Of a stretch of 64,000 bases of DNA, positions 1 to 64,000 are shown one piece after another (positions within the stretch are counted from its first letter, which is position 1; the number at the start of each line of letters is the position of its first letter). The notes beneath the pieces are model-generated. The model had not been told where the DNA came from and searched no databases. It saw only the letters and a program-made list of their open reading frames with translations. The translations under genes were made by a program, and so were the position numbers. The stretch is from a methanogenic archaeon ISO4-H5 (GTDB lineage Archaea; Thermoplasmatota; Thermoplasmata; Methanomassiliicoccales; Methanomethylophilaceae), in assembly GCA_001560915.1 (NCBI GenBank), contig CP014214.1, positions 558,001 to 622,000 of the forward strand, in the 5' to 3' direction.

Positions 1-482
1 AACAACTCGAACGGTTTGCTGAAAATGGCAATGCGGAGGCTGCATACAAACTCGGGTCCATATATTTAGACGGTTTGGGCCTAGAAAAAAACATTGTGCA
101 GGCAGTAAAATGGTTCCAGAGGGGTTCGGATCTAGGCCATGTATGGTCCAAAATGCGTTTAGCAGAAGTATATCGCGATGGTCGTGAGGTTCAACAAGAC
201 ATTAAAAAAGCAGTGGAACTGTTCAGGGATGGCGCAAAACAGGGCAATATCCAATGTCTATTCTCATTACTTCCATTGATTAGCAATTCAGGTCCTGCTG
301 AGAATCAGATATTGTTCGAGGAGTGCTTGAAACAACTCGAACGGTTTGCTGAAAATGGCAATGCGGAGGCTGCATACAAACTCGGGTCCATATATTTAGA
401 CGGTTTGGGCCTAGAAAAAAACATTGTGCAGGCAGTAAAATGGTTCCAGAGGGGTTCGGATCTAGGCCATGTATGGTCCAAA
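1..482 (+). repeat. 152-bp exact direct repeat inside the Sel1 gene
   Basis: Bases 1-152 and 331-482 are identical, with a 330-bp period. The repeat encodes one Sel1 module plus flanks and stays in frame, so copy-number change would lengthen or shorten the protein without breaking it. The second copy is followed at once by the C-terminal codons and a TGA stop. Confidence 0.85.
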
Positions 483-512
483 CAACAATTACACTATATT
501 TACAAAAAATGA
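3..512 (+). CDS. Sel1-repeat protein, 5'-truncated by the window edge
   Basis: The frame is open from base 3, so the true start lies outside the window; an internal ATG is at 75. The visible 169 codons hold Sel1-like (TPR-type) helical repeats with typical stretches such as AAYKLGSIYLDGLG and AVKWFQRGSDLGH. Sel1 repeats usually mediate protein-protein contacts. The first and last repeats are encoded by identical DNA (1-152 and 331-482), a sign of recent internal duplication. It precedes a glycosyltransferase group with the same AT-rich composition and probably belongs to it. No enzymatic domain is visible; function unknown. Confidence 0.75.
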   Translation, partial: QLERFAENGNAEAAYKLGSIYLDGLGLEKNIVQAVKWFQRGSDLGHVWSKMRLAEVYRDGREVQQDIKKAVELFRDGAKQGNIQCLFSLLPLISNSGPAENQILFEECLKQLERFAENGNAEAAYKLGSIYLDGLGLEKNIVQAVKWFQRGSDLGHVWSKQQLHYIYKK

Positions 513-774
513 TTCAATCAATTTCAAAAACATCACAAGGATACCAAAATAGGTATTCGGAAACGGACACTAACATAATAGTTGAATGGTGTATTAGGGT
601 ATCTGAGTCTTAGGAGTGAATGAAAAGAATATGAGGATAATCTTCTCGCCTCACATGTTTCAATAATTAAAAACACATTAGAGAACTTAATTAATAGTTA
701 TATATCATGTTCAAATGAATGTCTGCTATTACAAAAGATACATATAATTAGTACAATCCAATTCTAAGACTAAG
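513..774. other. AT-rich intergenic region
   Basis: 262 bp between the Sel1 gene and the large fusion gene. No open frame of note. A short hairpin (TGAGG...CCTCA, about 629-655) and AT-rich runs near 700-715 could be a terminator and a promoter, but neither is clear. Confidence 0.4.
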
Positions 775-3700
775 ATGTATGACGTGATTTTATTCGAGGG
801 TGCGGATTTTGACATCAATTATAATTATGTCAAACTACAGGAGACAATAGGTGCCCTAAAAATAACCTCAATCGTATCCTATTCGGATTTGCCTCACATC
901 TATGGATATCGTACGATAAGTGTCGAAGAGATGAACACTCAAGAGTATGATTACATTATTGTTCTAGATGAAGAAAATTACCGGTACATAGCGAAAGATT
1001 TAGAAGAATTGTATAATATCGATCGTTCAAAAATACTCTCTATATTACCATTTAAAATACCAAATTTTGATTTTAGGACATATGTAGAGTTAGTTAATAG
1101 CAATCTCACTATATTAACCGATGAATGTACTGCTGCACTAATCTATCATCAAATGGGCCTTCAATTTTTATCACCTACAATATTACTAAAACAGTCAAAA
1201 AACGATTATCTAAAATTTGTATCAAACTTAGAATATTATCTGTCTAAACAGTTAATTGAGATACCATCCGAACACGGTTATCCCGTTGGAAAATTGGGTG
1301 ATATTACTCTAGAATTTATTCACTATCACTCATTTGAAGATGCAACGGAAAAATGGTATGATAGGGTAAAAAGAGTCAATTGGGAAAATATCTTGATTCT
1401 AATGACATGTAATTCTGAAGAGTCGCTGGAGGGTTTCATTAAATTACCGTTTGATAACAAAATAGCTTTTTCAAACATTCCATCGAACGATTCTCATGTG
1501 ATATATATTGATGAATATATGTTGGATTATTGGTATTATACATTGAAATATCCAACAGTAGATTTTCATATCCTGATTCGCTCGCTAGCTTCTTTGAAAG
1601 AAAATAATCACTATTACAATTTATTGGAGTTGCTTACTAAACATTCAGCATTTGAACATAATACAAATCTCCAAAACAATAGGTATTGCCAAAGGAAAAT
1701 TGTGTTTTCGCATAATCATCCAGAACGCTTAGCGTATGATGCACTAGTCAAAAAAGATTCTACTGTGTTAAAACGTGTAATAAAAGCGTTATTGAAGAAG
1801 AATTTGTCGGATCCAATCAATGAAATGCTAAAAATAGATTCAAATACCATGCTGATGACAATACAAGAATTAGTAGATGATGGAGATTGTTTGGCATGTA
1901 TTGCATTAGCTCGGATGTATCGGGATGGTCGTGGTGTAGATCAAAATGTTGATCTTGCAATCGATTATTATAGAAAGGCTGTACAAAAGGGTGTATTGTG
2001 GGCAGGCATTGAATTATCAGACATTCTTTGGAATTTGAATGCACCAGAATCAGATAAAGAGATAATTGCCCTTCTTACGCCATTAGCAGAGAACGGAGAT
2101 GGGGAAGCAGCGGGCAGACTCGCACGCATGTATCGGGATGGTCGTGGTGTCAAGAGAGATTATGATCATGCCATAAAGTTATTCAGAAATGCTGTAGAAT
2201 CAGTATTATGGGCTCGCATTGGGCTTACCGATATCCTGTGGCACAAAAATAAACCAGAGCTGGATAAGGAAATAATTGAACTTCTCACGCCTCTTGTAAA
2301 GAATGGTAACGGTGGAGCGTATGCCCGTATTGCACGCATGTATCGGGATGGTCGTGGTGTAGATCAAAATGTTGATCTTGCAATCGATTATTATAGAAAG
2401 GCTGTACAAAAGGGTGTATTGTGGGCAGGCATTGAATTATCAGACATTCTTTGGAATATGAATGCACCAGAATCAGATAAAGAGATAATTGCCCTTCTTA
2501 CGCCATTAGCAGAGAACGGAGATGGGGAAGCAGCGGGCAGACTCGCACGCATGTATCGGGATGGTCGTGGTGTCAAGAGAGATTATGATCATGCCATAAA
2601 GTTATTCAGAAATGCTGTAGAATCAGTATTATGGGCTCGCATTGGGCTTACCGATATCCTGTGGCACAAAAATAAACCAGAGCTGGATAAGGAAATAATT
2701 GAACTTCTCACGCCTCTTGTAAAGAATGGTAACGGTGGAGCGTATGCCCGTATTGCACGCATGTATCGGGATGGTCGTGGTGTAGATCAAAATGTTGATC
2801 TTGCAATCGATTATTATAGAAAGGCTGTACAAAAGGGTGTATTGTGGGCGAATGAAGAACTATCGAAACTTTTGATAAGTAAGTTTACAAAAAACGATTT
2901 AAACATTTATTCTACTTTGAAAAAAATTGATTTCTCTGATTATAAAAGACAATCCATGGAGTGCCTAGATGGATTAGAAAAAGCAATACACTCCGGTAAA
3001 ACGGTTTCATTATCCTTAAACCAGGTGTATGAGTTGTTTAAATCTTCAAAAGAGTTCATCTCTAAAAATTTGAAAATGGGCAATATATACTTGGCTGGTA
3101 AGATTTCTGCACAGCTCGATAACAATTCTAACCTTCAAATTGTATGCATTATAAAAGAAGAGATGATATGGGCATCTGATAATTACCTTGTCTCGTATTC
3201 ACAAGGGCTCCAATCCATTTTTGTGACTGTCAATTCGATATTCGTATGTCACAATGATATCATGTATACTGCACCTAAGAACAATGGGATGTTTGCAATA
3301 TGTATTGATAGAGCTGGAAAAATAATAGATGCTGCCGAGAATGTCAAAGCACACAGAAGCAACGAAGATGATCTAAAAGAAATAATAACTGATAATCCCA
3401 AGCTTTCTGGTGCATACAGATATCTGTTAGAAAACTATCGCGACTATAAAGAAAACTCATTAATATTAGATTATAGAATTGGAGACAGAGACATAAATAA
3501 GTTTTTTGTAAATAATAATACAATTAGTAACAGGGAGTACAATTTTATTGTAAACACAAGTGGTTCACTAGCCATATATTTATTTTCATTAATGTACTCG
3601 ATTAGTCAACACTGTTCAAGACCATCAACAGTATGGGTGTTACAATCTGACTACAAAAAACAAGATTTACAAGAGTTGCAGAAATTTGGAAAGAAACTTG

Positions 3701-4653
3701 GGATTAATGTAAACGTTATCCAAGTGAAAGAAGCTGATTATCAAATATTCTATAGTGGTGCATATTCCAAAGCTATGTACTATTACTTGATGGCTCATAA
3801 ATTATTGCCTACGACTGTAGAACGGGCATTACATATTGATGTTGATACTTTAATAATGAAAGATATTGGTCAACTATACGACATAGATTTTGAAGATTGT
3901 TACATTTGTGCATGTGACCGGGGGTTATCTTATAAAAACACCGTGACAAATCCTGATGACTATATGTTTTTCAATGCAGGAATTGTATTAATGAATTTAG
4001 TAAAATTCAGAGAAACAAACATTACTATCAATGATTATAAAAATGAAGTTACCGAGAAGAATTACTCTATCAAAGATGTGGATCAGTCACTATTGGCCCA
4101 CATGTTCTGGAAACAGTCTAAAATGCTTCCACGCCAGTACTATAATGTATATCCCCCGCAACAATCTACTTACTTAATGAATTATATTAAGGGAGGAGTA
4201 TTGCCAGAATCTTACTCATATCCGCTCAAAATATCGAACATGAACACAATTATTCATTATGCAGGGAAGGAAAAACCCTGGTTAATGCCATATGTCATTT
4301 TTGTTGATGGAACAGAAGTTTACGCTAAAACCCCTGATACGAATATCGATTATTGCACATTACAATGGTGGAGAATAGTACCTAATTTGCCTGAACCGAT
4401 TAAGCAATTATTATTTTCCTCAGAAAAAACTACTGGATCTGTATTAAATCTACAAGAATTTGAAAAAGAGATAGTGGATAAAAAGGCTAAATACTATACC
4501 TGGATGCATCTCTATTTCATAAGGAAAAAAATAAATGATAATGACCTTACAGGAGCATATACTATTTTGGATAATATACCAAATTGTGTCGAGAAAAAGT
4601 CCATAACTAAAATACTTAAATATGTTGAGTTAGGTGGTCATATTGATGCATAA
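775..4653 (+). CDS. DUF1919 - Sel1 repeats - GT8 glycosyltransferase fusion protein
   Basis: 1292 residues in at least three parts. Residues about 75-240 match DUF1919, a family found in polysaccharide loci (CTAALIYHQMGLQFLSPT, YPVGKLGDITLEFIHYHS, KRVNWENILILM). Residues about 355-700 are Sel1 repeats. Residues about 930-1230 form a family 8 glycosyltransferase with the metal-binding DxD motif HIDVDTL near residue 1020 and the downstream MFFNAGIVLMNL signature. No signal peptide or membrane segment is visible, so it probably acts in the cytoplasm on nucleotide-sugar donors; the Sel1 middle may be a scaffold. The Sel1 part contains a 423-bp DNA duplication. The next gene overlaps its end, suggesting an operon with LicD and GT8. 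The domain fusion is my reading; substrate unknown. Confidence 0.8.
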   Translation: MYDVILFEGADFDINYNYVKLQETIGALKITSIVSYSDLPHIYGYRTISVEEMNTQEYDYIIVLDEENYRYIAKDLEELYNIDRSKILSILPFKIPNFDFRTYVELVNSNLTILTDECTAALIYHQMGLQFLSPTILLKQSKNDYLKFVSNLEYYLSKQLIEIPSEHGYPVGKLGDITLEFIHYHSFEDATEKWYDRVKRVNWENILILMTCNSEESLEGFIKLPFDNKIAFSNIPSNDSHVIYIDEYMLDYWYYTLKYPTVDFHILIRSLASLKENNHYYNLLELLTKHSAFEHNTNLQNNRYCQRKIVFSHNHPERLAYDALVKKDSTVLKRVIKALLKKNLSDPINEMLKIDSNTMLMTIQELVDDGDCLACIALARMYRDGRGVDQNVDLAIDYYRKAVQKGVLWAGIELSDILWNLNAPESDKEIIALLTPLAENGDGEAAGRLARMYRDGRGVKRDYDHAIKLFRNAVESVLWARIGLTDILWHKNKPELDKEIIELLTPLVKNGNGGAYARIARMYRDGRGVDQNVDLAIDYYRKAVQKGVLWAGIELSDILWNMNAPESDKEIIALLTPLAENGDGEAAGRLARMYRDGRGVKRDYDHAIKLFRNAVESVLWARIGLTDILWHKNKPELDKEIIELLTPLVKNGNGGAYARIARMYRDGRGVDQNVDLAIDYYRKAVQKGVLWANEELSKLLISKFTKNDLNIYSTLKKIDFSDYKRQSMECLDGLEKAIHSGKTVSLSLNQVYELFKSSKEFISKNLKMGNIYLAGKISAQLDNNSNLQIVCIIKEEMIWASDNYLVSYSQGLQSIFVTVNSIFVCHNDIMYTAPKNNGMFAICIDRAGKIIDAAENVKAHRSNEDDLKEIITDNPKLSGAYRYLLENYRDYKENSLILDYRIGDRDINKFFVNNNTISNREYNFIVNTSGSLAIYLFSLMYSISQHCSRPSTVWVLQSDYKKQDLQELQKFGKKLGINVNVIQVKEADYQIFYSGAYSKAMYYYLMAHKLLPTTVERALHIDVDTLIMKDIGQLYDIDFEDCYICACDRGLSYKNTVTNPDDYMFFNAGIVLMNLVKFRETNITINDYKNEVTEKNYSIKDVDQSLLAHMFWKQSKMLPRQYYNVYPPQQSTYLMNYIKGGVLPESYSYPLKISNMNTIIHYAGKEKPWLMPYVIFVDGTEVYAKTPDTNIDYCTLQWWRIVPNLPEPIKQLLFSSEKTTGSVLNLQEFEKEIVDKKAKYYTWMHLYFIRKKINDNDLTGAYTILDNIPNCVEKKSITKILKYVELGGHIDA
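1915..2849 (+). repeat. 423-bp in-frame tandem repeat (2.2 copies)
   Basis: The start of the unit recurs at 1915, 2338 and 2761, an exact 423-bp (141-codon) spacing. Copies are almost base-identical; one difference changes TTG to ATG near 2036/2459. Each unit holds Sel1 modules, and the heptad MYRDGRG occurs twice per unit. The third copy stops at about 2849, where the protein continues with unrelated sequence. Such identity within one gene implies recent duplication or gene conversion. Confidence 0.9.
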
Positions 4654-5662
4654 GAAAACAGAAAGTGAAAACAAAAACAACGTTGCACTGGAGTTAACTG
4701 TAAAAAAACTAGAAAGTAAGATTGATAGTTTAGAGAAGACCATAAATACATATCAATCTCGCAACCAAGCTATGCTTTGGTACTTACTTTCAGATTATGG
4801 GGGCAAATCATCTCTTCTCGATATTCAAAAAAGATTCTGGAATAATTATCCCAAAGCGAAAGGTAATATGAAAACAATTCAAGAAGGAAATCTATTCTTG
4901 ATAAAGAACATGGTCTCTATTTGTGAGAAAGTCGGTGCCACGTTTTGGCTTCATGGAGGTTCGCTCATAGGTGCCATAAGACATCAGGGTTTTATTCCTT
5001 GGGATGATGACGTTGATGTGGGCATGCTTAGGGAAGATTTGAACAAGTTAATTACTTACTTGGAAACGGATCCCTCATTCTATATTATGGAAGCGTACCA
5101 TGATGACCATACGTTCTCGAGAGGTTATCAGTTTAAATCAAAAGATGAAAATTTCTGTTGTTTTATTGATATATTCCCGTTTGATTATTATCCGTTCGAC
5201 CCTAATTCTTTTGACGAGGCATATTCAACCGAAAGACGTCTCTTGGTTAAGGACTATTTACAGTTAGCTACTAAACCTTCGCCGGAATATGTGTCATATC
5301 ATTTTTCTAAGATTAATAAACAGAGAGATGGTAAAGTACTGGACCTCCTCAATTCCCATTTAAGTAAAATGCGCTACTTAGAAGAATCTGATTATGTCTG
5401 TTACAGCATTGAAAATTACCCCTTCCAATACCCTCTGATGAAGAAAACAGATCTATTGCCATGTTTAAAAATAAGATTTGAGGGCCTGGTATTGAACATG
5501 CCTGCAAATTTCGGATTGTATTTAAAAGGATATGGGGACTTCTGGCAAATGCCCCCAGACGTAGATCGTGCGAGTCACCTTGATTATTACTTGCCTCATA
5601 TTGGGTACATTGAGGAGTTTTTGAAAAAGGAACGGGAAAATGATGAGCAGTCGACTGACTAA
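4646..5662 (+). CDS. LicD-family phosphotransferase
   Basis: 338 residues. The LicD core is clear: LHGGSLIGAIRHQGFIPWDD followed by DVDVGM, the nucleotidyltransferase-like signature of enzymes that place phosphocholine or similar phospho-substituents on surface glycans. An N-terminal coiled coil of about 40 residues precedes the domain. ATG 4646 is preferred over GTG 4634 because AGGTGG lies 8 bases before it. The gene overlaps the stop of the upstream fusion gene by 8 bases and the following GT8 gene by 23 bases, so the three are likely co-translated. Role in glycan decoration is inferred from the family and neighbours; the actual substituent is unknown. Confidence 0.85.
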   Translation: MHKKTESENKNNVALELTVKKLESKIDSLEKTINTYQSRNQAMLWYLLSDYGGKSSLLDIQKRFWNNYPKAKGNMKTIQEGNLFLIKNMVSICEKVGATFWLHGGSLIGAIRHQGFIPWDDDVDVGMLREDLNKLITYLETDPSFYIMEAYHDDHTFSRGYQFKSKDENFCCFIDIFPFDYYPFDPNSFDEAYSTERRLLVKDYLQLATKPSPEYVSYHFSKINKQRDGKVLDLLNSHLSKMRYLEESDYVCYSIENYPFQYPLMKKTDLLPCLKIRFEGLVLNMPANFGLYLKGYGDFWQMPPDVDRASHLDYYLPHIGYIEEFLKKERENDEQSTD

Positions 5663-6767
5663 GATTGTATCAGCATTTGAAAAACAACCTGTGGATGTAG
5701 TCGACCCCTATATCCCCCCCTTGGGTCAAGACTATGTAACAGTATGTTTGACATCAAGTAATGAGTACTCTCCGATAGTATGTGTATCGATAAAATCTCT
5801 TGCTGAGAATTCCAATCCCAATAGGAAATATGATGTGATTATCCTTACCAAGGATATGAGTGTTAGAAATAAAGAACAGATAATTGCAGCAATATCAGCC
5901 AATCCCAATGTTAGTATAAGGTTTGTAAACGTATCGAATTGGATAAAAAATTATAATTTTCACCTTTGGGCCCATTTTACGGAATTTACTTATTATCGCC
6001 TGTTAATCCCTACTCTTTTTAAACTGTATAAAAAAGTACTGTATTTAGATAGCGATACAATCGTAAATGTCGATCTTTATAATTTATACAAACTGGACTT
6101 GAACGAATATTTGTTAGCTGCGGCTGTTGATACCCATGTAATGGGCCGTATCAATGATTCAACCCGTGCAGATCCTGATTATTACCAGAATGTACTTGGA
6201 ATCGGGGGCGGAGGCTATTTTCAAGGTGGAGTAATGTTATTCAATGTCACCAAATTTAACGAAATGTACGGAGATGGTGAATTGATACAAAAGGCCAATG
6301 AAACATCTTATCGTTGGTTAGATCAAGATTTTTTAAATGTTGAATGCAAAGGCAGAGTAAAATATCTCCCTAATAAGTGGAATTTAATGGTTATAAATAA
6401 TCCAAATTGTATTGATGAACAACATTTACAGGAACCATTATTTTCAGATTATATCTCTGCTAGGAAGAATCCATATATTATCCATTACATTGGTCGTAGT
6501 ATTCCGTGTTATAATCCATTTGTAGATTATTACGAATACTTTTGGAGATATGCCAAATTAACCCCATACTATGAATTGTTAATCAATAAAATGGTCTTAG
6601 AGCGTGAAAAGCACGAGTCCGCAAGGGTGATGAACATCCTCAAGAATTCAGAATACGCGGCACTATTTGATTTTGTCAGTGTACTCTTTCCTGAAAAATC
6701 AAGAAGATTAACTATACTACAAAAACTATCAAAAAATTTTAAGGGTAAGAATAGAAAAAGACAATAA
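5640..6767 (+). CDS. Family 8 glycosyltransferase
   Basis: 375 residues. GT8 features are present in order: an N-terminal nucleotide-binding half (YVTVCLTSSNEYSPIVCVSI), the DxD motif in KVLYLDSDTIVNVDL at about residue 137, the GGGGYFQGGVMLFNV segment, and a C-terminal HYIG motif (YIIHYIGR). These are retaining transferases using UDP-sugars and Mn2+. No membrane segment is seen. It overlaps licD by 23 bases and ends the glycan operon; a hairpin follows at 6888-6925. Acceptor and sugar cannot be told from sequence. Confidence 0.87.
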   Translation: MMSSRLTKIVSAFEKQPVDVVDPYIPPLGQDYVTVCLTSSNEYSPIVCVSIKSLAENSNPNRKYDVIILTKDMSVRNKEQIIAAISANPNVSIRFVNVSNWIKNYNFHLWAHFTEFTYYRLLIPTLFKLYKKVLYLDSDTIVNVDLYNLYKLDLNEYLLAAAVDTHVMGRINDSTRADPDYYQNVLGIGGGGYFQGGVMLFNVTKFNEMYGDGELIQKANETSYRWLDQDFLNVECKGRVKYLPNKWNLMVINNPNCIDEQHLQEPLFSDYISARKNPYIIHYIGRSIPCYNPFVDYYEYFWRYAKLTPYYELLINKMVLEREKHESARVMNILKNSEYAALFDFVSVLFPEKSRRLTILQKLSKNFKGKNRKRQ

Positions 6768-6887
6768 TGTGACTCAGCATCAACTATTCCCTAGGCAGCT
6801 CACCACGATAATGAAAAAGATTAATCCATCAACTAATACTGAAGAGTGGAGTGTAACTGCTGTCGACGCAGGTTAAATAATATGATT

Positions 6888-6925
6888 GGAGATGCACCAA
6901 AATCCTTTTGAATAGGATTATCTCC
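6888..6925 (+). terminator. Nested hairpin after the glycan operon
   Basis: Outer stem GGAGAT (6888-6893) / ATCTCC (6920-6925) and inner stem AATCC (6901-6905) / GGATT (6915-6919) with a T-rich loop. It lies between the GT8 stop and pgi. It could be a terminator or a leader element of pgi. Confidence 0.4.
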
Positions 6926-6997
6926 ATACCTGAATTCATGCCTGATGTGCCGAATTCACGACGAACAAATATCACCACTAGGCAAAGGTAAGATAGA

Positions 6998-8014
6998 ATG
7001 ATGTTTAAAACGGAATCCCTCAACAGAATGGCCAGGGAGATCGGCGGTCTCGAATCCGATCTCACCGCAGCTCTGGACATTCCTAGTGGTATCACAAAGT
7101 CATACAAGCACATCATGATCTGCGGAATGGGAGCGTCCGCCATCGGCGGAGCCCTCTACGTGGACTCCATGTACTACACCTCCAAGGTCAGCGTAGAGGT
7201 CGTCAAGACCATGAACCTGCCTGCCTGGGTCGACAACGATACCCTCTTCGTGGCATGCAGCTACTCCGGCAACACCTACGAGACCGTCCAGATGTACAAG
7301 GAGGCCATCACCAAAGGCATCGATGTCGTAGCCGTCACCCACGGCGGACAGCTCGAGGAGCTTTCTCGGCAGAACGGCAACCTCATGATGAAGATCGGAG
7401 GCGAGCTCATCCAGCCCCGTTCCGCCATCGGATGGTTCATCGGTCTCCTGGGAGGAATCATTCAGGACGCCGGCGGACCCTAGGTCAGGGAGCAGCTCAG
7501 GAAACTCCTGCCCCGCATCCGCGAGTACAACTACGAGTTCACCGCCGACGACAGTTACGCCAGGACCATTGCCCTCCGCATCAAAGGCAAGATCCCTGTG
7601 ATTTACGGAGCACCCAACCTCTCCGCCATGGCGCTGAGGATGAAGACCCAGCTCAACGAAAACTCCAAGGTAATTGCATTTTCCGGAGTGCTTCCCGAGT
7701 TCAACCACAACGAGATTGTCGGATGGTACGACGATGACCACAAGTACCAGTTCCACCCCGTCCTCATCGTCGACGATGACTACGAGGAAATCGCCAAAAT
7801 CATCAAGGCTACCAAGGGACTCCTCTCGAGCCGCGATGTCGGTCTCGATGTCTTCAAGGTCAAGGGCGATTCCGTCCTCGAGAAGAACATCTACGCGGTC
7901 ATGTTCGGAGACTACGTCTCCCTGTACCTCGCGGCCCTTCGCGAAGTGGACCCCTGCAACGTCGACCCTATTGTCGATATCAAAGCACGTATCAGAGCGG
8001 TGCTGCCGGAATGA
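6998..8014 (+). CDS. Bifunctional phosphoglucose/phosphomannose isomerase with an in-frame TAG
   Basis: 338 codons including TAG at 7481-7483 (codon 162). Both sides are one SIS-domain isomerase in one frame: HIMICGMGASAIGGAL and FVACSYSGNTYET before the TAG, and KGKIPVIYGAPNLSAMA, LPEFNHNEIVGW and the C-terminal sugar-binding half after it. The combined length fits the archaeal PGI/PMI family, which interconverts fructose-6-phosphate with glucose- and mannose-6-phosphate. The TAG follows IIQDAGGP and is followed by VREQLRKLL, with no frameshift. Either UAG is decoded (pyrrolysine) or this is a nonsense mutation. Base composition matches the core genome, unlike the AT-rich operon before it. 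Its 3' end is duplicated at 12230 and 18638, which makes it the likely insertion site of the island. Confidence 0.8.
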
Positions 8015-8123
8015 TCAGTCTGATTCCCGCAAAGTGTGGAAATACATTTGCGGGCAATTAGTAAGTTGGTTGACCCTGCGGGATATCAGTCAATTCCGTC
8101 GAGAGGTAATCAGCCAGATTAGT

Positions 8124-9011
8124 TTATAGCATGTTTTCGAGAAGTGAGGCTTTATTTGGGTCTGATAGGTTTTGCTGAACGGAGCCTTTCTGTATCAATG
8201 CCTTTATTCTTTTCCTGTTTTCCTCGGCCTTATGTGATTCCATGAAAGAGGTGTACAGGGTATCAAAGATCCATCCGGCGAAATACTGGGAGTCTAATTG
8301 TACTTCCGAAAGGACTTTTTCCACCAATCTGATATTTGAGTCGCAGAGTCTGTCCGGGTCAGATATTGTCTGTTCCAACCCAGTATCAGAAGTACGGTAA
8401 TGACAGTACAGTCTTCTGCTGGTGAACAGCACCCGATCTACCTTGAGCATGTATCTGATTATGAACTCCTGGTCCTCCCCTATCGTCAGAGACTCTTTGA
8501 ACCTCAAGTCACCAATAAGGTCCCTGCGTATGAAATGCATCCACACGAACGGCCTGCAATCCTCGAACCTGAAGATATCCTCTGGAGTGAAGTTCTCCAC
8601 CAACTCATCGTGTTTCTGAAAAGAATCCTTCATCCATTTGCTTCCGTGGACAAGTTTGGCATTGAACTTGACGCAATCACACCCAGTCTCCTCCGCCATA
8701 GCGAACAAAGTCTTCAGAGCATCCTTCAGGAGCTTATCGTCCGAATCCACGAAGGCCACATACTTCCCGACGGCGGCATCCAATCCCAGATTCCTCGCAT
8801 GAGATACACCGCAGTGTTCACTGCAGATGATCTTGAATCTATTATCCTGAGAAGCGAAGCGTTCGCATATCTTCAGTGATCTGTCGGTGGAACCGTCATC
8901 AATCAGGATGAACTCCGCATCCACACCCTTCTGACGGACGAGACTCTTCAGACATCTTCCGATGTACTTCTCGGTGTTGTAGAAGGGAATGATGATACTG
9001 ACCTCTATCAT
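8124..9011 (-). CDS. Family 2 glycosyltransferase
   Basis: 295 residues. GT-A fold signature at the N terminus (VSIIIPFYNTEKYIGRCL), then EFILIDDGSTDRS, the NLGLDAAVGKYVAFVDSDD motif with the DxD-like metal site, and GEDQEFIIRYML for the catalytic region. It would transfer a sugar from a nucleotide donor, probably to a surface glycan. It points back toward pgi, whose stop is 110 bp away, and is the first gene inside the island. Its GC content is intermediate. Sugar and acceptor unknown. Confidence 0.88.
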   Translation of the reverse strand: MIEVSIIIPFYNTEKYIGRCLKSLVRQKGVDAEFILIDDGSTDRSLKICERFASQDNRFKIICSEHCGVSHARNLGLDAAVGKYVAFVDSDDKLLKDALKTLFAMAEETGCDCVKFNAKLVHGSKWMKDSFQKHDELVENFTPEDIFRFEDCRPFVWMHFIRRDLIGDLRFKESLTIGEDQEFIIRYMLKVDRVLFTSRRLYCHYRTSDTGLEQTISDPDRLCDSNIRLVEKVLSEVQLDSQYFAGWIFDTLYTSFMESHKAEENRKRIKALIQKGSVQQNLSDPNKASLLENML

Positions 9012-9029
9012 GATTCTGCCTTCATTATG

Positions 9030-9578
9030 TCATTCCACAGGTTGTTTATCTAAAGTTTCTTCGTAATAGGATTCGAGACACTTCACAAAGGTATCTACAA
9101 AAGCAACAGCATGTTTGTGAAGATCGATTATTTCCTCATAGGTTTTTGACATATTGTAATCTGCAATATTTCCATGAGTAATGCGATTACGTTCACTTCC
9201 GATACTCATAAATGCTTCAGCATTTTTCTTAGAATTTTCATCTTTCAATTGTTTTTCCATATATTTTTTGAAATCTTTCCCCCAAAGCCCAAAAAAATGA
9301 TTGGCATTCGAATCGTTCCAGTTGAAGTAAGTATGGTATTGACGTTCTATAGCTTTATTCTGAACAAAAGTAACAGCCATTTCCGAATGAGTAGTTTCCC
9401 TGAAGAAATCGATTAATGTTGAACATATTTCGTGTTCATACATACTTGCACAGGCTAAAACTAACAGTTTATTGTACTCCGTATTGATTTCCATATTAAG
9501 TCCCATTTCATCTATGGGAAGTTTTTGGTTGAGTTCTTCTCGAATGCGTATGAGTCTATCTATTGGTTCAGTATTCAT
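9030..9578 (-). CDS. HEPN-domain protein, partner of DUF262
   Basis: 182 residues, mostly helical. The HEPN RNase signature Rx4-6H appears as ERNRITHG at about residue 130. The rest (YNKLLVLACASMYEHEICSTL, then ANHFFGLWG) resembles the HEPN class described beside DUF262 proteins (MAE_28990-type). Its start codon overlaps the stop of the DUF262 gene in ATGA, so the two are translationally coupled. HEPN proteins are typically RNA-cutting toxins or effectors; with a DUF262 partner this fits a defence pair. Subfamily assignment is tentative. Confidence 0.7.
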   Translation of the reverse strand: MNTEPIDRLIRIREELNQKLPIDEMGLNMEINTEYNKLLVLACASMYEHEICSTLIDFFRETTHSEMAVTFVQNKAIERQYHTYFNWNDSNANHFFGLWGKDFKKYMEKQLKDENSKKNAEAFMSIGSERNRITHGNIADYNMSKTYEEIIDLHKHAVAFVDTFVKCLESYYEETLDKQPVE

Positions 9579-10735
9579 TTTAACACTCTTTCAGCACATG
9601 CAATTCTTTTCAGAACATTTGCCCGTGAAGCAATTCCCGAGGTAGTGGCTTCGATGTATTCCGTATCCATTTTTAAGTCCAACAATTGATTATTTGTTAG
9701 GTAACTCGTATAGGATTCTTTCCGTTTACATAAAGACACAAAAACCGATTCAAATAATGAAATACTGAATTTACTATTGGCACTTCTAAAAGAATCCTTG
9801 TCCAAATCGGAACATCTATCTAAAAACCAACTGAATAAGTTCATTAGTGTAGTGTAATGATCTACTGTATAGGTCTTTGTTTTCTTTGAATACGCGATAA
9901 GAAATGCATTCATTGGTGACGTGTACGAATCTGATAATTCATACATCGCTAACGAACGAAGTATAATTTCTATATCTTTGAAATGAACGTCCGGCGTTTC
10001 TGAACCAACGAGTTTTCTCCACCTAGGATCGAGGTTCATTTCAAGAATGTGCTCGTACAGGGGAGTATAAGCAAGACACATCCTAATCTCTTGCGGTTTT
10101 AAGTTATAGCCCCCAGTGTTGAGCCTATTGAATATTTCAAACATTGAACTTTCATCATTCGGGGAGTTCTGTTTTATCATTATACAACGAATTGTTCTTA
10201 GAAACATGAATGTGTGTTTCTTTTCACCCAGTGTTTCAATTGTCAGTTTGTTTAAGGAGTTTTTTTGTCCTTCTTCGAGAAGAGGCAAGGACAATTTGAA
10301 ATCTGTAAAATATTCATCGTTCTCCATCAAATTATTGAGTGTTTCGTTTTTTCCAATAACGAGTTCTCTAATTTTTTGCCTTCCGAGTGGTGTGGGAAAC
10401 CTTTGTTTGACAAAGAAATAAATCGAAAGTAAGCGTTGCTGGCCATCTATTACTAAAAATTGGTTTTTGTCCTTTTCATATAAAAATATTTGAGGTATGG
10501 GTAATCCAATTATTATTGATTCTATAAGCTTGGATGCACGCATTTTATCCCAGACATAATTCCTCTGGAAAACTGGTATTTGTACTACGTTTTCATCAAT
10601 TAAATTGCATATTGTGGATATGTTAAAATCGTTCGGGGACGATGTGATATCGTAACTCTTTAAACCAATATCTTCTTCTGTTTCTTTTTGAGAATCATCA
10701 TCGAATTCTAAATTGTGCTCGTCTTTTGTAACCAT
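9575..10735 (-). CDS. DUF262 (GmrSD-like) protein
   Basis: 386 residues. The DUF262 core is plain: VVQIPVFQRNYVWDKMRASK, IIGLPIPQIFLYEK and the hallmark FLVIDGQQRLLSIYFF near residue 100. This ParB/Srx-like fold is the nucleotide-hydrolysing half of GmrS/GmrD type IV restriction enzymes and of several stand-alone defence genes. The C-terminal half lacks the DUF1524 HNH nuclease, so nuclease activity may come from the coupled HEPN protein downstream (4-base overlap). AT-rich compared with pgi, as expected of acquired DNA. Role in phage defence is inferred. Confidence 0.8.
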   Translation of the reverse strand: MVTKDEHNLEFDDDSQKETEEDIGLKSYDITSSPNDFNISTICNLIDENVVQIPVFQRNYVWDKMRASKLIESIIIGLPIPQIFLYEKDKNQFLVIDGQQRLLSIYFFVKQRFPTPLGRQKIRELVIGKNETLNNLMENDEYFTDFKLSLPLLEEGQKNSLNKLTIETLGEKKHTFMFLRTIRCIMIKQNSPNDESSMFEIFNRLNTGGYNLKPQEIRMCLAYTPLYEHILEMNLDPRWRKLVGSETPDVHFKDIEIILRSLAMYELSDSYTSPMNAFLIAYSKKTKTYTVDHYTTLMNLFSWFLDRCSDLDKDSFRSANSKFSISLFESVFVSLCKRKESYTSYLTNNQLLDLKMDTEYIEATTSGIASRANVLKRIACAERVLK

Positions 10736-11191
10736 ATTTGTAGATAGTTTTGATAGTTAATAAGGTAGGTCCCTTGATAGAACAGTCCGACGATTTTCTC
10801 TCTACCAGATCGATCGTTTTACCGATAGAAACAATATTTCTATTTCTCCGTGAAGTACCGATGACGTAACCATCGGATAAAACCAGTACTGGGTAAGACA
10901 ATAATCAACCGGAATTCGATGATGACGGGGCCACAGCTCTCCCAGAACCGCAGAGTAAGTGTACTAATAACCAATCTCTCGAGGATCGACACCACTGAGG
11001 ACAACGTCCGCTTCGGTGCGAGCGCTAATCTTGATTTGGACAGTTTGATTTCCTGAAACTGTCCAGGTCAAGATGATCTACTCTGATTGATGAAATTCAC
11101 CCACACATGTAAACAATGTGTGCTATTCGCCCTCAGTCAGACAAATATAATGTGAACATCATCAGTCATTCGAATCTACGAAGTTGATAAT
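10736..11191. other. Intergenic region with two hairpins
   Basis: 456 bp with no convincing gene. A perfect 9-bp stem GGACAGTTT / AAACTGTCC (11038-11046 and 11056-11064) and a 7-bp stem CACACAT / ATGTGTG (11102-11108 and 11116-11122) lie before the next gene. They may be terminators or operator palindromes. The DUF262 promoter must lie at the left end. Confidence 0.45.
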
Positions 11192-12129
11192 ATGGGGAAA
11201 TATGATTATTCTGGATTCACTGGCGATGGTTGGAAGGATAGTCTAACCGATATGCACTTCTGGGGATTGCATCATATCGATGGAAAAATCGAGGTGGACG
11301 TTGATAGGTTCATTGCTGCCAGCGAACAGATTTCCATATTGGACTTTGTTCCCGATGAATTCTCCAACGGGAAGATAAAGGGATACTATATTCCGACGAA
11401 GGAGCATAGGTGGGATTATATCTGTAACTATCTGATAGATATGCTTGAAGATCTGAAAAGTAAGTGGAGAACCGAATACAAGCCACTTTTCAGGAAGATC
11501 ACCACTCCGTCCCAAGTGGAACATGATAGCTACCTCAATCAGATAGCATTCTTAAGCGATTCCGACATGTATGATGAATGCGAAATCCAAGCTAGAATTG
11601 ACGGAATAAAAAGAATCCCTGAGTATGAACGTATCCTCAATGAGATGTACTGCATGTTCATCTCGAAAATCTGTTGTGAGATTGACCGTTATTTGGTAAA
11701 AGCCATTGCCCTATGTGGTTACACGGGGAAATATTTCGATCGTAACCGTTTGCAAAGTTCTGCAAAAGAAAAAACAGTGCAATCGCTTTGGAAGAACTCG
11801 AGGGACACAAGGCATTCACCGATTTGCATAATGTCAACAACTTCATCAAACACTGTACCGTGAGCTGTTTTAATACATTGGTCGAGGCATCTCCCGATTG
11901 TCTTCGGTGTAGGGAAGGTTATGAGAACGGTATGTATCCCGGAGATTGGCTCGATTTCAAGGAAGCAGACATAGACCGTTTTCTTTCCGAAATGACCCAG
12001 TTTTTCAACGGTCTTTGTTCAAAGGTTTTTGGAGAGGATGTCAAAGCTGCGAAATGGGATTATGAGGACTATTTTACAGATGCTTTTAAGGAATTACAGA
12101 ATCCTTATGAGTACCGTGGTCTTCCTTGA
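11192..12129 (+). pseudogene. Unknown protein split by a one-base frameshift
   Basis: One protein of about 312 residues is read in two frames. The first runs from ATG 11192 to about 11770 (MGKYDYSGFTGDGWKDSLTD...ALCGYTGKYFDRNR). The second continues to TGA 12129 (SAIALEELEGHKAFTDLHNVNNFIKH...EYRGLP). The switch falls in the A-rich run AAAAGAAAAAACAG at about 11764-11777; one extra A would restore a single frame. The second part has a helical, Cys-containing segment (SPDCLRCREGYENGMYPGDW) and looks conserved rather than decayed, so a very recent mutation, programmed slippage or sequencing error are all possible. I do not recognise the family. It sits between the DUF262-HEPN pair and a pgi fragment. 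Confidence 0.6.
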
Positions 12130-12229
12130 ATAATCGTATTGGGGACCTCGACTTACTCGACTCCTTTGAAGGTAACCCGAATCTAGTTTAATACTGCCAC
12201 AGGGGGGGGTTTCATGTTCAAGAGTCTAT

Positions 12230-12550
12230 CCCGAGTTCAACCACAACGAGATTGTCGGATGGTACGATGACGACCACAAGTACCAGTTCCACCCCGTCCT
12301 CATCGTAGACGACGACTACGAGGAGATCGCCAAGATCATCAAGGCTACCAAGGGACTCCTCTCGAGCCGCGACGTCGGACTCAATGTCTTCAAGGTCAAG
12401 GGCGATTCCGTCCTCGAGAAGAACATCTACGCTGTCATGTTCGGAGACTACGTCTCCCTGTATCTCGCGGTCCTCCGCGAGGTGGACCCCTGCAACGTCG
12501 ACCCCATCGTGGATATCAAGGCACGTATCAGAGCAGTACTGCCGGAATGA
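12230..12550 (+). pseudogene. Displaced 3' end of pgi (copy B)
   Basis: 321 bp aligned without gaps to 7694-8014 of pgi, with about 20 mismatches (about 94% identity). About 18 of these are silent, and the reading frame is open to the same TGA. No start codon or 5' part of the gene is present. The silent-site bias shows this sequence diverged while it was still part of a working pgi, so it is either the original 3' end displaced by an inserted element or one carried in by it. Confidence 0.85.
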
Positions 12551-12699
12551 GTCTTTAGATGGTTGTCTATACAAGCCGTATATGGGAAATTCTTACGTAC
12601 GCTTTAAAAAATAACTTTCCGTGAGAAGGAGTCCTCACTTGAATAACCAATCCCTAGGTCCATAGTAGTTCTATTCGAGAAGGCAGTTAAATACTCAGT

Positions 12700-13794
12700 A
12701 TGGTATTCGACAACTGCATGTCATTTCATATTGTACCGTTTGGCGATTGTGATTTGTCTGACACATTTTTTGATTCATTAAGGGCGGACTACCCCGGTTT
12801 TAATCAATGGTTCCAAACGAAATCAAATGCTGGATATAAAGCATATATAGATTGTGATGAAAACGGCAAATTGCATGTATTTGTTGCGTTGAAACAAGAC
12901 CCAGAGTTTGAAGAATTGGGAGTGGATCCAGTATTGCCCCCCGTTCCGCGTTTAAAAATTAGTACTATTAAGATTGACGAATCTTTCAGCGGGCAGAGAT
13001 TGGGTGAAGGAGCGATGGGTATTGCGTTATGGACTTGGGCAAGATCGAAAGAACGCCAAATATACGTAACAACTTTCAAAAAACAAAAGTCTCTAATCCA
13101 ACTATTGGAAAAATTTGGTTTCAAAAACGTTACACGCTTAGTTAATGGAGAATTAGTTTATCTGAGGGATAAAGAAGATGTAGATTATAGCGACCCTCGG
13201 AAATCTTTCCCTTACATAAATCCCAGATTCCCTAAGGCAAAATATTTGCCAATCAAAGATATCTTCCACGATTCGATGTTTCAATATTCGGATTTGAAGG
13301 GAGTAATCAAACAAGAGTATTCCCTCCCGGTTTCAAATGGAATTACAAAGATATATATTGCCGCACCAATCACAAAGTTGAGTTATTCAGAGGGTGATCT
13401 CGTATTTATTTACAGAATGTATACTGGAGATGGACCTAAAAAATACAAGTCTGCAGTAACATCCTATTGTACTGTTGGTAAGGTTATACCAATTGTACAT
13501 AACAAGGAGATTATTGTTCCTTTTGAAAAATACAGAGATATGGTGGGTAACAAATCTGTTTATCCAGACGAATTGATTGAGGATATATTCAACAGAGAGA
13601 AAAATGTCTTTTTGATTGAATTAATATACAACGGTTATTTTGGAACCGGAAATAACATCAATTTAGATACATTAAGAAAAAACGGTCTTTGGAACGATAA
13701 CATACATCCATATGATTCTTTGTTATCGAGAGAACAAGTTCAAAAAATATTCACATTAGGGAATTGTGATGTCCAAAATATTAATATCAATTAA
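12700..13794 (+). CDS. GNAT-like acetyltransferase fused to a PUA/ASCH-like domain
   Basis: 364 residues. Residues about 85-150 look like a GNAT core: KISTIKIDESFSGQRLGEG supplies the strand and acetyl-CoA loop, followed by QIYVTTFKKQKSLIQLLEKF and GFKNV, the typical C-terminal strand-helix. Residues about 210-350 (YIAAPITKLSYSEGDLVFIY) resemble a PUA/ASCH/EVE-like nucleic-acid-binding domain. The following ASCH gene overlaps its end by 29 bases, so the two are probably co-expressed. GNAT-ASCH combinations occur in toxin-antitoxin and RNA-modification settings; which applies here is unknown. AT-rich, island-type composition. An ATG at 12718 (MSFHIVPFG) is an equally good start. Confidence 0.6.
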   Translation: MVFDNCMSFHIVPFGDCDLSDTFFDSLRADYPGFNQWFQTKSNAGYKAYIDCDENGKLHVFVALKQDPEFEELGVDPVLPPVPRLKISTIKIDESFSGQRLGEGAMGIALWTWARSKERQIYVTTFKKQKSLIQLLEKFGFKNVTRLVNGELVYLRDKEDVDYSDPRKSFPYINPRFPKAKYLPIKDIFHDSMFQYSDLKGVIKQEYSLPVSNGITKIYIAAPITKLSYSEGDLVFIYRMYTGDGPKKYKSAVTSYCTVGKVIPIVHNKEIIVPFEKYRDMVGNKSVYPDELIEDIFNREKNVFLIELIYNGYFGTGNNINLDTLRKNGLWNDNIHPYDSLLSREQVQKIFTLGNCDVQNININ

Positions 13795-14140
13795 TCCGGA
13801 ATACGTTGAAAAAATACTTAACGGATCCAAAAGATATGAGTTTCGTAAAATCGCTTGTAAATTTCCCGTAGATGAAATGATTATCTATTGTACAAGCCCT
13901 GTTATGAAGGTAATAGGAACGGCATCTGTGAAACGTACCCTATGTGGAATTCCTGAGGATATATGGAGATTAACAAAAGAGTATGCTGGAGTATCTAAGA
14001 GGTTTTTTGATCAATATTTTTACGGCAAGAGTAAAGCTATTGCCTATGAGATAACCGCAGTAAAACAATTTGATACACCAAGAGATTTATCCTACTACGG
14101 CATAGGGGTCGCACCGCAGTCTTTCGTTTATGTTTACTGA
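13766..14140 (+). CDS. ASCH-domain protein
   Basis: 124 residues. The ASCH signature is at the N terminus: ILISINPEYVEKILNGSKRY followed by EFRK. ASCH is a PUA-like beta-barrel that binds RNA or modified nucleotides. It overlaps the GNAT/ASCH-like gene by 29 bases and converges on a third ASCH-type gene, with which it shares 7 bases. Likely part of one RNA-directed module; the target is unknown. Confidence 0.8.
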   Translation: MMSKILISINPEYVEKILNGSKRYEFRKIACKFPVDEMIIYCTSPVMKVIGTASVKRTLCGIPEDIWRLTKEYAGVSKRFFDQYFYGKSKAIAYEITAVKQFDTPRDLSYYGIGVAPQSFVYVY

Positions 14141-14373
14141 GGCTCGATGCTCAGAATGACATAGTCCGGATCTAGTCCGTCATATCCACTCAAAATATAT
14201 CCAATCCTGTATATTGCCTCACGACCAGAATATTTGCCGTTCACCCATTCTTTCAGTTTTACTAAGTCCCCTACTGAAAAACCACGATCATTTTTACGTA
14301 ACTCAAACTTTTTTTCACCTGATATGACCGCATCATAGAATTGCGGAGCTATTTTTAAATCGTGACAGGTCAT
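14134..14373 (-). CDS. DUF3850 / ASCH-type small protein
   Basis: 79 residues beginning MTCHDLKIAPQFYDAVISGE. The family pattern is complete: KFELRKNDRGFSVGDLVKLK, YSGREAIYRIGYIL, and a C-terminal DYVILSIE. DUF3850 is an ASCH-like (PUA-fold) domain often found in mobile elements and phages. ATG 14373 is chosen because family similarity starts there and the open frame beyond it runs into the repeat at 14422-14568. It converges on the plus-strand ASCH gene. Function unknown. Confidence 0.75.
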   Translation of the reverse strand: MTCHDLKIAPQFYDAVISGEKKFELRKNDRGFSVGDLVKLKEWVNGKYSGREAIYRIGYILSGYDGLDPDYVILSIEPQ

Positions 14374-14421
14374 CGGACTCAGATAGTTATTATCTAATAA
14401 ACCATTTTGCTTCTGTACTAC

Positions 14422-14568
14422 CCTGACCTCGCCACCAGAAGCAATTGAACATTGATTTTTTTTTACTTTGGGACCGAAAGCAAAAAGTGTCCCGGCCGGA
14501 ATGTTCAGTTGTGACACAAAAACGCTTAACGACTGGGACGGAACTTCCCAGTCCGAACGAGAATATAT
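14422..14568 (+). repeat. Structured transposon-end repeat, copy 1
   Basis: Matches 33762-33906 over about 147 bp and then diverges abruptly after GAACGAGAATATAT. Two stems are conserved: GGGAC...GTCCC around an A-rich loop, and GACTGGGA / TCCCAGTC around CGGAACT. In copy 2 the last pair of the second stem is a G-T wobble, so pairing is kept. A conserved structured right end followed by unique sequence is what omega-RNA / right ends of TnpB elements look like. No tnpB remains here. Confidence 0.65.
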
Positions 14569-14570
14569 CA

Positions 14571-15079
14571 GTTCCGACGGGGCTCGTAAAAACAATCGAA
14601 CATTATCTCGGTTCGACGGGTGTTTTGGACTTTGTTGATACCTTCAAGCAACGGGGAGTAGCGATGAGCAGGATCCTCGTAGCCATGTGCACGCACATCC
14701 TCATGGGTAGCAATTCCATGAGCAGATGTTCCGATTGGCTGAAGAACAGGGATGTGAGGAAGGAACTCCGATTGGATTCGGGTTTGTCGCAGAGGACCAT
14801 CAACCGTGCTATTTCGCTCATAGGGGATCACAGCGGTGAGATCCTCGTGAGACTGTGGGAAGGGTTGGATTCGAGATATCATTTCGAGAATACCGATGTT
14901 ACATCGATGGTTCTGCCGTCGTTGTGAATGGCCCCGAAGCGGAGCTCGGGGCCGTGGGGTACCCAAGGGATTTCAGGGATCAGAGCAGGAAACAGGTGGA
15001 GTTCCTGACAGCGGAATTCCAGGAATCAAGGATCCCATTTTTCATGAGAGCATACAAAGGGGACACATCTGACCCTGAG
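14571..15079 (+). pseudogene. Remnant of a DDE transposase
   Basis: The first frame (14571 to about 14905) gives VPTGLVKTIEHYLGSTGVLD, then SRILVAMCTHILMGSNSMSR and LSQRTINRAISLIGDHSGE, typical of the N-terminal part of IS1634/IS4-like transposases. The match then shifts frame to IDGSAVVVNGPEAELGAVGY and FLTAEFQESRIPFFMRAYKG, which carries a plausible first DDE aspartate. The rest of the gene is missing. It starts right after the structured repeat at 14422-14568, so insertions have stacked here. Confidence 0.7.
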
Positions 15080-15122
15080 TGTGACGTATTTCCTCATATT
15101 CATACAATTATTTTTAAAGAAA

Positions 15123-15437
15123 GGCAATGTCTGGGAGTATATGGAGTAGTATAAGAATCTGCATGGGACCAGCAATATCTGCTATTATGAGATTGGTGAG
15201 AGTTATATCAAGGTAGCTTTCCAGAGGAAGGATACAAGCCTTCGTTTTGACTGTTATCTTTACGAAGAATCCTGCATAACCCCCGAGGTGCTTGATTTGT
15301 TGAAAGGAGCCGCGGTGAATGGATACAATCTTGGTCATTTTGTAAACACTTGCGCCAAGAAAAGGTATTCTGATAAGATCCTGCACAAATCCCTGGATGA
15401 ACTCAACTCCTTTAGTGGGAGACCCGTTCTGCGCTAA
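15123..15437 (+). pseudogene. KTSC-like fragment, possibly with an in-frame TAG
   Basis: In one frame the bases read GNVWEYME, TAG (15147-15149), then YKNLHGTSNICYYEIGESYI and on through CITPEVLDLLKGAAVNGYNL to a TAA at 15435. The second half resembles the short KTSC domain (extended strands, then a helix ending before a conserved aromatic). Only about 95 codons exist after the TAG and the upstream side runs into transposase debris, so this may be a truncated gene. The TAG could be a decoded amber, a stop of something else, or decay. Weak call. Confidence 0.35.
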
Positions 15438-15523
15438 TAACTGTGGAAATTCTTCAACGATGATCGAAACCAGAGTTTTAAACGCCGGTAAACTTGATAT
15501 ATACTTGTTTATATAGCTTGATT

Positions 15524-15573
15524 GCAAAATTATACAACAAGTGTAGGTTGGTTCATTTGTTGTATAATTTCGC
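15524..15573. promoter_or_regulatory. 17-bp inverted repeat upstream of the CBASS genes
   Basis: GCAAAATTATACAACAA (15524-15540) and its complement with one mismatch (15557-15573) surround a 16-base spacer. It lies about 110 bp before the first CD-NTase. It may be an operator, an mRNA hairpin or a transposon end. AT-rich sequence follows up to the gene, with an SD-like GGGAG at 15674-15678. Confidence 0.5.
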
Positions 15574-15683
15574 TTGTATATTTTGTAGTTCAATTGATGT
15601 CACGTCGTTATTTGTTAACAATGGTTAATAATTAACATTTTATGTGAATATCTTTTGAACCAATCATCAAGTTGGGAGCACTC

Positions 15684-16466
15684 ATGGCGATTCCTTTAGA
15701 AGTATTACAAAAATGGGCTAAACCTGGAAAGAACGAGATGTCCAAACAAACGTATCATGCATTACGGGATGTCTTGATCAGTAAATTGGGGTTACCCCAA
15801 TCAAGCATATATCTCCAGGGATCTTATGCCAATTCCACCAACGTCAGGGACAACAGCGACATAGACATCGTAGTAGAGTTCCCTCCGGAATACGATGTAA
15901 GATCTCTGAAGAATTATGTCTACAACCGTATACAGAATGCGAATAATTTCCAGTTCTCCTTGGGTTCCAAGACTGTCAAGTATAAGGGATACCGGAACCA
16001 ATACGTCCCTGCGGACATCGTTCCCTGTGTAACCGTTGCCAATAAACAGGATTGTGTGAAGATCTACGATTCCTCCCGCAGTACAGTCATCGAGAATCAT
16101 CCGAAAGTTCATATCAGGAACGGTGAGAACAAAAGCGGAAGGACCAGCGGTAATTCCAAGAAAGCGGTCAGGATGCTTAAGAACGCCCGGAACTATTTGG
16201 AAGACAAAGGGTACAAGATCGGGATTTCCTCATACACCATTGAATGTATGGTATACAATATTCCTGATGGTGAATTCGTAGGCAATGAATACGATGTATG
16301 TTATCACATCTTGAACTGGCTGTGTAATAACAAAATATCTCTTTCATCTATGAAAACCCAGGATGGAAAAGACCTCCTCTTTTACACGGGGGACCGTTCT
16401 ACCAATACTGCCTCTTTATTCATAAACGACCTTGTCAATCTATGGAACAATTGGGGCAAATTTTGA
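15684..16466 (+). CDS. CD-NTase (cGAS/DncV-like nucleotidyltransferase) 1
   Basis: 260 residues. The nucleotidyltransferase active site is intact: SIYLQGSYANSTNV with GS at 46-47, then DNSDIDIVVEF with both metal aspartates (59 and 61), and a third acidic residue in VPADIVPCV (111). This is the signature of the CD-NTase family, which makes cyclic di- or trinucleotides on phage infection. ATG 15684 is chosen for the SD-like GGGAG about 6 bases before it. It overlaps a paralogous second CD-NTase, which is followed by a Cap15 effector, so this is a CBASS operon. The product nucleotide cannot be told from sequence. Confidence 0.85.
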   Translation: MAIPLEVLQKWAKPGKNEMSKQTYHALRDVLISKLGLPQSSIYLQGSYANSTNVRDNSDIDIVVEFPPEYDVRSLKNYVYNRIQNANNFQFSLGSKTVKYKGYRNQYVPADIVPCVTVANKQDCVKIYDSSRSTVIENHPKVHIRNGENKSGRTSGNSKKAVRMLKNARNYLEDKGYKIGISSYTIECMVYNIPDGEFVGNEYDVCYHILNWLCNNKISLSSMKTQDGKDLLFYTGDRSTNTASLFINDLVNLWNNWGKF

Positions 16467-17269
16467 TGATTTCAGACGGGCAGCTCATCGAATGGTCACA
16501 ATCAGGAAAGAGTGAGTCCGAGCCCAACGCATACAACCGTTTCAAAGATGTGATCCGGGCATGTTTCGACGTCGAAGACATATTCCTGCAGGGTTCGTAC
16601 GCCAACTCCACGGAGGTGTTCAGCAGCAGCGACATAGATATCGTCGTTGTGTGCAGGGGCCCGGAATACGGTTCGTATGGCTGGGAATCCCGCCTCAAGC
16701 GTCTGAAATACCATCTTTACAACTCGATAGAGAACTATCATAATTTCCGCTTCGAGATGGGGAAGAAGACCATAAAGTACAGTGGCTCATCAAAATATGC
16801 CCCTACTGATATCCTTCCGTGCATCAGTTTTACCAACAGAAACGGGGATCAGGGGATAGTATTCTACGATCACAGGAACCATAGATTGGTATTCAACTAT
16901 CCCAAACAGCACAAGGCTAATGGGATTGCCAAGAACGAACGGACTGGCGGGGATTTTAAACGGATTGTACGTGTCTTCAAGAATCTCCGTGATTCGCTGA
17001 TTGAGGACGGACTTATTCGCTATAACCTGGCCCCATCATACTTTCTTGAATGTTTGCTATACAACGTGCCTGACTACTGCTACACATCATACATCACAGA
17101 CAGTTTCATTAATATCATTAGTTGGCTCCAGAAGAACAAAGCACTCCTTCCGCAAATGAAATGCCAAAACGGTATCCAATCGCTGTTCAACGGATACAGC
17201 GGCTGGGATCTCGGCAACTGTTATATGTTTCTTGATGCGATTGAGAATGAGGTACGTTACGATGCATAA
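16466..17269 (+). CDS. CD-NTase (cGAS/DncV-like nucleotidyltransferase) 2
   Basis: 267 residues, clearly paralogous to the gene before it (shared LQGSYANST, SDIDIVV, and P-x-DI-x-PC-x motifs). GS at 43-44, Asp 56 and 58, and Asp 115 in APTDILPCI are intact, so it should be active. ATG 16466 aligns with the paralog's N terminus and overlaps its TGA by one base; an ATG at 16442 in the same frame would add 8 residues. Two intact CD-NTases in tandem feeding one Cap15 gene is unusual. They may form a heteromer, make different products, or respond to different triggers. Confidence 0.85.
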   Translation: MISDGQLIEWSQSGKSESEPNAYNRFKDVIRACFDVEDIFLQGSYANSTEVFSSSDIDIVVVCRGPEYGSYGWESRLKRLKYHLYNSIENYHNFRFEMGKKTIKYSGSSKYAPTDILPCISFTNRNGDQGIVFYDHRNHRLVFNYPKQHKANGIAKNERTGGDFKRIVRVFKNLRDSLIEDGLIRYNLAPSYFLECLLYNVPDYCYTSYITDSFINIISWLQKNKALLPQMKCQNGIQSLFNGYSGWDLGNCYMFLDAIENEVRYDA

Positions 17270-17837
17270 GTATAGCTGCGATAACGACAGAAGGGATTAC
17301 GTTTCCGCGGTCACGATGTTGATATGCATAATTGTATCGTACCTGATATCCGACGCTATCGCAGCCTATGTCGCAAATAATGATTTCTTTGTGAAAATAC
17401 TCATTTTTATAGTTATTGTGGGTCCGTTTACGCTATGGACATATCTTGCAGACGGCCTTTCGGCATTATTTCTGAAGGCCTCTGGGATAAGGAATTGCAC
17501 CGGGGAATATACAGGCACTCTGAAATCTAGCTATGATTCCTTTGAAAGGAACTATAATGTAACGGTAAAAATCGTTCATAAATTCAGGAATATCGAGATC
17601 AGGCTCGACACAAGTACCAGCACATCACGCAGTGTTACCGCATCTCTCCGTCAGGACGGTGAGCGGGTCGAATTAATCTACACTTACGAAAATGATGGTT
17701 CCATAGAGATGGGCCTCAATAGGCACATAGGTACGGGGATTATAACCATTGAAAGCTAGATGGTTAAGGGCATCTACTACACTCATCCTGACCGCGGAAC
17801 TTCGGGAACGTTCGAGTTAAAATTCAAGCCAAATTAA
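17262..17837 (+). CDS. cap15: Cap15-type CBASS effector with an in-frame TAG
   Basis: 191 codons including TAG at 17757-17759 (codon 166). Two membrane helices (about 15-38 and 43-62) are followed by a beta-barrel: GEYTGTLKSSYDSF, then VKIVHKFRNIEIRLDTSTST and VELIYTYENDG, with HIGTGIITIES leading to the TAG. The frame stays open after the TAG for 25 codons (MVKGIYYTHPDRGTSGTFEL, then KFKPN) to TAA 17837. This tail has the G-x-Y-Y-T...R-x-T-x-G-x-x-x-L pattern expected of the last strands of Cap15 barrels. Cap15 senses a cyclic nucleotide and disrupts the inner membrane. ATG 17262 is chosen over in-frame upstream starts because GAGGT lies 8 bases before it; it overlaps the CD-NTase stop. Termination at TAG would remove the final strands. 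Confidence 0.82.
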
Positions 17838-17894
17838 GAGAGTACAGTCAAAACCAGCTCGGATCATCCAAAAATGTAGCTCCTTTTGGATAGG

Positions 17895-17906
17895 TTCTCT
17901 TTTTTT
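17895..17906 (+). terminator. T-rich terminator after the CBASS operon
   Basis: A run of seven T (17900-17906) within a pyrimidine-rich stretch lies 58 bp after the TAA of cap15 and before the exonuclease. U-rich tracts are the usual archaeal termination signal. A weak upstream stem (TCCAAAA / TTTTGGA, around 17867-17890) may contribute. Confidence 0.5.
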
Positions 17907-17950
17907 ATGCAAGAATTATTATTTGCACTCTCTCGATACCATACAATATT

Positions 17951-18496
17951 ATGACCGTTCGCAAATCCTTCGATAGTTACGTAAGCATAGACCTGGAATT
18001 CAGCGGCTATTGGGATTCCAAGGAGACACCGCTGAATGAAAGGAAATGCTCCATCATCGAGATCGGTGCGGTCAGGTTCATCGATGGAGACTAGACCACC
18101 TTATCGACCGATGTACGGCTGCTTCCAGGCCGGCGTTTTCAGGAATGGATTATACAGAATCATCATAAGGATCCTGCGAGGTATGAGAACGCAACGTATC
18201 CGAAGGATGCCCTGACGGAACTGTTCGATTTCGTGGGGAATCTCCCCATCCTTGGACAGGACTTCGTTAACAACGACCTTTTCATGATAAATGACCATTT
18301 GGAAGCTCTAGGTATGGACAAATGGGAACCGGCAGATATTCAGGATCTTCTGGATTGGTCGGGTCGTAAAGGCCTGGAAAAGGTGGCAAAAGAACTTGGA
18401 TTGGATTATGGGGATAGACACGATGCCCTCGAGGATGCCTGCATTACTCAACAGGCATATGAGATTTACAAAAAGAGATGTGATTCTTCCATCTAA
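17951..18496 (+). CDS. DnaQ-like (DEDD) 3'-5' exonuclease with an in-frame TAG
   Basis: 181 codons including TAG at 18092-18094 (codon 48). Exo I is before the TAG (YVSIDLEFSG, with the D-x-E pair, then SIIEIGAVRFIDGD). After it come TTLSTDVRLLPGRRFQEW, an Exo II-like segment (LGQDFVNNDLFMINDH) and Exo III (DRHDALEDACITQQAYE). All three motifs are needed for catalysis and are split by the TAG, with no frameshift between. The TAG falls in the strand-turn-strand after Exo I, a tolerant position. It is 113 bp downstream of cap15 and may be a CBASS-associated or independent nuclease gene. Exo II is unusual, having Q where H is common. Confidence 0.78.
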
Positions 18497-18637
18497 GTTG
18501 AAAAGCGGTCTGCGATAAATAAACTTCCAAGACCATCAAGACGAATAAAGGACTTCTGATTAGCCGCGTTTTAAGATTGGATGATTTCAACGCTAAGGCG
18601 ACTTAGTCACGCTCTATCATGTGGCATGCGTGATGCG

Positions 18638-18703
18638 GACTCCTGCAACGTCGGTCCCATCATTGACATCAACGCACGTATCAGAGCAGTGCTTCCCGAA
18701 TGA
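18638..18703 (+). pseudogene. Decayed 3' end of pgi (copy C)
   Basis: 66 bp ending in TGA match the last 66 bp of pgi with about 11 mismatches. Weaker similarity continues upstream to about 18600, where one base is lost and the frame broken. It is more diverged than copy B, consistent with an older insertion event at the same site. It lies 102 bp before the IS element. Confidence 0.7.
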
Positions 18704-18805
18704 TATTAAGCCATTTCGCCGATTTCATTCAGATCGTGTCTTCTTGTATTATTAACAATTGTTAATTTAATTATGCAACTTCAAATTGATTTTTATAATC
18801 ACGGA

Positions 18806-20661
18806 TCAATGATTTCCTGAAATCATGTACTTTTGCCTGACCTCGCTGCAGCTAGTTCAGCGGCCGTACGTCTTTTCCTCGGTCTGGTGTCCTTGGACCC
18901 TGGCGGGCGTCCGCGTCTGCGCGGACCCTCCTGCGGGATGATGTTCTTCACTCCGTACCTCTCCACCATGTCCGGTTCGGTGACAGCTCCTACTCTCACA
19001 TAGAGCTTCATATCCTTTCCTGCGGTGGTGCGGTATTCCCACTCGCCATCCCCTTCCCTTATCTTCACACAGTCGCAAAGGTCCGAAAGAACATCCTTGA
19101 ACGATCTGTTCCTGCAGAAATCGAATTTTGCAAGGTGATTCCTCAGCCTTGCGGACATCAGCGTTGCCAGATAGTTGACGAACTCGCTCCCTATCGTCGT
19201 CTCATCGGATTTCTCCCTGGTGTCGTCGATCTCCAATCCCGTCTTGTGCAGTTTGAACAGAGGTTCGATTCCCCATCTGTCATCGTAACAGTCGTATGCG
19301 AAATCCGGTTCCATCTTCTGATCCGATTGCAATATGAGAACTCCGAACCATCTCCGTTCTGCTTCGAGCAGAACGGGATCCAGATTCCCTGCGTTCTGTT
19401 CAAGATACTCGCTTTCCATCTCTGCCGCTATCTTCGGACTTTTGAAAGAATACAGCCAATAGCCCAGACCCTCTCCGTTCTTGCCTTTTGCCTCGGATCT
19501 CTTGCAGCTTACCGGACCGTCATCCCTCATCATCACCGTATCGAAAGAGAAACATCCCGACCTCTCGGCCACCAGACGCCCCTTCATCAGAGGAACAAGA
19601 TAGTGGAGACCCTCATGTTCCTCCGCCACCCTTTTCATCACCTCGGGTCTGAAACCCCTGTCTGCGACCATGATCCCTTCGCGTATCTTGAGACGTTTCA
19701 CGAAATCCTCCACAGCCACTGCATCGGTGACATTCCCGGGATATACCTTGGAGCAGAGAGGTTCCCCTTCCAGAGGGCTGTATGCATACATCATCAGATG
19801 GTGGCACACCTTGGTTGCGGAAGTCTTCCTTGAGGCCTTGGATATGGAGAGATTATCACCGTTATCCTGCTTCAGACATCCGTCTATGACCACCAGATCA
19901 TCCTCGGATATCTTTCCCAAACGGGAGATCATGAACTTCTCGGTGGTCACGAACTGTTCACCCAGAAGGGTGAACATCTCCGTGACGTGATCCTTGTTCA
20001 TTGTCACACCGGGATAGAATTCGGAAACGAACGAGTGTATGTATCTCGCTCTGAGTTTGCAGTCAGGGATTCCTGGGTAGGAGGCTCTCAGCAGTGCTGT
20101 GCAGTATATCCATTCAGCATCCCTGTAGTGGTAGAACTCCTCCAGATCGGTGAGGATATTCTTGCACAGGATATTCAGGAGATTGATTGCACCGAACTGT
20201 TTCGATTCTATCCTTCCGATGGATTTCAGTTCCACTTCCTGTCTGATCGGATGGTATGAATCGGTGATGTATCCTATCACCTGGTTCTTCCTGAACCTGA
20301 TGTTCCCTTTGCCGTCGATGATATCGACCCGCGTCCTGACTGCGTATTTGCCGGATTGATACGGTTCTACGACTGTACGTGCAGGTCTTTCTATCCCCCT
20401 GATCTCCTTCGGCACCCTCATATCCTTCGATTATATAATATGGTACATTAATATAAAAATATTTCTTATAATGTACTTTTGGACATATGAAAAACACCCT
20501 TTCAGGCATAAATCCCGGGAATTATAGCGAGAAAACTGCCGCCAAATGGTCAAATTGGCGAATTATAAAGTTTGGACTCGATACTAATCAGCATCAAACA
20601 GGGTGGCCAGATCAAAAAGTCTGAGCCTCGGAAAAAGTACATGATTTCAGGAAATCATTGA
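18806..20661 (-). mobile_element. Complete DDE insertion sequence with 29-bp inverted repeats
   Basis: Perfect 29-bp terminal inverted repeats are at 18806-18834 and 20633-20661 (tips TCAATGATTTCCTG / CAGGAAATCATTGA). A 4-bp direct repeat CGGA flanks the element at 18802-18805 and 20662-20665, probably the target duplication. The 1856-bp element encodes one intact transposase. Perfect ends and an intact gene suggest recent insertion. It landed just beyond the stop of the Pycsar effector gene. Confidence 0.88.
18823..20421 (-). CDS. DDE transposase with C-terminal AT-hook
   Basis: 532 residues. The DDE_Tnp_1-type core shows DDLVVIDGCLKQDNGDNLS as a candidate first aspartate, GIMVADRGFRPEVMK as the second, and a C-terminal DRWGIEPLFKLHKTGLEID for the glutamate, the usual IS4/IS1634 arrangement. 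The tail RRRGRPPGSKD is an AT-hook. The last codons lie inside the terminal inverted repeat. Intact length and clean ends suggest it is active. Exact IS family not determined. Confidence 0.85.
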   Translation of the reverse strand: MRVPKEIRGIERPARTVVEPYQSGKYAVRTRVDIIDGKGNIRFRKNQVIGYITDSYHPIRQEVELKSIGRIESKQFGAINLLNILCKNILTDLEEFYHYRDAEWIYCTALLRASYPGIPDCKLRARYIHSFVSEFYPGVTMNKDHVTEMFTLLGEQFVTTEKFMISRLGKISEDDLVVIDGCLKQDNGDNLSISKASRKTSATKVCHHLMMYAYSPLEGEPLCSKVYPGNVTDAVAVEDFVKRLKIREGIMVADRGFRPEVMKRVAEEHEGLHYLVPLMKGRLVAERSGCFSFDTVMMRDDGPVSCKRSEAKGKNGEGLGYWLYSFKSPKIAAEMESEYLEQNAGNLDPVLLEAERRWFGVLILQSDQKMEPDFAYDCYDDRWGIEPLFKLHKTGLEIDDTREKSDETTIGSEFVNYLATLMSARLRNHLAKFDFCRNRSFKDVLSDLCDCVKIREGDGEWEYRTTAGKDMKLYVRVGAVTEPDMVERYGVKNIIPQEGPRRRGRPPGSKDTRPRKRRTAAELAAARSGKST

Positions 20662-20671
20662 CGGATCGCAA

Positions 20672-21187
20672 TCAGAATACGAATGCCAGCACCGCTACGA
20701 AGATGAGTAGCACAACACCCCTGACGGACAATCTCAGACCTTCGTTATACCAATCGTACTTCTCCGTACAGATTTCCGCATTGGCACGAATCTGCTTGGT
20801 AAGCTCCCTGACATAGTTCTCATAGTTCCTGGCAGATATTCTCTCCCGATACGCATCCAGATCCATCGAGGCGATGTGTCTGTAGAATATCGTTCCCTTC
20901 ATGGATTCATCCTTCAGGGGATCATCCCTGGCGCGCAACGAATCGAATAAGGCGTGCAGTCCTTTTACCAATAATATCGCAGAGGCTACCAGCAACAAGA
21001 TCACAATCGCTGCTGCACCTATGTCCCCCGAATGGAAGACTCCCATAAACTCTGAATGACTCAGACCCAAGATCAGGGATACAGAGGTAAGAACGGTCCC
21101 CAAGACAATAGAGGCCTTGCTGTCGCAGTTGTTTATGAACCCGATGATCCTCGCAAGGTCCTTCTCCAACGTGTCGCTCAGATCCAT
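20672..21187 (-). CDS. Pycsar TM effector (PycTM-like, DUF5706)
   Basis: 171 residues. It begins with the family helix LEKDLARIIGFINNCDSKAS, followed by two membrane segments (about 25-47 and 55-77), then the amphipathic region FYRHIASMDLDAYRERI and NYENYVRELTKQIRANAEIC, and a final membrane helix (about 150-170). This matches the Pycsar effector TM family, which permeabilises the membrane on binding cCMP or cUMP. It starts 4 bases after the stop of a class III nucleotide cyclase on the same strand. The IS abuts its 3' end without touching the coding sequence. Confidence 0.83.
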   Translation of the reverse strand: MDLSDTLEKDLARIIGFINNCDSKASIVLGTVLTSVSLILGLSHSEFMGVFHSGDIGAAAIVILLLVASAILLVKGLHALFDSLRARDDPLKDESMKGTIFYRHIASMDLDAYRERISARNYENYVRELTKQIRANAEICTEKYDWYNEGLRLSVRGVVLLIFVAVLAFVF

Positions 21188-21191
21188 TTAC

Positions 21192-21923
21192 TCACTTCCT
21201 CACATTTTCCGAGATCCACTTTTCGAATTCAGCGTTGGTGATGTCGCAGTGGTATACATGGAGTCCATCGAATGTCTTCTGGGAAAAATCCTGCCCGGTC
21301 AATCCATATATCTGCAATCTCTTGGATAGTGTTCTATAAAACCTATCTGACATGACAATAGGTTTTATTCTTTCTTTGTTCCCGTATTTGGAAAGATTCG
21401 AGGCCGTGGTAACCGCCTTCCCGATCCACACCTTTGCGGATACCCCTGTTCCTTTGGCAGCAGTCTTTACAACGAGATCCTCAGCCGTCGCCAGACCTAT
21501 TCCGATCTTAATCTCGGGATAGTGTTTTGACCTGTAGTGCCTGTTGAGGAGTATCATCAATGTATTGACATTATATGCAATCTCGAAGACCTGGCAGACC
21601 TTTTCCCCGTCGGGCGTAGAGTATATTCCGTAAACGCAGTCTCCTCTTACTCCGATTTCTGCACTGTCGTCATTTTTCATTATGCGGATCGTTTCGGATA
21701 CGAAGGAACGCACTATGCGGGTGACCATATCCCGGTCCTTTTCAGCGAATAATTCAGTCGAATTACGGATATCGACGAAAATGGCGCTGATTCTCTGGGT
21801 ATATCCGTTGGACAATGTCAGCAGCTTATCCGGAGGAATTCTTTTACGGTCACGCTCGCTCATATCCTGAGTGAGGATGTTGATTATCCTTTGGGAAACT
21901 CCTTGATACGATTTTAGAGTCAC
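21192..21923 (-). CDS. Class III nucleotidyl cyclase (PycC-like)
   Basis: 243 residues. The class III cyclase domain is clear: RISAIFVDIRNSTELFAEKD has the first metal aspartate, AEIGVRGDCVYGIYS the second, and KIGIGLATAEDLVVKTAAKG with ASNLSKYG completes the domain. Paired with a PycTM-like effector 4 bases downstream, it is best read as a pyrimidine cyclase that makes cCMP or cUMP on infection. The base specificity is not readable from sequence with confidence. Start is GTG 21923. Confidence 0.83.
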   Translation of the reverse strand: MTLKSYQGVSQRIINILTQDMSERDRKRIPPDKLLTLSNGYTQRISAIFVDIRNSTELFAEKDRDMVTRIVRSFVSETIRIMKNDDSAEIGVRGDCVYGIYSTPDGEKVCQVFEIAYNVNTLMILLNRHYRSKHYPEIKIGIGLATAEDLVVKTAAKGTGVSAKVWIGKAVTTASNLSKYGNKERIKPIVMSDRFYRTLSKRLQIYGLTGQDFSQKTFDGLHVYHCDITNAEFEKWISENVRK

Positions 21924-22059
21924 TTATTGTATTTTGTATTATGAACTATATAACATTTGATATCTGGGAGCAATCAATTGTTCCAGACTGTTCAGTTTCG
22001 GATTATAACATAGATACTGATTTAAATATGGTATGACTATAGTAACATGGGGGAGCACC

Positions 22060-22485
22060 ATGAGAGACGGTTTCGATATGTTGGTTGCCGCTGTTGCCAG
22101 CGCTGTCGGTCGCAAGTTGAATGTTGATAAATTCAGTGACCGTCTCACCATGCAGAAGGGTTGTTACATACTAAACTCCTGGGGTTATGGCCCTATTTAT
22201 GATTATAGCCTGTATATCAGGGGACCCTATTCCAGAGAGTTGGCCGATGATTATTATGAAATCAAGAGCATTCCCGCAGTCACTACCATCCCGTCGAACG
22301 CAATCGATGACTTGAAGGCGATTTTCGACAGGGGACTCAGATATGCTGAGGCGTATGCTACTGTTCTCTTGATTAAAACAAATAATGTCGGTGCCAATCG
22401 GGAAAGGATTCTCAATCGTGCCCTCGAACTAAAGCCGCACCTCGAGTCGGAAGTTCGGGAGGCGTGTTCATCACTGCTGAATTGA
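22060..22485 (+). CDS. YwgA / Panacea-like (SocA-type) protein
   Basis: 141 residues. LNVDKFSDRLTMQKGCYILN and YSLYIRGPYSRELADDYYEI give the pattern of the YwgA and Panacea (SocA-like) families, which include antitoxins for varied toxins. ATG 22060 is preferred because it has GGGGGAG just before it and lies 32 bp after a TATA-like TTTAAATA (22021-22028); ATG 22033 is too close to that box. It overlaps the PIN gene, so the two may be an antitoxin-toxin pair. Confidence 0.6.
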   Translation: MRDGFDMLVAAVASAVGRKLNVDKFSDRLTMQKGCYILNSWGYGPIYDYSLYIRGPYSRELADDYYEIKSIPAVTTIPSNAIDDLKAIFDRGLRYAEAYATVLLIKTNNVGANRERILNRALELKPHLESEVREACSSLLN

Positions 22486-23003
22486 GTTATATCGACACCT
22501 GTTGCTTGATGATGTTCATCAACCGGAAGGACGAACTTCGCAAGGATTATGGTCTCAAGGGTAGGGATGCAGAGACTTGCACAAACAACTCTCATCGTCA
22601 TTTTACCATTCCGATACCTGCCTTAGGGGAAGCTGTTTTTAAGATACGTGAGAAAAACGGTGATAATTGGAAAGAATCCTTGGATGAATTGGATCGTCTA
22701 ATAAACATAGGTTTTTTGGATGTTGTATATCTTGACAAATCTACTGAATTGTATAGGGTAACAAGAAAACTGTGTAGAGACGTCGATGATGTACGCGATA
22801 TGATCTCCCCCATGGACGCTCTTATTGTTGCGGCAGCGACAGTAAATCCAGACTGTGGTGCCTTATACACCTCAGATCGTAGAATATTGGTTGATGTGTA
22901 CCTAAACGAGTCCGTTCAGGAATGGCGTAAAGAACATGGATATCCGGCCCTCAGAATAGCGGAAATCTCTTCAATACTCAAAAATAAAAAGCAGTACTGG
23001 TGA
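22464..23003 (+). CDS. PIN-domain protein, putative toxin
   Basis: 179 residues from GTG 22464 (TTG 22482 is a shorter option). PIN-fold landmarks are an N-terminal acidic strand (LSYIDTCCLMMFINRKDEL), conserved polar positions in IPALGEAVFKI, and the C-terminal acidic cluster MISPMDALIVAAATVNPDCG with LYTSDRRIL. PIN proteins are metal-dependent RNases, often the toxin of VapBC-like pairs. It overlaps the 3' end of the YwgA/Panacea-like gene by 22 bases. Target RNA unknown. Confidence 0.75.
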   Translation: MFITAELSYIDTCCLMMFINRKDELRKDYGLKGRDAETCTNNSHRHFTIPIPALGEAVFKIREKNGDNWKESLDELDRLINIGFLDVVYLDKSTELYRVTRKLCRDVDDVRDMISPMDALIVAAATVNPDCGALYTSDRRILVDVYLNESVQEWRKEHGYPALRIAEISSILKNKKQYW

Positions 23004-23079
23004 ACTAAGTTGAATGCTTCAACAGCGAGTGCGAAGCAGCACTCCTTTTGAAAAGTCATCTATTAATTTTAATCATTCC

Positions 23080-23128
23080 TGTAGCGTGGGGGAGAGTTTT
23101 TCTCTACGGAATACGCCACATCTTTTTT
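23080..23128 (+). terminator. Hairpin-T-tract terminator after the PIN gene
   Basis: TGTAGCGT (23080-23087) pairs with ACGCCACA (23113-23120, one mismatch), with internal AGAG/CTCT pairing, followed by TCTTTTTT (23121-23128). Confidence 0.6.
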
Positions 23129-23755
23129 AATATTCTTGATTACCTTGTAGTTTATACTTGGTATTATTCACTCGGAGTTGACAGTTAGGATCTGATTCAA
23201 TCCTGAAGCAATCTCTTTCTCACAATTACTGGCAAATGATAATTAGTGGTCACGGGATGTTCGAAGTGACCAAACCCAAACGGGCCCCGTGGCCGTCTTT
23301 CCTGTATCTTTGCAATAACATAAAGGTACGGTTTCAGGGACCTGTGGGTTGGCGGAAAAGGATACCGTTTGACCAATTACAGGCTAGAAACAGGTAAATC
23401 TCGCATGTTTTCCGAGGTGATCGGGAGCAAATTGTAACGGATCGATGTGAAAAACAGCCAACTTTCCAATGACCCCTGAATGGAAACTTCGGACATAATC
23501 AGAGGTTTGTGGGAAATCGACGAATTCGAAAAGTCATGATGTCCAAGTCAAGATAGACAGGCAGTCACCATCTTTAATACCTGGACAACATAGTATATCA
23601 TAGAGGGGGAGAACGGGTTTCACCTGTTAGGCCCCTTCTGTCCCTTATTCCTCATTTGTGGTTTTCGCTGCAAAATAACTTACCAGACTCCCGCACTATT
23701 GCAGTAAGTGATTTCACTTTTGAATACATTCTGAGAGTATCCTTCAGGAATCCTT
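23129..23755. other. Gene-free stretch before the RNase III gene
   Basis: 627 bp without a convincing gene. A short open frame at about 23270-23400 (MTKPKRAPWPSFLYLC...) is unsupported by any motif. A 6-bp stem GGTCAC / GTGACC lies near 23249-23272. This could be decayed mobile DNA or house a small RNA; I see nothing decisive. Confidence 0.4.
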
Positions 23756-24298
23756 ATGCCGACCGAACAAGAGATTGTAACGAAGATGAAAGAATTGGAA
23801 CACCTCATCGGATACCGTTTCAACGATATCAATAACCTAAAAATGGCGATGAACGTCGAACTGCACCCCAACCAATACAACAAGAAGAACTACTGCAACC
23901 ACGCCCTGGCGGAACTGGGCGATGCGGTTCTGAAAACGGTACTCTCTCACGAATTGTTCAAACTGGACTGCGACCGCGATCAGATTACCGACATAAAACG
24001 CGATCTGGAATCTAACGAGAATCTGAACAGAATCGACCGGGAGCTGGGATACTATCGGTATGCATACAACTCCTCCACATTCTACAACGATTCTCTCCAG
24101 GATCATCAGAAACTGCCCCATAGCAGTCATGACCTCTATATCGAGGCGATAATCGGGGCAATATTCCTGGACGGAGGGTACGAAAAGGTTTCGGAATGGA
24201 TATACGAGATATTCGGACTGGACAAACTTTCAGAAGTGCTGGAATCCCACTACGGAAAGAAGGTGTCCGAGCCGATACCGCATTGGCCCAGATGGTAA
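23756..24298 (+). CDS. Stand-alone RNase III domain protein
   Basis: 180 residues. It begins with the RNase III fold (LEHLIGYRFNDINNLKMAMN), has the signature NHALAELGDAVLKTVLSHEL with the catalytic E and D, and ends with the second acidic motif HDLYIEAIIGAIFLDGGYEK. The dsRNA-binding domain usually found after it is absent, as in Mini-III-type proteins. RNase III domains are uncommon in archaea, and this one lies at the end of a defence island, so a role in cutting structured RNA in defence or regulation is possible. AGGAAT precedes ATG 23756 as a ribosome site. The 200 bp after it up to metK hold only the metK promoter. Confidence 0.8.
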   Translation: MPTEQEIVTKMKELEHLIGYRFNDINNLKMAMNVELHPNQYNKKNYCNHALAELGDAVLKTVLSHELFKLDCDRDQITDIKRDLESNENLNRIDRELGYYRYAYNSSTFYNDSLQDHQKLPHSSHDLYIEAIIGAIFLDGGYEKVSEWIYEIFGLDKLSEVLESHYGKKVSEPIPHWPRW

Positions 24299-24497
24299 TC
24301 GGATCTGAATACGATGGTTCCGAACTCCTCCCTCTTGGTTTCGTGGTCTGCTGGATTATACTCGTCTTTGTTCTTCTGTGGGTAAGTGTATTCCCCGTTG
24401 ACTGCTTTGGAGAACCCTATGGAATGCTGGATAAGTCAGTACTTATAATAAACATATTATACCATAACAAAAATAAAAAATTCAATTTGGTGAAACA

Positions 24498-25664
24498 ATG
24501 GAAAAGAAGCTTTTCACTTCAGAATCGGTGACCGAAGGCCACCCTGACAAACTCTGCGACGCAGTCAGCGACGCCATCCTCGACGCCTGTCTCAGAGAAG
24601 ACCCTCTGAGCCGCGTCGCCTGCGAGACCGTGGCATGTACAGGCTACGTCCTGGTCACCGGAGAGATAACCACCAACGCCAACCTCGACGTCCCTGCCAT
24701 CGTAAGGCAGAAAGTTGTCGAGATCGGCTACGATTCCGGCGACAAGGGACTCGACGGAAACTCCTGCGCTGTCTTCGTAGCTCTGGACAAACAGTCCGAG
24801 GACATCGCCGCCGGCGTGGACAAGGCACTCGACTCCGGAGAGAACGTGGACATCGGCGCCGGGGACCAGGGAATGATGTTCGGTTTCGCCACTAACGAGA
24901 CCCCCGAGCTCATGCCTTACCCTATTTCATTGGCGCACAAGCTGTCCAGGAAACTCACCGAAGTGAGGAAGAACGGCACCCTGAAGTATCTCAGGCCCGA
25001 CGGAAAGACCCAGGTTTCGGTAGAATATGACGAGAACGGAAAACCTTCCCGCCTGGAAGCCGTAGTCCTCTCCACGCAGCACGATCCCGAGGTCGACCAG
25101 AAACAGATCCACGAGGACATCAAGAAGTACGTGTTCGACGCCGTACTCGATCCCAAGATGATCGACAAGGACACCAAGTTCTTCATCAACCCCACCGGAC
25201 GCTTCGTGGTCGGCGGCCCCCACGGAGATGCCGGACTCACCGGAAGGAAGATCATCGTTGACACCTACGGAGGATATGCGAGACACGGAGGAGGAGCATT
25301 CTCCGGCAAGGACCCCACCAAGGTCGACAGGTCCGGAGCATATGCCGCCAGGTACGTGGCCAAGAACATCGTTGCCGCAGGACTCGCCGAGAAATGCGAG
25401 ATCCAGATCTCCTATGCCATCGGTGTCGCCCAGCCGACCTCGATCATGGTGGACACCTTCCACACCGGAAAGCTCTCCGACGAGAGGATCACCGAGATCG
25501 TCCGCGAGAATTTCGATCTCCGCCCCATGGGAATCATCAAGATGCTGGACCTCCGCAGACCCATCTACGGACCCTCCTCCTCATACGGTCACTTCGGCCG
25601 CGAGGATGTGGATTTCCCCTGGGAGCGCACCGACAAAGCGGACGTCCTCAGGAAGTACCTGTAA
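24498..25664 (+). CDS. metK: S-adenosylmethionine synthetase, bacterial type
   Basis: 388 residues. Standard MetK landmarks: [20 protein letters not shown] at the N terminus, [20 protein letters not shown], the glycine-rich loop [20 protein letters not shown], and [20 protein letters not shown]. It makes S-adenosylmethionine from ATP and methionine. This is the bacterial/eukaryotic MAT family; most euryarchaeal methanogens use a divergent archaeal MAT, so ancestral transfer from bacteria is likely. GC-rich and core-like in composition. A TATA-like TATAATAAA lies near 24443, and a stem-loop terminator follows the stop. Confidence 0.95.
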
Positions 25665-25671
25665 ACGCTTT

Positions 25672-25701
25672 AATGGGGCCCTGGGAACGGGGCCCCCCAT
25701 T
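25672..25701 (+). terminator. metK terminator hairpin
   Basis: AATGGGGCCC (25672-25681) pairs with the GGGGCCCCCCATT arm ending at 25701, with a small bulge and a 7-base loop, 7 bp after the metK stop. Confidence 0.6.
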
Positions 25702-25756
25702 TGTCAAGCAGATATGCCAGTTTCACGCAAGTCGTAAAACCTTAGATGAAACCAGT

Positions 25757-27309
25757 TTTAGCACTAGATCCCATCTGTTTTGTGCCTGTACGCGAACGTC
25801 AGGCTATTCATCCCATCTTTCAGGGAAAGGGTTGCCGGTCAACCCCCATATCAAGATGTTTATCGCACTGTTGAGGTCGCGGTCCATTACCAGACCGCAT
25901 TCGGGACACACGTGTGTCCTTACCTCCAGGCCCTTCCTCACGCATGCTCCGCATCTGCAGCATACCTGGGACGTCCATTTGGGATTGACGAGGATTATCT
26001 TACGGCCAGCTTCTATCGCTTTGTCGATGAGCCTCCTCCTCAGCATCCCCAGGGATGCGTCGTCGTATGCGTTCGTCATGCGTTTTCCTCTGGATTTCCT
26101 TCTTATCTTTCCTACTTTGAGATCCTCCATGCATATGATGTCGAAAGCATCTACAATCTGACGGGAGATGGTCTCCACATTGTTCCTGCGGATCCCCCTG
26201 AGCCTCCCGTAGAGATGGATCAGACGGGACCTTGCCTTCCTATATCCGGGAGTGCCCGGAAGCATATTGCTGAATGCCTCGTGCTTCTTCCTGAAAAGGT
26301 CCAGCAGTTTCGAGTACATGTGATCGTTACCGTACACTGTGCCGTTGGACAGCGTGGCGGTCTTGGATACACCCATATCTATTCCCACGGCATCGGGGGA
26401 ATGTTCGCTTAGATACTCCTCCCCTCTGCGGCGTTCGATATCGTCCCAGCAGGAGAGACATGCATAATATTCGGTATGAGTGCCCCTGTCCACCTTCTCT
26501 ATGGTACAGGTCTTGGGCACCCCGGGGACCGGGGTCTTCTGGTTATAGCAGCGGACGGGCCCTTTTATCTTCGACACCTTCAGCGTGCGTCTGCCGTTCC
26601 TTTCGGTAAAGGCCTCCATGTGCAGGGGATTGGTGTACGAATGGAATCTGGAAGGCTTCCTGAACCTGGGACAGGCCAATCCCGTTTCCGGAGGTGTAGT
26701 GACCTCGGCATTCTCCTTATCGGCCTTTCCTTTGGACTTCCTCCTGTTCCTCCTCTCCCTCTTCCTGCGGTTCTCCTCGCATTTGGCGAATGCCTGAAGG
26801 ACACGTTTCGCGGTCTCGTTCATGGCATTCTGATAGAGGTACCTGTGAAGGAAGGGACAGTTGTGCCAGATCCTCGTACACAGCTTGTTGAGATCGAACT
26901 GGGAAGGCAGCCTGCCGTTGCTCCTGTAAAACGATTTGCAGGCGGTGATGAGGGCGTTGTATACATAACAGTGGTATCTGAACGATGCCTCAATCACCTT
27001 CCTCTGCTCCGAGTCAGGTTCGATCCTCATCTTAAGCGACCTGTACATAATGATGCGTTTCTCGATGTGTGCTTATTTGAAGCTATGGTGTACATGTAAT
27101 ACTGCAGCACCCTCTCGCTTACCCGAATTATCGCCGTCGGTATAGTGCTATATAGCACTAGGCCAAGTATCGCAGGTACGATCCTTAAGGTCTGTATTTG
27201 CCGTAAAAACCGTCTTAAAACCGTGAAAATTCATAGAAATCCTCCTGAATCGGCGAAAATCCACTCGAAAAACATCCAAAATGAGGATCAAAAACAATCT
27301 AGTGCTAAA
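25757..27309. repeat. TAGCACTAG motifs bounding the TnpB element
   Basis: TAGCACTAG occurs at 25759-25767 and 27153-27161 in direct orientation, and inverted at 27299-27307. The outer pair extends to a perfect 12-bp inverted repeat, TTTAGCACTAGA (25757-25768) and its complement (27298-27309). The 27153 copy is half of an 18-bp perfect palindrome (27143-27160). They flank tnpB and may mark the element ends or insertion target. The true left and right ends are not settled. Confidence 0.5.
25804..27048 (-). CDS. tnpB: TnpB, RNA-guided nuclease of an IS200/IS605-type element
   Basis: 414 residues. The RuvC-like site is complete: Asp 224 in VGIDMGVSKTA, Glu 308 in IICMEDLKVGKI and Asp 391 in MDRDLNSAINIL. 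A zinc ribbon (CCRCGAC...CPECG, about 363-384) sits between the last two. TnpB uses an omega-RNA made from the element's right end to cut DNA and help maintain the element. No tnpA is nearby, so this is a TnpB-only (IS1341-type) copy. The stop is TAG (25804-25806), the only apparent terminal TAG in the window; reading through would add 26 residues. metK is transcribed toward it. Confidence 0.9.
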   Translation of the reverse strand: MYRSLKMRIEPDSEQRKVIEASFRYHCYVYNALITACKSFYRSNGRLPSQFDLNKLCTRIWHNCPFLHRYLYQNAMNETAKRVLQAFAKCEENRRKRERRNRRKSKGKADKENAEVTTPPETGLACPRFRKPSRFHSYTNPLHMEAFTERNGRRTLKVSKIKGPVRCYNQKTPVPGVPKTCTIEKVDRGTHTEYYACLSCWDDIERRRGEEYLSEHSPDAVGIDMGVSKTATLSNGTVYGNDHMYSKLLDLFRKKHEAFSNMLPGTPGYRKARSRLIHLYGRLRGIRRNNVETISRQIVDAFDIICMEDLKVGKIRRKSRGKRMTNAYDDASLGMLRRRLIDKAIEAGRKIILVNPKWTSQVCCRCGACVRKGLEVRTHVCPECGLVMDRDLNSAINILIWGLTGNPFPERWDE

Positions 27310-28241
27310 TGTTGTGTCATCTTAAGGTAAAATATGAAAACATCCATATTGCTCTCGGTCGTGATATCGTGAACGATAAAGATTACATCAGGACTTTTTC
27401 TTATATATTTTTGAAGAAGTATAAGGAAAAGACTGGTACCGACTCTTCTGGAGTGTTGTTCAACAAATACATGACCCTTCTGAATAGGGCGTTGCTCTTC
27501 AAAGGAATCGACATGCATCTTCCCCATTGTTGGTACCGCTGGGGGGATGAAGTTGTAAGGTATTGTCTCCCCTTTATCGATTGGAACCATGATGACCTCT
27601 CCTACACATTCGTCCGCTACAGTGACAAGAGTCCCAGAGTCAATTATAAGGATCCGAATGTGAAGTACGCTTCCGATTATGCGGACGTCTTCATCGGGAA
27701 GTATGCCAAAACATACAGGCAGGAGGAGGCAATTGACGAGGTCTATTCGGATGCTCCTTTTGCGTTCCAGAACGATTTTCGCAAGCTGAGGGAAGCGGTC
27801 AGTATCTCCCGCAGTAATGTCCCCATCAAGAATTATCACAGTTATATCAAGGGCTTATTCGAAACGGCGGTAGAATCCTTCCCACCTGATTTCGGGTTCC
27901 TGGGCCAGCGTTTCGAAGAATTTGTTTCTACCTTCCGTATGGCACTGTCGAAGAATGCGAAACCTGACGAACTCTATGAAATCTCCGAGACATTCTGGTT
28001 CTTCTTCTGCTATCATCTCAGGCTGAACAGTCGTTGCCACGAGAATGTTCCTCAATCCACTCTGGAAGTGTGGAGAGAGGTCCTTCCTACCGAGGAGGAG
28101 AAGTACCGTATGTTCGTTCAGAATCAGGCGGCCGAGTACTGCAGGAAACCGGGTAAGGACGAGGTCATAAGCAGGCTCTTACAGGAAAGGGATAAGAGAC
28201 TGAAGGAGTCCGACGATCTCTTCGCGAAGGTATTCGGGTGA
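27309..28241 (+). CDS. Unknown protein upstream of a PIN gene
   Basis: 310 residues from ATG 27309; an in-frame GTG at 27369 would give 290. I do not recognise the family. It is mixed charged and aromatic with no signal peptide or membrane helix (GIDMHLPHCWYRWGDEVVRY, then LSYTFVRYSDKSPRVNYKDP). A 12-codon reading frame with a good ribosome site (AAGGT before ATG 27333) ends in a TGA that overlaps the GTG at 27369, so the GTG may be the true, coupled start. The PIN gene begins 4 bases after its stop, so the two form an operon and this may be the control or antitoxin partner. Confidence 0.6.
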   Translation: MLCHLKVKYENIHIALGRDIVNDKDYIRTFSYIFLKKYKEKTGTDSSGVLFNKYMTLLNRALLFKGIDMHLPHCWYRWGDEVVRYCLPFIDWNHDDLSYTFVRYSDKSPRVNYKDPNVKYASDYADVFIGKYAKTYRQEEAIDEVYSDAPFAFQNDFRKLREAVSISRSNVPIKNYHSYIKGLFETAVESFPPDFGFLGQRFEEFVSTFRMALSKNAKPDELYEISETFWFFFCYHLRLNSRCHENVPQSTLEVWREVLPTEEEKYRMFVQNQAAEYCRKPGKDEVISRLLQERDKRLKESDDLFAKVFG

Positions 28242-28245
28242 GAGC

Positions 28246-28650
28246 ATGGCCCTCAACGTAAAACTCGTCCTCGATACATGTGCCGTGAGGAACAGGGATC
28301 TTCTTGACTGGCTCGCGAGACGCACTAGCGGTGATGTCTGCATATCTGCGGTTGTCTACATGGAGCTGTGCAGACAGACCCTTGCTAGGGGGAACACAAT
28401 TGATGGTCTCAGAAAGCTTATCGATAAGCATCATATCAAAATTCTTCCATTTGATAAGCACACGGCAGAAATCGCCGCAGAGTACATGAATCGCGATATG
28501 AAACCCTGTCCAACTTGCAACAAATTGGATTGGGCAGATACGATGATATATGCTTCTTTTGGCGTCCCTCCGACGATTTTTGTTACGGATAATATCGGGG
28601 ACTTCCCTTCTGATTACCCTGATTACATCAAGACTCCAAAGCAGATTTGA
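28246..28650 (+). CDS. PIN-domain protein
   Basis: 134 residues. It opens with the PIN strand and first aspartate (VKLVLDTCAVRNRDLLDWL), has the SAVVYMELCRQ segment with the conserved glutamate, and ends with the acidic motif KLDWADTMIYASFGVPPTIF and VTDNIGDF. Probably a metal-dependent RNase toxin. A Cys pair (CPTC) near residue 89 is unusual. Starts 4 bases after the unknown upstream gene, giving the operon shape of a toxin-antitoxin pair, although that partner is far larger than usual antitoxins. Confidence 0.82.
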   Translation: MALNVKLVLDTCAVRNRDLLDWLARRTSGDVCISAVVYMELCRQTLARGNTIDGLRKLIDKHHIKILPFDKHTAEIAAEYMNRDMKPCPTCNKLDWADTMIYASFGVPPTIFVTDNIGDFPSDYPDYIKTPKQI

Positions 28651-28750
28651 GAAAAGACAGTTGTTTAATTTGGGATTTATCAATCGAATAAGCCTATAAT
28701 CAAGAAACGGCATAGTAACCCCCATATACGGGGAAAAACCATTCTGTCGC

Positions 28751-31366
28751 ATGGCCCGTCCCCGCAGCAAAAAGACCTATCTGGATTTCATCATCCGCGA
28801 GTACGGCTTCGACAACGATTTCTCGGAGGAACCAGTCCCGGACGATGTTGCAGCACTGCGGGATCTTTTCGAGGACGACCAGCTTCACGCACTGTACACT
28901 ATCGGGTTTTCCGATGCCAAGGATTGGTATTCCCCCTCCCTGAAGTATCTTCACAGATTGGCCTATGCATTCGTGGGTGCGCTGGCACATCTGCCGGATC
29001 TGGAGGTATTGCGCGAAAAAGCAACTCTGCAATACGGTCCTGAAATCGACAAACTCGCCAAATCGGTCCCGTTCATCCCAGGATCCGAACACGTCTCCCG
29101 TCAATGGGTCGTCCTCCTGTGGGAACGTCTGCTGGGTATATACCGTTCCGAGATCTCAAGGTTCGACGGTACCGTCGAACTGTACCTCGCGGGCCTCAGC
29201 AGCGACATCCACGCACCGGGAAGGATATTCTTCCACCTGGTCGAGCGTCGCCAGGCCGAGAAGGAACAGGACGGATTCGATTTCGCCTTCATGGCCACTT
29301 ACTCCCCCGATCAGGGCGGTTCCGGCACACCCAAACCTCACCTCCCGCTCAAGTATGCATTGGAGGAATACCGGGACGACAACAGGAAGATGATCTCTTT
29401 ATTATCCAGTCTGAACAAGGTCTCGGAGAAAAGCACGTTCATCGGCGGCCTAATGGATTCCGGGGAACTTTTCCACCCTCTGGGTTTTACCCCCTCCGAA
29501 GCTTTCATCTTTCTAAAAGAGGTCCCGCTCTACGAGGATTGCGGCATCCTGTGCAGGATACCCAACTGGTGGAAGCACCAGCTGCCGACCGCTCTCAAAT
29601 TGGATTTCAAAACCGGCGGATTCATGAGCATAGACTCCCTACTCACATGTATCCCGGAACTTTCCATAGATGGGATACCTTTCTCCAGGGAAGAGATTGA
29701 ACAGCTTCTGAATATGTCGGAAGGCCTGGCGATGCTCAAAGGCCGTTGGATAGAGGTCAATCACGAACGCATACGCGGACTCCTCAAGGTACTCGAGTCC
29801 CAGGAGAAGAATCTCGGAGAAGGAATGACCTTCGCCGAGGCCTTCCGTCTCTCCTTAGGACTGAACCGGCCCGCCGAATCCGATAACGAGGAGATAATCA
29901 CCAATTCCCAGTGGATCAGCGACGCCTTCGCGGAGAGCAGGAAACGCGTCGTCAGGGACTTCAAAGTCCCCCGCACGTTCAAAGGGAAACTCCGCCCTTA
30001 CCAGGATACCGGCGTAAAATGGCTGGCACAGTTATCGGACTTGGGGTTCGGAGCCTGTCTTGCCGACGACATGGGTCTCGGGAAGACCGCCCAGGTACTG
30101 GCCTTCCTGGAGAATTTCCGCAGGAAGGCGAAAGGGCACGGTTTGCTGGTGGCCCCCGCCTCGCTCGTAAACAATTGGGAGAAGGAGATATCCAAATTCA
30201 CTCCTTCGATGGATTACAGTGTTTTCTCCAGTAGCTTTTCGGAGATAAGCAATGCCACTCTGACGATAACAACCTACGGGATGCTCTCAAGGCATAAGGA
30301 ACTCGCCGAAAGGGAATGGGACGTCGCAATCCTGGACGAAGCACAGGCCATAAAGAATCCCGACAGCAAACAGTCCAAGATTGCCCGCTCGATAAGAGCG
30401 GGATTCCGTATCGCTCTCACCGGAACTCCCGTAGAGAACGAACTCAACGATCTGTGGTCTATCTTCGATTTCACCAACCCGGGATTGCTCGGCAGTAAAG
30501 CGGAATTCGAACGCTATTCAGCCAATCTTACGGAAACGGGGGATTACGAGCGTCTCAGATCGATGACGGCACCGTTCATCCTGCGCCGTATGAAGACCGA
30601 CCGTTCCATCATCAGTGACCTTCCCGACAAGATCGAGACCAACGAGATCATCACTCTCTCCAAGAAGCAGAGGGTGCTCTATAACAAGGTCGCGGAGGAA
30701 TTCGCCGATGCCCTTTCCGCTACTGAAAAAGGTCAGCGTCTGGGTCTTATCCTTTCCACCATCACCAAGTTCAAGCAGTTATGCAATCACCCCAGTCAGT
30801 ACCTGGGGCAGAAAGCCTATCCGGAAAACGAGAGCGGAAAGTTCCAGATGCTCCGTGAATTATGCGAATCGATAAGGGACAGCAGGGAGAAGGTATTGGT
30901 CTTCACCCAGTACCGCGAGATGACCGAACCCCTTGCCGGATTCTTATCGCAGGTATTCGGGAGGAACGGTTTGGTGTTCCATGGCGGCCTGACCAAGAAG
31001 GCCCGTGCGGAGGTAGTCGAGCGTTTCGAATCCAACAGGGAATATATCCCCTTCATGGTGATATCCATCAAAGCGGGAGGTACAGGATTGAATCTGGTTT
31101 CCGCCAACCATGTGATACATTTCGACCGGTGGTGGAACCCGGCGGTCGAGAATCAGGCCACCGACCGTGCCTTCCGTATCGGGCAGACGAAGAACGTCAT
31201 GGTCCACAAGTTCGTATGCCAGGGAACCATGGAGGAGAAAATCGACGCGATGATCAACAGCAAAGTGGAACTGGCCGAAAACGTCATCGGCGCCGGAGAA
31301 TCCTGGATCTCCAAGATGAATGATGACGAGCTTGTCGACCTGTTCAGACTGGAGGGGGCACCGTGA
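28751..31366 (+). CDS. SNF2-family helicase
   Basis: 871 residues. A large N-terminal region (1 to about 410) precedes the SNF2 motor: Walker A in ADDMGLGKTAQVLAF, the DEAQ box in VAILDEAQAIKNPDSKQSKI, RIALTGTPVENELNDLWSIF (motif III), VLVFTQYREM, and AGGTGLNLVSANHVIHFDRW with DRAFRIGQTKNV (motifs V-VI). These ATPases translocate on double-stranded DNA. The following SWIM zinc-finger gene overlaps its stop, a pairing widespread in bacteria and archaea. Cellular role unknown; repair, transcription and defence have all been proposed for such pairs. Confidence 0.92.
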   Translation: MARPRSKKTYLDFIIREYGFDNDFSEEPVPDDVAALRDLFEDDQLHALYTIGFSDAKDWYSPSLKYLHRLAYAFVGALAHLPDLEVLREKATLQYGPEIDKLAKSVPFIPGSEHVSRQWVVLLWERLLGIYRSEISRFDGTVELYLAGLSSDIHAPGRIFFHLVERRQAEKEQDGFDFAFMATYSPDQGGSGTPKPHLPLKYALEEYRDDNRKMISLLSSLNKVSEKSTFIGGLMDSGELFHPLGFTPSEAFIFLKEVPLYEDCGILCRIPNWWKHQLPTALKLDFKTGGFMSIDSLLTCIPELSIDGIPFSREEIEQLLNMSEGLAMLKGRWIEVNHERIRGLLKVLESQEKNLGEGMTFAEAFRLSLGLNRPAESDNEEIITNSQWISDAFAESRKRVVRDFKVPRTFKGKLRPYQDTGVKWLAQLSDLGFGACLADDMGLGKTAQVLAFLENFRRKAKGHGLLVAPASLVNNWEKEISKFTPSMDYSVFSSSFSEISNATLTITTYGMLSRHKELAEREWDVAILDEAQAIKNPDSKQSKIARSIRAGFRIALTGTPVENELNDLWSIFDFTNPGLLGSKAEFERYSANLTETGDYERLRSMTAPFILRRMKTDRSIISDLPDKIETNEIITLSKKQRVLYNKVAEEFADALSATEKGQRLGLILSTITKFKQLCNHPSQYLGQKAYPENESGKFQMLRELCESIRDSREKVLVFTQYREMTEPLAGFLSQVFGRNGLVFHGGLTKKARAEVVERFESNREYIPFMVISIKAGGTGLNLVSANHVIHFDRWWNPAVENQATDRAFRIGQTKNVMVHKFVCQGTMEEKIDAMINSKVELAENVIGAGESWISKMNDDELVDLFRLEGAP

Positions 31367-31992
31367 TGGATACGGACTCCATCATCCCTGCGGGCAGGCG
31401 TATTGCAGAGAGCTGGTGGGGGCGTGCATGGGTATCCGTACTGGAAGGATATGCGGATTTCTCCAACCGTATGCCCCGGGGACGCAGTTATCTCCGGAAC
31501 GGGGCGGTACGCGACATCCTGATCTCGGAAGGCCATATCGAAGCCAGGGTCCAGGGCCGCATGAAACGTCCGTACAGGATAATCATCGATATCAGTCCGC
31601 TGCCCGGGGACAAGATATCCGAGATCTCGGCCAGATGTTCGGGGCGTATCGAGAGTCTCGACGCGCTGGTGACCGGGAACATACCCTCGGACATCGCAGA
31701 GCTGTTCGTATCGAAGGAAGGACTCTTCCCGACTCCGGAGGAGATCTACTTCGACTGCTCCTGTCCGGATTCCGCATACATGTGCAAACACGTGGCTGCT
31801 GTACTTTACGGAATCGCGGTGATGTTCGACCGCGAACCGCTGTTGTTATTCAGACTCCGCGGTATCAACGTTGACACCCTAGTGAAAAAATCCGTGGAGG
31901 AACGTACCGAGAAGATGCTGAGGAACGCCGGCTGCAGAACCGGGCGCATGCTCGACGACAGGGAGATCAAAGACACCTTCGGGATTCTCTGA
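31366..31992 (+). CDS. SWIM zinc-finger protein
   Basis: 208 residues. The SWIM motif CxCx(n)CxH is present as FDCSCPDSAYMCKHVAAVLY at about residue 130, preceded by the family region ESWWGRAWVSVLEGYADFSN and a strand-rich part. SWIM domains bind DNA or protein. ATG 31366 overlaps the helicase stop by one base (GTG 31363 is an alternative), so the two are coupled and probably work as a complex. The 3' end overlaps the convergent gene by 26 bases. Confidence 0.88.
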   Translation: MDTDSIIPAGRRIAESWWGRAWVSVLEGYADFSNRMPRGRSYLRNGAVRDILISEGHIEARVQGRMKRPYRIIIDISPLPGDKISEISARCSGRIESLDALVTGNIPSDIAELFVSKEGLFPTPEEIYFDCSCPDSAYMCKHVAAVLYGIAVMFDREPLLLFRLRGINVDTLVKKSVEERTEKMLRNAGCRTGRMLDDREIKDTFGIL

Positions 31993-33406
31993 AGTGCGAA
32001 TTGGGTGGATTCCCGTAGATGTCCCAGATTTCTTCGTTCTTCCAGGATGAGATTTTCCTGCAGTGCTCAGTAAACCAGGAGGGTACATCCTCCTCGTCGG
32101 CAATCCTATCCATGAACCACAGTGTCCTGGCGATCTGGTTGGGGTTTTCATGTCTCTTTTTGTAATGTGCCAGGATCTCTTTTGACAGAACCGCGGCCAT
32201 TTCTACACGGCCTTCTTTAAGGAGTATCTCCGCAAGCGTGAACCAATCGTCGGTGGCGTCAGCCACCGACATCGTCAGCCTCGATTCTGACCAACCTTCC
32301 AACACCTCGGCCACTTCGTCGGAAAGGCCGTTGTCTGCAAAGAAGATAAACCGGGACACATCATCCTGCTTCGAAAGCCGCCAGCTTTCACTCAGCAGAT
32401 CGGGGATATCGAGGTCCGGGTGTGCATCCATTACGTCTATCAGCCTTTTACCACCCGGTTCAGCCAGGAAAGCATCGATGAAGAATCCAGGCTCGTCATC
32501 GAGTCCCAGAAGACGGCGTAAACGACTCATCTCGAGTTCTTTCCCTTCAACCATCGGCGATTCCGACAATCTCTCAGTCAGAGCCCTCGCCAATTCGAAA
32601 TGTCCCTTTCCCAGTTCGTCATGCACCAGCGCCTCAGCAGAATAATACTCATCCTTCATCGAGAGCATATACTCTGCCAATCCGGAACAATCCTTGGCCA
32701 TTGCGAGCAAAGCATCAGCAAGTTCCTGCTGGTGCGGAGTAAGCGCATAATCGCAGCAGATCCTGGAATACAGACGGTATACGGTTTTGGGTTCAGGGAT
32801 AAATACATCATCGATGACCCAGAAGCCCGATTCCGAGCGGTCGGTATCTTCGAAAATCCTCATGAAGTCCCGGTCTTCGATTACCAGATCCTCCTGAACG
32901 AATCTCCGCTTTATCAGTTCTACCGCTTCTGACGCATCGAATTCGGTGCACCTCAGACACGATTCGCAGGCGATGTCTGCTATATCGAATATGTCCCGGG
33001 GGTGAGCGGAGAAGAGCCCATCCAGGAATTCTCCGACAATGTCGAGATAGATTTCGCCGTTATCCTCTCCGTGCCATTTCTCGTTCTCATAGAGTTTCTC
33101 GAAATCCGGATGATCCATGATGCGTTCGGGCAGAGTCTCGGCCATTGCCTGTAATTCTCCATGAAGCAATCCTTCCCGTTCCGCGAATTCAACTACGGAC
33201 CGAATGTGTGCGGAACTCAATTCCGGACAGTCCGTATCGTATCCTGAAACCGACCCCTCCTCATCAAGCCACAGGACTACGCGATACCGGGCACCGTCCA
33301 GGTTCGCATAGTAGACATGCATGCGGTCATCCCCCATGCCGCTGTCGCTTATCTCTAAATCTGTCGGTTCATCATCCCCGAAAATCCTCGGATCGTATCT
33401 TTGCAC
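31967..33406 (-). CDS. Large acidic protein of unknown function
   Basis: 479 residues, strongly acidic (MGDDRMHVYYANLDGARYRV, then DIACESCLRCTEFDASEAVE). It has a strand-rich N-terminal part and a helical C-terminal half that looks like TPR-type solenoid (DWFTLAEILLKEGRVEMAAV, ARTLWFMDRIADEEDV). I cannot name the family with confidence. Placed tail-to-tail with the SWIM gene, it may be functionally linked to the SNF2-SWIM pair, whose neighbours often include such proteins. No signal peptide or membrane helix. Confidence 0.7.
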   Translation of the reverse strand: MQRYDPRIFGDDEPTDLEISDSGMGDDRMHVYYANLDGARYRVVLWLDEEGSVSGYDTDCPELSSAHIRSVVEFAEREGLLHGELQAMAETLPERIMDHPDFEKLYENEKWHGEDNGEIYLDIVGEFLDGLFSAHPRDIFDIADIACESCLRCTEFDASEAVELIKRRFVQEDLVIEDRDFMRIFEDTDRSESGFWVIDDVFIPEPKTVYRLYSRICCDYALTPHQQELADALLAMAKDCSGLAEYMLSMKDEYYSAEALVHDELGKGHFELARALTERLSESPMVEGKELEMSRLRRLLGLDDEPGFFIDAFLAEPGGKRLIDVMDAHPDLDIPDLLSESWRLSKQDDVSRFIFFADNGLSDEVAEVLEGWSESRLTMSVADATDDWFTLAEILLKEGRVEMAAVLSKEILAHYKKRHENPNQIARTLWFMDRIADEEDVPSWFTEHCRKISSWKNEEIWDIYGNPPNSHFRESRRCL

Positions 33407-33470
33407 GGTTGTGTAATGGAACCATGGTATATTGAAGTGTCCGTTCGCTCCTGCAAAGACTTATCAAAAG

Positions 33471-33513
33471 TTAGGGTTTTTTCCAGGTTGTCGAAACATG
33501 CAAAAAACCCTAA
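33471..33513. repeat. 12-bp inverted repeat enclosing a start codon
   Basis: TTAGGGTTTTTT (33471-33482) and AAAAAACCCTAA (33502-33513) are perfectly complementary with a 19-base loop that contains the ATG at 33498. Subterminal hairpins of this kind mark left ends of IS200/IS605-type elements; an mRNA hairpin here could also hide the start codon. Confidence 0.75.
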
Positions 33514-33932
33514 GTCATCATGAGAAACAAAGGTTAAAAAAGATAGCCTTGACCGAGCGGAAAAGAGCCCTCGTTTTGGAGAGGTTCTGCTTTGAAAACG
33601 GGCGTTCCGATAAGGAACGTTCGTTATTGAGGGATATCGGAAAGCAATTCGGATATTGCCACACTTATGTCGCTATTCTCCGTAATCGTTTCCTAAAGGC
33701 AAAGCATTACCACAAATTCGGAGTGCCCTACACCAAATACACCAAGGTCGAGGGTTACACCTTGACCTCGCCACCAAGAGCAACTGAACATCGATTTTTG
33801 ACTTTGGGACTGAAAGCAAAAAGTGTCCCGGCCGGAATGTTCAAGGTTGTGAAGCAAAAACAATTAACGACTGGGGCGGAACTTCCCAGTCCGAACGAGA
33901 ATATATGGTGCTATCATAAACTGTGTGGGTAA
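33498..33932 (+). CDS. Small HTH-like protein inside a hairpin-bounded element
   Basis: 144 residues, basic. Residues 15-65 (LTERKRALVLERFCFENGRS, then RDIGKQFGYCHTYVAILRNR) look like a helix-turn-helix DNA-binding domain. The C-terminal third is encoded within the structured repeat 33762-33906, in the way TnpB C termini overlap their right end. It could therefore be a cargo gene of a TnpB-less element, or a fusion made by insertion. The product is likely a regulator or transposition accessory protein. The family is not recognised. Confidence 0.5.
   Translation: MQKTLSHHEKQRLKKIALTERKRALVLERFCFENGRSDKERSLLRDIGKQFGYCHTYVAILRNRFLKAKHYHKFGVPYTKYTKVEGYTLTSPPRATEHRFLTLGLKAKSVPAGMFKVVKQKQLTTGAELPSPNENIWCYHKLCG
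33762..33906 (+). repeat. Structured transposon-end repeat, copy 2
   Basis: Counterpart of 14422-14568, with the same stems (GGGAC/GTCCC, and GACTGGGG/TCCCAGTC closed by a wobble) and the same abrupt end after GAACGAGAATATAT. With the hairpin at 33471-33513 it may delimit a small mobile element of about 440 bp carrying the HTH-like gene. Confidence 0.65.
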
Positions 33933-34042
33933 GATAACTCTTGATGTGTGTTTTCGGTTGAATACTATAGGTGATTCTCTCATCGATTGATTCTTCCGAG
34001 TATAGCCTTGTCATAAATACCTGTATTCACATCCAACCGCTG

Positions 34043-34405
34043 ATGAAAAACCGTGAAAACATGTCCGCCGAAGACCTCCGGAAAGAATCCGATTGGGCAC
34101 TCTTCAGGGAAAGGCGCCAGGAGTGGATCGGAAAGTATTACACCAGACTGCTCACCGAATGTGCGGAGGATCTGTACGGCCCCGGTACCCCTTCGGAGAG
34201 ATTCTGGAATCTGGAGAAGCACATCCGTGAGAAAAAGCGGATTCTTTGGAGACTTGATGAATTCAGCCGGACCACCATGCACAGAGTGATCACGGATATG
34301 CTGGAACTGAATGTTATCACTTTCGCGGATCTCGAGGGATTCAGCGACCTATTTACCGAATGCGTGAAAGACGCACTGGACATGCGTAAATCAATTCCCG
34401 ACTGA
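34043..34405 (+). CDS. Small helical protein of unknown function
   Basis: 120 residues, highly charged and helical (MSAEDLRKESDWALFRERRQ, then SERFWNLEKHIREKKRILWR). ATG 34043 is chosen because a TATA-like CATAAATA lies at about 34012-34019, the distance expected for a leaderless archaeal mRNA. An in-frame GTG at 33971 would extend it by 24 residues. No recognised domain. It converges on the AAA ATPase gene. Confidence 0.55.
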   Translation: MKNRENMSAEDLRKESDWALFRERRQEWIGKYYTRLLTECAEDLYGPGTPSERFWNLEKHIREKKRILWRLDEFSRTTMHRVITDMLELNVITFADLEGFSDLFTECVKDALDMRKSIPD

Positions 34406-34514
34406 GTAGTTCCCGAATCATACGGTTCCGTATGTGCCAGATCTCCGTTCCGATGTTTCCCTGAACAATCGCAGATTCAAGACAGAGGCGGATTTGCCGG
34501 ATATTGTACATCAT

Positions 34515-35861
34515 TCAGATGAATCCTGCCATATAGATCGGCAAAACGGTGATTCCCGGTTCATACCTGAGATTCAGGGTGCAAATGATATACACCTCTT
34601 TTACGAGGGCTCCGTATTTCCGGACGAATCTGTCGAGGGATTTATGAGGCTTGATATGCCTCGATTTGACCTCCACCGGAACCACGTTCCTGCCGTCCGC
34701 ATAGATGAAATCGATTTCCTGCAAACGGTTCGATTCCTCTGTCTTGAACATGCAGAAATCCAATCTGCGGCCTGTGGAGACCAGAATCTGCGCAGCCATG
34801 TTCTCGAAAAGCATACCTTGGTTCATCGACAGGTTCCCGCGCAGAATCGATTGGTATAGCATATCGCGGTCTCCGATGTTGTTCTCCAGCATCATGGTCA
34901 GAAGCAGGCCCGTGTCCACCAGATAGAGTTTCAGATTCCTCCTGTCCTCATATTGGGAGATAGCGGGATCAGGGTTGGCACAGTTGTAGCACGGATTTAC
35001 CATCCCGGAACCGCATAACCAGGCGATGCGTTTGGTATAACGGTTGCTCTTGGTGCCTTTCTTGACAATATTGGGGGAGAATTTCTTACTCACTCTGTTC
35101 AGCATGGGGGGGATGCTGCAGAACAGATCATAGAGTATCCCGTCATCCTCTCTCCAGATGTCGTTACGGTAGAGGTCGAGAATCATCCTCTTCGCTTTCT
35201 CCACCTCGGAGAAATCGTTAGTCTCTATGAAAGCGGCCACGGATTGCGGCATACCGCCCGTTATCATATAGATACGGAAGTTTTCCATCAGGGCCGAGTG
35301 AAGTGAATCGTCCAAGGGACTCTTATTCACGAACGAATCCCTGACCATCTCCATGAGCATCTCCTTTCCAGAGGCCCACATGAATTCCTCGAAATCCATA
35401 GGGTTCATGGAGACGGACCTTACTTCCGAAGGTAGGGTCATCCTCGTCTTCATTTTCAGGGTTATCAGGGAACCTGTCTCGACGATCGGATATTTTCCGT
35501 ATTGGACAAGATACTTCACGAGCTGATGGGCACGCGGGAATTCCCGGACTTCATCGAAAATAACAAGGCTTTCGTGCTCGTACAATCTGACATTGAAATA
35601 ACCGGACAGCAGCAGGAAAAGACGGTCGGGATCGTCAGAATGGTTGCTGAACAGTTCCTTCACGGTGTTGCTGGCCTTCATGAAATCTATGAGGAGGTAT
35701 GATCTGAATTCGTTCTTTGCAAATTGTTCCACCACGGTACTCTTGCCGACACGTCTGACACCTTCGATGAGCAACGCAGTCTTGTCGGAATCATTGTTCT
35801 TCCATTCCAGGAGACTGCTGTAGATTTTCCTTTTGAATATGGTCTTGTCGGAATCAATCAT
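34515..35861 (-). CDS. AAA ATPase with DUF4143 C-terminal domain
   Basis: 448 residues. The N-terminal AAA_14 domain has Walker A in IEGVRRVGKSTVVEQF and Walker B in LVIFDEVREFPRAHQLV. The C-terminal DUF4143 half carries the endonuclease-like pattern QEIDFIYADGRNVVPVEVKS (D...E-x-K). This family is abundant in archaea and gut bacteria; its role is unclear, and many copies act in accessory or defence-type regions. A TATA-like TTTAAATA lies about 25-30 bp before the start on the minus strand. Direct repeats lie upstream. Confidence 0.88.
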   Translation of the reverse strand: MIDSDKTIFKRKIYSSLLEWKNNDSDKTALLIEGVRRVGKSTVVEQFAKNEFRSYLLIDFMKASNTVKELFSNHSDDPDRLFLLLSGYFNVRLYEHESLVIFDEVREFPRAHQLVKYLVQYGKYPIVETGSLITLKMKTRMTLPSEVRSVSMNPMDFEEFMWASGKEMLMEMVRDSFVNKSPLDDSLHSALMENFRIYMITGGMPQSVAAFIETNDFSEVEKAKRMILDLYRNDIWREDDGILYDLFCSIPPMLNRVSKKFSPNIVKKGTKSNRYTKRIAWLCGSGMVNPCYNCANPDPAISQYEDRRNLKLYLVDTGLLLTMMLENNIGDRDMLYQSILRGNLSMNQGMLFENMAAQILVSTGRRLDFCMFKTEESNRLQEIDFIYADGRNVVPVEVKSRHIKPHKSLDRFVRKYGALVKEVYIICTLNLRYEPGITVLPIYMAGFI

Positions 35862-35897
35862 TATTTACTGTACTATATAAATAGTATTTAAAACACA

Positions 35898-35984
35898 CTA
35901 CCTATGCAATTTATGAAATACCTCATTTTGATACCTATGCAATTCGTGATAATGAACATTCTGATACCTATGCAATTTGTGAAG
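35898..35984. repeat. Three direct repeats with 33-bp period
   Basis: CCTATGCAAT starts at 35901, 35934 and 35967 within an 18-bp consensus TACCTATGCAATTTRTGA. The three copies, exactly 33 bp apart (about three helical turns), lie between the divergent ATPase and Sel1 genes. This suggests regulator-binding sites for one or both. Confidence 0.7.
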
Positions 35985-36079
35985 AGATGCAGTCAACTAG
36001 CATCTCACGATCTTTCTGCGAAGCTGTTTTGGTGACAGTTCCGCAGTTATCCTTATCCCCATTACTGTGATACCCTATT

Positions 36080-37153
36080 ATGCACTTGAGCAATCGCGAC
36101 CGTTACGAGAGACTCTGTAGCAATATGGCGCATGTAGGCACCAGTAACACATCCCCTCTGAGAAAGGCCGCTGATTCAGGAGACCCCGATGCCTGTTTTC
36201 TTTACGGAGTACACCTTTACGTTTATACCGAAGATCCCCGCCCTGCCGAACGGTACATTCAGGCTGCGAAGGATGCGGGATGCGAACCGGCTCAGTGCAC
36301 ATTATCCCAGATAAATGAGCGCTGGGTCAACTGCGGGAGGGTCGATGAGTATGAGTCACTGGTCAGGGAACGTACCGGTTTCAAGGGTAAGCGCGTGAAA
36401 GACAGGCTCCGTGAGTTTTTCGAACCAATGGCAGAAACCGCCGAAGATCTGGTTGCGCTGGCACATCTCTACCTCTGCGAATGTTACGGAAAACCCAACT
36501 ATAAGAAAGCTGACGAATACCTCAGGAAAGCCTCAGATATGGGGTCGTCCGAAGCGACCTATATTTACGCGATCCGCATGAGGGAGGCAGACATCCACAT
36601 GGGGTTCTCGCCGTTAAGGGGAGAATCGAACAGATTGCTGCGGAGGTCTGCAGAAGCAGGTTTCATACCTGCAGCTATCGATTATCTGAGGTTCGTCCAC
36701 GACAGGGACGAGAAGGTCAACAAAAGGATGCTCAGACTACTGAAGGATTCCGGCAATCCCCATTATGAGGAGTTGAAATTCCTGGTGGAGAACGATTTCT
36801 GGACGGAGGATCGCGAACCCTGCAAGGAACTGGCCGACAAGGGATGTCTGGCACTGTGCAATGATGCAGCTACCCTGCTGATGCCCAACGATGAATACGA
36901 CATCCCCGAGGGGATGGAAGACGAGGTTGTGCATTATCTCCGTTTGGGTGCCCTCGGAGGTCAGTCCGACTGTGCGCTGACATACTCCATCGTGGCAAAC
37001 AGGGGAATACTGTTCGATATGGATGCATGCGATGTCATGCTCTGGTTCGTCGCCAGCCATGCCAAGAAAGAAAACCGTCTCTATCTCAGGCGTGTCATTC
37101 GGAATCTCCCCGAGGTTCCTTTCGATATTCCGGAGAGTCTGTATTCATTCTGA
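36080..37153 (+). CDS. Sel1/TPR-like repeat protein
   Basis: 357 residues made of Sel1-type helical repeats (PLRKAADSGDPDACFLYGVH, YKKADEYLRKASDMGSSEAT, LLRRSAEAGFIPAAIDYLRF). No signal peptide or enzymatic domain. Such proteins serve as adaptors. Divergent from the AAA/DUF4143 gene across the 33-bp repeats. Start ATG 36080; ATG 36125 is possible. Confidence 0.75.
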   Translation: MHLSNRDRYERLCSNMAHVGTSNTSPLRKAADSGDPDACFLYGVHLYVYTEDPRPAERYIQAAKDAGCEPAQCTLSQINERWVNCGRVDEYESLVRERTGFKGKRVKDRLREFFEPMAETAEDLVALAHLYLCECYGKPNYKKADEYLRKASDMGSSEATYIYAIRMREADIHMGFSPLRGESNRLLRRSAEAGFIPAAIDYLRFVHDRDEKVNKRMLRLLKDSGNPHYEELKFLVENDFWTEDREPCKELADKGCLALCNDAATLLMPNDEYDIPEGMEDEVVHYLRLGALGGQSDCALTYSIVANRGILFDMDACDVMLWFVASHAKKENRLYLRRVIRNLPEVPFDIPESLYSF

Positions 37154-37368
37154 GAGTGAGATAGCATATCGAAGTGCAGAATCGGGATGAATCTGTAAAA
37201 CGTTCAGTATGGATCTAACGACCCTTTTTCGCTAACAAATCCTATATCGCAGAAACGGCATGTTATGATGAAAGTACAGAGATGCCGGATACCGTACTTA
37301 CCCTGACGGCTTGTTAAGGTGAATTGACAATCCTTTGTGTTAAATAGCGATTGACCGATACCGAATGG

Positions 37369-38472
37369 ATGCAAGCCTTTTTCATACATTTCTTCGAGAA
37401 ATCGGTTGAATCGGAGTATGCCATCAACAGCATCAGGTCAAGCCTGAAAGCTGTAGACATGGATGAGTTCCATTTCTCCTCCACTTGTAATTGTTCGGAG
37501 GAATCCTGGAAGAGGAAATCTGCGTCAGAGATCGAATCCTCTGATTTCGTGGTGTTCCTTTACTCTGCCACCAGCAATGCGAAACCTGAAAAATTTACGA
37601 ATGTCAAGTATGAACTGAATGAGGCTTTCAGGTGTAAAAAGGTCGTTTTCATGGTTCTTCTGAATCCGGAAGAGCAAGAATACAAACAGTATGTGGGGAG
37701 CAACGGGAAAAACATTCCCAACGTTGGTGTATTCGAAGGCACTGAAGGGAAGGTCGTCGTTACGGATATCGACGGTTTGGTCCGTTATCTGTCGTCCGCC
37801 AAAACAAATCAAACCTCGATTATACCTCCGTCCTGCAAGGACATCGATTGTTGTGTCAAGGAAATCGAATCCGATTACGGAATCATTCCGAAGACCGATT
37901 CTTCTGTATTCTACAATTCTATGCAGGTTCATCTGGCCGTCAAACAGAAGATCCTCGAAAGCATGATCAACTCCTCAAACATCAATCCTGATTCGCTGGC
38001 AATCCAGTATGAGGCGATGTTCAATTCAATCGAAAATCTGGATGAAAGACGTCAGACGAACAATACCGTCTACACAACCATCAATACCGCTTTGATAGCC
38101 CTGGTGGCAGCATCGCTGTCAATCATAATGTCAAGCATAGACAGTCTCGCAGGAGTGACCTTGGCAGTCGCGATGTTCATCATGATCCCTCTTATCGGGA
38201 GACAGATATGCAACTCCTGGGCAAATTCTCTCAATAGGTATAAGAATCTGAGATCTGGCAAATTCAAGACCTTGGAAATAATCGAATCCCTCCTCCCGCT
38301 GAATCTAAATAAAGCAGAATGGGAGGTACTCAAATCCAAGAATTATGTGACCGCTTCCGAGGATGCCAAATTACCGTATCAGATGAAAAGGGTCTACGAA
38401 GGTCTGGTAGTCGTCGGAATCGTTTTGGTAGCACTTTCGATACTGAGCATTACTGGGCTAATCAGTTACTGA
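37369..38472 (+). CDS. TIR-like domain fused to a RipA-type membrane domain
   Basis: 367 residues. Residues 1 to about 135 form a TIR-like flavodoxin fold (FFIHFFEKSVESEYAINSIR, EIESSDFVVFLYSATSNAKP, NVKYELNEAFRCKKVVFMVL), with the E of YELNEA as the candidate NAD-cleaving glutamate. Residues about 200-340 match the RipA-like / SLATT-related membrane domain: a pre-helix (AIQYEAMFNSIENLDERRQT), two membrane segments, then NSLNRYKNLRSGKFKTLEII and LPLNLNKAEWEVL. A third membrane segment lies at the C terminus. TIR-membrane fusions are typical abortive-infection effectors. ATG 37369 follows a TATA-like TTAAATA by about 25 bp; TTG 37351 is in frame. Next gene starts 45 bp downstream. Confidence 0.7.
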   Translation: MQAFFIHFFEKSVESEYAINSIRSSLKAVDMDEFHFSSTCNCSEESWKRKSASEIESSDFVVFLYSATSNAKPEKFTNVKYELNEAFRCKKVVFMVLLNPEEQEYKQYVGSNGKNIPNVGVFEGTEGKVVVTDIDGLVRYLSSAKTNQTSIIPPSCKDIDCCVKEIESDYGIIPKTDSSVFYNSMQVHLAVKQKILESMINSSNINPDSLAIQYEAMFNSIENLDERRQTNNTVYTTINTALIALVAASLSIIMSSIDSLAGVTLAVAMFIMIPLIGRQICNSWANSLNRYKNLRSGKFKTLEIIESLLPLNLNKAEWEVLKSKNYVTASEDAKLPYQMKRVYEGLVVVGIVLVALSILSITGLISY

Positions 38473-38517
38473 TTTGTGTGCATAACATATTTTAAAACAA
38501 ACCGTCATCCGTCGGTG

Positions 38518-39621
38518 ATGGAAGCCGACGGCCCTGACTCTGTAACGGATGCGATAGAGGTCTCCGGTAAACTGGGTCCTGATCAGTTCCCTTACACGCA
38601 GTTCCCGAAGATTTTAGTGAAGGGGGAGGTCGAGTTCATCGGCCTCAGGGTCCGGGACGTCGATCTCACCGGTATTACCGGAAATGTGAAGTTCACCGAC
38701 TGCAGCATCGACGGATTGAAAGTAACGGATGACGGAAAGGCTCACCCAGGTTTTATCATCGACAGCTGTTCTGTCACCGGTCTCAAACTCAATGCCAACT
38801 TCTCCGGCAAGGTGTCCATCCTTCGGACACGCCTCGGAGGAATGTCGGTTTTTCAATGTTCCAGATTCACCGATCTGGAGATCAAGGAGACCAATTGCGA
38901 GTACGTAAATGCAACGGAAATGCATGCCGATTGCATCGACCTGGCACTTTCAAGATTCGTTCAGTTATTCGATATGAACAACAGTTCTTTCGGCACACTG
39001 AATCTCGAGGACACAATCGTCCTGGAGACGTTCAGACTGCCCGCTTACGAGAAGAACAGGTCGATTCCCAGTTTGATCCTGAACGGTATTACTCTGAACG
39101 GCAAGATGATTCTCGAGATCCCCGGAGATTCCCGTTTCGAGAGGGAATTGATCTCCACTATGTACAGAATCAACAATTCATCCGGGATGGCTGCACTGAG
39201 GGCGATTCTGGAAAGCAACAGGAAGTTCTCCGCAGCCGATACCGAATTCATATATCAGAAGCGCAAGGAGGCGGATAAGGATGACACCGGATTCGAGACC
39301 AACGACTTTAGGAGGGCCATGAACCGCCTGTCGTACGTGTTCAGCGGTAACGGTATGAGACCTACATTCACATTGGGGTGGATGGTCGTAGTGATGCTAT
39401 TCTTTGCTGCCGTTTATTCCGTGCTGGGTATTTCGTTATCTACCGATGTAACAGGGAACGGAATCCTGAATTCCATCTATCTCTCAATTATTTCGTTCTT
39501 CATCTGTAACATATTCAGCATAGGCGGAACGGGAATGATACTCACTGCGGTCGAAGGCATAATTGGAATACTGATGATGCTGTTCTTCACAGTGATTCTT
39601 ACAAGGAAGCTTATACGCTGA
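38518..39621 (+). CDS. Pentapeptide-like beta-helix with C-terminal channel-like membrane domain
   Basis: 367 residues. The N-terminal half is a right-handed beta-helix-like repeat (VEFIGLRVRDVDLTGITGNV, LEIKETNCEYVNATEMHADC, FGTLNLEDTIVLETFRLPAY). A linker follows, then two membrane helices (about 287-305 and 342-364) with a re-entrant-like segment (ILNSIYLSIISFFICNIFSI) between them, the shape of a 2TM ion channel. Start ATG 38518 follows a TATA-like TTTTAAAA by about 25 bp; GTG 38476 is in frame. It lies just after the TIR-like membrane gene on the same strand and may be its partner. Ion selectivity cannot be inferred; no GYG motif. Confidence 0.65.
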   Translation: MEADGPDSVTDAIEVSGKLGPDQFPYTQFPKILVKGEVEFIGLRVRDVDLTGITGNVKFTDCSIDGLKVTDDGKAHPGFIIDSCSVTGLKLNANFSGKVSILRTRLGGMSVFQCSRFTDLEIKETNCEYVNATEMHADCIDLALSRFVQLFDMNNSSFGTLNLEDTIVLETFRLPAYEKNRSIPSLILNGITLNGKMILEIPGDSRFERELISTMYRINNSSGMAALRAILESNRKFSAADTEFIYQKRKEADKDDTGFETNDFRRAMNRLSYVFSGNGMRPTFTLGWMVVVMLFFAAVYSVLGISLSTDVTGNGILNSIYLSIISFFICNIFSIGGTGMILTAVEGIIGILMMLFFTVILTRKLIR

Positions 39622-39623
39622 GT

Positions 39624-40223
39624 TCAGAGATAGCGTACGCGGTCATCCGATCTGGTATGTACGGCGGGTTTTTCTTCCGATGGATATCCAAGTGCCAGGA
39701 TGGCCACAATGTGTTCCTCGATGCCCAATGATTCCCTCAGCTTATCCTCCGCATAGAGATGGTCTCCCACCCACAGCGATGCGATTCCGTTCTCCTCGGC
39801 TTCCAGAGCCATGTTCTCGATACATGCACCGATGGATAGGTAGTCGACCAGCTGCCGGTCGGTAAGATTCTTGTTGAGGTTCTTCACGTTGCGGTAGGGT
39901 TTGCGGTCGATGTATCCGATGAGAATGCAGACCGGGACAGTTTTCAGAATCTTCATCGTTTTGAGTGCGGAGCGAAGGTCTTCCGCATATTCTTCGTCAT
40001 TAACACTATCCAATTCGTTCTCGATTGCATTCGCCATCGCGTCTATTGCCATAGTCATCTTTTCACGGCGGACTACCGTAATCATCCATGGCTGACGGTT
40101 CTTGGATGAGGGTGCGATAAGGCCTGCACTGATAATCGATTCCAAGATTTCTTCAGATATAGGTTCTGAACGGAAACTGCGGGTGCTGTGTCTCCCAAAG
40201 ATATTCTCGGATTTCGGCCTCAT
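39624..40223 (-). CDS. Nitroreductase-family oxidoreductase
   Basis: 199 residues. Nitroreductase fold: RHSTRSFRSEPISEEILESI with the FMN-phosphate-binding Arg and Ser, APSSKNRQPWMITVV, and a C-terminal GIASLWVGDHLYAED and ILALGYPSEEKP. These flavoenzymes use NAD(P)H to reduce quinones, nitro compounds or other substrates; the physiological one is unknown. Tail-to-tail with the channel-like gene, with 2 bases between stops. Core-type GC content returns here. Confidence 0.9.
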   Translation of the reverse strand: MRPKSENIFGRHSTRSFRSEPISEEILESIISAGLIAPSSKNRQPWMITVVRREKMTMAIDAMANAIENELDSVNDEEYAEDLRSALKTMKILKTVPVCILIGYIDRKPYRNVKNLNKNLTDRQLVDYLSIGACIENMALEAEENGIASLWVGDHLYAEDKLRESLGIEEHIVAILALGYPSEEKPAVHTRSDDRVRYL

Positions 40224-40374
40224 TAGTATTAGATGGCATGGTTTACTAAAAAGGATTGTTAAGCGTCATTGGTAGAATGGAGAAACACTGTAGGCAAGCA
40301 CCGGGTCGTCATTCATTCGCCAACCTTTATTATCCGTGTCCCCATCGCGCACGCATATACAGGATCAGATTCCC

Positions 40375-43011
40375 ATGACCGCAATCGGAGAATGCACCAA
40401 GATCATCAAGACCCCCGAAGGCGAACTCACAGTCTTCAGCCTCAGGGAGCTGGAGAAGAAAGGCATCGTCAAAGATCTGAAGAAAGTCCCCTACAGCATC
40501 AGGATCCTCATCGAGGGCGTCCTCAGGCAGAGGGGAGAGACCATCAACGACCAGGACGTTATCAACGTGGCATCCTGGTCCCCCAAGGGCAACGACGCCG
40601 ATATCCCCTGGATCCCCGCCAGGATCTTACTCCAAGACCTCACCGGCGGAGCCGTCGTAACCGATCTCGCCTCCATGAGGGAGGCCGTCGCCAAAGTCGG
40701 CAAAGACCCGGAAGCCATCAATCCCATCATCCCGGTCAACCTGGTCATCGACCATTCCATCCAAACGGACTGTTCGGGAACCGACGATGCTATGGACAAG
40801 AACGAGCAGATCGACTTCTCCAGGAACAAGGAGAGGTACGCGCTCTTCAAGTGGGCTCAAAAGTCCTTTAAGAACTTCGTCGCCGTTCCTCCCTGGAACG
40901 GAATCTGCCACCAGGTCAACATTGAATTCCTTTCCCCCCTTGTCCACGTGAGGGAAGTCGACGGAAAGAAAATAGCATACCCAGACTCCTGTTTCGGAAC
41001 CGATTCCCATACCACTCAGATCGACGGTCTCGGAGTCGCCGGATGGGGAGTCGGAGGAATCGAGGCGGAGGCGGTCATGGTCGGACAGCCTTCCTACATG
41101 AGCTTACCCGATGTGATCGGATTCAAGCTCACCGGCAAGCTCAAGCCCGGAGTCACCGCCACCGATCTGGTCCTCACCGTCGTCCAAATGCTCAGGCAGA
41201 AAGGAGTCGTCGGCAAATTCGTTGAGTTCTTCGGCCCCGGATACCAGTCGCTGGATGTTAGCGACAGGAGCACCATCGCCAACATGGGTCCCGAGTACGG
41301 AGCGACCATGGGATTCATGCCCGTGGACCAGAAGACCCTGGATTATCTCCGCCTGACAAACCGCGATGAGGATCACATCAAGACCATCGAGATCTACGAG
41401 AAGGAGCAGATGCTTTGGTATGATCCCGACAACATCCCCGAGTACACCGACACTTTGGAATTGGATCTCGGCGACGTGGAGCCCTGCACCGCAGGCCACA
41501 AGCGTCCCCAGGACAGGATCCTCCTGAAGGACATGAAGTCCTCCTTCGCCTCCACCCTGGAGGCACTGGGTTACAAGACCCAGCGCACCCCTTCCAGGGA
41601 GAAGATGGGAGACGGTTCGGTCGCCATCGCATCGATCACCAGCTGTACCAACACCGCCAACCCCAGCGTGATGATTGCCGCCGGACTCGTTGCTAAGAAG
41701 GCTTACGAGCTGGGTATCAAGCCCCCTGCGTTCGTCAAGACTTCTCTCGCACCAGGATCCAAAGCGGTCACCGACTACCTTACCAAATCCGGACTCCAGA
41801 AGTATCTGGATGCCGAAGGCTTCCAGAACTGCGGTTACGGATGCATGACCTGCATCGGCAACTCCGGTCCTCTCTCCGATTCCGTTTCCAAGGAGATCAC
41901 CGACAACGACTACGCGGTAGCTTCCGCCGTCTCCTCCAACAGGAACTTCGAGGGAAGGGTCCACCCCCTCGTCAAGGCTAACTACCTCATGTCGCCTCCC
42001 CTCGTGGTGTGCTTCGCGCTCGCCGGCAGGATCGACATCGACATGACCCAGGAGCCTATCGCAGAGAAGGACGGTAAGAAGATTTACCTCAAGGATATCT
42101 GGCCCGAGGACTCCGAGATCAAAGAGGTCATGGATAAATACGTCACCCGCGAGGCATTCGCCGCCGGTTACGACGGAATCTTCAAGGGCTCAGACAGGTG
42201 GAACTCCATCGAGTGCAGCGACACCGCCCTCTTCGGCTGGGACGACAAGTCCACCTACATCAGGAACCCTCCTTACTTCGAGCACCTGATGGATGCTCCT
42301 GAGATCGTCAGCATCCGCAAGGCCCGCTGCCTTGCGAAATTGGGTGACTCAATCACCACCGACCACATCTCCCCCGCCGGAGCGTTCGGCGAGAACTCCT
42401 CCGCAGGGAAGTACCTTATCTCCCTCGGAGTGCAGAAGAAGGACTTCAACTCCTACGGAAGCAGGAGGGCCAACCACGAGATCATGGCGAGGGGAACCTT
42501 CGCCAATGTGAGGTTAAGGAACCAGATCGCCCCCGGCACCGAGGGAGGATTCTCCAAGTACATCCCCGACGGCTCCGTGGACTTCATCTACGAAACTTCT
42601 CGTAAGTATGAGAGCGACGGAACTCCCCTGATAGTCCTCGCAGGCAAGGACTACGGTATGGGTTCCTCCAGGGACTGGGCCGCCAAAGGACCTCTCCTCC
42701 TGGGAGTGAAAGCCGTCATCGCACAATCGTTCGAGAGGATCCACAGGTCCAACCTCGTGGGCATGGGAATCGTCCCGCTGCAGTACATGGACGGGCAGAC
42801 CACCGAGAGTCTGGGTCTTGAAGGAAACGAGACCTTCGACATCGACCTCAGCGACCTCTCGCCCAAGAAGAAGGTCCACGTCGTTGCCACCAATCCCCAG
42901 GGTCTCAAGACGGAATTTGACGCTATCTGCAGGGCCGACGTTCCCATCGAGATCCAGTACATCGCCAACGGCGGTGTGCTGCCCTTCGTCCTTCGTAGGA
43001 TGATTCAGTAA
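40375..43011 (+). CDS. acnA: Aconitate hydratase
   Basis: 878 residues, the AcnA/IRP-type length. The three [4Fe-4S] cysteines are in ITSCTNTANPSVMIAAGL and GYGCMTCIGNSGPLSDS; the C-terminal swivel domain carries KDYGMGSSRDWAAKGPLLLG. It converts citrate to isocitrate, in a methanogen serving 2-oxoglutarate and glutamate synthesis through the partial oxidative TCA branch. Start ATG 40375 (MTAIGECTKI) matches family N termini; GTG 40336 is in frame but would add an atypical extension. A G/C-rich hairpin terminator follows. Confidence 0.95.
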   Translation: MTAIGECTKIIKTPEGELTVFSLRELEKKGIVKDLKKVPYSIRILIEGVLRQRGETINDQDVINVASWSPKGNDADIPWIPARILLQDLTGGAVVTDLASMREAVAKVGKDPEAINPIIPVNLVIDHSIQTDCSGTDDAMDKNEQIDFSRNKERYALFKWAQKSFKNFVAVPPWNGICHQVNIEFLSPLVHVREVDGKKIAYPDSCFGTDSHTTQIDGLGVAGWGVGGIEAEAVMVGQPSYMSLPDVIGFKLTGKLKPGVTATDLVLTVVQMLRQKGVVGKFVEFFGPGYQSLDVSDRSTIANMGPEYGATMGFMPVDQKTLDYLRLTNRDEDHIKTIEIYEKEQMLWYDPDNIPEYTDTLELDLGDVEPCTAGHKRPQDRILLKDMKSSFASTLEALGYKTQRTPSREKMGDGSVAIASITSCTNTANPSVMIAAGLVAKKAYELGIKPPAFVKTSLAPGSKAVTDYLTKSGLQKYLDAEGFQNCGYGCMTCIGNSGPLSDSVSKEITDNDYAVASAVSSNRNFEGRVHPLVKANYLMSPPLVVCFALAGRIDIDMTQEPIAEKDGKKIYLKDIWPEDSEIKEVMDKYVTREAFAAGYDGIFKGSDRWNSIECSDTALFGWDDKSTYIRNPPYFEHLMDAPEIVSIRKARCLAKLGDSITTDHISPAGAFGENSSAGKYLISLGVQKKDFNSYGSRRANHEIMARGTFANVRLRNQIAPGTEGGFSKYIPDGSVDFIYETSRKYESDGTPLIVLAGKDYGMGSSRDWAAKGPLLLGVKAVIAQSFERIHRSNLVGMGIVPLQYMDGQTTESLGLEGNETFDIDLSDLSPKKKVHVVATNPQGLKTEFDAICRADVPIEIQYIANGGVLPFVLRRMIQ

Positions 43012-43022
43012 AACCATCATTC

Positions 43023-43042
43023 CGGCCCCCGCAAGGGGGCCG
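43023..43042 (+). terminator. acnA terminator hairpin
   Basis: CGGCCCCC - GCAA - GGGGGCCG, a perfect 8-bp stem with a GNRA-type loop, 12 bp after the stop and followed by a pyrimidine-rich stretch. Confidence 0.75.
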
Positions 43043-43283
43043 ATCCCCCTTCTTTGTTACAATTAAGGTTAACAGCGAATAGGAATCCCTATGTATCCCA
43101 TTTCATTCGACTTTACGTAATCTGGGGTTTGTTGCGAAAATACATGTTGGATGTATGCGGAAACATAATCGTTTTTTTAATAGGGGTTAATTCTTCTTTT
43201 TAACGGACCTTATTTTGTCTACATTCGGTCTACATTACAGTTTTATATCCAAATTCAGACGAAATCTAGTTTGGTGTAATTCC

Positions 43284-45005
43284 ATGAGTCCGAGTACTGA
43301 AGGCTACCGCGAGCACCGCACCGTCGGGAGGATCAGTCCCGCATTGCTATGCATCTGCATAGTGGCAGTCGTGCTCGTGCTCGGTGCCCCGCTCTCCGAG
43401 ACCGTCTCCGACGGGTCGGAGGCAGCCTCCGAGGTACCGACCATCGACGTACTCACCCTCGAGGGGGAATCCCTGAGCGGAAAAGGGGCGATCCTCGACG
43501 GAACCTCCCTTGACTTCACGGCGGAATCGGAACCCGGCAGCCCCCAGGTCTTCCGTGTGGATGCCGGCACCGTTCTGGTGTCCGGCGCAAACTACTTACT
43601 GATCTCAGGCCCTTCTTCCATGGATTTCTCCCTCACCGGATACATGTTCGGCGAGAATCCCTACGTATCCCAGTACGGTCTCAGGTTGTCGTTATACACG
43701 GATCAGGACTGCGCCGGCATATCCTTCGCCTCCGCGGAGTTCTTCGGCGAGACCACATACATAATGGGTGAGGGGCTCAAGGCCGGCACACCCTATTACA
43801 TAAAAGTTGACACCGTGAAGACCGTTGAGTTCTCCGAGGCCCCCAGCTCCGCCGGCCTGGGATTCGGACTCACCGCCTCCACCCCCTCCGAGTACAACGC
43901 CGTCTTCTATCATTCCGACGGCCAGGTGGTCGGCAGCAACCTCTTCCGCAACGGGGAGCACTACTCCTTCCCGAGTATCACCAAGGAGGGGAACGTGCTG
44001 ATCGGCTGGTATGATAAACTTCCCGACGGCACCCTTTACAGGGAGACGGATACGGTTAACCTGTCCGGAGATTCCGATCTCTACGCATTTTGGTGGGGCT
44101 GGGGCCCCGAGGAGTGCCACTACAGCACGCCCGGAGGATGCCAGGTGGACATCGTTTCCAAGGTCGAGGGTTCTTCTGTTCTTCTTGATGTGGAGGCAGC
44201 ATCCCCCGACAAGAGAGTCATCGTGAGCCTGCACGGAGTCGATGTGGCCAATCTGCACATAGAGGTACCCGCAGTCATCAATCTGTCCGGATCCGATGAT
44301 GTCCTCACGGAAGCGGATGCCCGCAACTGCGTGGACGTCCTCGGAACGATCTCCAACTGGTTCTCCCAGCACGGACTGGACCCCATGACTAAAGTGAGGA
44401 CGGATTCCGGTACCGCCAAGGCAGGCGTCCCGGCTATCAAGGTCCTGAGCGAGAACGGACTCGGATTCGAGCTTGCATCCGCCGAAGGCGGGAGCATGAA
44501 GCTCGACAAGGACGCCCTCTATGCGATTTACAGGCAAAGCGTCGCCATCCACCTCGATAAGGAAGAATCCGCCATAGATTACCAGTCGGTCACCGGAATC
44601 GAGGATGCTGTGTGCTCGTTCATCCTCCGCGTCGCGGAGGATTCTGATATGAACGAGGCTCAGCGCAAGACCGTCGGGGACCATGCCGCATGGTACGCGG
44701 CCGTCGTCGTCGACGGGAAGGAGATAAGCGACCTCCGCACCGGTAAGGTTACCCTTTCCATCCCCTTCTCTGACGTCAAGTCCGGTGACACCGTCCGCGC
44801 TTACTGGGTCATGGAGGACGGTGCCCGGGAGGAGTACCGTTCCGCGTACGACGGGAAGACAGTCACGTTCGAGAGCGGACACCTCTCGATATACATGATC
44901 ACCGCCGAATCTGGCGGCACCCCGTTCCTCTTCGTCGGAGTGGCGGCCGTGCTGCTGGTGCTGGCGATCCCAATCCTGCTGGGGGTGAAACGCAGATCGG
45001 GATGA
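43284..45005 (+). CDS. Cell-surface protein with InlB-like repeat and C-terminal anchor
   Basis: 573 residues. An N-terminal hydrophobic segment (ALLCICIVAVVLVLGAPLSE) is the signal or anchor. Around residues 200-260 is an InlB B-repeat-like unit (NAVFYHSDGQVVGSNLF...GWYDKLPDGTLY...LYAFW). The C terminus ends in a membrane helix (FLFVGVAAVLLVLAIPILLG) and basic residues. It probably stands on the cell surface facing the host or other microbes. ATG 43284 is chosen since the frame upstream is not hydrophobic and lacks a ribosome site. The 272 bp upstream are AT-rich with a TATA-like TTTTATAT about 45 bp before the start. Confidence 0.8.
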   Translation: MSPSTEGYREHRTVGRISPALLCICIVAVVLVLGAPLSETVSDGSEAASEVPTIDVLTLEGESLSGKGAILDGTSLDFTAESEPGSPQVFRVDAGTVLVSGANYLLISGPSSMDFSLTGYMFGENPYVSQYGLRLSLYTDQDCAGISFASAEFFGETTYIMGEGLKAGTPYYIKVDTVKTVEFSEAPSSAGLGFGLTASTPSEYNAVFYHSDGQVVGSNLFRNGEHYSFPSITKEGNVLIGWYDKLPDGTLYRETDTVNLSGDSDLYAFWWGWGPEECHYSTPGGCQVDIVSKVEGSSVLLDVEAASPDKRVIVSLHGVDVANLHIEVPAVINLSGSDDVLTEADARNCVDVLGTISNWFSQHGLDPMTKVRTDSGTAKAGVPAIKVLSENGLGFELASAEGGSMKLDKDALYAIYRQSVAIHLDKEESAIDYQSVTGIEDAVCSFILRVAEDSDMNEAQRKTVGDHAAWYAAVVVDGKEISDLRTGKVTLSIPFSDVKSGDTVRAYWVMEDGAREEYRSAYDGKTVTFESGHLSIYMITAESGGTPFLFVGVAAVLLVLAIPILLGVKRRSG

Positions 45006-45020
45006 GCCCGATCCGAGATG

Positions 45021-45121
45021 TGCCAGCAAGCACCCTGCATGCGGGAAGCCGAGGTTTCCCGCAGGGGAAATGCTGCCCTAGATAGGCAGCTGGCATTGTG
45101 GTCCCTGAAGTGTGGCCACAA
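45021..45121 (+). ncRNA. Predicted multi-stem RNA between the two surface-protein genes
   Basis: Outer stem TGCCAGC (45021-45027) / GCTGGCA (45089-45095) encloses GCGGGAA / TTCCCGC (45041-45047, 45056-45062) and CTGCC / GGCAG (45073-45077, 45085-45089), forming a three-way junction. A separate hairpin TTGTGG / CCACAA (45096-45101, 45116-45121) follows, about 20 bp before the next start codon. The layout is like a leader regulatory RNA, but I cannot match a known riboswitch class. Confidence 0.45.
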
Positions 45122-45142
45122 GAATAGAAGAGTTGATTGAAT

Positions 45143-47242
45143 ATGAACGGAACCAACGTCAATATCACCAAAAAGATGTTGCCTCTGGCCGCAGTAATCA
45201 TCCTGTGCGCCGCCTGTCTGGTTACTGTCGCATATGCATACAACGCTACCTACAAGGACACCGTAGATGGATCTGAAGTACCTACCGATGAGAAGAGCAA
45301 GTACATTTACATCACCGGAGACGGACTCGGATACCCCACCACCCAGGACTACCAGGTAAACGTGGATGTGCAGTACGACACCGAGACCGCTTGGAACAGC
45401 GAGTCCGAGAAGTACGAGACAACGGCAACCCCCAAGTCTTATGAGATCACCGACATCACCCCCGCCAACAACAGCACCAAGTTCGTCGGCTATGAGGACG
45501 GAATCGCCACCTTCGAAATCGGAAAGATCGTCATCAACAACAAGAACACCGTCTTGCAGAACGTCTTCGTCTCTGTCTCCGATGTCACCGACAGCGGAGT
45601 CGCAGAGGGCAAGGTCTCCCTCCTCAAGAGCAAGGTCACCGCTGCCAACATCTTTATGAAGGCCGCCGGTGCTGACGACTACAACACTGTCTTCAAGCTC
45701 ACCCAGGATAAGGTCGAAGTCACCGTGTACCTCGTCGCAGAGGTCAACACCACCCCAGACGTGCTCGGAGTCAACACTAACCCCGTCGTCGTCAACGACG
45801 CCGGTGAGCTCAAGACCACCGTGAAGAGCATCCTCGCAGTTCCCGGATTCTCTATTTCCTTCAACGCCACAGCAGACGACGATCTCACCATCGTCAGCGG
45901 AACCATGACCGCAAGCGACATCACCTCCATCAAGGAGGCAGCAGCCGCCAACAAGGATGTCACCGCCAAGGTCGTCAACGGCGACGGCGCATCCATCGTC
46001 ATGGACAGTGCCGCTATCGCAACCCTCGGAGCAGACGCAGCAGACCTCCAGGTTAACGCAGTCGATTCCCCTGTGACAGGCACTGTTGCATACGACATCA
46101 CTTTCGGAGCCAACCACTTCGGAAACGGAAGCCTCACCATTACCATCCCCTTCGAGGGAACCGCAACCACTTACAAGGTTGCACATGTCACCAACGGAAA
46201 CGTGATTGAGGTTTACGATGCGGTATATGCCGACGGATTCCTCACCTTCACCACCAACCACCTGTCGACCTTTGCAGTCGGCGGAGAGACACTTGACGAC
46301 AACATGCTCGTCAAGCTCGAGAAGGACGGTTCCACCGCATACTATCTCTATCTCGGAGATGCCATCAAGGCAGGACGTGAGGGAACCTGTACCATTACCC
46401 TCTTGGGTAAAAACACCGAGAACGGGTGTTACGCACTGCGCGACTCCACCGTCATGACTCTGAACCTTAACGGACAGGAACTGTACGCTCCCAATGGACT
46501 GTTCTACACCAGCGGTGTCGCAGCAGAGCTCACTATCGACGGTTCCGTTGCGGGAAGTAAGATTGATTGTGACCAGGATTCTGTCGTATACAACGATTAC
46601 AGCAAGACCACCCAGGACTTCAAGCTCACCGTTATCGGCGGAACTTACTCCGGAAAGTGGACATTCGTTCTCTATGAGGCAGATTCCGCTTCCTTCACCG
46701 GAGCCACCATCAACTCCACTGTTGCGAGCATCTGGTGCGGAAATGTCGGTGTCAAGAACCTCGTCCTTGACAAGGTCACCTCTACCTGTTCAGGCTCATC
46801 CAACCTCTATCTCGGAACCGTCGCTAACGCCACTCTGAAGAATGTCGTCGCCTCCTGTGCTCAGGGAACCGCCCTCGAGATCAAGTCTGGAAACGTCAAG
46901 ATCCTCGGTGGATCCTTCACCGGTGCAAAGTACGATGTTTCTGAGAAGATCATCAACCACAACGGAAGCGGAGGCGCTGTAGCAGCCATTGTCATCAACA
47001 ATGCATACTGCAACGACGCCAAGGTCGACGGAGTCAACGTCACCATCGACAATGCCACCGTTCGCTACTCTGATGAGACCGTGACCAACAAGGCAATTGT
47101 CATCTTCACCGATGTCGATTCCGTGGCCGCAGGCAAGGACATCTCCTTCACCTGGACAGACCACTCCTCCGATGTAGACGCGTTCTACAACGGAACTGGT
47201 TCTAGCATCTTCGTAAACGGAGCAAAGGTCGCAACCCAGTAA
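45143..47242 (+). CDS. Large secreted/surface protein
   Basis: 699 residues. The N terminus has a signal-like hydrophobic helix (MLPLAAVIILCAACLVTVAY) after a short basic start. The rest is Thr/Asn/Val-rich, low in Cys, strand-rich (VTVYLVAEVNTTPDVLGVNT, ITIPFEGTATTYKVAHVTNG), with a C-terminal part resembling a beta-helix (LTIDGSVAGSKIDCDQDSVV...). No C-terminal membrane helix, so it may be held by the N-terminal helix or released. Codons are strongly biased to C-ending ones, a sign of high expression. ATG 45143 is used; TTG 45137 is in frame. The structured leader at 45021-45121 probably controls it. Confidence 0.75.
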   Translation: MNGTNVNITKKMLPLAAVIILCAACLVTVAYAYNATYKDTVDGSEVPTDEKSKYIYITGDGLGYPTTQDYQVNVDVQYDTETAWNSESEKYETTATPKSYEITDITPANNSTKFVGYEDGIATFEIGKIVINNKNTVLQNVFVSVSDVTDSGVAEGKVSLLKSKVTAANIFMKAAGADDYNTVFKLTQDKVEVTVYLVAEVNTTPDVLGVNTNPVVVNDAGELKTTVKSILAVPGFSISFNATADDDLTIVSGTMTASDITSIKEAAAANKDVTAKVVNGDGASIVMDSAAIATLGADAADLQVNAVDSPVTGTVAYDITFGANHFGNGSLTITIPFEGTATTYKVAHVTNGNVIEVYDAVYADGFLTFTTNHLSTFAVGGETLDDNMLVKLEKDGSTAYYLYLGDAIKAGREGTCTITLLGKNTENGCYALRDSTVMTLNLNGQELYAPNGLFYTSGVAAELTIDGSVAGSKIDCDQDSVVYNDYSKTTQDFKLTVIGGTYSGKWTFVLYEADSASFTGATINSTVASIWCGNVGVKNLVLDKVTSTCSGSSNLYLGTVANATLKNVVASCAQGTALEIKSGNVKILGGSFTGAKYDVSEKIINHNGSGGAVAAIVINNAYCNDAKVDGVNVTIDNATVRYSDETVTNKAIVIFTDVDSVAAGKDISFTWTDHSSDVDAFYNGTGSSIFVNGAKVATQ

Positions 47243-47245
47243 ACT

Positions 47246-47303
47246 CTTTTCCGGATTTCCGGAAAGGCGGGTGCAAACCCGCCGACCCGGGGTCATACCC
47301 GGG
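47246..47303 (+). terminator. Three consecutive hairpins after the surface gene
   Basis: CTTTTCCGG / CCGGAAAG (47246-47254, 47259-47266), GGCGGGT-GCAA-ACCCGCC (47266-47283) and CCCGGG / CCCGGG (47286-47291, 47298-47303), followed by a pyrimidine stretch. Stable 3' end, perhaps protecting an abundant mRNA. Confidence 0.6.
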
Positions 47304-47316
47304 CCCATTCTTTCAA

Positions 47317-47405
47317 CTATTATGATAATCTATTATCATAATAGGGTCTCAAATCCCAATTTGTTTATATACTGATAGCAATTATGATAATATATTATGA
47401 TAATA
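47317..47405 (+). promoter_or_regulatory. ATTATGATAAT operator boxes and TATA of the Fic gene
   Basis: A perfect 13-bp palindrome pair with a 2-bp centre (47317-47344) contains ATTATGATAAT and its complement. After a TATA-like TTTATATAC (47363-47371), two direct copies of the same box (from 47381 and 47394) run into the start codon at 47397. A repressor bound here would cover the promoter and the start, so autoregulation by the Fic protein's own winged helix is plausible. Confidence 0.7.
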
Positions 47406-48530
47406 GATTATGAAAAATATTTAAAGTACACTGTTGAGGCCTTTCCGGTCAGACACAAGCGTAAGGATCTTTACAGAGTCGATCTGAGGATCAATTCCGA
47501 CTGCAGGTCCAAGATAAAAGAGATAGAGGAGATGGACCGCCAGTTGGATAGAGTGATCCTCAGGTTCTCCGATTATAAGGAGCTCGTTCAGGATGCACAT
47601 GCCGTCAATGTCCATTGGTCCACCAAGCTGGAAGGCAACCGCATGTCTCTGGAGGAGGTCATGAACTCGTCCCGTATGGTCGGCGGTTCCCCCAAGAAGC
47701 TGGAAGCGAAAGACCCAGGAAACCAGCAGGAGATCCTGAACCATCTCTACTCCTATTTCATGGAGGACAGATTCGCTCTTCCTTGGAATCTTGGGACCGT
47801 ATCCTCCGTCCATAAGCTTCTGATGAAGGGCACGGGGGAGGACTGCATCCCCGGACAGATCAGAAAAGAGGAAGAGGTCCACGTCACCAGCAATGGCATC
47901 GAGACATTCATCGGATGCCCCGCAATCCACGTATCGAGCGAGTTGGAGGACCTGTTGGAGTGGGTATCATATTCTCCATATGATTCGCTGGCGACTGCGG
48001 TGATATTCTTCCACGAATTCGAGAGTATACATCCATTCGTTGAAGGCAACGGACGTACGGGACGTTCTCTGTTCCACATCCTGATGCAGGAGAAAGGGTT
48101 CATCAACTTCAATCTCTGCAAGATCGACGATAAGCTTCTGCAGAAGAGCCAGATATACTATTCTCTGATGGAATACACGGACAAGACCGGAGATTACAGC
48201 CCCATCGTCGAATACTTCTGCGACTGCATATACTCCGCATATGAGGAAGCCATAAGCATCTTCGAGGAGAAGGATGTCCTGAAGGAACTTGACGAGAGCT
48301 CCAGAGCCCTGGTGATGGAGGCTCGGGGCCACAGAGATTGGTTCTCGCTTAACGAAGCGGGCTCCTGGGTCAGTGGCCTTTCCGATCAGAGCATCAGGAA
48401 CAAACTGAACCACCTTGTGGAACTCGGAGTGCTCGAGAAGGAAGGCAGCACCCGTGCCACAAGATACCGTTTCACCGATCCGTTCGGAGAAATCAAGGAA
48501 ATGCTGAAAAAGGAGTTCCCGGATGACTAA
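47397..48530 (+). CDS. Fic-domain AMP transferase with N-terminal inhibitory motif and winged helix
   Basis: 377 residues. The Fic motif is HPFVEGNGRTGRSLF at about residue 212. An inhibitory S/T-x-x-x-E-G motif lies N-terminal to it (HWSTKLEGNRMS, about residue 75), as in self-restrained class II Fic proteins. The C terminus holds a winged-helix domain (LNEAGSWVSGLSDQSIRNKL, then LVELGVLEKEG). Fic enzymes usually AMPylate target proteins. Start ATG 47397 is 26 bp after the TATA box, so the mRNA is likely leaderless. An HD-hydrolase gene follows within 15 bp. Confidence 0.9.
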   Translation: MIIDYEKYLKYTVEAFPVRHKRKDLYRVDLRINSDCRSKIKEIEEMDRQLDRVILRFSDYKELVQDAHAVNVHWSTKLEGNRMSLEEVMNSSRMVGGSPKKLEAKDPGNQQEILNHLYSYFMEDRFALPWNLGTVSSVHKLLMKGTGEDCIPGQIRKEEEVHVTSNGIETFIGCPAIHVSSELEDLLEWVSYSPYDSLATAVIFFHEFESIHPFVEGNGRTGRSLFHILMQEKGFINFNLCKIDDKLLQKSQIYYSLMEYTDKTGDYSPIVEYFCDCIYSAYEEAISIFEEKDVLKELDESSRALVMEARGHRDWFSLNEAGSWVSGLSDQSIRNKLNHLVELGVLEKEGSTRATRYRFTDPFGEIKEMLKKEFPDD

Positions 48531-48545
48531 TCTGTTCGAAAGGAA

Positions 48546-49010
48546 GTGATTGAATTGTTGTACACTCCGTTAACCTATCTTGCTATGAGGATCGCATACG
48601 ATGCCCATCACGGCGTTCTTGACAAGAGTGGTGCGCCTTACATCTTTCACCCGTATGAGGTGGCATTGCAGCTAGATGATGAAATCTCAGTCTCCGTCGC
48701 ACTCCTGCATGACGTCGTGGAGGATACTGATCTCACCTTTGACGTACTTCGTGCCAAGGGTATTCCGGAAACGGTTATCGAACCCCTGACGTTCCTGACT
48801 CACGACAAATCCGTACCTTATGATGAGTATATCCGGAACATCGGTACCAATTTCATAGCCACCAAGGTGAAAATCGCTGACCTTACCCACAACATGAACG
48901 AGTCCAGATACTGTCGCTCGATGAACGCTTACGAGTGCGAGAGGCAGGAGAAGTACCGTAGATCGAAAGAATATCTCCTCGGAAGGCTGAAAGAATTCTC
49001 CGAGGAGTAA
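48546..49010 (+). CDS. HD-domain hydrolase, Mesh1/SpoT-like
   Basis: 154 residues. Landmarks of the (p)ppGpp-hydrolase-like HD family are AYDAHHGVLDKSGAPYIFHP, the HD-x-x-ED motif in VALLHDVVEDTDLTF, and KVKIADLTHNM with the last metal aspartate. It lacks a synthetase domain. It may hydrolyse (p)ppGpp or another nucleotide such as NADPH. GTG 48546 is used; TTG 48555 is possible. It directly follows the Fic gene, suggesting joint control of nucleotide-based stress signalling. Confidence 0.8.
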   Translation: MIELLYTPLTYLAMRIAYDAHHGVLDKSGAPYIFHPYEVALQLDDEISVSVALLHDVVEDTDLTFDVLRAKGIPETVIEPLTFLTHDKSVPYDEYIRNIGTNFIATKVKIADLTHNMNESRYCRSMNAYECERQEKYRRSKEYLLGRLKEFSEE

Positions 49011-49017
49011 GTCCTTA

Positions 49018-49800
49018 TCAGATCTGCTCCGCCTTCATGGCGTGCTCGGCGAACATCCTCTGGAACGAGGGATACGAACCGAGTCCCTTGATGACGCAGT
49101 TCACTTTGTATCCTTCTTTCTCCAGTACGGATTTGAGAGAGTCGTCGTCATCCCCAGCCATATCGTTGTTGGCGTGGTCGCCGGCGACGATCATGAACGG
49201 GGTCACGGTCACTTCCTTGTAACCCTTGTCCTTCATGAGTTCCAGGGTGTTGTCGAAGTCCGGGAATCCCTCCACGGTGGTCACATAAACGTCTTTGTAC
49301 CCCGCGAAGAACAGCTTCATCTGCAGTTCGCTGTAGGTGGCATTGGCATAGTGCTCGGTGCCGTGGCCCATGAGTACCAATGCTCCCTTCCCTGCCAGGG
49401 GAAGGAGGTCGTTGGCGATGTTGGCCACCACCTCGTCGTAATCATCATCAGTGGTGAGGAGAGGCCTTCCGATCGCAATCACGGGTATCTGGGTCTTGTA
49501 CTTCGATACGATATTGTAGACGAAATCGAACTCGGTCCCGTTCATGATGTGCGTCGACTGTACAATGACGTCGTCGAATCCCTCCGCGACCAGTTTGTCC
49601 ATCGCCTCGTCGATGTAATCGATGTGTTCTCCGTCTCTTTTCTTCAGCTTGGCGATGATCATCTTGCTGGTCCAGGCCCTCCTGAACTCCCTGTCGGGGT
49701 ATTCCTTCGCTATGGCTTTCTCCACAGGGACGATGGTCTCCTCGCGGTTCTCGTTGTAGCTGGTTCCGAAGCTGATTACCAGGATGGCCTTCTTGCTCAT
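49018..49800 (-). CDS. cbiK: Sirohydrochlorin cobaltochelatase
   Basis: 260 residues. The CbiK family begins KKAILVISFGTSYNENREET; metal-binding histidines are in LVLMGHGTEHYANATYSELQ and MIVAGDHANNDMAGDD. It inserts Co2+ into sirohydrochlorin early in anaerobic B12 synthesis, needed for the corrinoid methyltransferases of methylotrophic methanogens. ATG 49800 is chosen at the family N terminus; the open frame beyond it is antisense to the PPK2 gene. Divergent from that gene with 58 bp between starts. Confidence 0.9.
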   Translation of the reverse strand: MSKKAILVISFGTSYNENREETIVPVEKAIAKEYPDREFRRAWTSKMIIAKLKKRDGEHIDYIDEAMDKLVAEGFDDVIVQSTHIMNGTEFDFVYNIVSKYKTQIPVIAIGRPLLTTDDDYDEVVANIANDLLPLAGKGALVLMGHGTEHYANATYSELQMKLFFAGYKDVYVTTVEGFPDFDNTLELMKDKGYKEVTVTPFMIVAGDHANNDMAGDDDDSLKSVLEKEGYKVNCVIKGLGSYPSFQRMFAEHAMKAEQI

Positions 49801-49858
49801 GTTTGGACGAATGCTCCAATAAAAGATAAGAGTGTCGCCCAACAACCAAATAAAACGG

Positions 49859-51262
49859 ATGCGATTCGGCCTCATGCGCTCCCTGTTATCCGATGAACTC
49901 GACGACCAGCTCGATAAGGTGCAGACCGACATCGCCGCCAGCCAGATTCCCATTATCATTCTCTTCGAAGGGGGCAGCGGAAGAGTCATCAGCAGGGTAA
50001 TCAACGAATTGGACCGCAACCTGGAGCCCAGGGGAATCAATTATTTCCACCCGGACGTCACCGGAGGCGAAGCAACTGCCTTCGCCGAAATAATGAAAGC
50101 AACCCCCGGAAAAGGGGAGATTTCCCTCTACGACCGTTCCTGGTACTCCCTCGCCGTGGAGTACTGCAACGGCGACGACAGGGTCATGGAGGCGCAAATC
50201 GAGGCCATCAACTCCTTCGAGAGGTACCTTCTCGACAACGGGACGTTCATCATCAAGATCGCCTTTAGGATGAGCAACGATGACATGAACGAGTACCTGA
50301 AGGAATACCGTCCCCACACTTCCATCCACAATACCTTCCTCTCGGTCAACCACGTGGATCGTGTCAAATTCAGGGCCGTCATGCCTCAAATCCTCGAGGG
50401 GACGGACACCAAGCGCGCCCCCTGGGACATCATCGATGTCAAGGGAGTCCAAGAAACCGTGGAGAAGACCGCGGAGACCATCATCAAGCGCATGAAGGTC
50501 TGCCTGAAGAACGCATGGACCAAGTCCGACTGCAGGACCATCAAATGCTGCTTCCCCAATCCCAGGAAGGACCTCGAACTCGACCAGGACGCATCCGACT
50601 ACAACGACCGCATGGACGAGCTCTCGGAGGAGCTGGAGAGACTGCAGATCCTCCTGGCGGCGAGCGGACGCACTCTCGTCCTCGGTTTCGAGGGATGGGA
50701 CGCCGCCGGGAAGGGAGGCGCCATCAAGCACATCTGCCACGCCCTGAACCCCCGCGGCTATAAGGTCGCCAGGGTGAAGGCGCCCACGCAGGAGGATAAC
50801 GAGCACACCTACCTGTGGAGGTTCGCCCGCTCCATGCCCGATGCCGGTCACATCACCATCTTCGACCGTACCTGGTACGGCAGGATGATGGTTGAGCCCA
50901 TCGAGGGATTCTGCACCGAGGAGGAGTACCAGCGCTCCGCCGAGGAGATCAACGGATTCGAGAAGGTGCTCACCATACACGGAACAATCCTCATCAAGTT
51001 CTGGCTCGACATCGACAAGGAAACCCAGCTCCAGAGGTTCAACGACAGGAAGAACGACCCCCTCAAGCAGTGGAAGCTCACCGACGAGGACTGGAGGAAC
51101 AGGGAGAAGTGGGACGTCTACGAGAAGTACATCGACACCATGATCTCCAGCACCAACACTCCTTATGCACCGTGGATCGCCGTCCCCGCCAACAACAAGA
51201 AGGCGGCCAGGGTCTGGATCATGGAGTCCGTCGTGGACAGGCTGAAAGCGGAACTAGAGTGA
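49859..51262 (+). CDS. Two-domain polyphosphate kinase 2 (PPK2-type phosphotransferase)
   Basis: 467 residues with two PPK2 domains. The C-terminal one is intact: Walker A in VLGFEGWDAAGKGGAIKHIC, DRTWYGRMMVEPIEGF, and KEKWDVYEKY-like ending (REKWDVYEKYIDTMIS). The N-terminal one is degenerate at Walker A (ILFEGGSGRVISRVI) but keeps DRSWYSLAVEYCNG. This two-domain layout is that of class II polyphosphate:AMP phosphotransferases, which make ADP from AMP with polyphosphate. Start ATG 49859; ATG 49874 is also possible. Strong core-type GC content. Confidence 0.9.
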   Translation: MRFGLMRSLLSDELDDQLDKVQTDIAASQIPIIILFEGGSGRVISRVINELDRNLEPRGINYFHPDVTGGEATAFAEIMKATPGKGEISLYDRSWYSLAVEYCNGDDRVMEAQIEAINSFERYLLDNGTFIIKIAFRMSNDDMNEYLKEYRPHTSIHNTFLSVNHVDRVKFRAVMPQILEGTDTKRAPWDIIDVKGVQETVEKTAETIIKRMKVCLKNAWTKSDCRTIKCCFPNPRKDLELDQDASDYNDRMDELSEELERLQILLAASGRTLVLGFEGWDAAGKGGAIKHICHALNPRGYKVARVKAPTQEDNEHTYLWRFARSMPDAGHITIFDRTWYGRMMVEPIEGFCTEEEYQRSAEEINGFEKVLTIHGTILIKFWLDIDKETQLQRFNDRKNDPLKQWKLTDEDWRNREKWDVYEKYIDTMISSTNTPYAPWIAVPANNKKAARVWIMESVVDRLKAELE

Positions 51263-51303
51263 TTCCGAGAGAATACTTCTTTTTCTGTCTGCAGGAATTT
51301 TTA

Positions 51304-51405
51304 AAGGCAGTATTAAGGCAACTATTGCGCAAATTGCCTCAATATTGCCTTAATATTTCCCTATAACTGCACTATTATTGCCTGATAAATTGCCTTAAAT
51401 ATATA
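51304..51405 (+). promoter_or_regulatory. Paired TTGCCT operator boxes around the promoter
   Basis: Six copies of TTGCCT or its complement: AAGGCA at 51304 and 51315, TTGCCT at 51334 and 51345, then at 51378 and 51390. Members of each pair are 11-12 bp apart, one helical turn. A TATA-like AAATATATAA (about 51397-51406) follows, 16-25 bp before ATG 51422. The product is itself a DNA-binding protein, so autoregulation is likely. Confidence 0.7.
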
Positions 51406-51421
51406 AACAACATACACTACA

Positions 51422-52843
51422 ATGATGAATCCTGCACCCTTTGACTTTGATATGAAAGAAGGTTTGTATTTCGAGGCAAAGTCCGCATCTAAAGGAGTCC
51501 CAGATGATTTCTGGGAAACTTATTCGTCTTTTGCCAATACCTTTGGGGGTACAGTTGTATTCGGAGTGTCGGAGGTCGAAGGGCACCTTGAAGTAACCGG
51601 TGTCACAGATCCCGAGAATACAATCAAGACGCTCTGGGATAATCTAAACAATCCGAGATTCACCAACGTCAATATCCTGAAAGATAAGGACGTAGAAGTC
51701 AGGGAGATAGATGAAAAACAGGTAATAGTCATCAGGATCCCTCAGGCAGACAGGAGAATCCGGCCAGTCTATGTTAAGAATAATATGAATTCTGGCACTT
51801 TCAAACGTAATCACGAAGGGGATTACCATTGCAGAATGGATGAGATCAAAGAGATGATCCGGGATTCGGAAGACATCACCGTTGATATAACCCCCATTGA
51901 GAACCTGAACTTGGAATGTTTCGATACGAATTCCATTTCAGGATATCTAAATGAACTCAGAGTTTACAAGCCGAATCACCCTTGGATACAGATCCCGATG
52001 GAAGAGTTCCTCCAGCTTTCGGGTGCTGCGAGGGATATCGGAGGAAGCCTTCACCCCACCGGCTCGGGACTGCTTATGTTCGGTAAGGTAAGCTGTATCC
52101 GCCAGGTATATGGGAGTTATTTCCTGGATTATACAGAGGGCGGTGGTGAGGATAGGTATACCTACCGTATTCACTCGAATTCCGGGGATTGGAGCGGGAA
52201 CGTGTACACGTTCGTTCATGAGGTCCTGAACCGGCTGTCGATGGTCATGGGAGTTCCTTTCGAACTAAGAGGTTTTTCGAACAGAGGGTATTCCGAATCG
52301 TTTATAGCTGTGAGGGAAGCGGTCATGAACGCGGTTCTTCACGCTGATTATTACCTCTCAGGCGGAGTTATCATACGTCTCGGGTCCGGCCGTATCGAGA
52401 TACGCAATCCCGGATCGATGAGAGTGAGGCTGGAGGACGCAATTCATGGGGGAGTGAGCGACCCGCGTAACAACGGTTTGATGTCCCTTGCGATGGCTGT
52501 GGGTTGGGTGGAACGTCTTGGATCCGGTATATTCTCTATCGAGCGCATCAGAAAAGAGGGCGGAATCTCTTCATTATCAATCGTAGAAGCGACAGATCCC
52601 TCCTCGGTGAAAGTCACCATTGGCTTGGGGCCCTCACTTGCAGGAAAAAATGGGCATATGCGCGAGAAAGCGATTCTGGATATCCTTTCAGAGTATCCCA
52701 ATATTTCCAGGGATGACTTAGCAGATAAACTCGGCATATCCGTAAGGACGCTCTCGACCGAATTGAAGAAGCTGCGGGAGAACGGTAAACTGGAGAGAAT
52801 CGGTGGGAACAGGGACGGATTCTGGAGGGTAATCCGCTCCTAA
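51422..52843 (+). CDS. AlbA_2 (Schlafen-like) / HATPase_c_4 regulator
   Basis: 473 residues. The AlbA_2 DNA-binding domain comes first (YFEAKSASKGVPDDFWETYS, FANTFGGTVVFGVSEVEGHL). The middle has a GHKL-type ATPase (VREAVMNAVLHADYYLSGGV, RIEIRNPGSMRVRLEDA) and the C terminus a winged helix (ISRDDLADKLGISVRTLSTE). This RecG-like transcription-factor family is widespread and mostly uncharacterised. Its promoter carries repeated operator boxes. Likely leaderless. Not linked to the PPK2 gene before it. Confidence 0.87.
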   Translation: MMNPAPFDFDMKEGLYFEAKSASKGVPDDFWETYSSFANTFGGTVVFGVSEVEGHLEVTGVTDPENTIKTLWDNLNNPRFTNVNILKDKDVEVREIDEKQVIVIRIPQADRRIRPVYVKNNMNSGTFKRNHEGDYHCRMDEIKEMIRDSEDITVDITPIENLNLECFDTNSISGYLNELRVYKPNHPWIQIPMEEFLQLSGAARDIGGSLHPTGSGLLMFGKVSCIRQVYGSYFLDYTEGGGEDRYTYRIHSNSGDWSGNVYTFVHEVLNRLSMVMGVPFELRGFSNRGYSESFIAVREAVMNAVLHADYYLSGGVIIRLGSGRIEIRNPGSMRVRLEDAIHGGVSDPRNNGLMSLAMAVGWVERLGSGIFSIERIRKEGGISSLSIVEATDPSSVKVTIGLGPSLAGKNGHMREKAILDILSEYPNISRDDLADKLGISVRTLSTELKKLRENGKLERIGGNRDGFWRVIRS

Positions 52844-52926
52844 AGGACTATCGCAGCAGTGTTTTCGTCGATTGACGTAATCTCTGTACGACAGTCTTTT
52901 ATATTCCGCACCCATGGTCATATCCA

Positions 52927-53619
52927 ATGTCTGACGAGTTCAGGGAGAAGATCGCGGGAGAGATCACTCTTGCCGCCGAGCCCGGCAAGACCATCCGCAA
53001 GTGGAGGGAGGAGTTCGGTCTCTCCCAGTACGAGCTGGCCGATGCGATGGGTGTTTCTCACTCGGTCATCAGCGATTATGAGTCCGGCAGAAGGAAGTCC
53101 CCCGGCGTGGCGGTAATCCGCAAGATGGTGGACGCCTTCCTCAGACTCGACGAGGAGAAGGGCTCCCCCGTCCAGGTGAAGTACATGCCCGAGAGCAAGC
53201 TCTCCTGTGTAATAGCCATGGATGAGTATCCCCAGGGAGTGGACGAGAACGTTTTCATCCGCGCTATATCGGGCGAGAACATCAATCCCGTCAAGACCCC
53301 CTCGAAGAGGATCTACGGCTTCACCGTCGTGGATTCCCTCAAGGCCATCCTGAGCCTGAGCTCGCAGGATTATCTGAAGATCTACGGATGGAGCACCGAG
53401 CGTGCCCTCATCTTCACGGACGTCCACTACGGACGTTCGCCCATGGTGGCCATCAGGGCCCACCCCCTGACCCCCGCCATGGTCGTGTACCAGAAACCCG
53501 ATCAGACCGACCCCCTCGCCATCAAGCTGGCGGAGAGGGAGGGCATCCCGCTGGTGGTCACAGACCTGCCGGTGGAGAGGCTGATCGCAAAACTCTCTGA
53601 ATTAAAGGAAGGGAACTGA
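52927..53619 (+). CDS. HTH regulator of the mevalonate entry genes
   Basis: 230 residues. An XRE-type helix-turn-helix at about 25-65 ([36 protein letters not shown]), followed by a C-terminal ligand-binding-like domain ([38 protein letters not shown]). The same gene stands just before HMG-CoA synthase in many archaea. It starts 23-30 bp after a TATA-like TTTTATAT (52897-52904), and the HMG-CoA synthase start is 3 bases after its stop. Probably senses a lipid precursor and controls isoprenoid synthesis; the ligand is inferred only. Confidence 0.85.
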
Positions 53620-53621
53620 AT

Positions 53622-54674
53622 ATGGTTGGAATAGTTAGTTACGGGGCCTACGTGCCCAAATACAGGATAAAACCCGACGAGATCGGAAGGGTCTGGGGTG
53701 CCGACGGCGCCGCCATGGGAAAGGGACTCATGATCACCCAGAAATCGGTCCCCTCTCCCGATGAGGACACCATCACCATCGCCACCACCGCCGCCAGGGA
53801 CATGCTAGAGCGTGTTCCCGAGGTGGACCCCGCCGACATCGGTGCGGTCTACATCGGATCCGAGTCCCACCCCTACGCGGTGAAACCTTCCTCCTCGATC
53901 GTAGCAGAGGCCATCGGAGCCACCCCCGCCATGACCGCCGCCGATCTGGAGTTCGCATGCAAGGCGGGAACCGCCGGCATCCAGGCCGGAATGGGTCTTG
54001 TCGCCGCGGGCATGGTGAAATACGCCGTGGCCATCGGAGCCGACACCTCCCAGGGAGCACCCGGAGATGCTCTCGAATACAGTGCATCCGCCGGAGGAGC
54101 AGCCTACCTTCTCGGAAACGAGAACGTCATCGCTGAGATCAACAAGACCCTCAGCTTCACCACCGACACCCCCGACTTCTGGAGGAGAGAGGGGATGATG
54201 TACCCCGTCCACGGAGGAAGGTTCTCGGGAGAGCCCGCCTACTTCAGGCACGTCACCACCGCCGCCAAGATGATGATGGAGGCTATGGGCACCACCCCCG
54301 AAGATTACAATTATGTTGTACTGCACCAGCCCAACGGCAAGTTCCCCACCAGGGCCGCCAAGATGCTGGGATTCAGCGACGAGCAGCTGATGCCCGGACT
54401 GCTCACCCCGGTCATCGGAAACACCTACTCCGGTGCGGTCCCCCTGGGTCTGGCACATGTGCTTGACCAGGCCAAACCCGGTGACAGGATCCTTGTCACC
54501 TCCTACGGATCCGGAGCGGGATCCGACGCGTTCGACATCACCGTCACCGACGCGATCAAGGACTTCAAGCGCGACAACGCACCCGTGCTCGACAAGCTCC
54601 TCGCCAACGTGGAGTACATCGACTACGCCATCTACGCGAAATACAAGAACACCATCAAGATGCCGGAGGAATGA
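53622..54674 (+). CDS. Hydroxymethylglutaryl-CoA synthase, archaeal type
   Basis: 350 residues, the archaeal length. Catalytic residues are visible: Glu in [13 protein letters not shown], Cys in [16 protein letters not shown], and His in [17 protein letters not shown]. It condenses acetyl-CoA with acetoacetyl-CoA to HMG-CoA in the mevalonate pathway for archaeal lipids. It is followed by a thiolase-like gene (ATGA overlap) and a DUF35 gene, the trio known in archaea to form one channelling complex. Confidence 0.96.
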
Positions 54675-55837
54675 GAATGAGGGACGTAGCAATCATAGGA
54701 GCCGGAAGCACCAAATTCGGAGAACTCTGGGGACAGTCCTTCAGGTCTCTGGGAATCGAAGCGGGAATGAAAGCGATGGCCTCCGCCGGACTCTCCGGAG
54801 AGGAGATAGAAGCCATCTACATAGGAAACATGTCCAGCCGCTTCATTAAGCAGCAGCACATCGACGCTCTGGTGGCGGATTACACCGGAATGGCAGGAAA
54901 ACATGTGGCCTCCACCTCCATCGAGGCGGGAGGAGCATCCGGAGGAGTCGCATTCAGGCAGGGAGTCATGGCCGTCGCATCCGGAATGCACGACGTCGTC
55001 ATCGTCGGCGGAGCCGAGAAGATGACCGATCTCGACGACGATTCTGTCAACGAGGTCATGAACGGAACCTCCGATGCCGACTGGGAAGCGGGAATGGGAA
55101 TCTCCCTCACTTCGCTCTATGCGATGATCGCCCGCAGGATGATGGCCGACGGAATCGCCACCCGCGAGGAGATCGCCGCCTGCGCCTACAACTCCCACTA
55201 CCACGGGCAGTTCAACAAGGACGCCCAGTTCAGGAAGGAGATCAAGCTCGACACCGTCCTCAGGGCCGGACCCACCGCCGAGCCACTCACCATGTTCGAC
55301 GGAGCACCTATCTCCGACGGAGCGAGCGCGGTCATCCTGTGTCCCCTGGACCACGCCAAGAGGTACACTGACAAGTACGTGAAGGTGGCTGCCACCGCCC
55401 AGGCATCCGACACCCTGGCACTGTTCCAGAGGCAGTCCATCACCTCCTTCGGTGCGACTAAGGCCGCGGCCGCCAAGGCCTACGCCGACGCGGGCATCAC
55501 CGCCCACGACATCGATGTCGCCGAGATTCACGACGATTACACCGTCGCAGGAGTCATGGCACTCCAGGATCTGGGTCTTTACGAGAAAGGCGGAAAGGCA
55601 TTCCTCGACGGCGACACCAAGTTCGACGCGGGAAAGATCGCCGTCAACACCTCGGGCGGTCTGAAGGCCAAAGGTTACCCCATCGGAGCCGCAGGTGTTT
55701 CCCAGATAGTCGAACTCTTCGCACAGCTTACGAACACCGCTGACAACAGGCAGGTACCCAACGCCAAATACGGACTGGCACAGTCCGTCGGAGGTACCGG
55801 TTCAGCTGTCACCGTTTCTATCCTGGAGGCGATGTGA
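54671..55837 (+). CDS. Thiolase-like partner of HMG-CoA synthase, catalytic residues replaced
   Basis: 388 residues (ATG 54677 possible). The fold of archaeal acetoacetyl-CoA thiolases is clear ([52 protein letters not shown]). Two key sites differ: the nucleophile motif, usually EAACASGG, reads [13 protein letters not shown] with Gly for Cys; the active-site G-H-P reads KGYPIGAAG with Tyr for His. HD-C-F is HDDYT. By sequence it should not catalyse classical thiolysis or condensation. It sits between HMG-CoA synthase (4-base overlap) and DUF35, so it probably keeps the structural role in that complex. The source of acetoacetyl-CoA would then lie elsewhere. Confidence 0.85.
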
Positions 55838-55838
55838 G

Positions 55839-56246
55839 ATGGCAATGGTATCCGCCAGGGAATGGCGTGAGATCCCCGGAAGGTACAACCTCATCGGTTC
55901 GAAGTGCACCAACTGCGGAAAGATATTCTTCCCCAGCAGGTCCTTCTGCCCCGACTGCAGGCGTGCCTCCATCGGCAAGATCGAACCCTTCAAGCTCAGC
56001 AGGAAGGGAGAGGTCTACTCGTTCGCGATCAACCACGAGTATTCCGGCTTCAACGACAGGCAGATGCCCTACGCGGTCGCGTTCATCAAGAACGACGACG
56101 GCGTGATGCTGGCCGGACAGCTCGTCGATGTGGAGTTCGACAAGATCCAGATCGGCATGAGGGTCAAGGCCGTCATGAGGAAGCTCAACGAGGACGGAGA
56201 GGCCGGGGTCATCCACTACGGTTTCAAGTTCGTCCCCGACGAGTGA
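55839..56246 (+). CDS. DUF35 zinc-ribbon / OB-fold protein
   Basis: 135 residues. The N-terminal zinc ribbon CTNCGKIFFPSRSFCPDC is followed by an OB fold (EVYSFAINHEYSGFNDRQMP, GVMLAGQLVDVEFDKIQIGM). In archaea this protein bridges thiolase and HMG-CoA synthase and shares their CoA site. ATG is 1 base after the thiolase-like stop. A hairpin terminator ends the operon. Confidence 0.93.
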   Translation: MAMVSAREWREIPGRYNLIGSKCTNCGKIFFPSRSFCPDCRRASIGKIEPFKLSRKGEVYSFAINHEYSGFNDRQMPYAVAFIKNDDGVMLAGQLVDVEFDKIQIGMRVKAVMRKLNEDGEAGVIHYGFKFVPDE

Positions 56247-56258
56247 ATAAAATCATTT

Positions 56259-56276
56259 ACCGGCCTTCGGGCCGGT
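56259..56276 (+). terminator. Hairpin terminator of the mevalonate entry operon
   Basis: ACCGGCC - TTCG - GGCCGGT, a perfect 7-bp stem with a UUCG-type tetraloop, 12 bp after the DUF35 stop and just before the next ATG at 56283. Confidence 0.75.
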
Positions 56277-56282
56277 CCATTT

Positions 56283-56915
56283 ATGTCCACTCTTATCATC
56301 TGGGACTTCGACGGCACCCTTGCCGATTCACGTCCCTGGATATATGCGTCCTACCGCTACGCTGCACGGGAGAGCGGTCTTCCGGAACCCACCGATGAGC
56401 AGCTCTCGCATCATTGCTGCGGAGGCATCTTCGACAATCTCGAGGTACTGTTCGGGAAGACCGGGGAGGAGGCCGAGATTATGGCCGCTCTCTACAGGAA
56501 GTACTATGCGGAGAACTGCATGGACAAGGTGTGCCTCTTCGACGGCATCCGCGACATGCTTCACACCCTGAAGGAGAGGGGCTATGCGCAGGCGGTGGCC
56601 ACCATGAAGATCCAGCCCGTGGCGAAGGAGCTCACTGAGAACATGGGCATCGGGGACTGTTTTGTGATGGTCGCAGGCACCGCTCTCGACCATAAAGTAA
56701 CGAAGACCCAGATGATCCGGGAATGTAAATCTTCAGGAGATTACGACCGCGTCGTAATGGTGGGCGACTGCCCTTCCGACATGCATGCCGCACAGAACGC
56801 GGGAGCGGAGTTCATCGCCGCCGCCTTCGGTTACGGGTTCCCGGAGGAAAGATGTGTCTCAGAGGGAGTGGATTTCATAAGGTCCCCCGCTGAGATGCTG
56901 ACCAGGTTCCCCTGA
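56283..56915 (+). CDS. HAD-superfamily hydrolase
   Basis: 210 residues. HAD motif I LIIWDFDGTLADSRPW with the nucleophile Asp, motif II-like AQAVATMKIQPVAKE (T in place of S), and motif IV VVMVGDCPSDMHAAQNAG. A helical cap lies between I and II, as in Gph / PGMB-like phosphatases. Likely clears a small phosphorylated metabolite such as phosphoglycolate; not provable here. Confidence 0.88.
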   Translation: MSTLIIWDFDGTLADSRPWIYASYRYAARESGLPEPTDEQLSHHCCGGIFDNLEVLFGKTGEEAEIMAALYRKYYAENCMDKVCLFDGIRDMLHTLKERGYAQAVATMKIQPVAKELTENMGIGDCFVMVAGTALDHKVTKTQMIRECKSSGDYDRVVMVGDCPSDMHAAQNAGAEFIAAAFGYGFPEERCVSEGVDFIRSPAEMLTRFP

Positions 56916-57757
56916 TCAGTTCCTTTTCATCCTCAGCACGGCAATCACTACGAACACCGCGGTGAACACCGTCACGTAGATCAGGCTGGTCCAGGTATCG
57001 AACATGAAGTCCCCGAAATGCAGGTCGAAGCCCATGTCCAGCCTGAACTGGGATGTGTCTGCACTCGCGAACGACTTGTCGAGGGCGTCGCCGGCGATCA
57101 GCTGACGGAACAGGGCCGCGAAATGGGTGGCAGGCATGGCCGTTCCCACTACCTGCATCCCGTCGGGCATGGAGCCCATGGGCATGTAGATGCCGGTGAG
57201 GAATCCCACCAGAACGCTGACGATGCTGAAGAATCCGGCAAAGGCGCCGCTGCTCTTCAGGAACGAGGTCAGGCCGTACATCACGATGCATCCCGACAGG
57301 CAGGAGGGCACCGCGAGCACGAAGGCGAGAGCGATACCGGTGCCGCTCATGGGGCATCCGGAGGCCGCCAGATACGCTAGTGCCAGCACCATCATTGCGA
57401 GGCTCATGAGCATAGCTGCTGCGAAGGTCCCGAGGATGTATCCGCAGGAGATCTTCCACGGGCTCATGGGGGTCACCATGAGGTCCACGTCCTTGCCTTC
57501 CGAGCGGTCGGTGTTCATGGTCTGCAGGGCTCCCATGCACGAGGTCAGGGAGATGATGCCCATTAGTCCCGCCAGAACCCACGCGTCGATGAGGTTGTCC
57601 ACGCCCGGCAGCCCCGGGTAGTTGGAGATCATCATGTCGCGCAATACCAACAGGTAAAGCATCACCACGATGAGCGCTGCCATCAGCGAGAACATGACGT
57701 TGGCCCTGTCGCGGAAGAAGCAGAGGCAGTTCCTCTTGGCGAGCATGAGGACGGACC

Positions 57758-57761
<4 letters not shown>
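56916..57761 (-). CDS. ABC-2 type transporter permease
   Basis: 281 residues with about six membrane helices (VMFSLMAALIVVMLYLLVLR, LAGLMGIISLTSCMGAL, ... IYVTVFTAVFVVIAVLRMKR) and the ABC-2 family segment (MPATHFAALFRQLIAGDALD). Its start overlaps the stop of the ATP-binding gene (ATGA), so the two form an exporter. Substrate unknown; drug, lipid or polysaccharide export are possibilities. Confidence 0.88.
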
Positions 57762-58663
<902 letters not shown>

Positions 58664-58667
58664 CTTA

Positions 58668-59969
58668 TCATCTGGTGAATTTGATCCGCGTGATCTTCGG
58701 GAAGTCCGCGTCGGTGTATTCTGAGTCCTTGCGGATGGTGATCCTGTTCAGTCCGGTGCATTCCTCGAAGATGTTCAGACCCTTGTAGGAGACCTTTCCT
58801 GCAATCTCCCCGACCTCAAGCGAGGTGCATCCGGAGAAGGCCTGTTTTCCGATTGATTTTATGGATACTGGTACATCGATGGAAGTTAGTTTTCTGCAGC
58901 CGGAGAACGCTCCCGATCCGATCCTCTCGATGGTGTTGGGGAACTTGACCTTGGCGAGTTCCGTGCACCCTCTGAAGGCATACGCCCCGATACCTGTCAC
59001 GGACACGGGGAGATCTAGTTCGGTGATGCCGGCGCAGTCCTCCGCTGCGTATTGCTCTATGGTGATGAGCGAACGGGGCGGGGACAGTTTCCCTTTGAAT
59101 GTTCCGACCACCTGCACGATGCGGTCCTGCTTCCTGCTGTAGAGGACACCGTCCTCGAACATGAAGCGTCCGTTCTTGTCATCCACGCTGATGGTCTCCA
59201 GTGAGGAGCATCCGGCGAAGGCTCCGAGACCTATCTGTGAGGTCCTCTTGGGGAGTTCCACCATCTTCAGCTTCCTGCAGCGGTAGAATGCCATGTTACC
59301 GATCTCTTCCAGGTAATCCTTGAAGGGAAGTTCCTCCAAAGCTGTGAAAGCGAATGCATTATCCCCGATCACGGTGAGGTGGCGGGGGAGATCAACCGAA
59401 CTCAGCGAAGTGCAGTTGCAGAATGCGTTCTTCCCTATGGTCTCGAGACTCGCAGGCAGTTTTACTGTCTTGACAGCATCGCATCCCTCGAACGCTTTGT
59501 CCGAGATATGCACGATTTTCCATTCCTTCCCCGAGACGGTCACGGTATCAGGAATCGCTAAATCATAGGCGGGCGGGGTCATCGGCTTCAGCAGGTCGAG
59601 ACACCGTCTCCTTGCAGGTACCGCTCTGTAAACGAACCTGCCGTCGTCGAACTCCCCCGTGGGTTCCGATACTTCCTTGCGCACGTAGCCGTGGATGGCG
59701 GTGTGGATGTCCCGGAGATAGTTTATCCCCTTTGCTCCGATTCTCTGTTCTAACTCTTTCTGTATGTCCGCCGTCTTATCCAACGAAGGCTCGGACAGGA
59801 ACCTCTTGGTAAGCTTACGGTCCTCGGTGCAGGAACGGATGATGTTTTCCTTATCGTCCGAACTCAGGGAGCAGCTTTCTAGGATCTTCCTGAGCTTCCC
59901 TTCGCGTGCCCAGAATACGTCTGGGTCTTCCGTTTCAATGATACCGTGCAGAATATCTATACGGTCCAT
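58668..59969 (-). CDS. BspA-like leucine-rich-repeat protein
   Basis: 433 residues. Residues about 155-410 are LRR_5 (BspA / TpLRR) repeats of the I-x-x-x-A-F-x-G-C-x-x-L type (IGKNAFCNCTSLSSVDLPRH, IGAYAFRGCTELAKVKFPNT, IGKQAFSGCTSLEVGEIAGK). The first 150 residues are helical and charged, with no signal peptide, so it may act inside the cell, unlike most secreted BspA proteins. It lies directly before the ABC exporter genes and may be co-transcribed. Confidence 0.85.
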   Translation of the reverse strand: MDRIDILHGIIETEDPDVFWAREGKLRKILESCSLSSDDKENIIRSCTEDRKLTKRFLSEPSLDKTADIQKELEQRIGAKGINYLRDIHTAIHGYVRKEVSEPTGEFDDGRFVYRAVPARRRCLDLLKPMTPPAYDLAIPDTVTVSGKEWKIVHISDKAFEGCDAVKTVKLPASLETIGKNAFCNCTSLSSVDLPRHLTVIGDNAFAFTALEELPFKDYLEEIGNMAFYRCRKLKMVELPKRTSQIGLGAFAGCSSLETISVDDKNGRFMFEDGVLYSRKQDRIVQVVGTFKGKLSPPRSLITIEQYAAEDCAGITELDLPVSVTGIGAYAFRGCTELAKVKFPNTIERIGSGAFSGCRKLTSIDVPVSIKSIGKQAFSGCTSLEVGEIAGKVSYKGLNIFEECTGLNRITIRKDSEYTDADFPKITRIKFTR

Positions 59970-59973
59970 GGTA

Positions 59974-60441
59974 TCACGGTTTCAAAAGGTCGACCATGGC
60001 CACCTGCTCGAGGACGCACTCCTCCGGGGGAATCCCTTCGAACAGTTCCGATCCCAGGTTCCTCGCCTTTTCTTCGGAGGCATCGCAGAGGGAATCATCC
60101 CTCACCGCCCCGAGAGCATCGAGCTTCAGATCTCCCTTGACGTTCAGCACTGCGGCCACCATGCCCTCGGAACCATCTTTGGGGCTCATCTTCTTCAGGG
60201 CCTTCCCGATCTGCCTCTCGCATGCCGCATAGAGCACGATCTCGGTCAGGATGTTGCGGGCGCGGTTGGTGCCTTCGGCGAAGGCCCTGTCAGCGTGCAT
60301 GACCGCACTCTCAATGTGGGCCTTCCCGCACACCACGGAAGGATCGAAGAGTACAACCTCCCCTCCGAGGGAGGTGAAATGCTTTACCGCATCGTCGAAG
60401 GTGAACTCTCCCCTCAGACCGATAACCTGAACGTCTGTCAC
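59974..60441 (-). CDS. KEOPS complex subunit Cgi121
   Basis: 155 residues from GTG 60441, the usual length of the family. Cgi121/TPRKB landmarks are IESAVMHADRAFAEGTNRAR, then NILTEIVLYAACERQIGKAL. Cgi121 binds the tRNA 3' end and activates Bud32 in the KEOPS complex, which adds t6A37 to ANN-decoding tRNAs. The open frame extends far upstream, but that part is antisense to the phosphatase gene, so GTG 60441 at the start of conserved sequence is chosen. Divergent from the phosphatase gene. Confidence 0.88.
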   Translation of the reverse strand: MTDVQVIGLRGEFTFDDAVKHFTSLGGEVVLFDPSVVCGKAHIESAVMHADRAFAEGTNRARNILTEIVLYAACERQIGKALKKMSPKDGSEGMVAAVLNVKGDLKLDALGAVRDDSLCDASEEKARNLGSELFEGIPPEECVLEQVAMVDLLKP

Positions 60442-60492
60442 GCGTGGGGTATCCCCAACAGGATATATACGTCCGTGCCCGTTGAGACGGAC

Positions 60493-60966
60493 ATGACCGT
60501 CCGCATCCTTTTCGTCTGCCACGGCAACATCTGCCGTTCGCCCATGGCCGAGTTCGTCATGAAGGACCTGGTGGTGAAGGAGGGGCTCTCCGACAAGATC
60601 TACATCGAGTCCTGTGCGACGAGCACGGAGGAGCTCGGGAACGACATCTATCCTCCCGCGAAGGAGGAGCTGAGACGCAGGGGAATTCCCTTTGAGAAGA
60701 GATGTGCCAGACAGATGAGGAAGGACGATTACGACATGTTCGATCTCATAGTCGCCATGGACTCGAGGAACCTCCGCAACCTCCGTCCGTTCTGCGGGAG
60801 CGATCCCGGTACCAAGGTCTCGATGCTGATGCAGCACACCGGCGAGTTCCGCGATGTGGAGGACCCCTGGTACACCGGCGACTTCGCCAAGTGCTTCGAC
60901 GACATCCTGGAGGGATGCGAGGCATTCCTGAGCTCGATCCGCGCGGTCATGCACGACGAGCTATGA
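60493..60966 (+). CDS. Low-molecular-weight phosphotyrosine phosphatase
   Basis: 157 residues. The P-loop FVCHGNICRSPMAEFVMKD (C-x5-R-S) and the acid motif DVEDPWYTGDF (D-P-W) are intact. These enzymes act on phosphotyrosine, phospho-arsenate or low-molecular-weight substrates (arsenate reductases share the fold). ATG 60493 is at the family N terminus; GTG 60475 is in frame. Divergent from cgi121, with 51 bp between. Confidence 0.93.
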   Translation: MTVRILFVCHGNICRSPMAEFVMKDLVVKEGLSDKIYIESCATSTEELGNDIYPPAKEELRRRGIPFEKRCARQMRKDDYDMFDLIVAMDSRNLRNLRPFCGSDPGTKVSMLMQHTGEFRDVEDPWYTGDFAKCFDDILEGCEAFLSSIRAVMHDEL

Positions 60967-61036
60967 ACCTGTCCGTGTGTCCCGCCGTCCAACCCTTTTT
61001 TTATTAGGGACGAATACTCGCACGCAGGAGATACCA

Positions 61037-61969
61037 ATGAGCAACGAATGGGTGAAGATCGCGGCCCCCGCCACAACTTCCAACATCGGTGCGGGCTTCG
61101 ATACTTTCGGCCTCGCCTTCCACGAACCGTACGACATCGTCGAGGGACGTAAGATCCCTTCCGGCATCGTCATCAGCAGCATCGAGGGACCCGGTGCGGA
61201 GAAGATCACCAAGGACCCCGAGAAGAACTCGGTGACCATCGCCCTGAAGGAAGTCCTCAGGAAAGCAGGTGCCGACTTCGGAGTCGAAGTGAAAATCACC
61301 AAGGGAATCCGTCCCGGCAGCGGAATGGGTTCCTCCGGAGCCTCCGCCGCAGGCGGAGCATACCTCGGATATGTGCTCACCGGCGAGAAGCTCAGTCTCA
61401 ACGACGTCATCCTCTGCGCAGCAGCGGCAGAGGGATACACCTCCGGAACCATGCACGCCGACAACGTCGCACCGTGTATCCTCGGAGGATTCACCATCAT
61501 CCGTTCCTACGAGCCCTTCGAGGTCCTCAGGGTCGAACCCCCGAAGAACCTCGGCCTGGTCGTGGCCCTTCCCGACGTGGAGGTCCTCACCGCGGCCGCC
61601 AGGGCCGTTCTCCCCGAGAGCGTGACCATCAAGGACCTTGTCTACCACGTCGGTCACGCAGCCTCATTGGTATACGCAATGTCAACCTGCGACCTGCCAC
61701 TCATCGGCAGGTCCATCGGAGACGTGGTCTTCGAACCGGCCCGTGCCCACCTCGTTCCCCATCTCAAGGATGCGGAGAAGGCGGCCATGACCCACGGCGC
61801 ACTGGTCTCGTTCCTGGGCGGATCCGGACCCTGCGTCATGTCCTTCTACGACAAGGACACCCACAAGGGAGAGATCATCGGGGACGCCGTGAAGAAGGTG
61901 TTCACAGAAAACGGTTTAAAATGCGACATCTGGGTGACCGACTGCGGTGCCGGATGCAGGAGGATTTGA
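61037..61969 (+). CDS. thrB: Homoserine kinase
   Basis: 310 residues. GHMP-kinase motifs: KIAAPATTSNIGAGFDTFGL at the N terminus, IRPGSGMGSSGASAAGGAYL for ATP binding, and a C-terminal GALVSFLGGSGPCVMSFY. It phosphorylates homoserine to O-phosphohomoserine, the substrate of the threonine synthase encoded just downstream. The start is confirmed by GAG-like bases before ATG 61037; the frame upstream is not conserved. A TATA-like stretch (TTTTTTTATTA, about 60997-61007) lies 30-40 bp before it. Confidence 0.94.
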   Translation: MSNEWVKIAAPATTSNIGAGFDTFGLAFHEPYDIVEGRKIPSGIVISSIEGPGAEKITKDPEKNSVTIALKEVLRKAGADFGVEVKITKGIRPGSGMGSSGASAAGGAYLGYVLTGEKLSLNDVILCAAAAEGYTSGTMHADNVAPCILGGFTIIRSYEPFEVLRVEPPKNLGLVVALPDVEVLTAAARAVLPESVTIKDLVYHVGHAASLVYAMSTCDLPLIGRSIGDVVFEPARAHLVPHLKDAEKAAMTHGALVSFLGGSGPCVMSFYDKDTHKGEIIGDAVKKVFTENGLKCDIWVTDCGAGCRRI

Positions 61970-61974
61970 TTGCG

Positions 61975-63210
61975 ATGACAGCACACAAAGTAGTATGTTG
62001 GGAGTGCGGCGCGGAGGTCACTGACCCTTACGCCAACCTCTGCCCCAAATGTAATGGACTTCTGACCGTAAAGATGGACCTCAGTGCCGTCTCGGAGATC
62101 AACCCCGAGGACCTCAGGTCCAAGAAGCTCGGTGTCTGGAGGTACGCACCCTTCATGCCCGTCGACGAGGCCAACAAGGTCTCTATCCAGGAAGGAGGAA
62201 CCCCCCTGTACAAAACCGAGGCCCTCGGAGAGGCCCTCGGCGTCAAGGATTCCTTCGTGAAGTTCGAGGGACTCAACCCCACCGGATCCTTCAAGGACCG
62301 CGGAATGACCATGGGTGTCTCCCACGCCAAGGAGCTCGGTGCGAAGGTCGTCGGATGCGCATCCACCGGAAACACCTCCGCCTCTCTCGCAGCCTACGCC
62401 TCCAAGGCAGGCATGCAGTGCGCCGTGTTCCTCCCCTCCGGCAAGGTCGCCATGGGTAAGCTGGCACAGGCGCTCTTCTTCGGCGCCAACGTCCTTTCCG
62501 TCGACGGAAACTTCGACGATGCCCTCGCCCTCGCCAGGAAGATGCACGACGAGAGGAAGCTCTACCTCCTCAACTCCATCAACCCCTACAGGCCCGAGGG
62601 ACAGAAATCCGTTCTTTTCGAGATCATCGACCAGCTTGACTACGAGGTCCCCGACAGGATCATCCTGCCCGTCGGAAACGCGGCCAACATCTGGGCCGTC
62701 TACAAGGCATGCACCGAGCTCATGGAGGTCGGATGGATCAAGAAGATGCCCAAGCTGACCGGAATCCAGGCCGCTGGCTCCTGTCCTGTCGCAACCGCCT
62801 TCCAGGACGGTTCCATGGACATCATCGCCGAGCCCAACCCCGAGACCATCGCTACCGCTATCCGTATCGGAAACCCCATCTCCGGAAAGAAGGCACTCAA
62901 GGCCATGTACGACACCAAGGGAGTCTGCACCACCGTCACCGACGAGGAGATCATTCAGGCCCAGCTCCTGCTCGGAAGGACCGAGGGAGTCTGCGTGGAG
63001 CCCGCCTCCGCCGCATCCGTGGCCGGACTCAAGAAGCTCAGGGCCCAGGGAATCATCGAGCCCGACGAGAAGGTCGTCTGCATCTGCACCGGAAACGGTC
63101 TCAAGGATCCCGACACCATCCTCAACAACGTCCCCAAGCCCATCCCCTGCAGGAACGATGTGGCGGACGTTGAGCGTATCCTCAAGGAAGCGGCCGCACC
63201 CAAGGACTGA
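61975..63210 (+). CDS. thrC: Threonine synthase
   Basis: 411 residues. A zinc ribbon at the N terminus (CWECGAEVTDPYANLCPKCN) is followed by the PLP lysine in GLNPTGSFKDRGMTMGVSHA, the phosphate-binding SGNT-like CASTGNTSASLAAYASKAG, and VCICTGNGLKDPD. It converts O-phosphohomoserine to threonine. It starts 5 bp after thrB, with CAGGAGG as ribosome site, so the two are an operon. Confidence 0.95.
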   Translation: MTAHKVVCWECGAEVTDPYANLCPKCNGLLTVKMDLSAVSEINPEDLRSKKLGVWRYAPFMPVDEANKVSIQEGGTPLYKTEALGEALGVKDSFVKFEGLNPTGSFKDRGMTMGVSHAKELGAKVVGCASTGNTSASLAAYASKAGMQCAVFLPSGKVAMGKLAQALFFGANVLSVDGNFDDALALARKMHDERKLYLLNSINPYRPEGQKSVLFEIIDQLDYEVPDRIILPVGNAANIWAVYKACTELMEVGWIKKMPKLTGIQAAGSCPVATAFQDGSMDIIAEPNPETIATAIRIGNPISGKKALKAMYDTKGVCTTVTDEEIIQAQLLLGRTEGVCVEPASAASVAGLKKLRAQGIIEPDEKVVCICTGNGLKDPDTILNNVPKPIPCRNDVADVERILKEAAAPKD

Positions 63211-63220
63211 AAACCTTACA

Positions 63221-63253
63221 TGACCCAGAGGGAGAAATCTCCCTTCTGGGTCA
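63221..63253. terminator. Bidirectional terminator between thrC and the Fic gene
   Basis: A 15-bp stem with one bulge: TGACCCAGAGGGAGA (63221-63235) pairs with 63238-63253. It is followed on the plus strand by CTTTTT and overlaps the stop codon of the convergent gene. Confidence 0.75.
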
Positions 63254-64000
63254 ATACTTTTTGAGCCTGTATCTCTGATATCTGCTGCGCGGACTGTCGG
63301 GATACTCCATCTCGATGAAATCCCTCGAAATCGCAGGAGCGAGATAGTTCGTTTGGAACATGGGGCGGGAGCTCATTTTCAGAAGTTCCATAAGTTCCCT
63401 AGATGTATACCATACATCTTCTTTCATGACCGCAGTAAGTTTGGATACTGACCAGGGGACGGACTCTTCCGCAGTTCTCAGCGCGTATTCAACATCCTCC
63501 AATGCGGAAAGGATGACTCTCAGCATGAAACCGATGAACGCATCCGAGTTGCCTACCTGATTGCATTTGCCGATGACGTCATAGTATTCCTGTTGAGCCA
63601 TCCATATCCTGGTCTCTATCGGGATCCAGCGGAATACCGGTCTCCATTTTGCGAGAAGAGCCTTTTGCCACAGTCTGGCAATCCTTCCGTTACCGTCAGC
63701 GAAAGGATGAATGAACACCAGCCCATAATGGAAAACGCATGATGCTATCAACAAGCCCACGGTATCATGGGAACTGTTCAGCCATCCGAACAGATCGGCC
63801 ATCATTCCGGGTACTTTTTCCGGCGGAGGTGCCACGTATATGCAGGTATTTCCGGAGAAGACTCCTTCTTCCCCGCTGCGGAACCGTCCGGATTCTTCGA
63901 TAAGTCCTTCGGTAAGGGTGCCGTGGATGCGGAGCATTTCGTTCAAATTGCAGGGGTCGAACGATTCGAGAAGAGAGTAGGCCGCATAAGCATTCTGCAC
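63251..64000 (-). CDS. Fic-family protein, N terminus beyond the window
   Basis: 249 residues visible; the start lies past base 64000. The Fic motif HPFADGNGRIARLWQKAL is intact at about residue 115 of the visible part, followed by a C-terminal winged-helix-like region (SVSKLTAVMKEDVWYTSREL, MELLKMSSRPMFQTN). Probably an AMP-transferase acting on a cellular protein. It converges on thrC. It differs in sequence from the Fic protein at 47397. Confidence 0.88.
   Translation of the reverse strand: MQNAYAAYSLLESFDPCNLNEMLRIHGTLTEGLIEESGRFRSGEEGVFSGNTCIYVAPPPEKVPGMMADLFGWLNSSHDTVGLLIASCVFHYGLVFIHPFADGNGRIARLWQKALLAKWRPVFRWIPIETRIWMAQQEYYDVIGKCNQVGNSDAFIGFMLRVILSALEDVEYALRTAEESVPWSVSKLTAVMKEDVWYTSRELMELLKMSSRPMFQTNYLAPAISRDFIEMEYPDSPRSRYQRYRLKKY

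Follow-up and report, generated by a model that had tools for sequence, protein, structure and literature searches.

The amber-interrupted phosphoglucose isomerase gene (pgi) of the methanogenic archaeon ISO4-H5 is an accessory copy at the border of a defence and transposon island, and its UAG codon is probably read as pyrrolysine (Pyl), which would give a full-length isomerase with Pyl at position 162 and no special role for that residue. The gene occupies positions 6998–8014 (+) of the window, the 64,000-nucleotide stretch analysed here (contig CP014214.1, 558,001–622,000), and encodes a bifunctional phosphoglucose/phosphomannose isomerase (PGI/PMI) of 338 codons if the TAG is read. A genome search for another phosphoglucose isomerase, set beforehand as a refutation test, found an uninterrupted 338-residue copy with CAG at codon 162, located at C1:1885062–1886078 (L008:9062–10078, −). 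The preliminary description had taken the amber gene for an essential-type isomerase unless another exists; since an intact native copy is present, that argument falls.

The amber frame runs from ATG to TGA and contains one in-frame TAG only, codon 162 at 7481–7483 (+), so that the coordinates, the size and the position of the stop given earlier all hold on the window sequence. With the TAG read through, the protein matches SIS at residues 37–116 and bact-PGI_C at residues 185–331 (E 9e-49), scoring 25.2 bits against PF01380 (cut-off 25), 166 bits against PF10432 and 232 bits against the PGI/PMI family TIGR02128 (cut-off 214). It therefore carries SIS and bact-PGI_C in one chain, each above its cut-off, as expected of an archaeal bifunctional PGI/PMI, and the family assignment made earlier is borne out. 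Over its whole length the read-through protein aligns with the uninterrupted copy at 97% amino-acid identity, which shows one continuous frame across the TAG and not two open reading frames paired by chance; homology to the intact copy extends on both sides of the TAG, so the proposed conservation of the sequence past it stands. Over 1017 bases the two genes show 84 differences, some of them near the TAG, which makes mis-assembly of one gene unlikely. Upstream, homology to the native locus covers an A+T-rich leader (6961–6997, +) with a TATA-like AAATATC and stops 37 bases before the start of the amber gene; this leader may serve as a promoter.

The intact gene adjoins genes for a HAD phosphatase, a GHMP kinase and a sugar nucleotidyltransferase that resemble D-glycero-D-manno-heptose genes. 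About 8.5 kb around it is syntenic at 90–92% with RUG13270 (L074), and the sequence around a contig-edge pgi 3′ fragment in a metagenome-assembled genome from horse faeces (L075) is also syntenic with the intact locus. Conservation of this neighbourhood in two related genomes identifies C1:1885062–1886078 as the native housekeeping locus. With native pgi, these neighbours span L008 9062–12715 (−); they resemble genes for a D-glycero-D-manno-heptose phosphatase, a 7-phosphate kinase and a sugar nucleotidyltransferase, and the native isomerase may serve the synthesis of heptose or other nucleotide sugars, beyond only gluconeogenesis. Also near the native gene is a TnpB-like gene that is apparently split by a group II intron reverse transcriptase (L008 14289–17548; reverse transcriptase at 15327–16634, −, ending in TAG).

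The native genes of ISO4-H5 and RUG13270 are equal in length to the amber copy and share 97–98% amino-acid identity with it, but they have CAG at codon 162, sit in the conserved locus and end ATG..CAG TAA, whereas the amber copy ends ATC..GAA TGA. At the nucleotide level the three sequences are nearly equidistant (91–93%) and mosaic, such that any pair can be almost identical over some 90-nucleotide stretches. Near-equidistance and the mosaic pattern indicate that the amber copy is no fresh duplicate; it is an older paralogue or a recombined copy from a sibling lineage. Codon 161 is CCC in both RUG13270 and the amber copy, so that a single C-to-T change suffices to convert CAG into TAG at codon 162. 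A 110-nucleotide identical stretch just 5′ of the TAG was considered as a gene-conversion tract that might date the stop, and was dropped because the three sequences all differ little over this stretch and recombination has made mosaics of the copies.

Purifying selection has left a clear mark on the amber copy. Its branch carries 33 synonymous and 7 nonsynonymous changes (20 and 2, respectively, 3′ of the TAG), counts that are approximate owing to recombination. Against a neutral expectation of about three nonsynonymous changes to one synonymous, the part after the TAG departs with P of about 1e-10; an unconstrained phase there could account for no more than about 10% of the branch, leaving purifying selection for about 90% or more of it. 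These counts show a gene that was functional for most of its existence. There is also a hint that the branch is somewhat relaxed relative to the two native branches (7 nonsynonymous and 33 synonymous against 2 and 59, P = 0.03). Constraint after the TAG was not accepted as proof of present readthrough, since the stop codon could have arisen later than the constraint. A search for viral relatives of the PGI/PMI protein found none.

The site itself is among the most variable positions of the family and lies outside the conserved set. Across 31 aligned family sequences, column 162 holds at least 12 residues (Lys, Asp, Pro, Arg, Ser, Ala, Gly, Thr, Asn, Glu, His and Gln), with Lys the commonest; both the intact paralogue and RUG13270 have CAG (Gln). 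None of the close relatives examined has a TAG or another stop there, only sense codons or varied residues, and a comparison with homologues, proposed earlier as a check, shows that the UAG position is not conserved, unlike those of MtmB, MtbB and MttB. As a lysine derivative, Pyl would plausibly be harmless at a site where lysine is the commonest residue. By contrast with site 162, Glu221, His237 and Lys329 of the amber copy are at least 90% conserved, and all three lie C-terminal to the TAG. In an alignment with the solved Pyrobaculum enzyme, 1tzb, Glu221 falls at position 203 and His237 at position 219, and Lys329 is unaligned; Glu203, His219 and Lys298 are the catalytic residues of that enzyme. 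The conserved Glu, His and Lys that we take to be catalytic are accordingly present in the amber gene, and a stop after codon 161 would strip them all from the product. An AlphaFold2 model of the read-through protein, built from a four-sequence alignment for the exposure of residue 162, was too poor for use (mean pLDDT 44.9).

The host is equipped to decode UAG. PylS scores above its profile cut-off, and PylB, PylC and PylD, above their equivalog cut-offs, adjoin two MtmB genes with one in-frame TAG apiece; an MttB gene likewise has one. Upstream of pylS we read by eye a tRNA-like gene (L047:5676–5746, −) that has a CUA anticodon in the loop CTCTAAA and ends in CCA, and neither ARAGORN nor a script for the canonical cloverleaf reported a tRNA-Pyl. 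The genome therefore has pylB, pylC, pylD, pylS and the tRNA that a Pyl-containing protein requires, and the amber gene has an in-frame UAG flanked by homologous sequence. This agrees with the earlier view of the host as a pyrrolysine-decoding member of the Methanomassiliicoccales, the order being taken from the ISO4-H5 paper. No PYLIS-like structure was found 3′ of the TAG in the amber gene; such an element is not considered required (PMC4153887, PMC8211752).

Stop-codon usage was sampled over 469 kb, comprising the window and 21 further stretches with 369 predicted genes, 12 of which end in TAG. Four of these 12 run on into strongly coding sequence, among them the amber pgi and one MtmB gene. 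The other eight (2%) resemble in frequency the 1.6% of stops that are TAG in ‘Candidatus Methanomethylophilus alvus’ (PMC4153887). They include the group II intron reverse transcriptase mentioned above (L008 15327–16634) and a TnpB/IS605 OrfB gene (window 25804–27048, −), whose frame closes at TAG with no coding extension after it. Coding extension past the stop proved a weak signal of readthrough genome-wide, since 48 of 308 TGA-ending genes also run in frame into their neighbours. Some UAG readthrough is the default expectation in a Pyl-decoding host.

The reading that we consider probable joins these observations as follows. The accessory gene at the edge of the defence island would have separated from native pgi at about the time that RUG13270 did, recombined with the RUG13270 lineage and stayed functional for most of the time since. 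One C-to-T transition would have turned a Gln codon at a non-conserved site into TAG. In a cell that synthesises pyrrolysine, has a charged CUA tRNA and seldom uses TAG as a terminator, this UAG would be read as Pyl at some efficiency and a full-length Pyl162 enzyme would be made; we infer both the readthrough at codon 162 and the activity of the product. The native gene would supply isomerase regardless, making the mutation close to neutral, and the redundancy of the amber copy would explain why the TAG is tolerated.

The main rival is that the gene is a recent nonsense pseudogene in which translation halts at codon 161, leaving an N-terminal SIS half that lacks Glu221, His237 and Lys329. We regard this as rather unlikely, although several observations suit it: an intact copy makes the gene redundant, further decayed pgi pieces lie in the island, the nonsynonymous rate is somewhat raised on the amber branch, and homology to the native locus reaches no further than 37 bases 5′ of the start. 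Set against these are a frame that is otherwise perfect across 338 codons, constraint on both sides of the TAG for about 90% or more of the branch, and a host in which UAG is decoded elsewhere and seldom serves as a stop. That Pyl162 has acquired a function of its own, for instance by making isomerase activity depend on the supply of pyrrolysine when the cell grows on methylamines, would fit a TAG-bearing copy that is otherwise intact and the suggestion that Pyl supply in this order may track methylamine availability (PMC4153887). Such a function is nevertheless highly improbable, given that site 162 varies and lies outside the conserved set, that TAG occurs there in no relative examined and that an intact native copy would mask such control. 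Least probable of all is a sequencing or assembly error with CAG as the true codon: a single base separates TAG from CAG, but 454 errors are mainly homopolymer indels, which counts against a base substitution. The assembly was made from 454 reads alone, a source of doubt, but it reached 43.8x coverage and a closed genome, and the amber call was retained by the original authors (PMC5011839).

Because the amber copy is a spare, the normal gene is intact elsewhere and the UAG is already on record, the case is close to ordinary. The genome paper (Li et al. 2016, PMC5011839) describes a closed circle of 1,937,882 bp (CP014214; 454 reads, 43.8x) with a pyl operon, and names a PGI/PMI, AR505_0560, among 46 genes with an in-frame amber. 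Only one PGI/PMI frame in the genome holds a TAG, so the gene at 6998–8014 is most likely AR505_0560, with its in-frame amber reported since 2016. The passages found in the paper present the gene as gluconeogenic, and they mention neither an intact second gene, nor the defence island, nor the 3′-end repeats described below. ‘Ca. M. alvus’ (Borrel et al. 2014, PMC4153887) is like ISO4-H5 in its scattered in-frame ambers, homologues without them and a low share of TAG among its stops; its putative Pyl proteins come from other genes, and in both cases they are predictions. A neutral origin has a parallel in the tRNA-His guanylyltransferase of Methanosarcina, an enzyme reported to contain Pyl without needing it; the ISO4-H5 gene differs in having a redundant intact counterpart and in that its Pyl162 is predicted. 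Heinemann et al. reportedly attributed the Methanosarcina case to neutral evolution in 2009, with the Pyl protein shown by experiment.

In Pyl-decoding archaea an in-frame UAG should be taken neither as a null allele nor as evidence of function. The amber pgi illustrates this: the supposedly essential gene has an intact native counterpart, and it is the redundant copy that bears the amber allele, where a mutation costs almost nothing. Before pyrrolysine is claimed to have spread into housekeeping enzymes, a check for paralogues is in order. The pair of genes would also provide a clean natural experiment on UAG readthrough, since the two enzymes yield distinguishable peptides.

A better lead than the amber codon is the association of three pgi 3′-end repeats with defence genes. 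The end of the amber gene itself (7940–8014, +) is repeat 1; repeat 2 is a 3′ fragment at 12210–12550 (+; 92–93% nucleotide identity), corresponding by spacing to about codons 226–338 and containing two stops when the protein match is taken more widely; and repeat 3, at 18629–18703 (+), comprises the last 25 codons with the stop and is 83% identical to repeat 2. All three share orientation and end exactly at TGA with ..GAATGA, past which the sequences are unrelated; they have in common a terminal variant, Ile332, Glu338 and TGA, that is absent at the native locus. Between repeats 1 and 2 lie a HEPN (RiboL-PSP-HEPN) and GmrSD_N/NsnA-like defence pair (9030–10735, −) and a GT2 gene. Between repeats 2 and 3 are a candidate defence pair, PDC-M11A and PDC-M11B (12700–14140, +), and a CBASS-like unit (15672–17759, +) with two CD-NTase cyclases (15672–16466 and 16442–17269) and a Cap15/2TM effector (17232–17759). 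Beyond repeat 3 follow a DDE transposase element (18806–20661) and then a Pycsar-like unit (20672–21923, −) made up of a PycTM effector (20672–21187) and a PycC cyclase (21192–21923). The amber pgi borders this island, and the earlier statement that it extends amber readthrough beyond mobile genes does not hold up.

One possible explanation, which we advance tentatively, is that in this lineage defence cassettes insert preferentially at the 3′ end of pgi, as a hotspot: elements that each brought a pgi 3′ end with them (..GAA TGA) would have inserted serially, the amber pgi being the outermost complete junction copy and the segments at 12210–12550 and 18629–18703 displaced older 3′ ends. No integrase was found among the open reading frames scanned in the island, and for this reason we put serial insertion forward as a hypothesis.

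Three further features of the window are recorded here. The CBASS-like unit occurs in a methanogen, and its two CD-NTase cyclase genes are in tandem and overlap. Directly after this unit, a DEDDh/RNase_T exonuclease frame (17951–18496, +) contains an in-frame TAG. At the other side of the amber gene, a Sel1/GT8 gene (775–4653) harbours near-identical alternating repeats (1909–2849), 98–99% identical and spaced about 423 bases apart.

What the first reader, a model, noticed from the sequence alone, without database searches (positions are those of the whole stretch)
17951..18496. Second in-frame UAG, splitting the exonuclease motifs of a DnaQ-like gene next to CBASS
Exo I lies before and Exo II/III after TAG 18092-18094, all in one frame with no other defect. 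A decayed gene would be expected to have collected frameshifts. Two neighbouring genes with the same kind of interruption point to UAG decoding rather than chance.
Basis: partly seen in the sequence, partly recalled or inferred. Interest (0 to 1): 0.75.

Follow-up and report, generated by a model that had tools for sequence, protein, structure and literature searches.

The report
Exonuclease gene with readable UAG codon
A DNA/RNA-trimming enzyme gene in a rumen methane-making archaeon is interrupted by one UAG codon, which this organism most likely reads as the rare amino acid pyrrolysine; this is a modest extra example of something already reported for this genome.

Summary
Window 17951-18496 is one frame for a 181-residue DEDDh (DnaQ-like) exonuclease with a single in-frame TAG at 18092-18094. 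Exo I (D14, E16) lies before it; Exo II (D109) and Exo III (H157, D162) lie after it. The part after the TAG passes the Pfam RNase_T cut-off on its own. The genome matches rumen methanogen ISO4-H5 by size and by a listed gene. It carries pylS, pylC-like and tRNA-Pyl(CUA), and two mtmB genes with the canonical UAG. In sampled stretches, UAG ends only 3% of long frames, and nearly half of those continue as coding-like sequence. All six clean homology-supported interruptions are TAG. The neighbouring Cap15 effector has a similar TAG with conserved sequence beyond it, as does an isomerase in the window. In 78 homologs the TAG column is a variable polar position (R/E/K/Q). Best reading: UAG is decoded as pyrrolysine at a tolerant site and a full-length exonuclease is made. 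A recent nonsense mutation cannot be excluded, because no close homolog was found for a dN/dS test. In-frame amber genes (46) were already published for this genome, so this is a new member of a known kind.

The parts
17951..18496 (+). DEDDh (DnaQ/RNase_T-like) 3'-5' exonuclease frame, 181 residues if UAG is read, TAA at 18494-18496
18092..18094 (+). in-frame TAG (codon 48) between Exo I and Exo II, in a variable polar loop column
17990..17998 (+). Exo I motif D14-L-E16
18275..18277 (+). Exo II aspartate D109
18419..18436 (+). Exo III motif H157 to D162
17265..17839 (+). Cap15-like CBASS effector frame with in-frame TAG at 17757-17759
16466..17269 (+). CD-NTase-like cyclase 2 (second ORF of the cassette), uninterrupted
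15684..16466 (+). CD-NTase-like cyclase 1, uninterrupted
6998..8014 (+). bifunctional phosphoglucose/phosphomannose isomerase with in-frame TAG at 7481-7483 (same-window comparator; an amber gene of this product is listed as AR505_0560 in PMC5011839)

Best explanation
The frame is one gene for a DEDDh-type 3'-5' exonuclease. The host makes pyrrolysine and charges tRNA-Pyl(CUA) with it (inferred from genes found), so UAG 18092 is read as pyrrolysine at residue 48 and the full 181-residue enzyme is made (inferred, not shown). Residue 48 lies in a variable, polar turn between the second and third strands of the RNase H-like fold (strand assignment from the family, not from a model). It is not in the active site, so pyrrolysine probably substitutes for a Lys, Glu or Gln (AAG, GAG, CAG to TAG) and has no catalytic role. 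The same background explains the TAG in the neighbouring Cap15 effector.
For: One continuous family match spans the TAG, and the downstream half is recognised alone in the same frame. All five DEDDh residues are present. The TAG column in 78 homologs is R33/E14/K7/Q6 and other polar residues. The genome has PylS (E 3e-82), a PylC-like match, a tRNA-Pyl-like gene with anticodon CUA just upstream of pylS, and two mtmB genes with the canonical G-I-O-G-P-E-T site. In 1.26 Mb sampled, TAG ends 30 of 980 long frames; 14 of those 30 continue for at least 40 coding-like in-frame codons, against 81 of 950 for TGA/TAA (Fisher p 1e-7). Requiring at least 6 of 20 identities on both sides and best coding frame on both sides gives 6 TAG, 0 TGA and 0 TAA interruptions, against about 51% TAG expected from nonsense mutation. 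Cap15 keeps its conserved C-terminal residues after its TAG. Published: 46 in-frame amber genes and a complete pyl operon in ISO4-H5 (PMC5011839).
Against: No proteomic or ribosome data. No close homolog found, so no dN/dS. The exonuclease is the least similar of 79 family members downstream of the TAG (55% of conserved columns kept, others 86% on average), although homologs were chosen by motifs upstream of the TAG. An intact, different DnaQ-like gene exists elsewhere in the genome (357274-357810), so loss could be tolerated. Both this gene and Cap15 sit in a low-GC region beside transposase genes, where decay is common. The 6:0:0 count alone gives only about p 0.02.
Confidence: 0.72

Rival explanations
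1. Recent nonsense mutation: the gene is a young pseudogene and UAG terminates most or all translation here.
For: With 10-40 neutral substitutions since the mutation, no further stop is expected in 68-24% of cases. Downstream similarity to the family is unusually low. The gene lies beside transposase genes and fragments in a low-GC region.
Against: The genome avoids UAG as terminator, and UAG interruptions are selectively followed by coding sequence. If the low downstream similarity came from neutral drift, about 111 substitutions would be needed and only 5% of simulations keep the frame free of stops, before counting indels. The downstream half still scores above the Pfam cut-off with Exo II and III residues intact.
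Confidence: 0.2
2. UAG is read through only partly, giving a mixture of a dead 47-residue peptide and some full-length enzyme, so that exonuclease and Cap15 output depends on pyrrolysine supply.
For: Pyrrolysine insertion and release compete at UAG in principle; 16 of 30 TAG-ended long frames in the sample have no coding-like extension, so some UAGs may still act as stops.
Against: Nothing here shows regulation. The same kind of TAG sits in a housekeeping isomerase, which points to tolerated substitution rather than a defence switch.
Confidence: 0.06
3. Sequencing error at the TAG.
For: Single genome, no second strain available.
Against: Closed genome from 454 reads at 43.8x (PMC5011839), a method whose typical errors are homopolymer indels (own knowledge), not substitutions; three such TAGs in one window.
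Confidence: 0.02

Closest known systems
In-frame amber (putative pyrrolysine) genes of Methanomassiliicoccales: 46 in ISO4-H5 (PMC5011839), 16 beyond the methylamine methyltransferases in 'Ca. M. alvus' (PMC4153887)
   Same: Single in-frame TAG inside a homology-supported gene of non-methylamine function, same organism and pyl machinery; defence genes (Cas3, Cas1) already among them
   Different: The passages read name neither a CBASS effector nor a DnaQ-like exonuclease; whether these two are among the 17 unnamed hypothetical genes could not be checked (supplement not readable here)
DEDDh 3'-5' exonucleases (RNase_T/DnaQ epsilon family, PF00929)
   Same: Exo I, II and III residues and overall profile match
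   Different: About 30-35% identity to the nearest relatives, an 8-residue insertion between Exo I and the I-I-E-I-G motif, no canonical L-T-G-I motif, and a UAG codon
Cap18, the CBASS-associated 3'-5' exonuclease (named in PMC9122588)
   Same: A predicted 3'-5' exonuclease encoded beside CBASS genes
   Different: No Cap18 chain appeared in a PDB sequence search to E 10; Cap18 is described from a CdnC/HORMA/TRIP13 operon, not a Cap15 cassette; the related Cap15 cassettes inspected lack an exonuclease
MtmB/MtbB/MttB methylamine methyltransferases
   Same: UAG decoded by the same tRNA-Pyl
   Different: There pyrrolysine is conserved and catalytic (established knowledge); here the site is variable and non-catalytic

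Membership tests
DEDDh 3'-5' exonuclease (PF00929) | Profile match over the domain | tested here: met
   E 1.9e-11, profile 1-161/164; downstream half alone above cut-off
DEDDh 3'-5' exonuclease (PF00929) | Catalytic D, E (Exo I), D (Exo II), H and D (Exo III) | tested here: met
   D14, E16, D109, H157, D162 in the alignment of 78 homologs
DEDDh 3'-5' exonuclease (PF00929) | Predicted fold matches known DEDDh structures | tested here: inconclusive
   Single-sequence model had mean pLDDT 34.9 and was not used
Pyrrolysine-encoded protein | Host has pylS, pyrrolysine biosynthesis and tRNA-Pyl(CUA) | tested here: met
   complete operon reported in PMC5011839
Pyrrolysine-encoded protein | Homology and frame continue across the UAG | tested here: met
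Pyrrolysine-encoded protein | Pyrrolysine detected at the position, or full-length product | not testable with these tools
   needs mass spectrometry or Ribo-seq
Pyrrolysine-encoded protein | Purifying selection downstream of the UAG | tested here: inconclusive
   no close homologs; downstream divergence high but no second stop or frameshift
CBASS with Cap15 effector | CD-NTase next to a 2TM Cap15 protein | tested here: met
   PADLOC cyclase and 2TM effector hits, Cap15_CD_rec; same pairing on plasmids
CBASS accessory exonuclease (Cap18) | Sequence similarity to Cap18 | tested here: not met
   no Cap18 chain at E up to 10 in a PDB sequence search; PADLOC gives the generic DEDDh model. Sequence search only, fold not compared
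CBASS accessory exonuclease (Cap18) | Exonuclease conserved in related cassettes | tested here: not met
   five related plasmid Cap15 cassettes have no annotated exonuclease beside them

The most novel reading that the evidence does not exclude
Pyrrolysine supply gates an abortive-infection system: both the Cap15 killer protein and the adjacent exonuclease need UAG decoding to be complete, so the defence would be armed only when the cell makes pyrrolysine, tying immunity to methylamine metabolism and limiting the system to hosts with pyl genes.
Probability: 0.05. Interest if true: 0.75.

Novelty: new member of a known kind. Interest (0 to 1): 0.3.

Why it matters
Automatic annotation that treats UAG as a stop would call a CBASS effector and an exonuclease broken in a pyl-bearing archaeon. 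If read through, they are probably intact, so defence inventories of such archaea may miss or misjudge genes. It also adds two cases where pyrrolysine sits at a tolerant, non-catalytic site.

Tried and rejected
Close homologs of the exonuclease were sought by single-protein scans of GTDB contigs and viral contigs, tblastn of phages and plasmids, and family, order and phylum genome searches. They gave no close relative, only about 30-35% identity in the genus and, with an alignment, in Chloroflexota and Clostridia. The first interruption counts were swamped by antisense shadow frames and gene boundaries and were replaced by a six-frame coding filter. The single-sequence AlphaFold model was too poor to use. 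A downstream RNA signal was not pursued: one fold each was computed without control, and a review reports that no cis element was found or required for UAG recoding in E. coli (PMC8211752). The best adenylate kinase family match in the genome has no internal stop, so the amber adenylate kinase gene listed in the ISO4-H5 paper was not confirmed here.

Full report
What is there. Window 17951-18496 (+) is a single frame starting ATG and ending TAA, with one internal stop, TAG 18092-18094. Reading TAG as a residue gives 181 residues. Pfam assigns it to RNase_T (PF00929) from residue 11 to 167, and the PADLOC DEDDh model and PHROG 192 (DNA polymerase exonuclease subunit) agree. The two halves were then searched apart. 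The 133 residues after the TAG reach RNase_T at 29.1 bits, above the curated 24-bit cut-off, over profile positions 44-161; the 47 residues before it give only weak matches. So homology continues across the TAG in the same frame, which chance does not explain.

Active site. In an alignment with 78 homologs from other genomes, D14 and E16 (Exo I), D109 (Exo II) and H157 and D162 (Exo III) are conserved in 99-100% of members and present here. The TAG falls in a variable polar column: R 33, E 14, K 7, Q 6, T 4 and others. AAG, GAG and CAG are each one change from TAG. A conservative entry of pyrrolysine at a tolerant site is therefore plausible.

The genome. The window is part of a single 1,937,883-base contig, one base from the published size of methanogenic archaeon ISO4-H5 (1,937,882, PMC5011839). 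The match is supported by an isomerase gene with an in-frame TAG at window 7481, a product that the paper lists as an amber gene (AR505_0560; the correspondence is by product and rough position, inferred). The genome has PylS and a PylC-like match. A tRNA-Pyl-like sequence with a CUA anticodon lies just upstream of pylS; ARAGORN does not call it, and it was found by pattern and read by eye. Two mtmB genes have the canonical UAG. The paper reports a complete pyl operon and 46 genes with in-frame amber codons, including Cas3.

Is UAG a stop here? In 1.26 Mb of sampled stretches, 980 frames of at least 100 codons end in TGA 824, TAA 126 and TAG 30 times. Of the 30 TAG ends, 14 are followed by at least 40 open in-frame codons that look coding, against 81 of 950 for the others (Fisher p 1e-7); an earlier 864-kb sample gave 9 of 20 against 59 of 652. 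Part of this signal comes from genes in the pyl and methylamine stretch; without the three TAG-ended frames there the earlier sample still gave p 0.0035. By homology to two same-genus genomes, interruptions with at least 6 of 20 identities and best coding frame on both sides are 6 TAG, 0 TAA and 0 TGA; four weaker TGA cases fall below that identity level and look like gene ends or repeat proteins. Random nonsense mutation would give about 51% TAG from this codon usage, so 6 of 6 has a probability of about 0.02. The genome-level case for UAG decoding is good, and it is consistent with published reasoning about UAG avoidance in this order (PMC4153887).

The neighbour. The Cap15-like frame 17265-17836 carries TAG 17757. 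Cap15_CD_rec scores 69.2 bits read through and 49.7 bits up to the TAG. Aligned with five proteins at the Cap15 position of plasmid cassettes, the invariant G169, Y171 and G181 all lie beyond the TAG, which itself sits in a variable loop. The best solved relative is Cap15, 7N34. Both upstream cyclase-like genes are uninterrupted. Related plasmid cassettes pair a CD-NTase with a Cap15-sized protein, one of them with two tandem cyclases, and none of those inspected has an exonuclease beside it. In the order, Cap15 matches occur in only 5 of 147 genomes, no other member of the genus has one, and local GC is 40-47% against 54% for the genome, so horizontal acquisition is likely. The exonuclease is a neighbour of CBASS; membership is not shown.

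What speaks against. No close homolog was found, so dN/dS could not be measured. Downstream of the TAG this protein keeps 55% of conserved columns, the lowest of 79, and its post-minus-pre similarity is almost the lowest as well. This could be drift. It could also be a divergent subfamily: the homologs were collected by motifs upstream of the TAG, which biases the comparison. A neutral simulation needs about 111 substitutions to reach that divergence and leaves no stop in 5% of runs, without counting indels. Long decay is therefore unlikely, but a recent nonsense mutation remains possible. An intact, different DnaQ-like gene elsewhere means this one may be dispensable.

Verdict. Observation confirmed; interpretation partly supported. 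Shown: frame, homology, catalytic residues, pyl genes, UAG statistics. Inferred: that UAG 18092 is translated, that the residue is pyrrolysine, and that the enzyme is active. The phenomenon is already reported for this genome; these genes are at most new named examples. From memory, not checked here: work from 2025 has argued that some archaea use TAG only for pyrrolysine, which would further lower novelty.

Noticed in passing
window 6998-8014: Housekeeping phosphoglucose/phosphomannose isomerase with in-frame TAG at 7481; homology and coding frame continue on both sides.
   Followed up: yes
window 11192-12129: Two overlapping frames (11192-11863 and 11788-12129) look like one gene split by a frameshift; could be decay or a 454 homopolymer error.
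   Followed up: no
window 14445-15154: Transposase-like pieces in different frames, apparently a decayed insertion element just upstream of the CBASS genes; an intact transposase-like gene lies at 18823-20421 (-).
   Followed up: no
L231:13894, L227:4262, L025:13808, L021:4811, L015:10703 (own genome): Further TAG interruptions with homology on both sides elsewhere in the genome.
   Followed up: partly
window 15684-17269: Two tandem CD-NTase-like genes before one Cap15; the same tandem arrangement is seen on a Halomarina plasmid (L125).
   Followed up: partly
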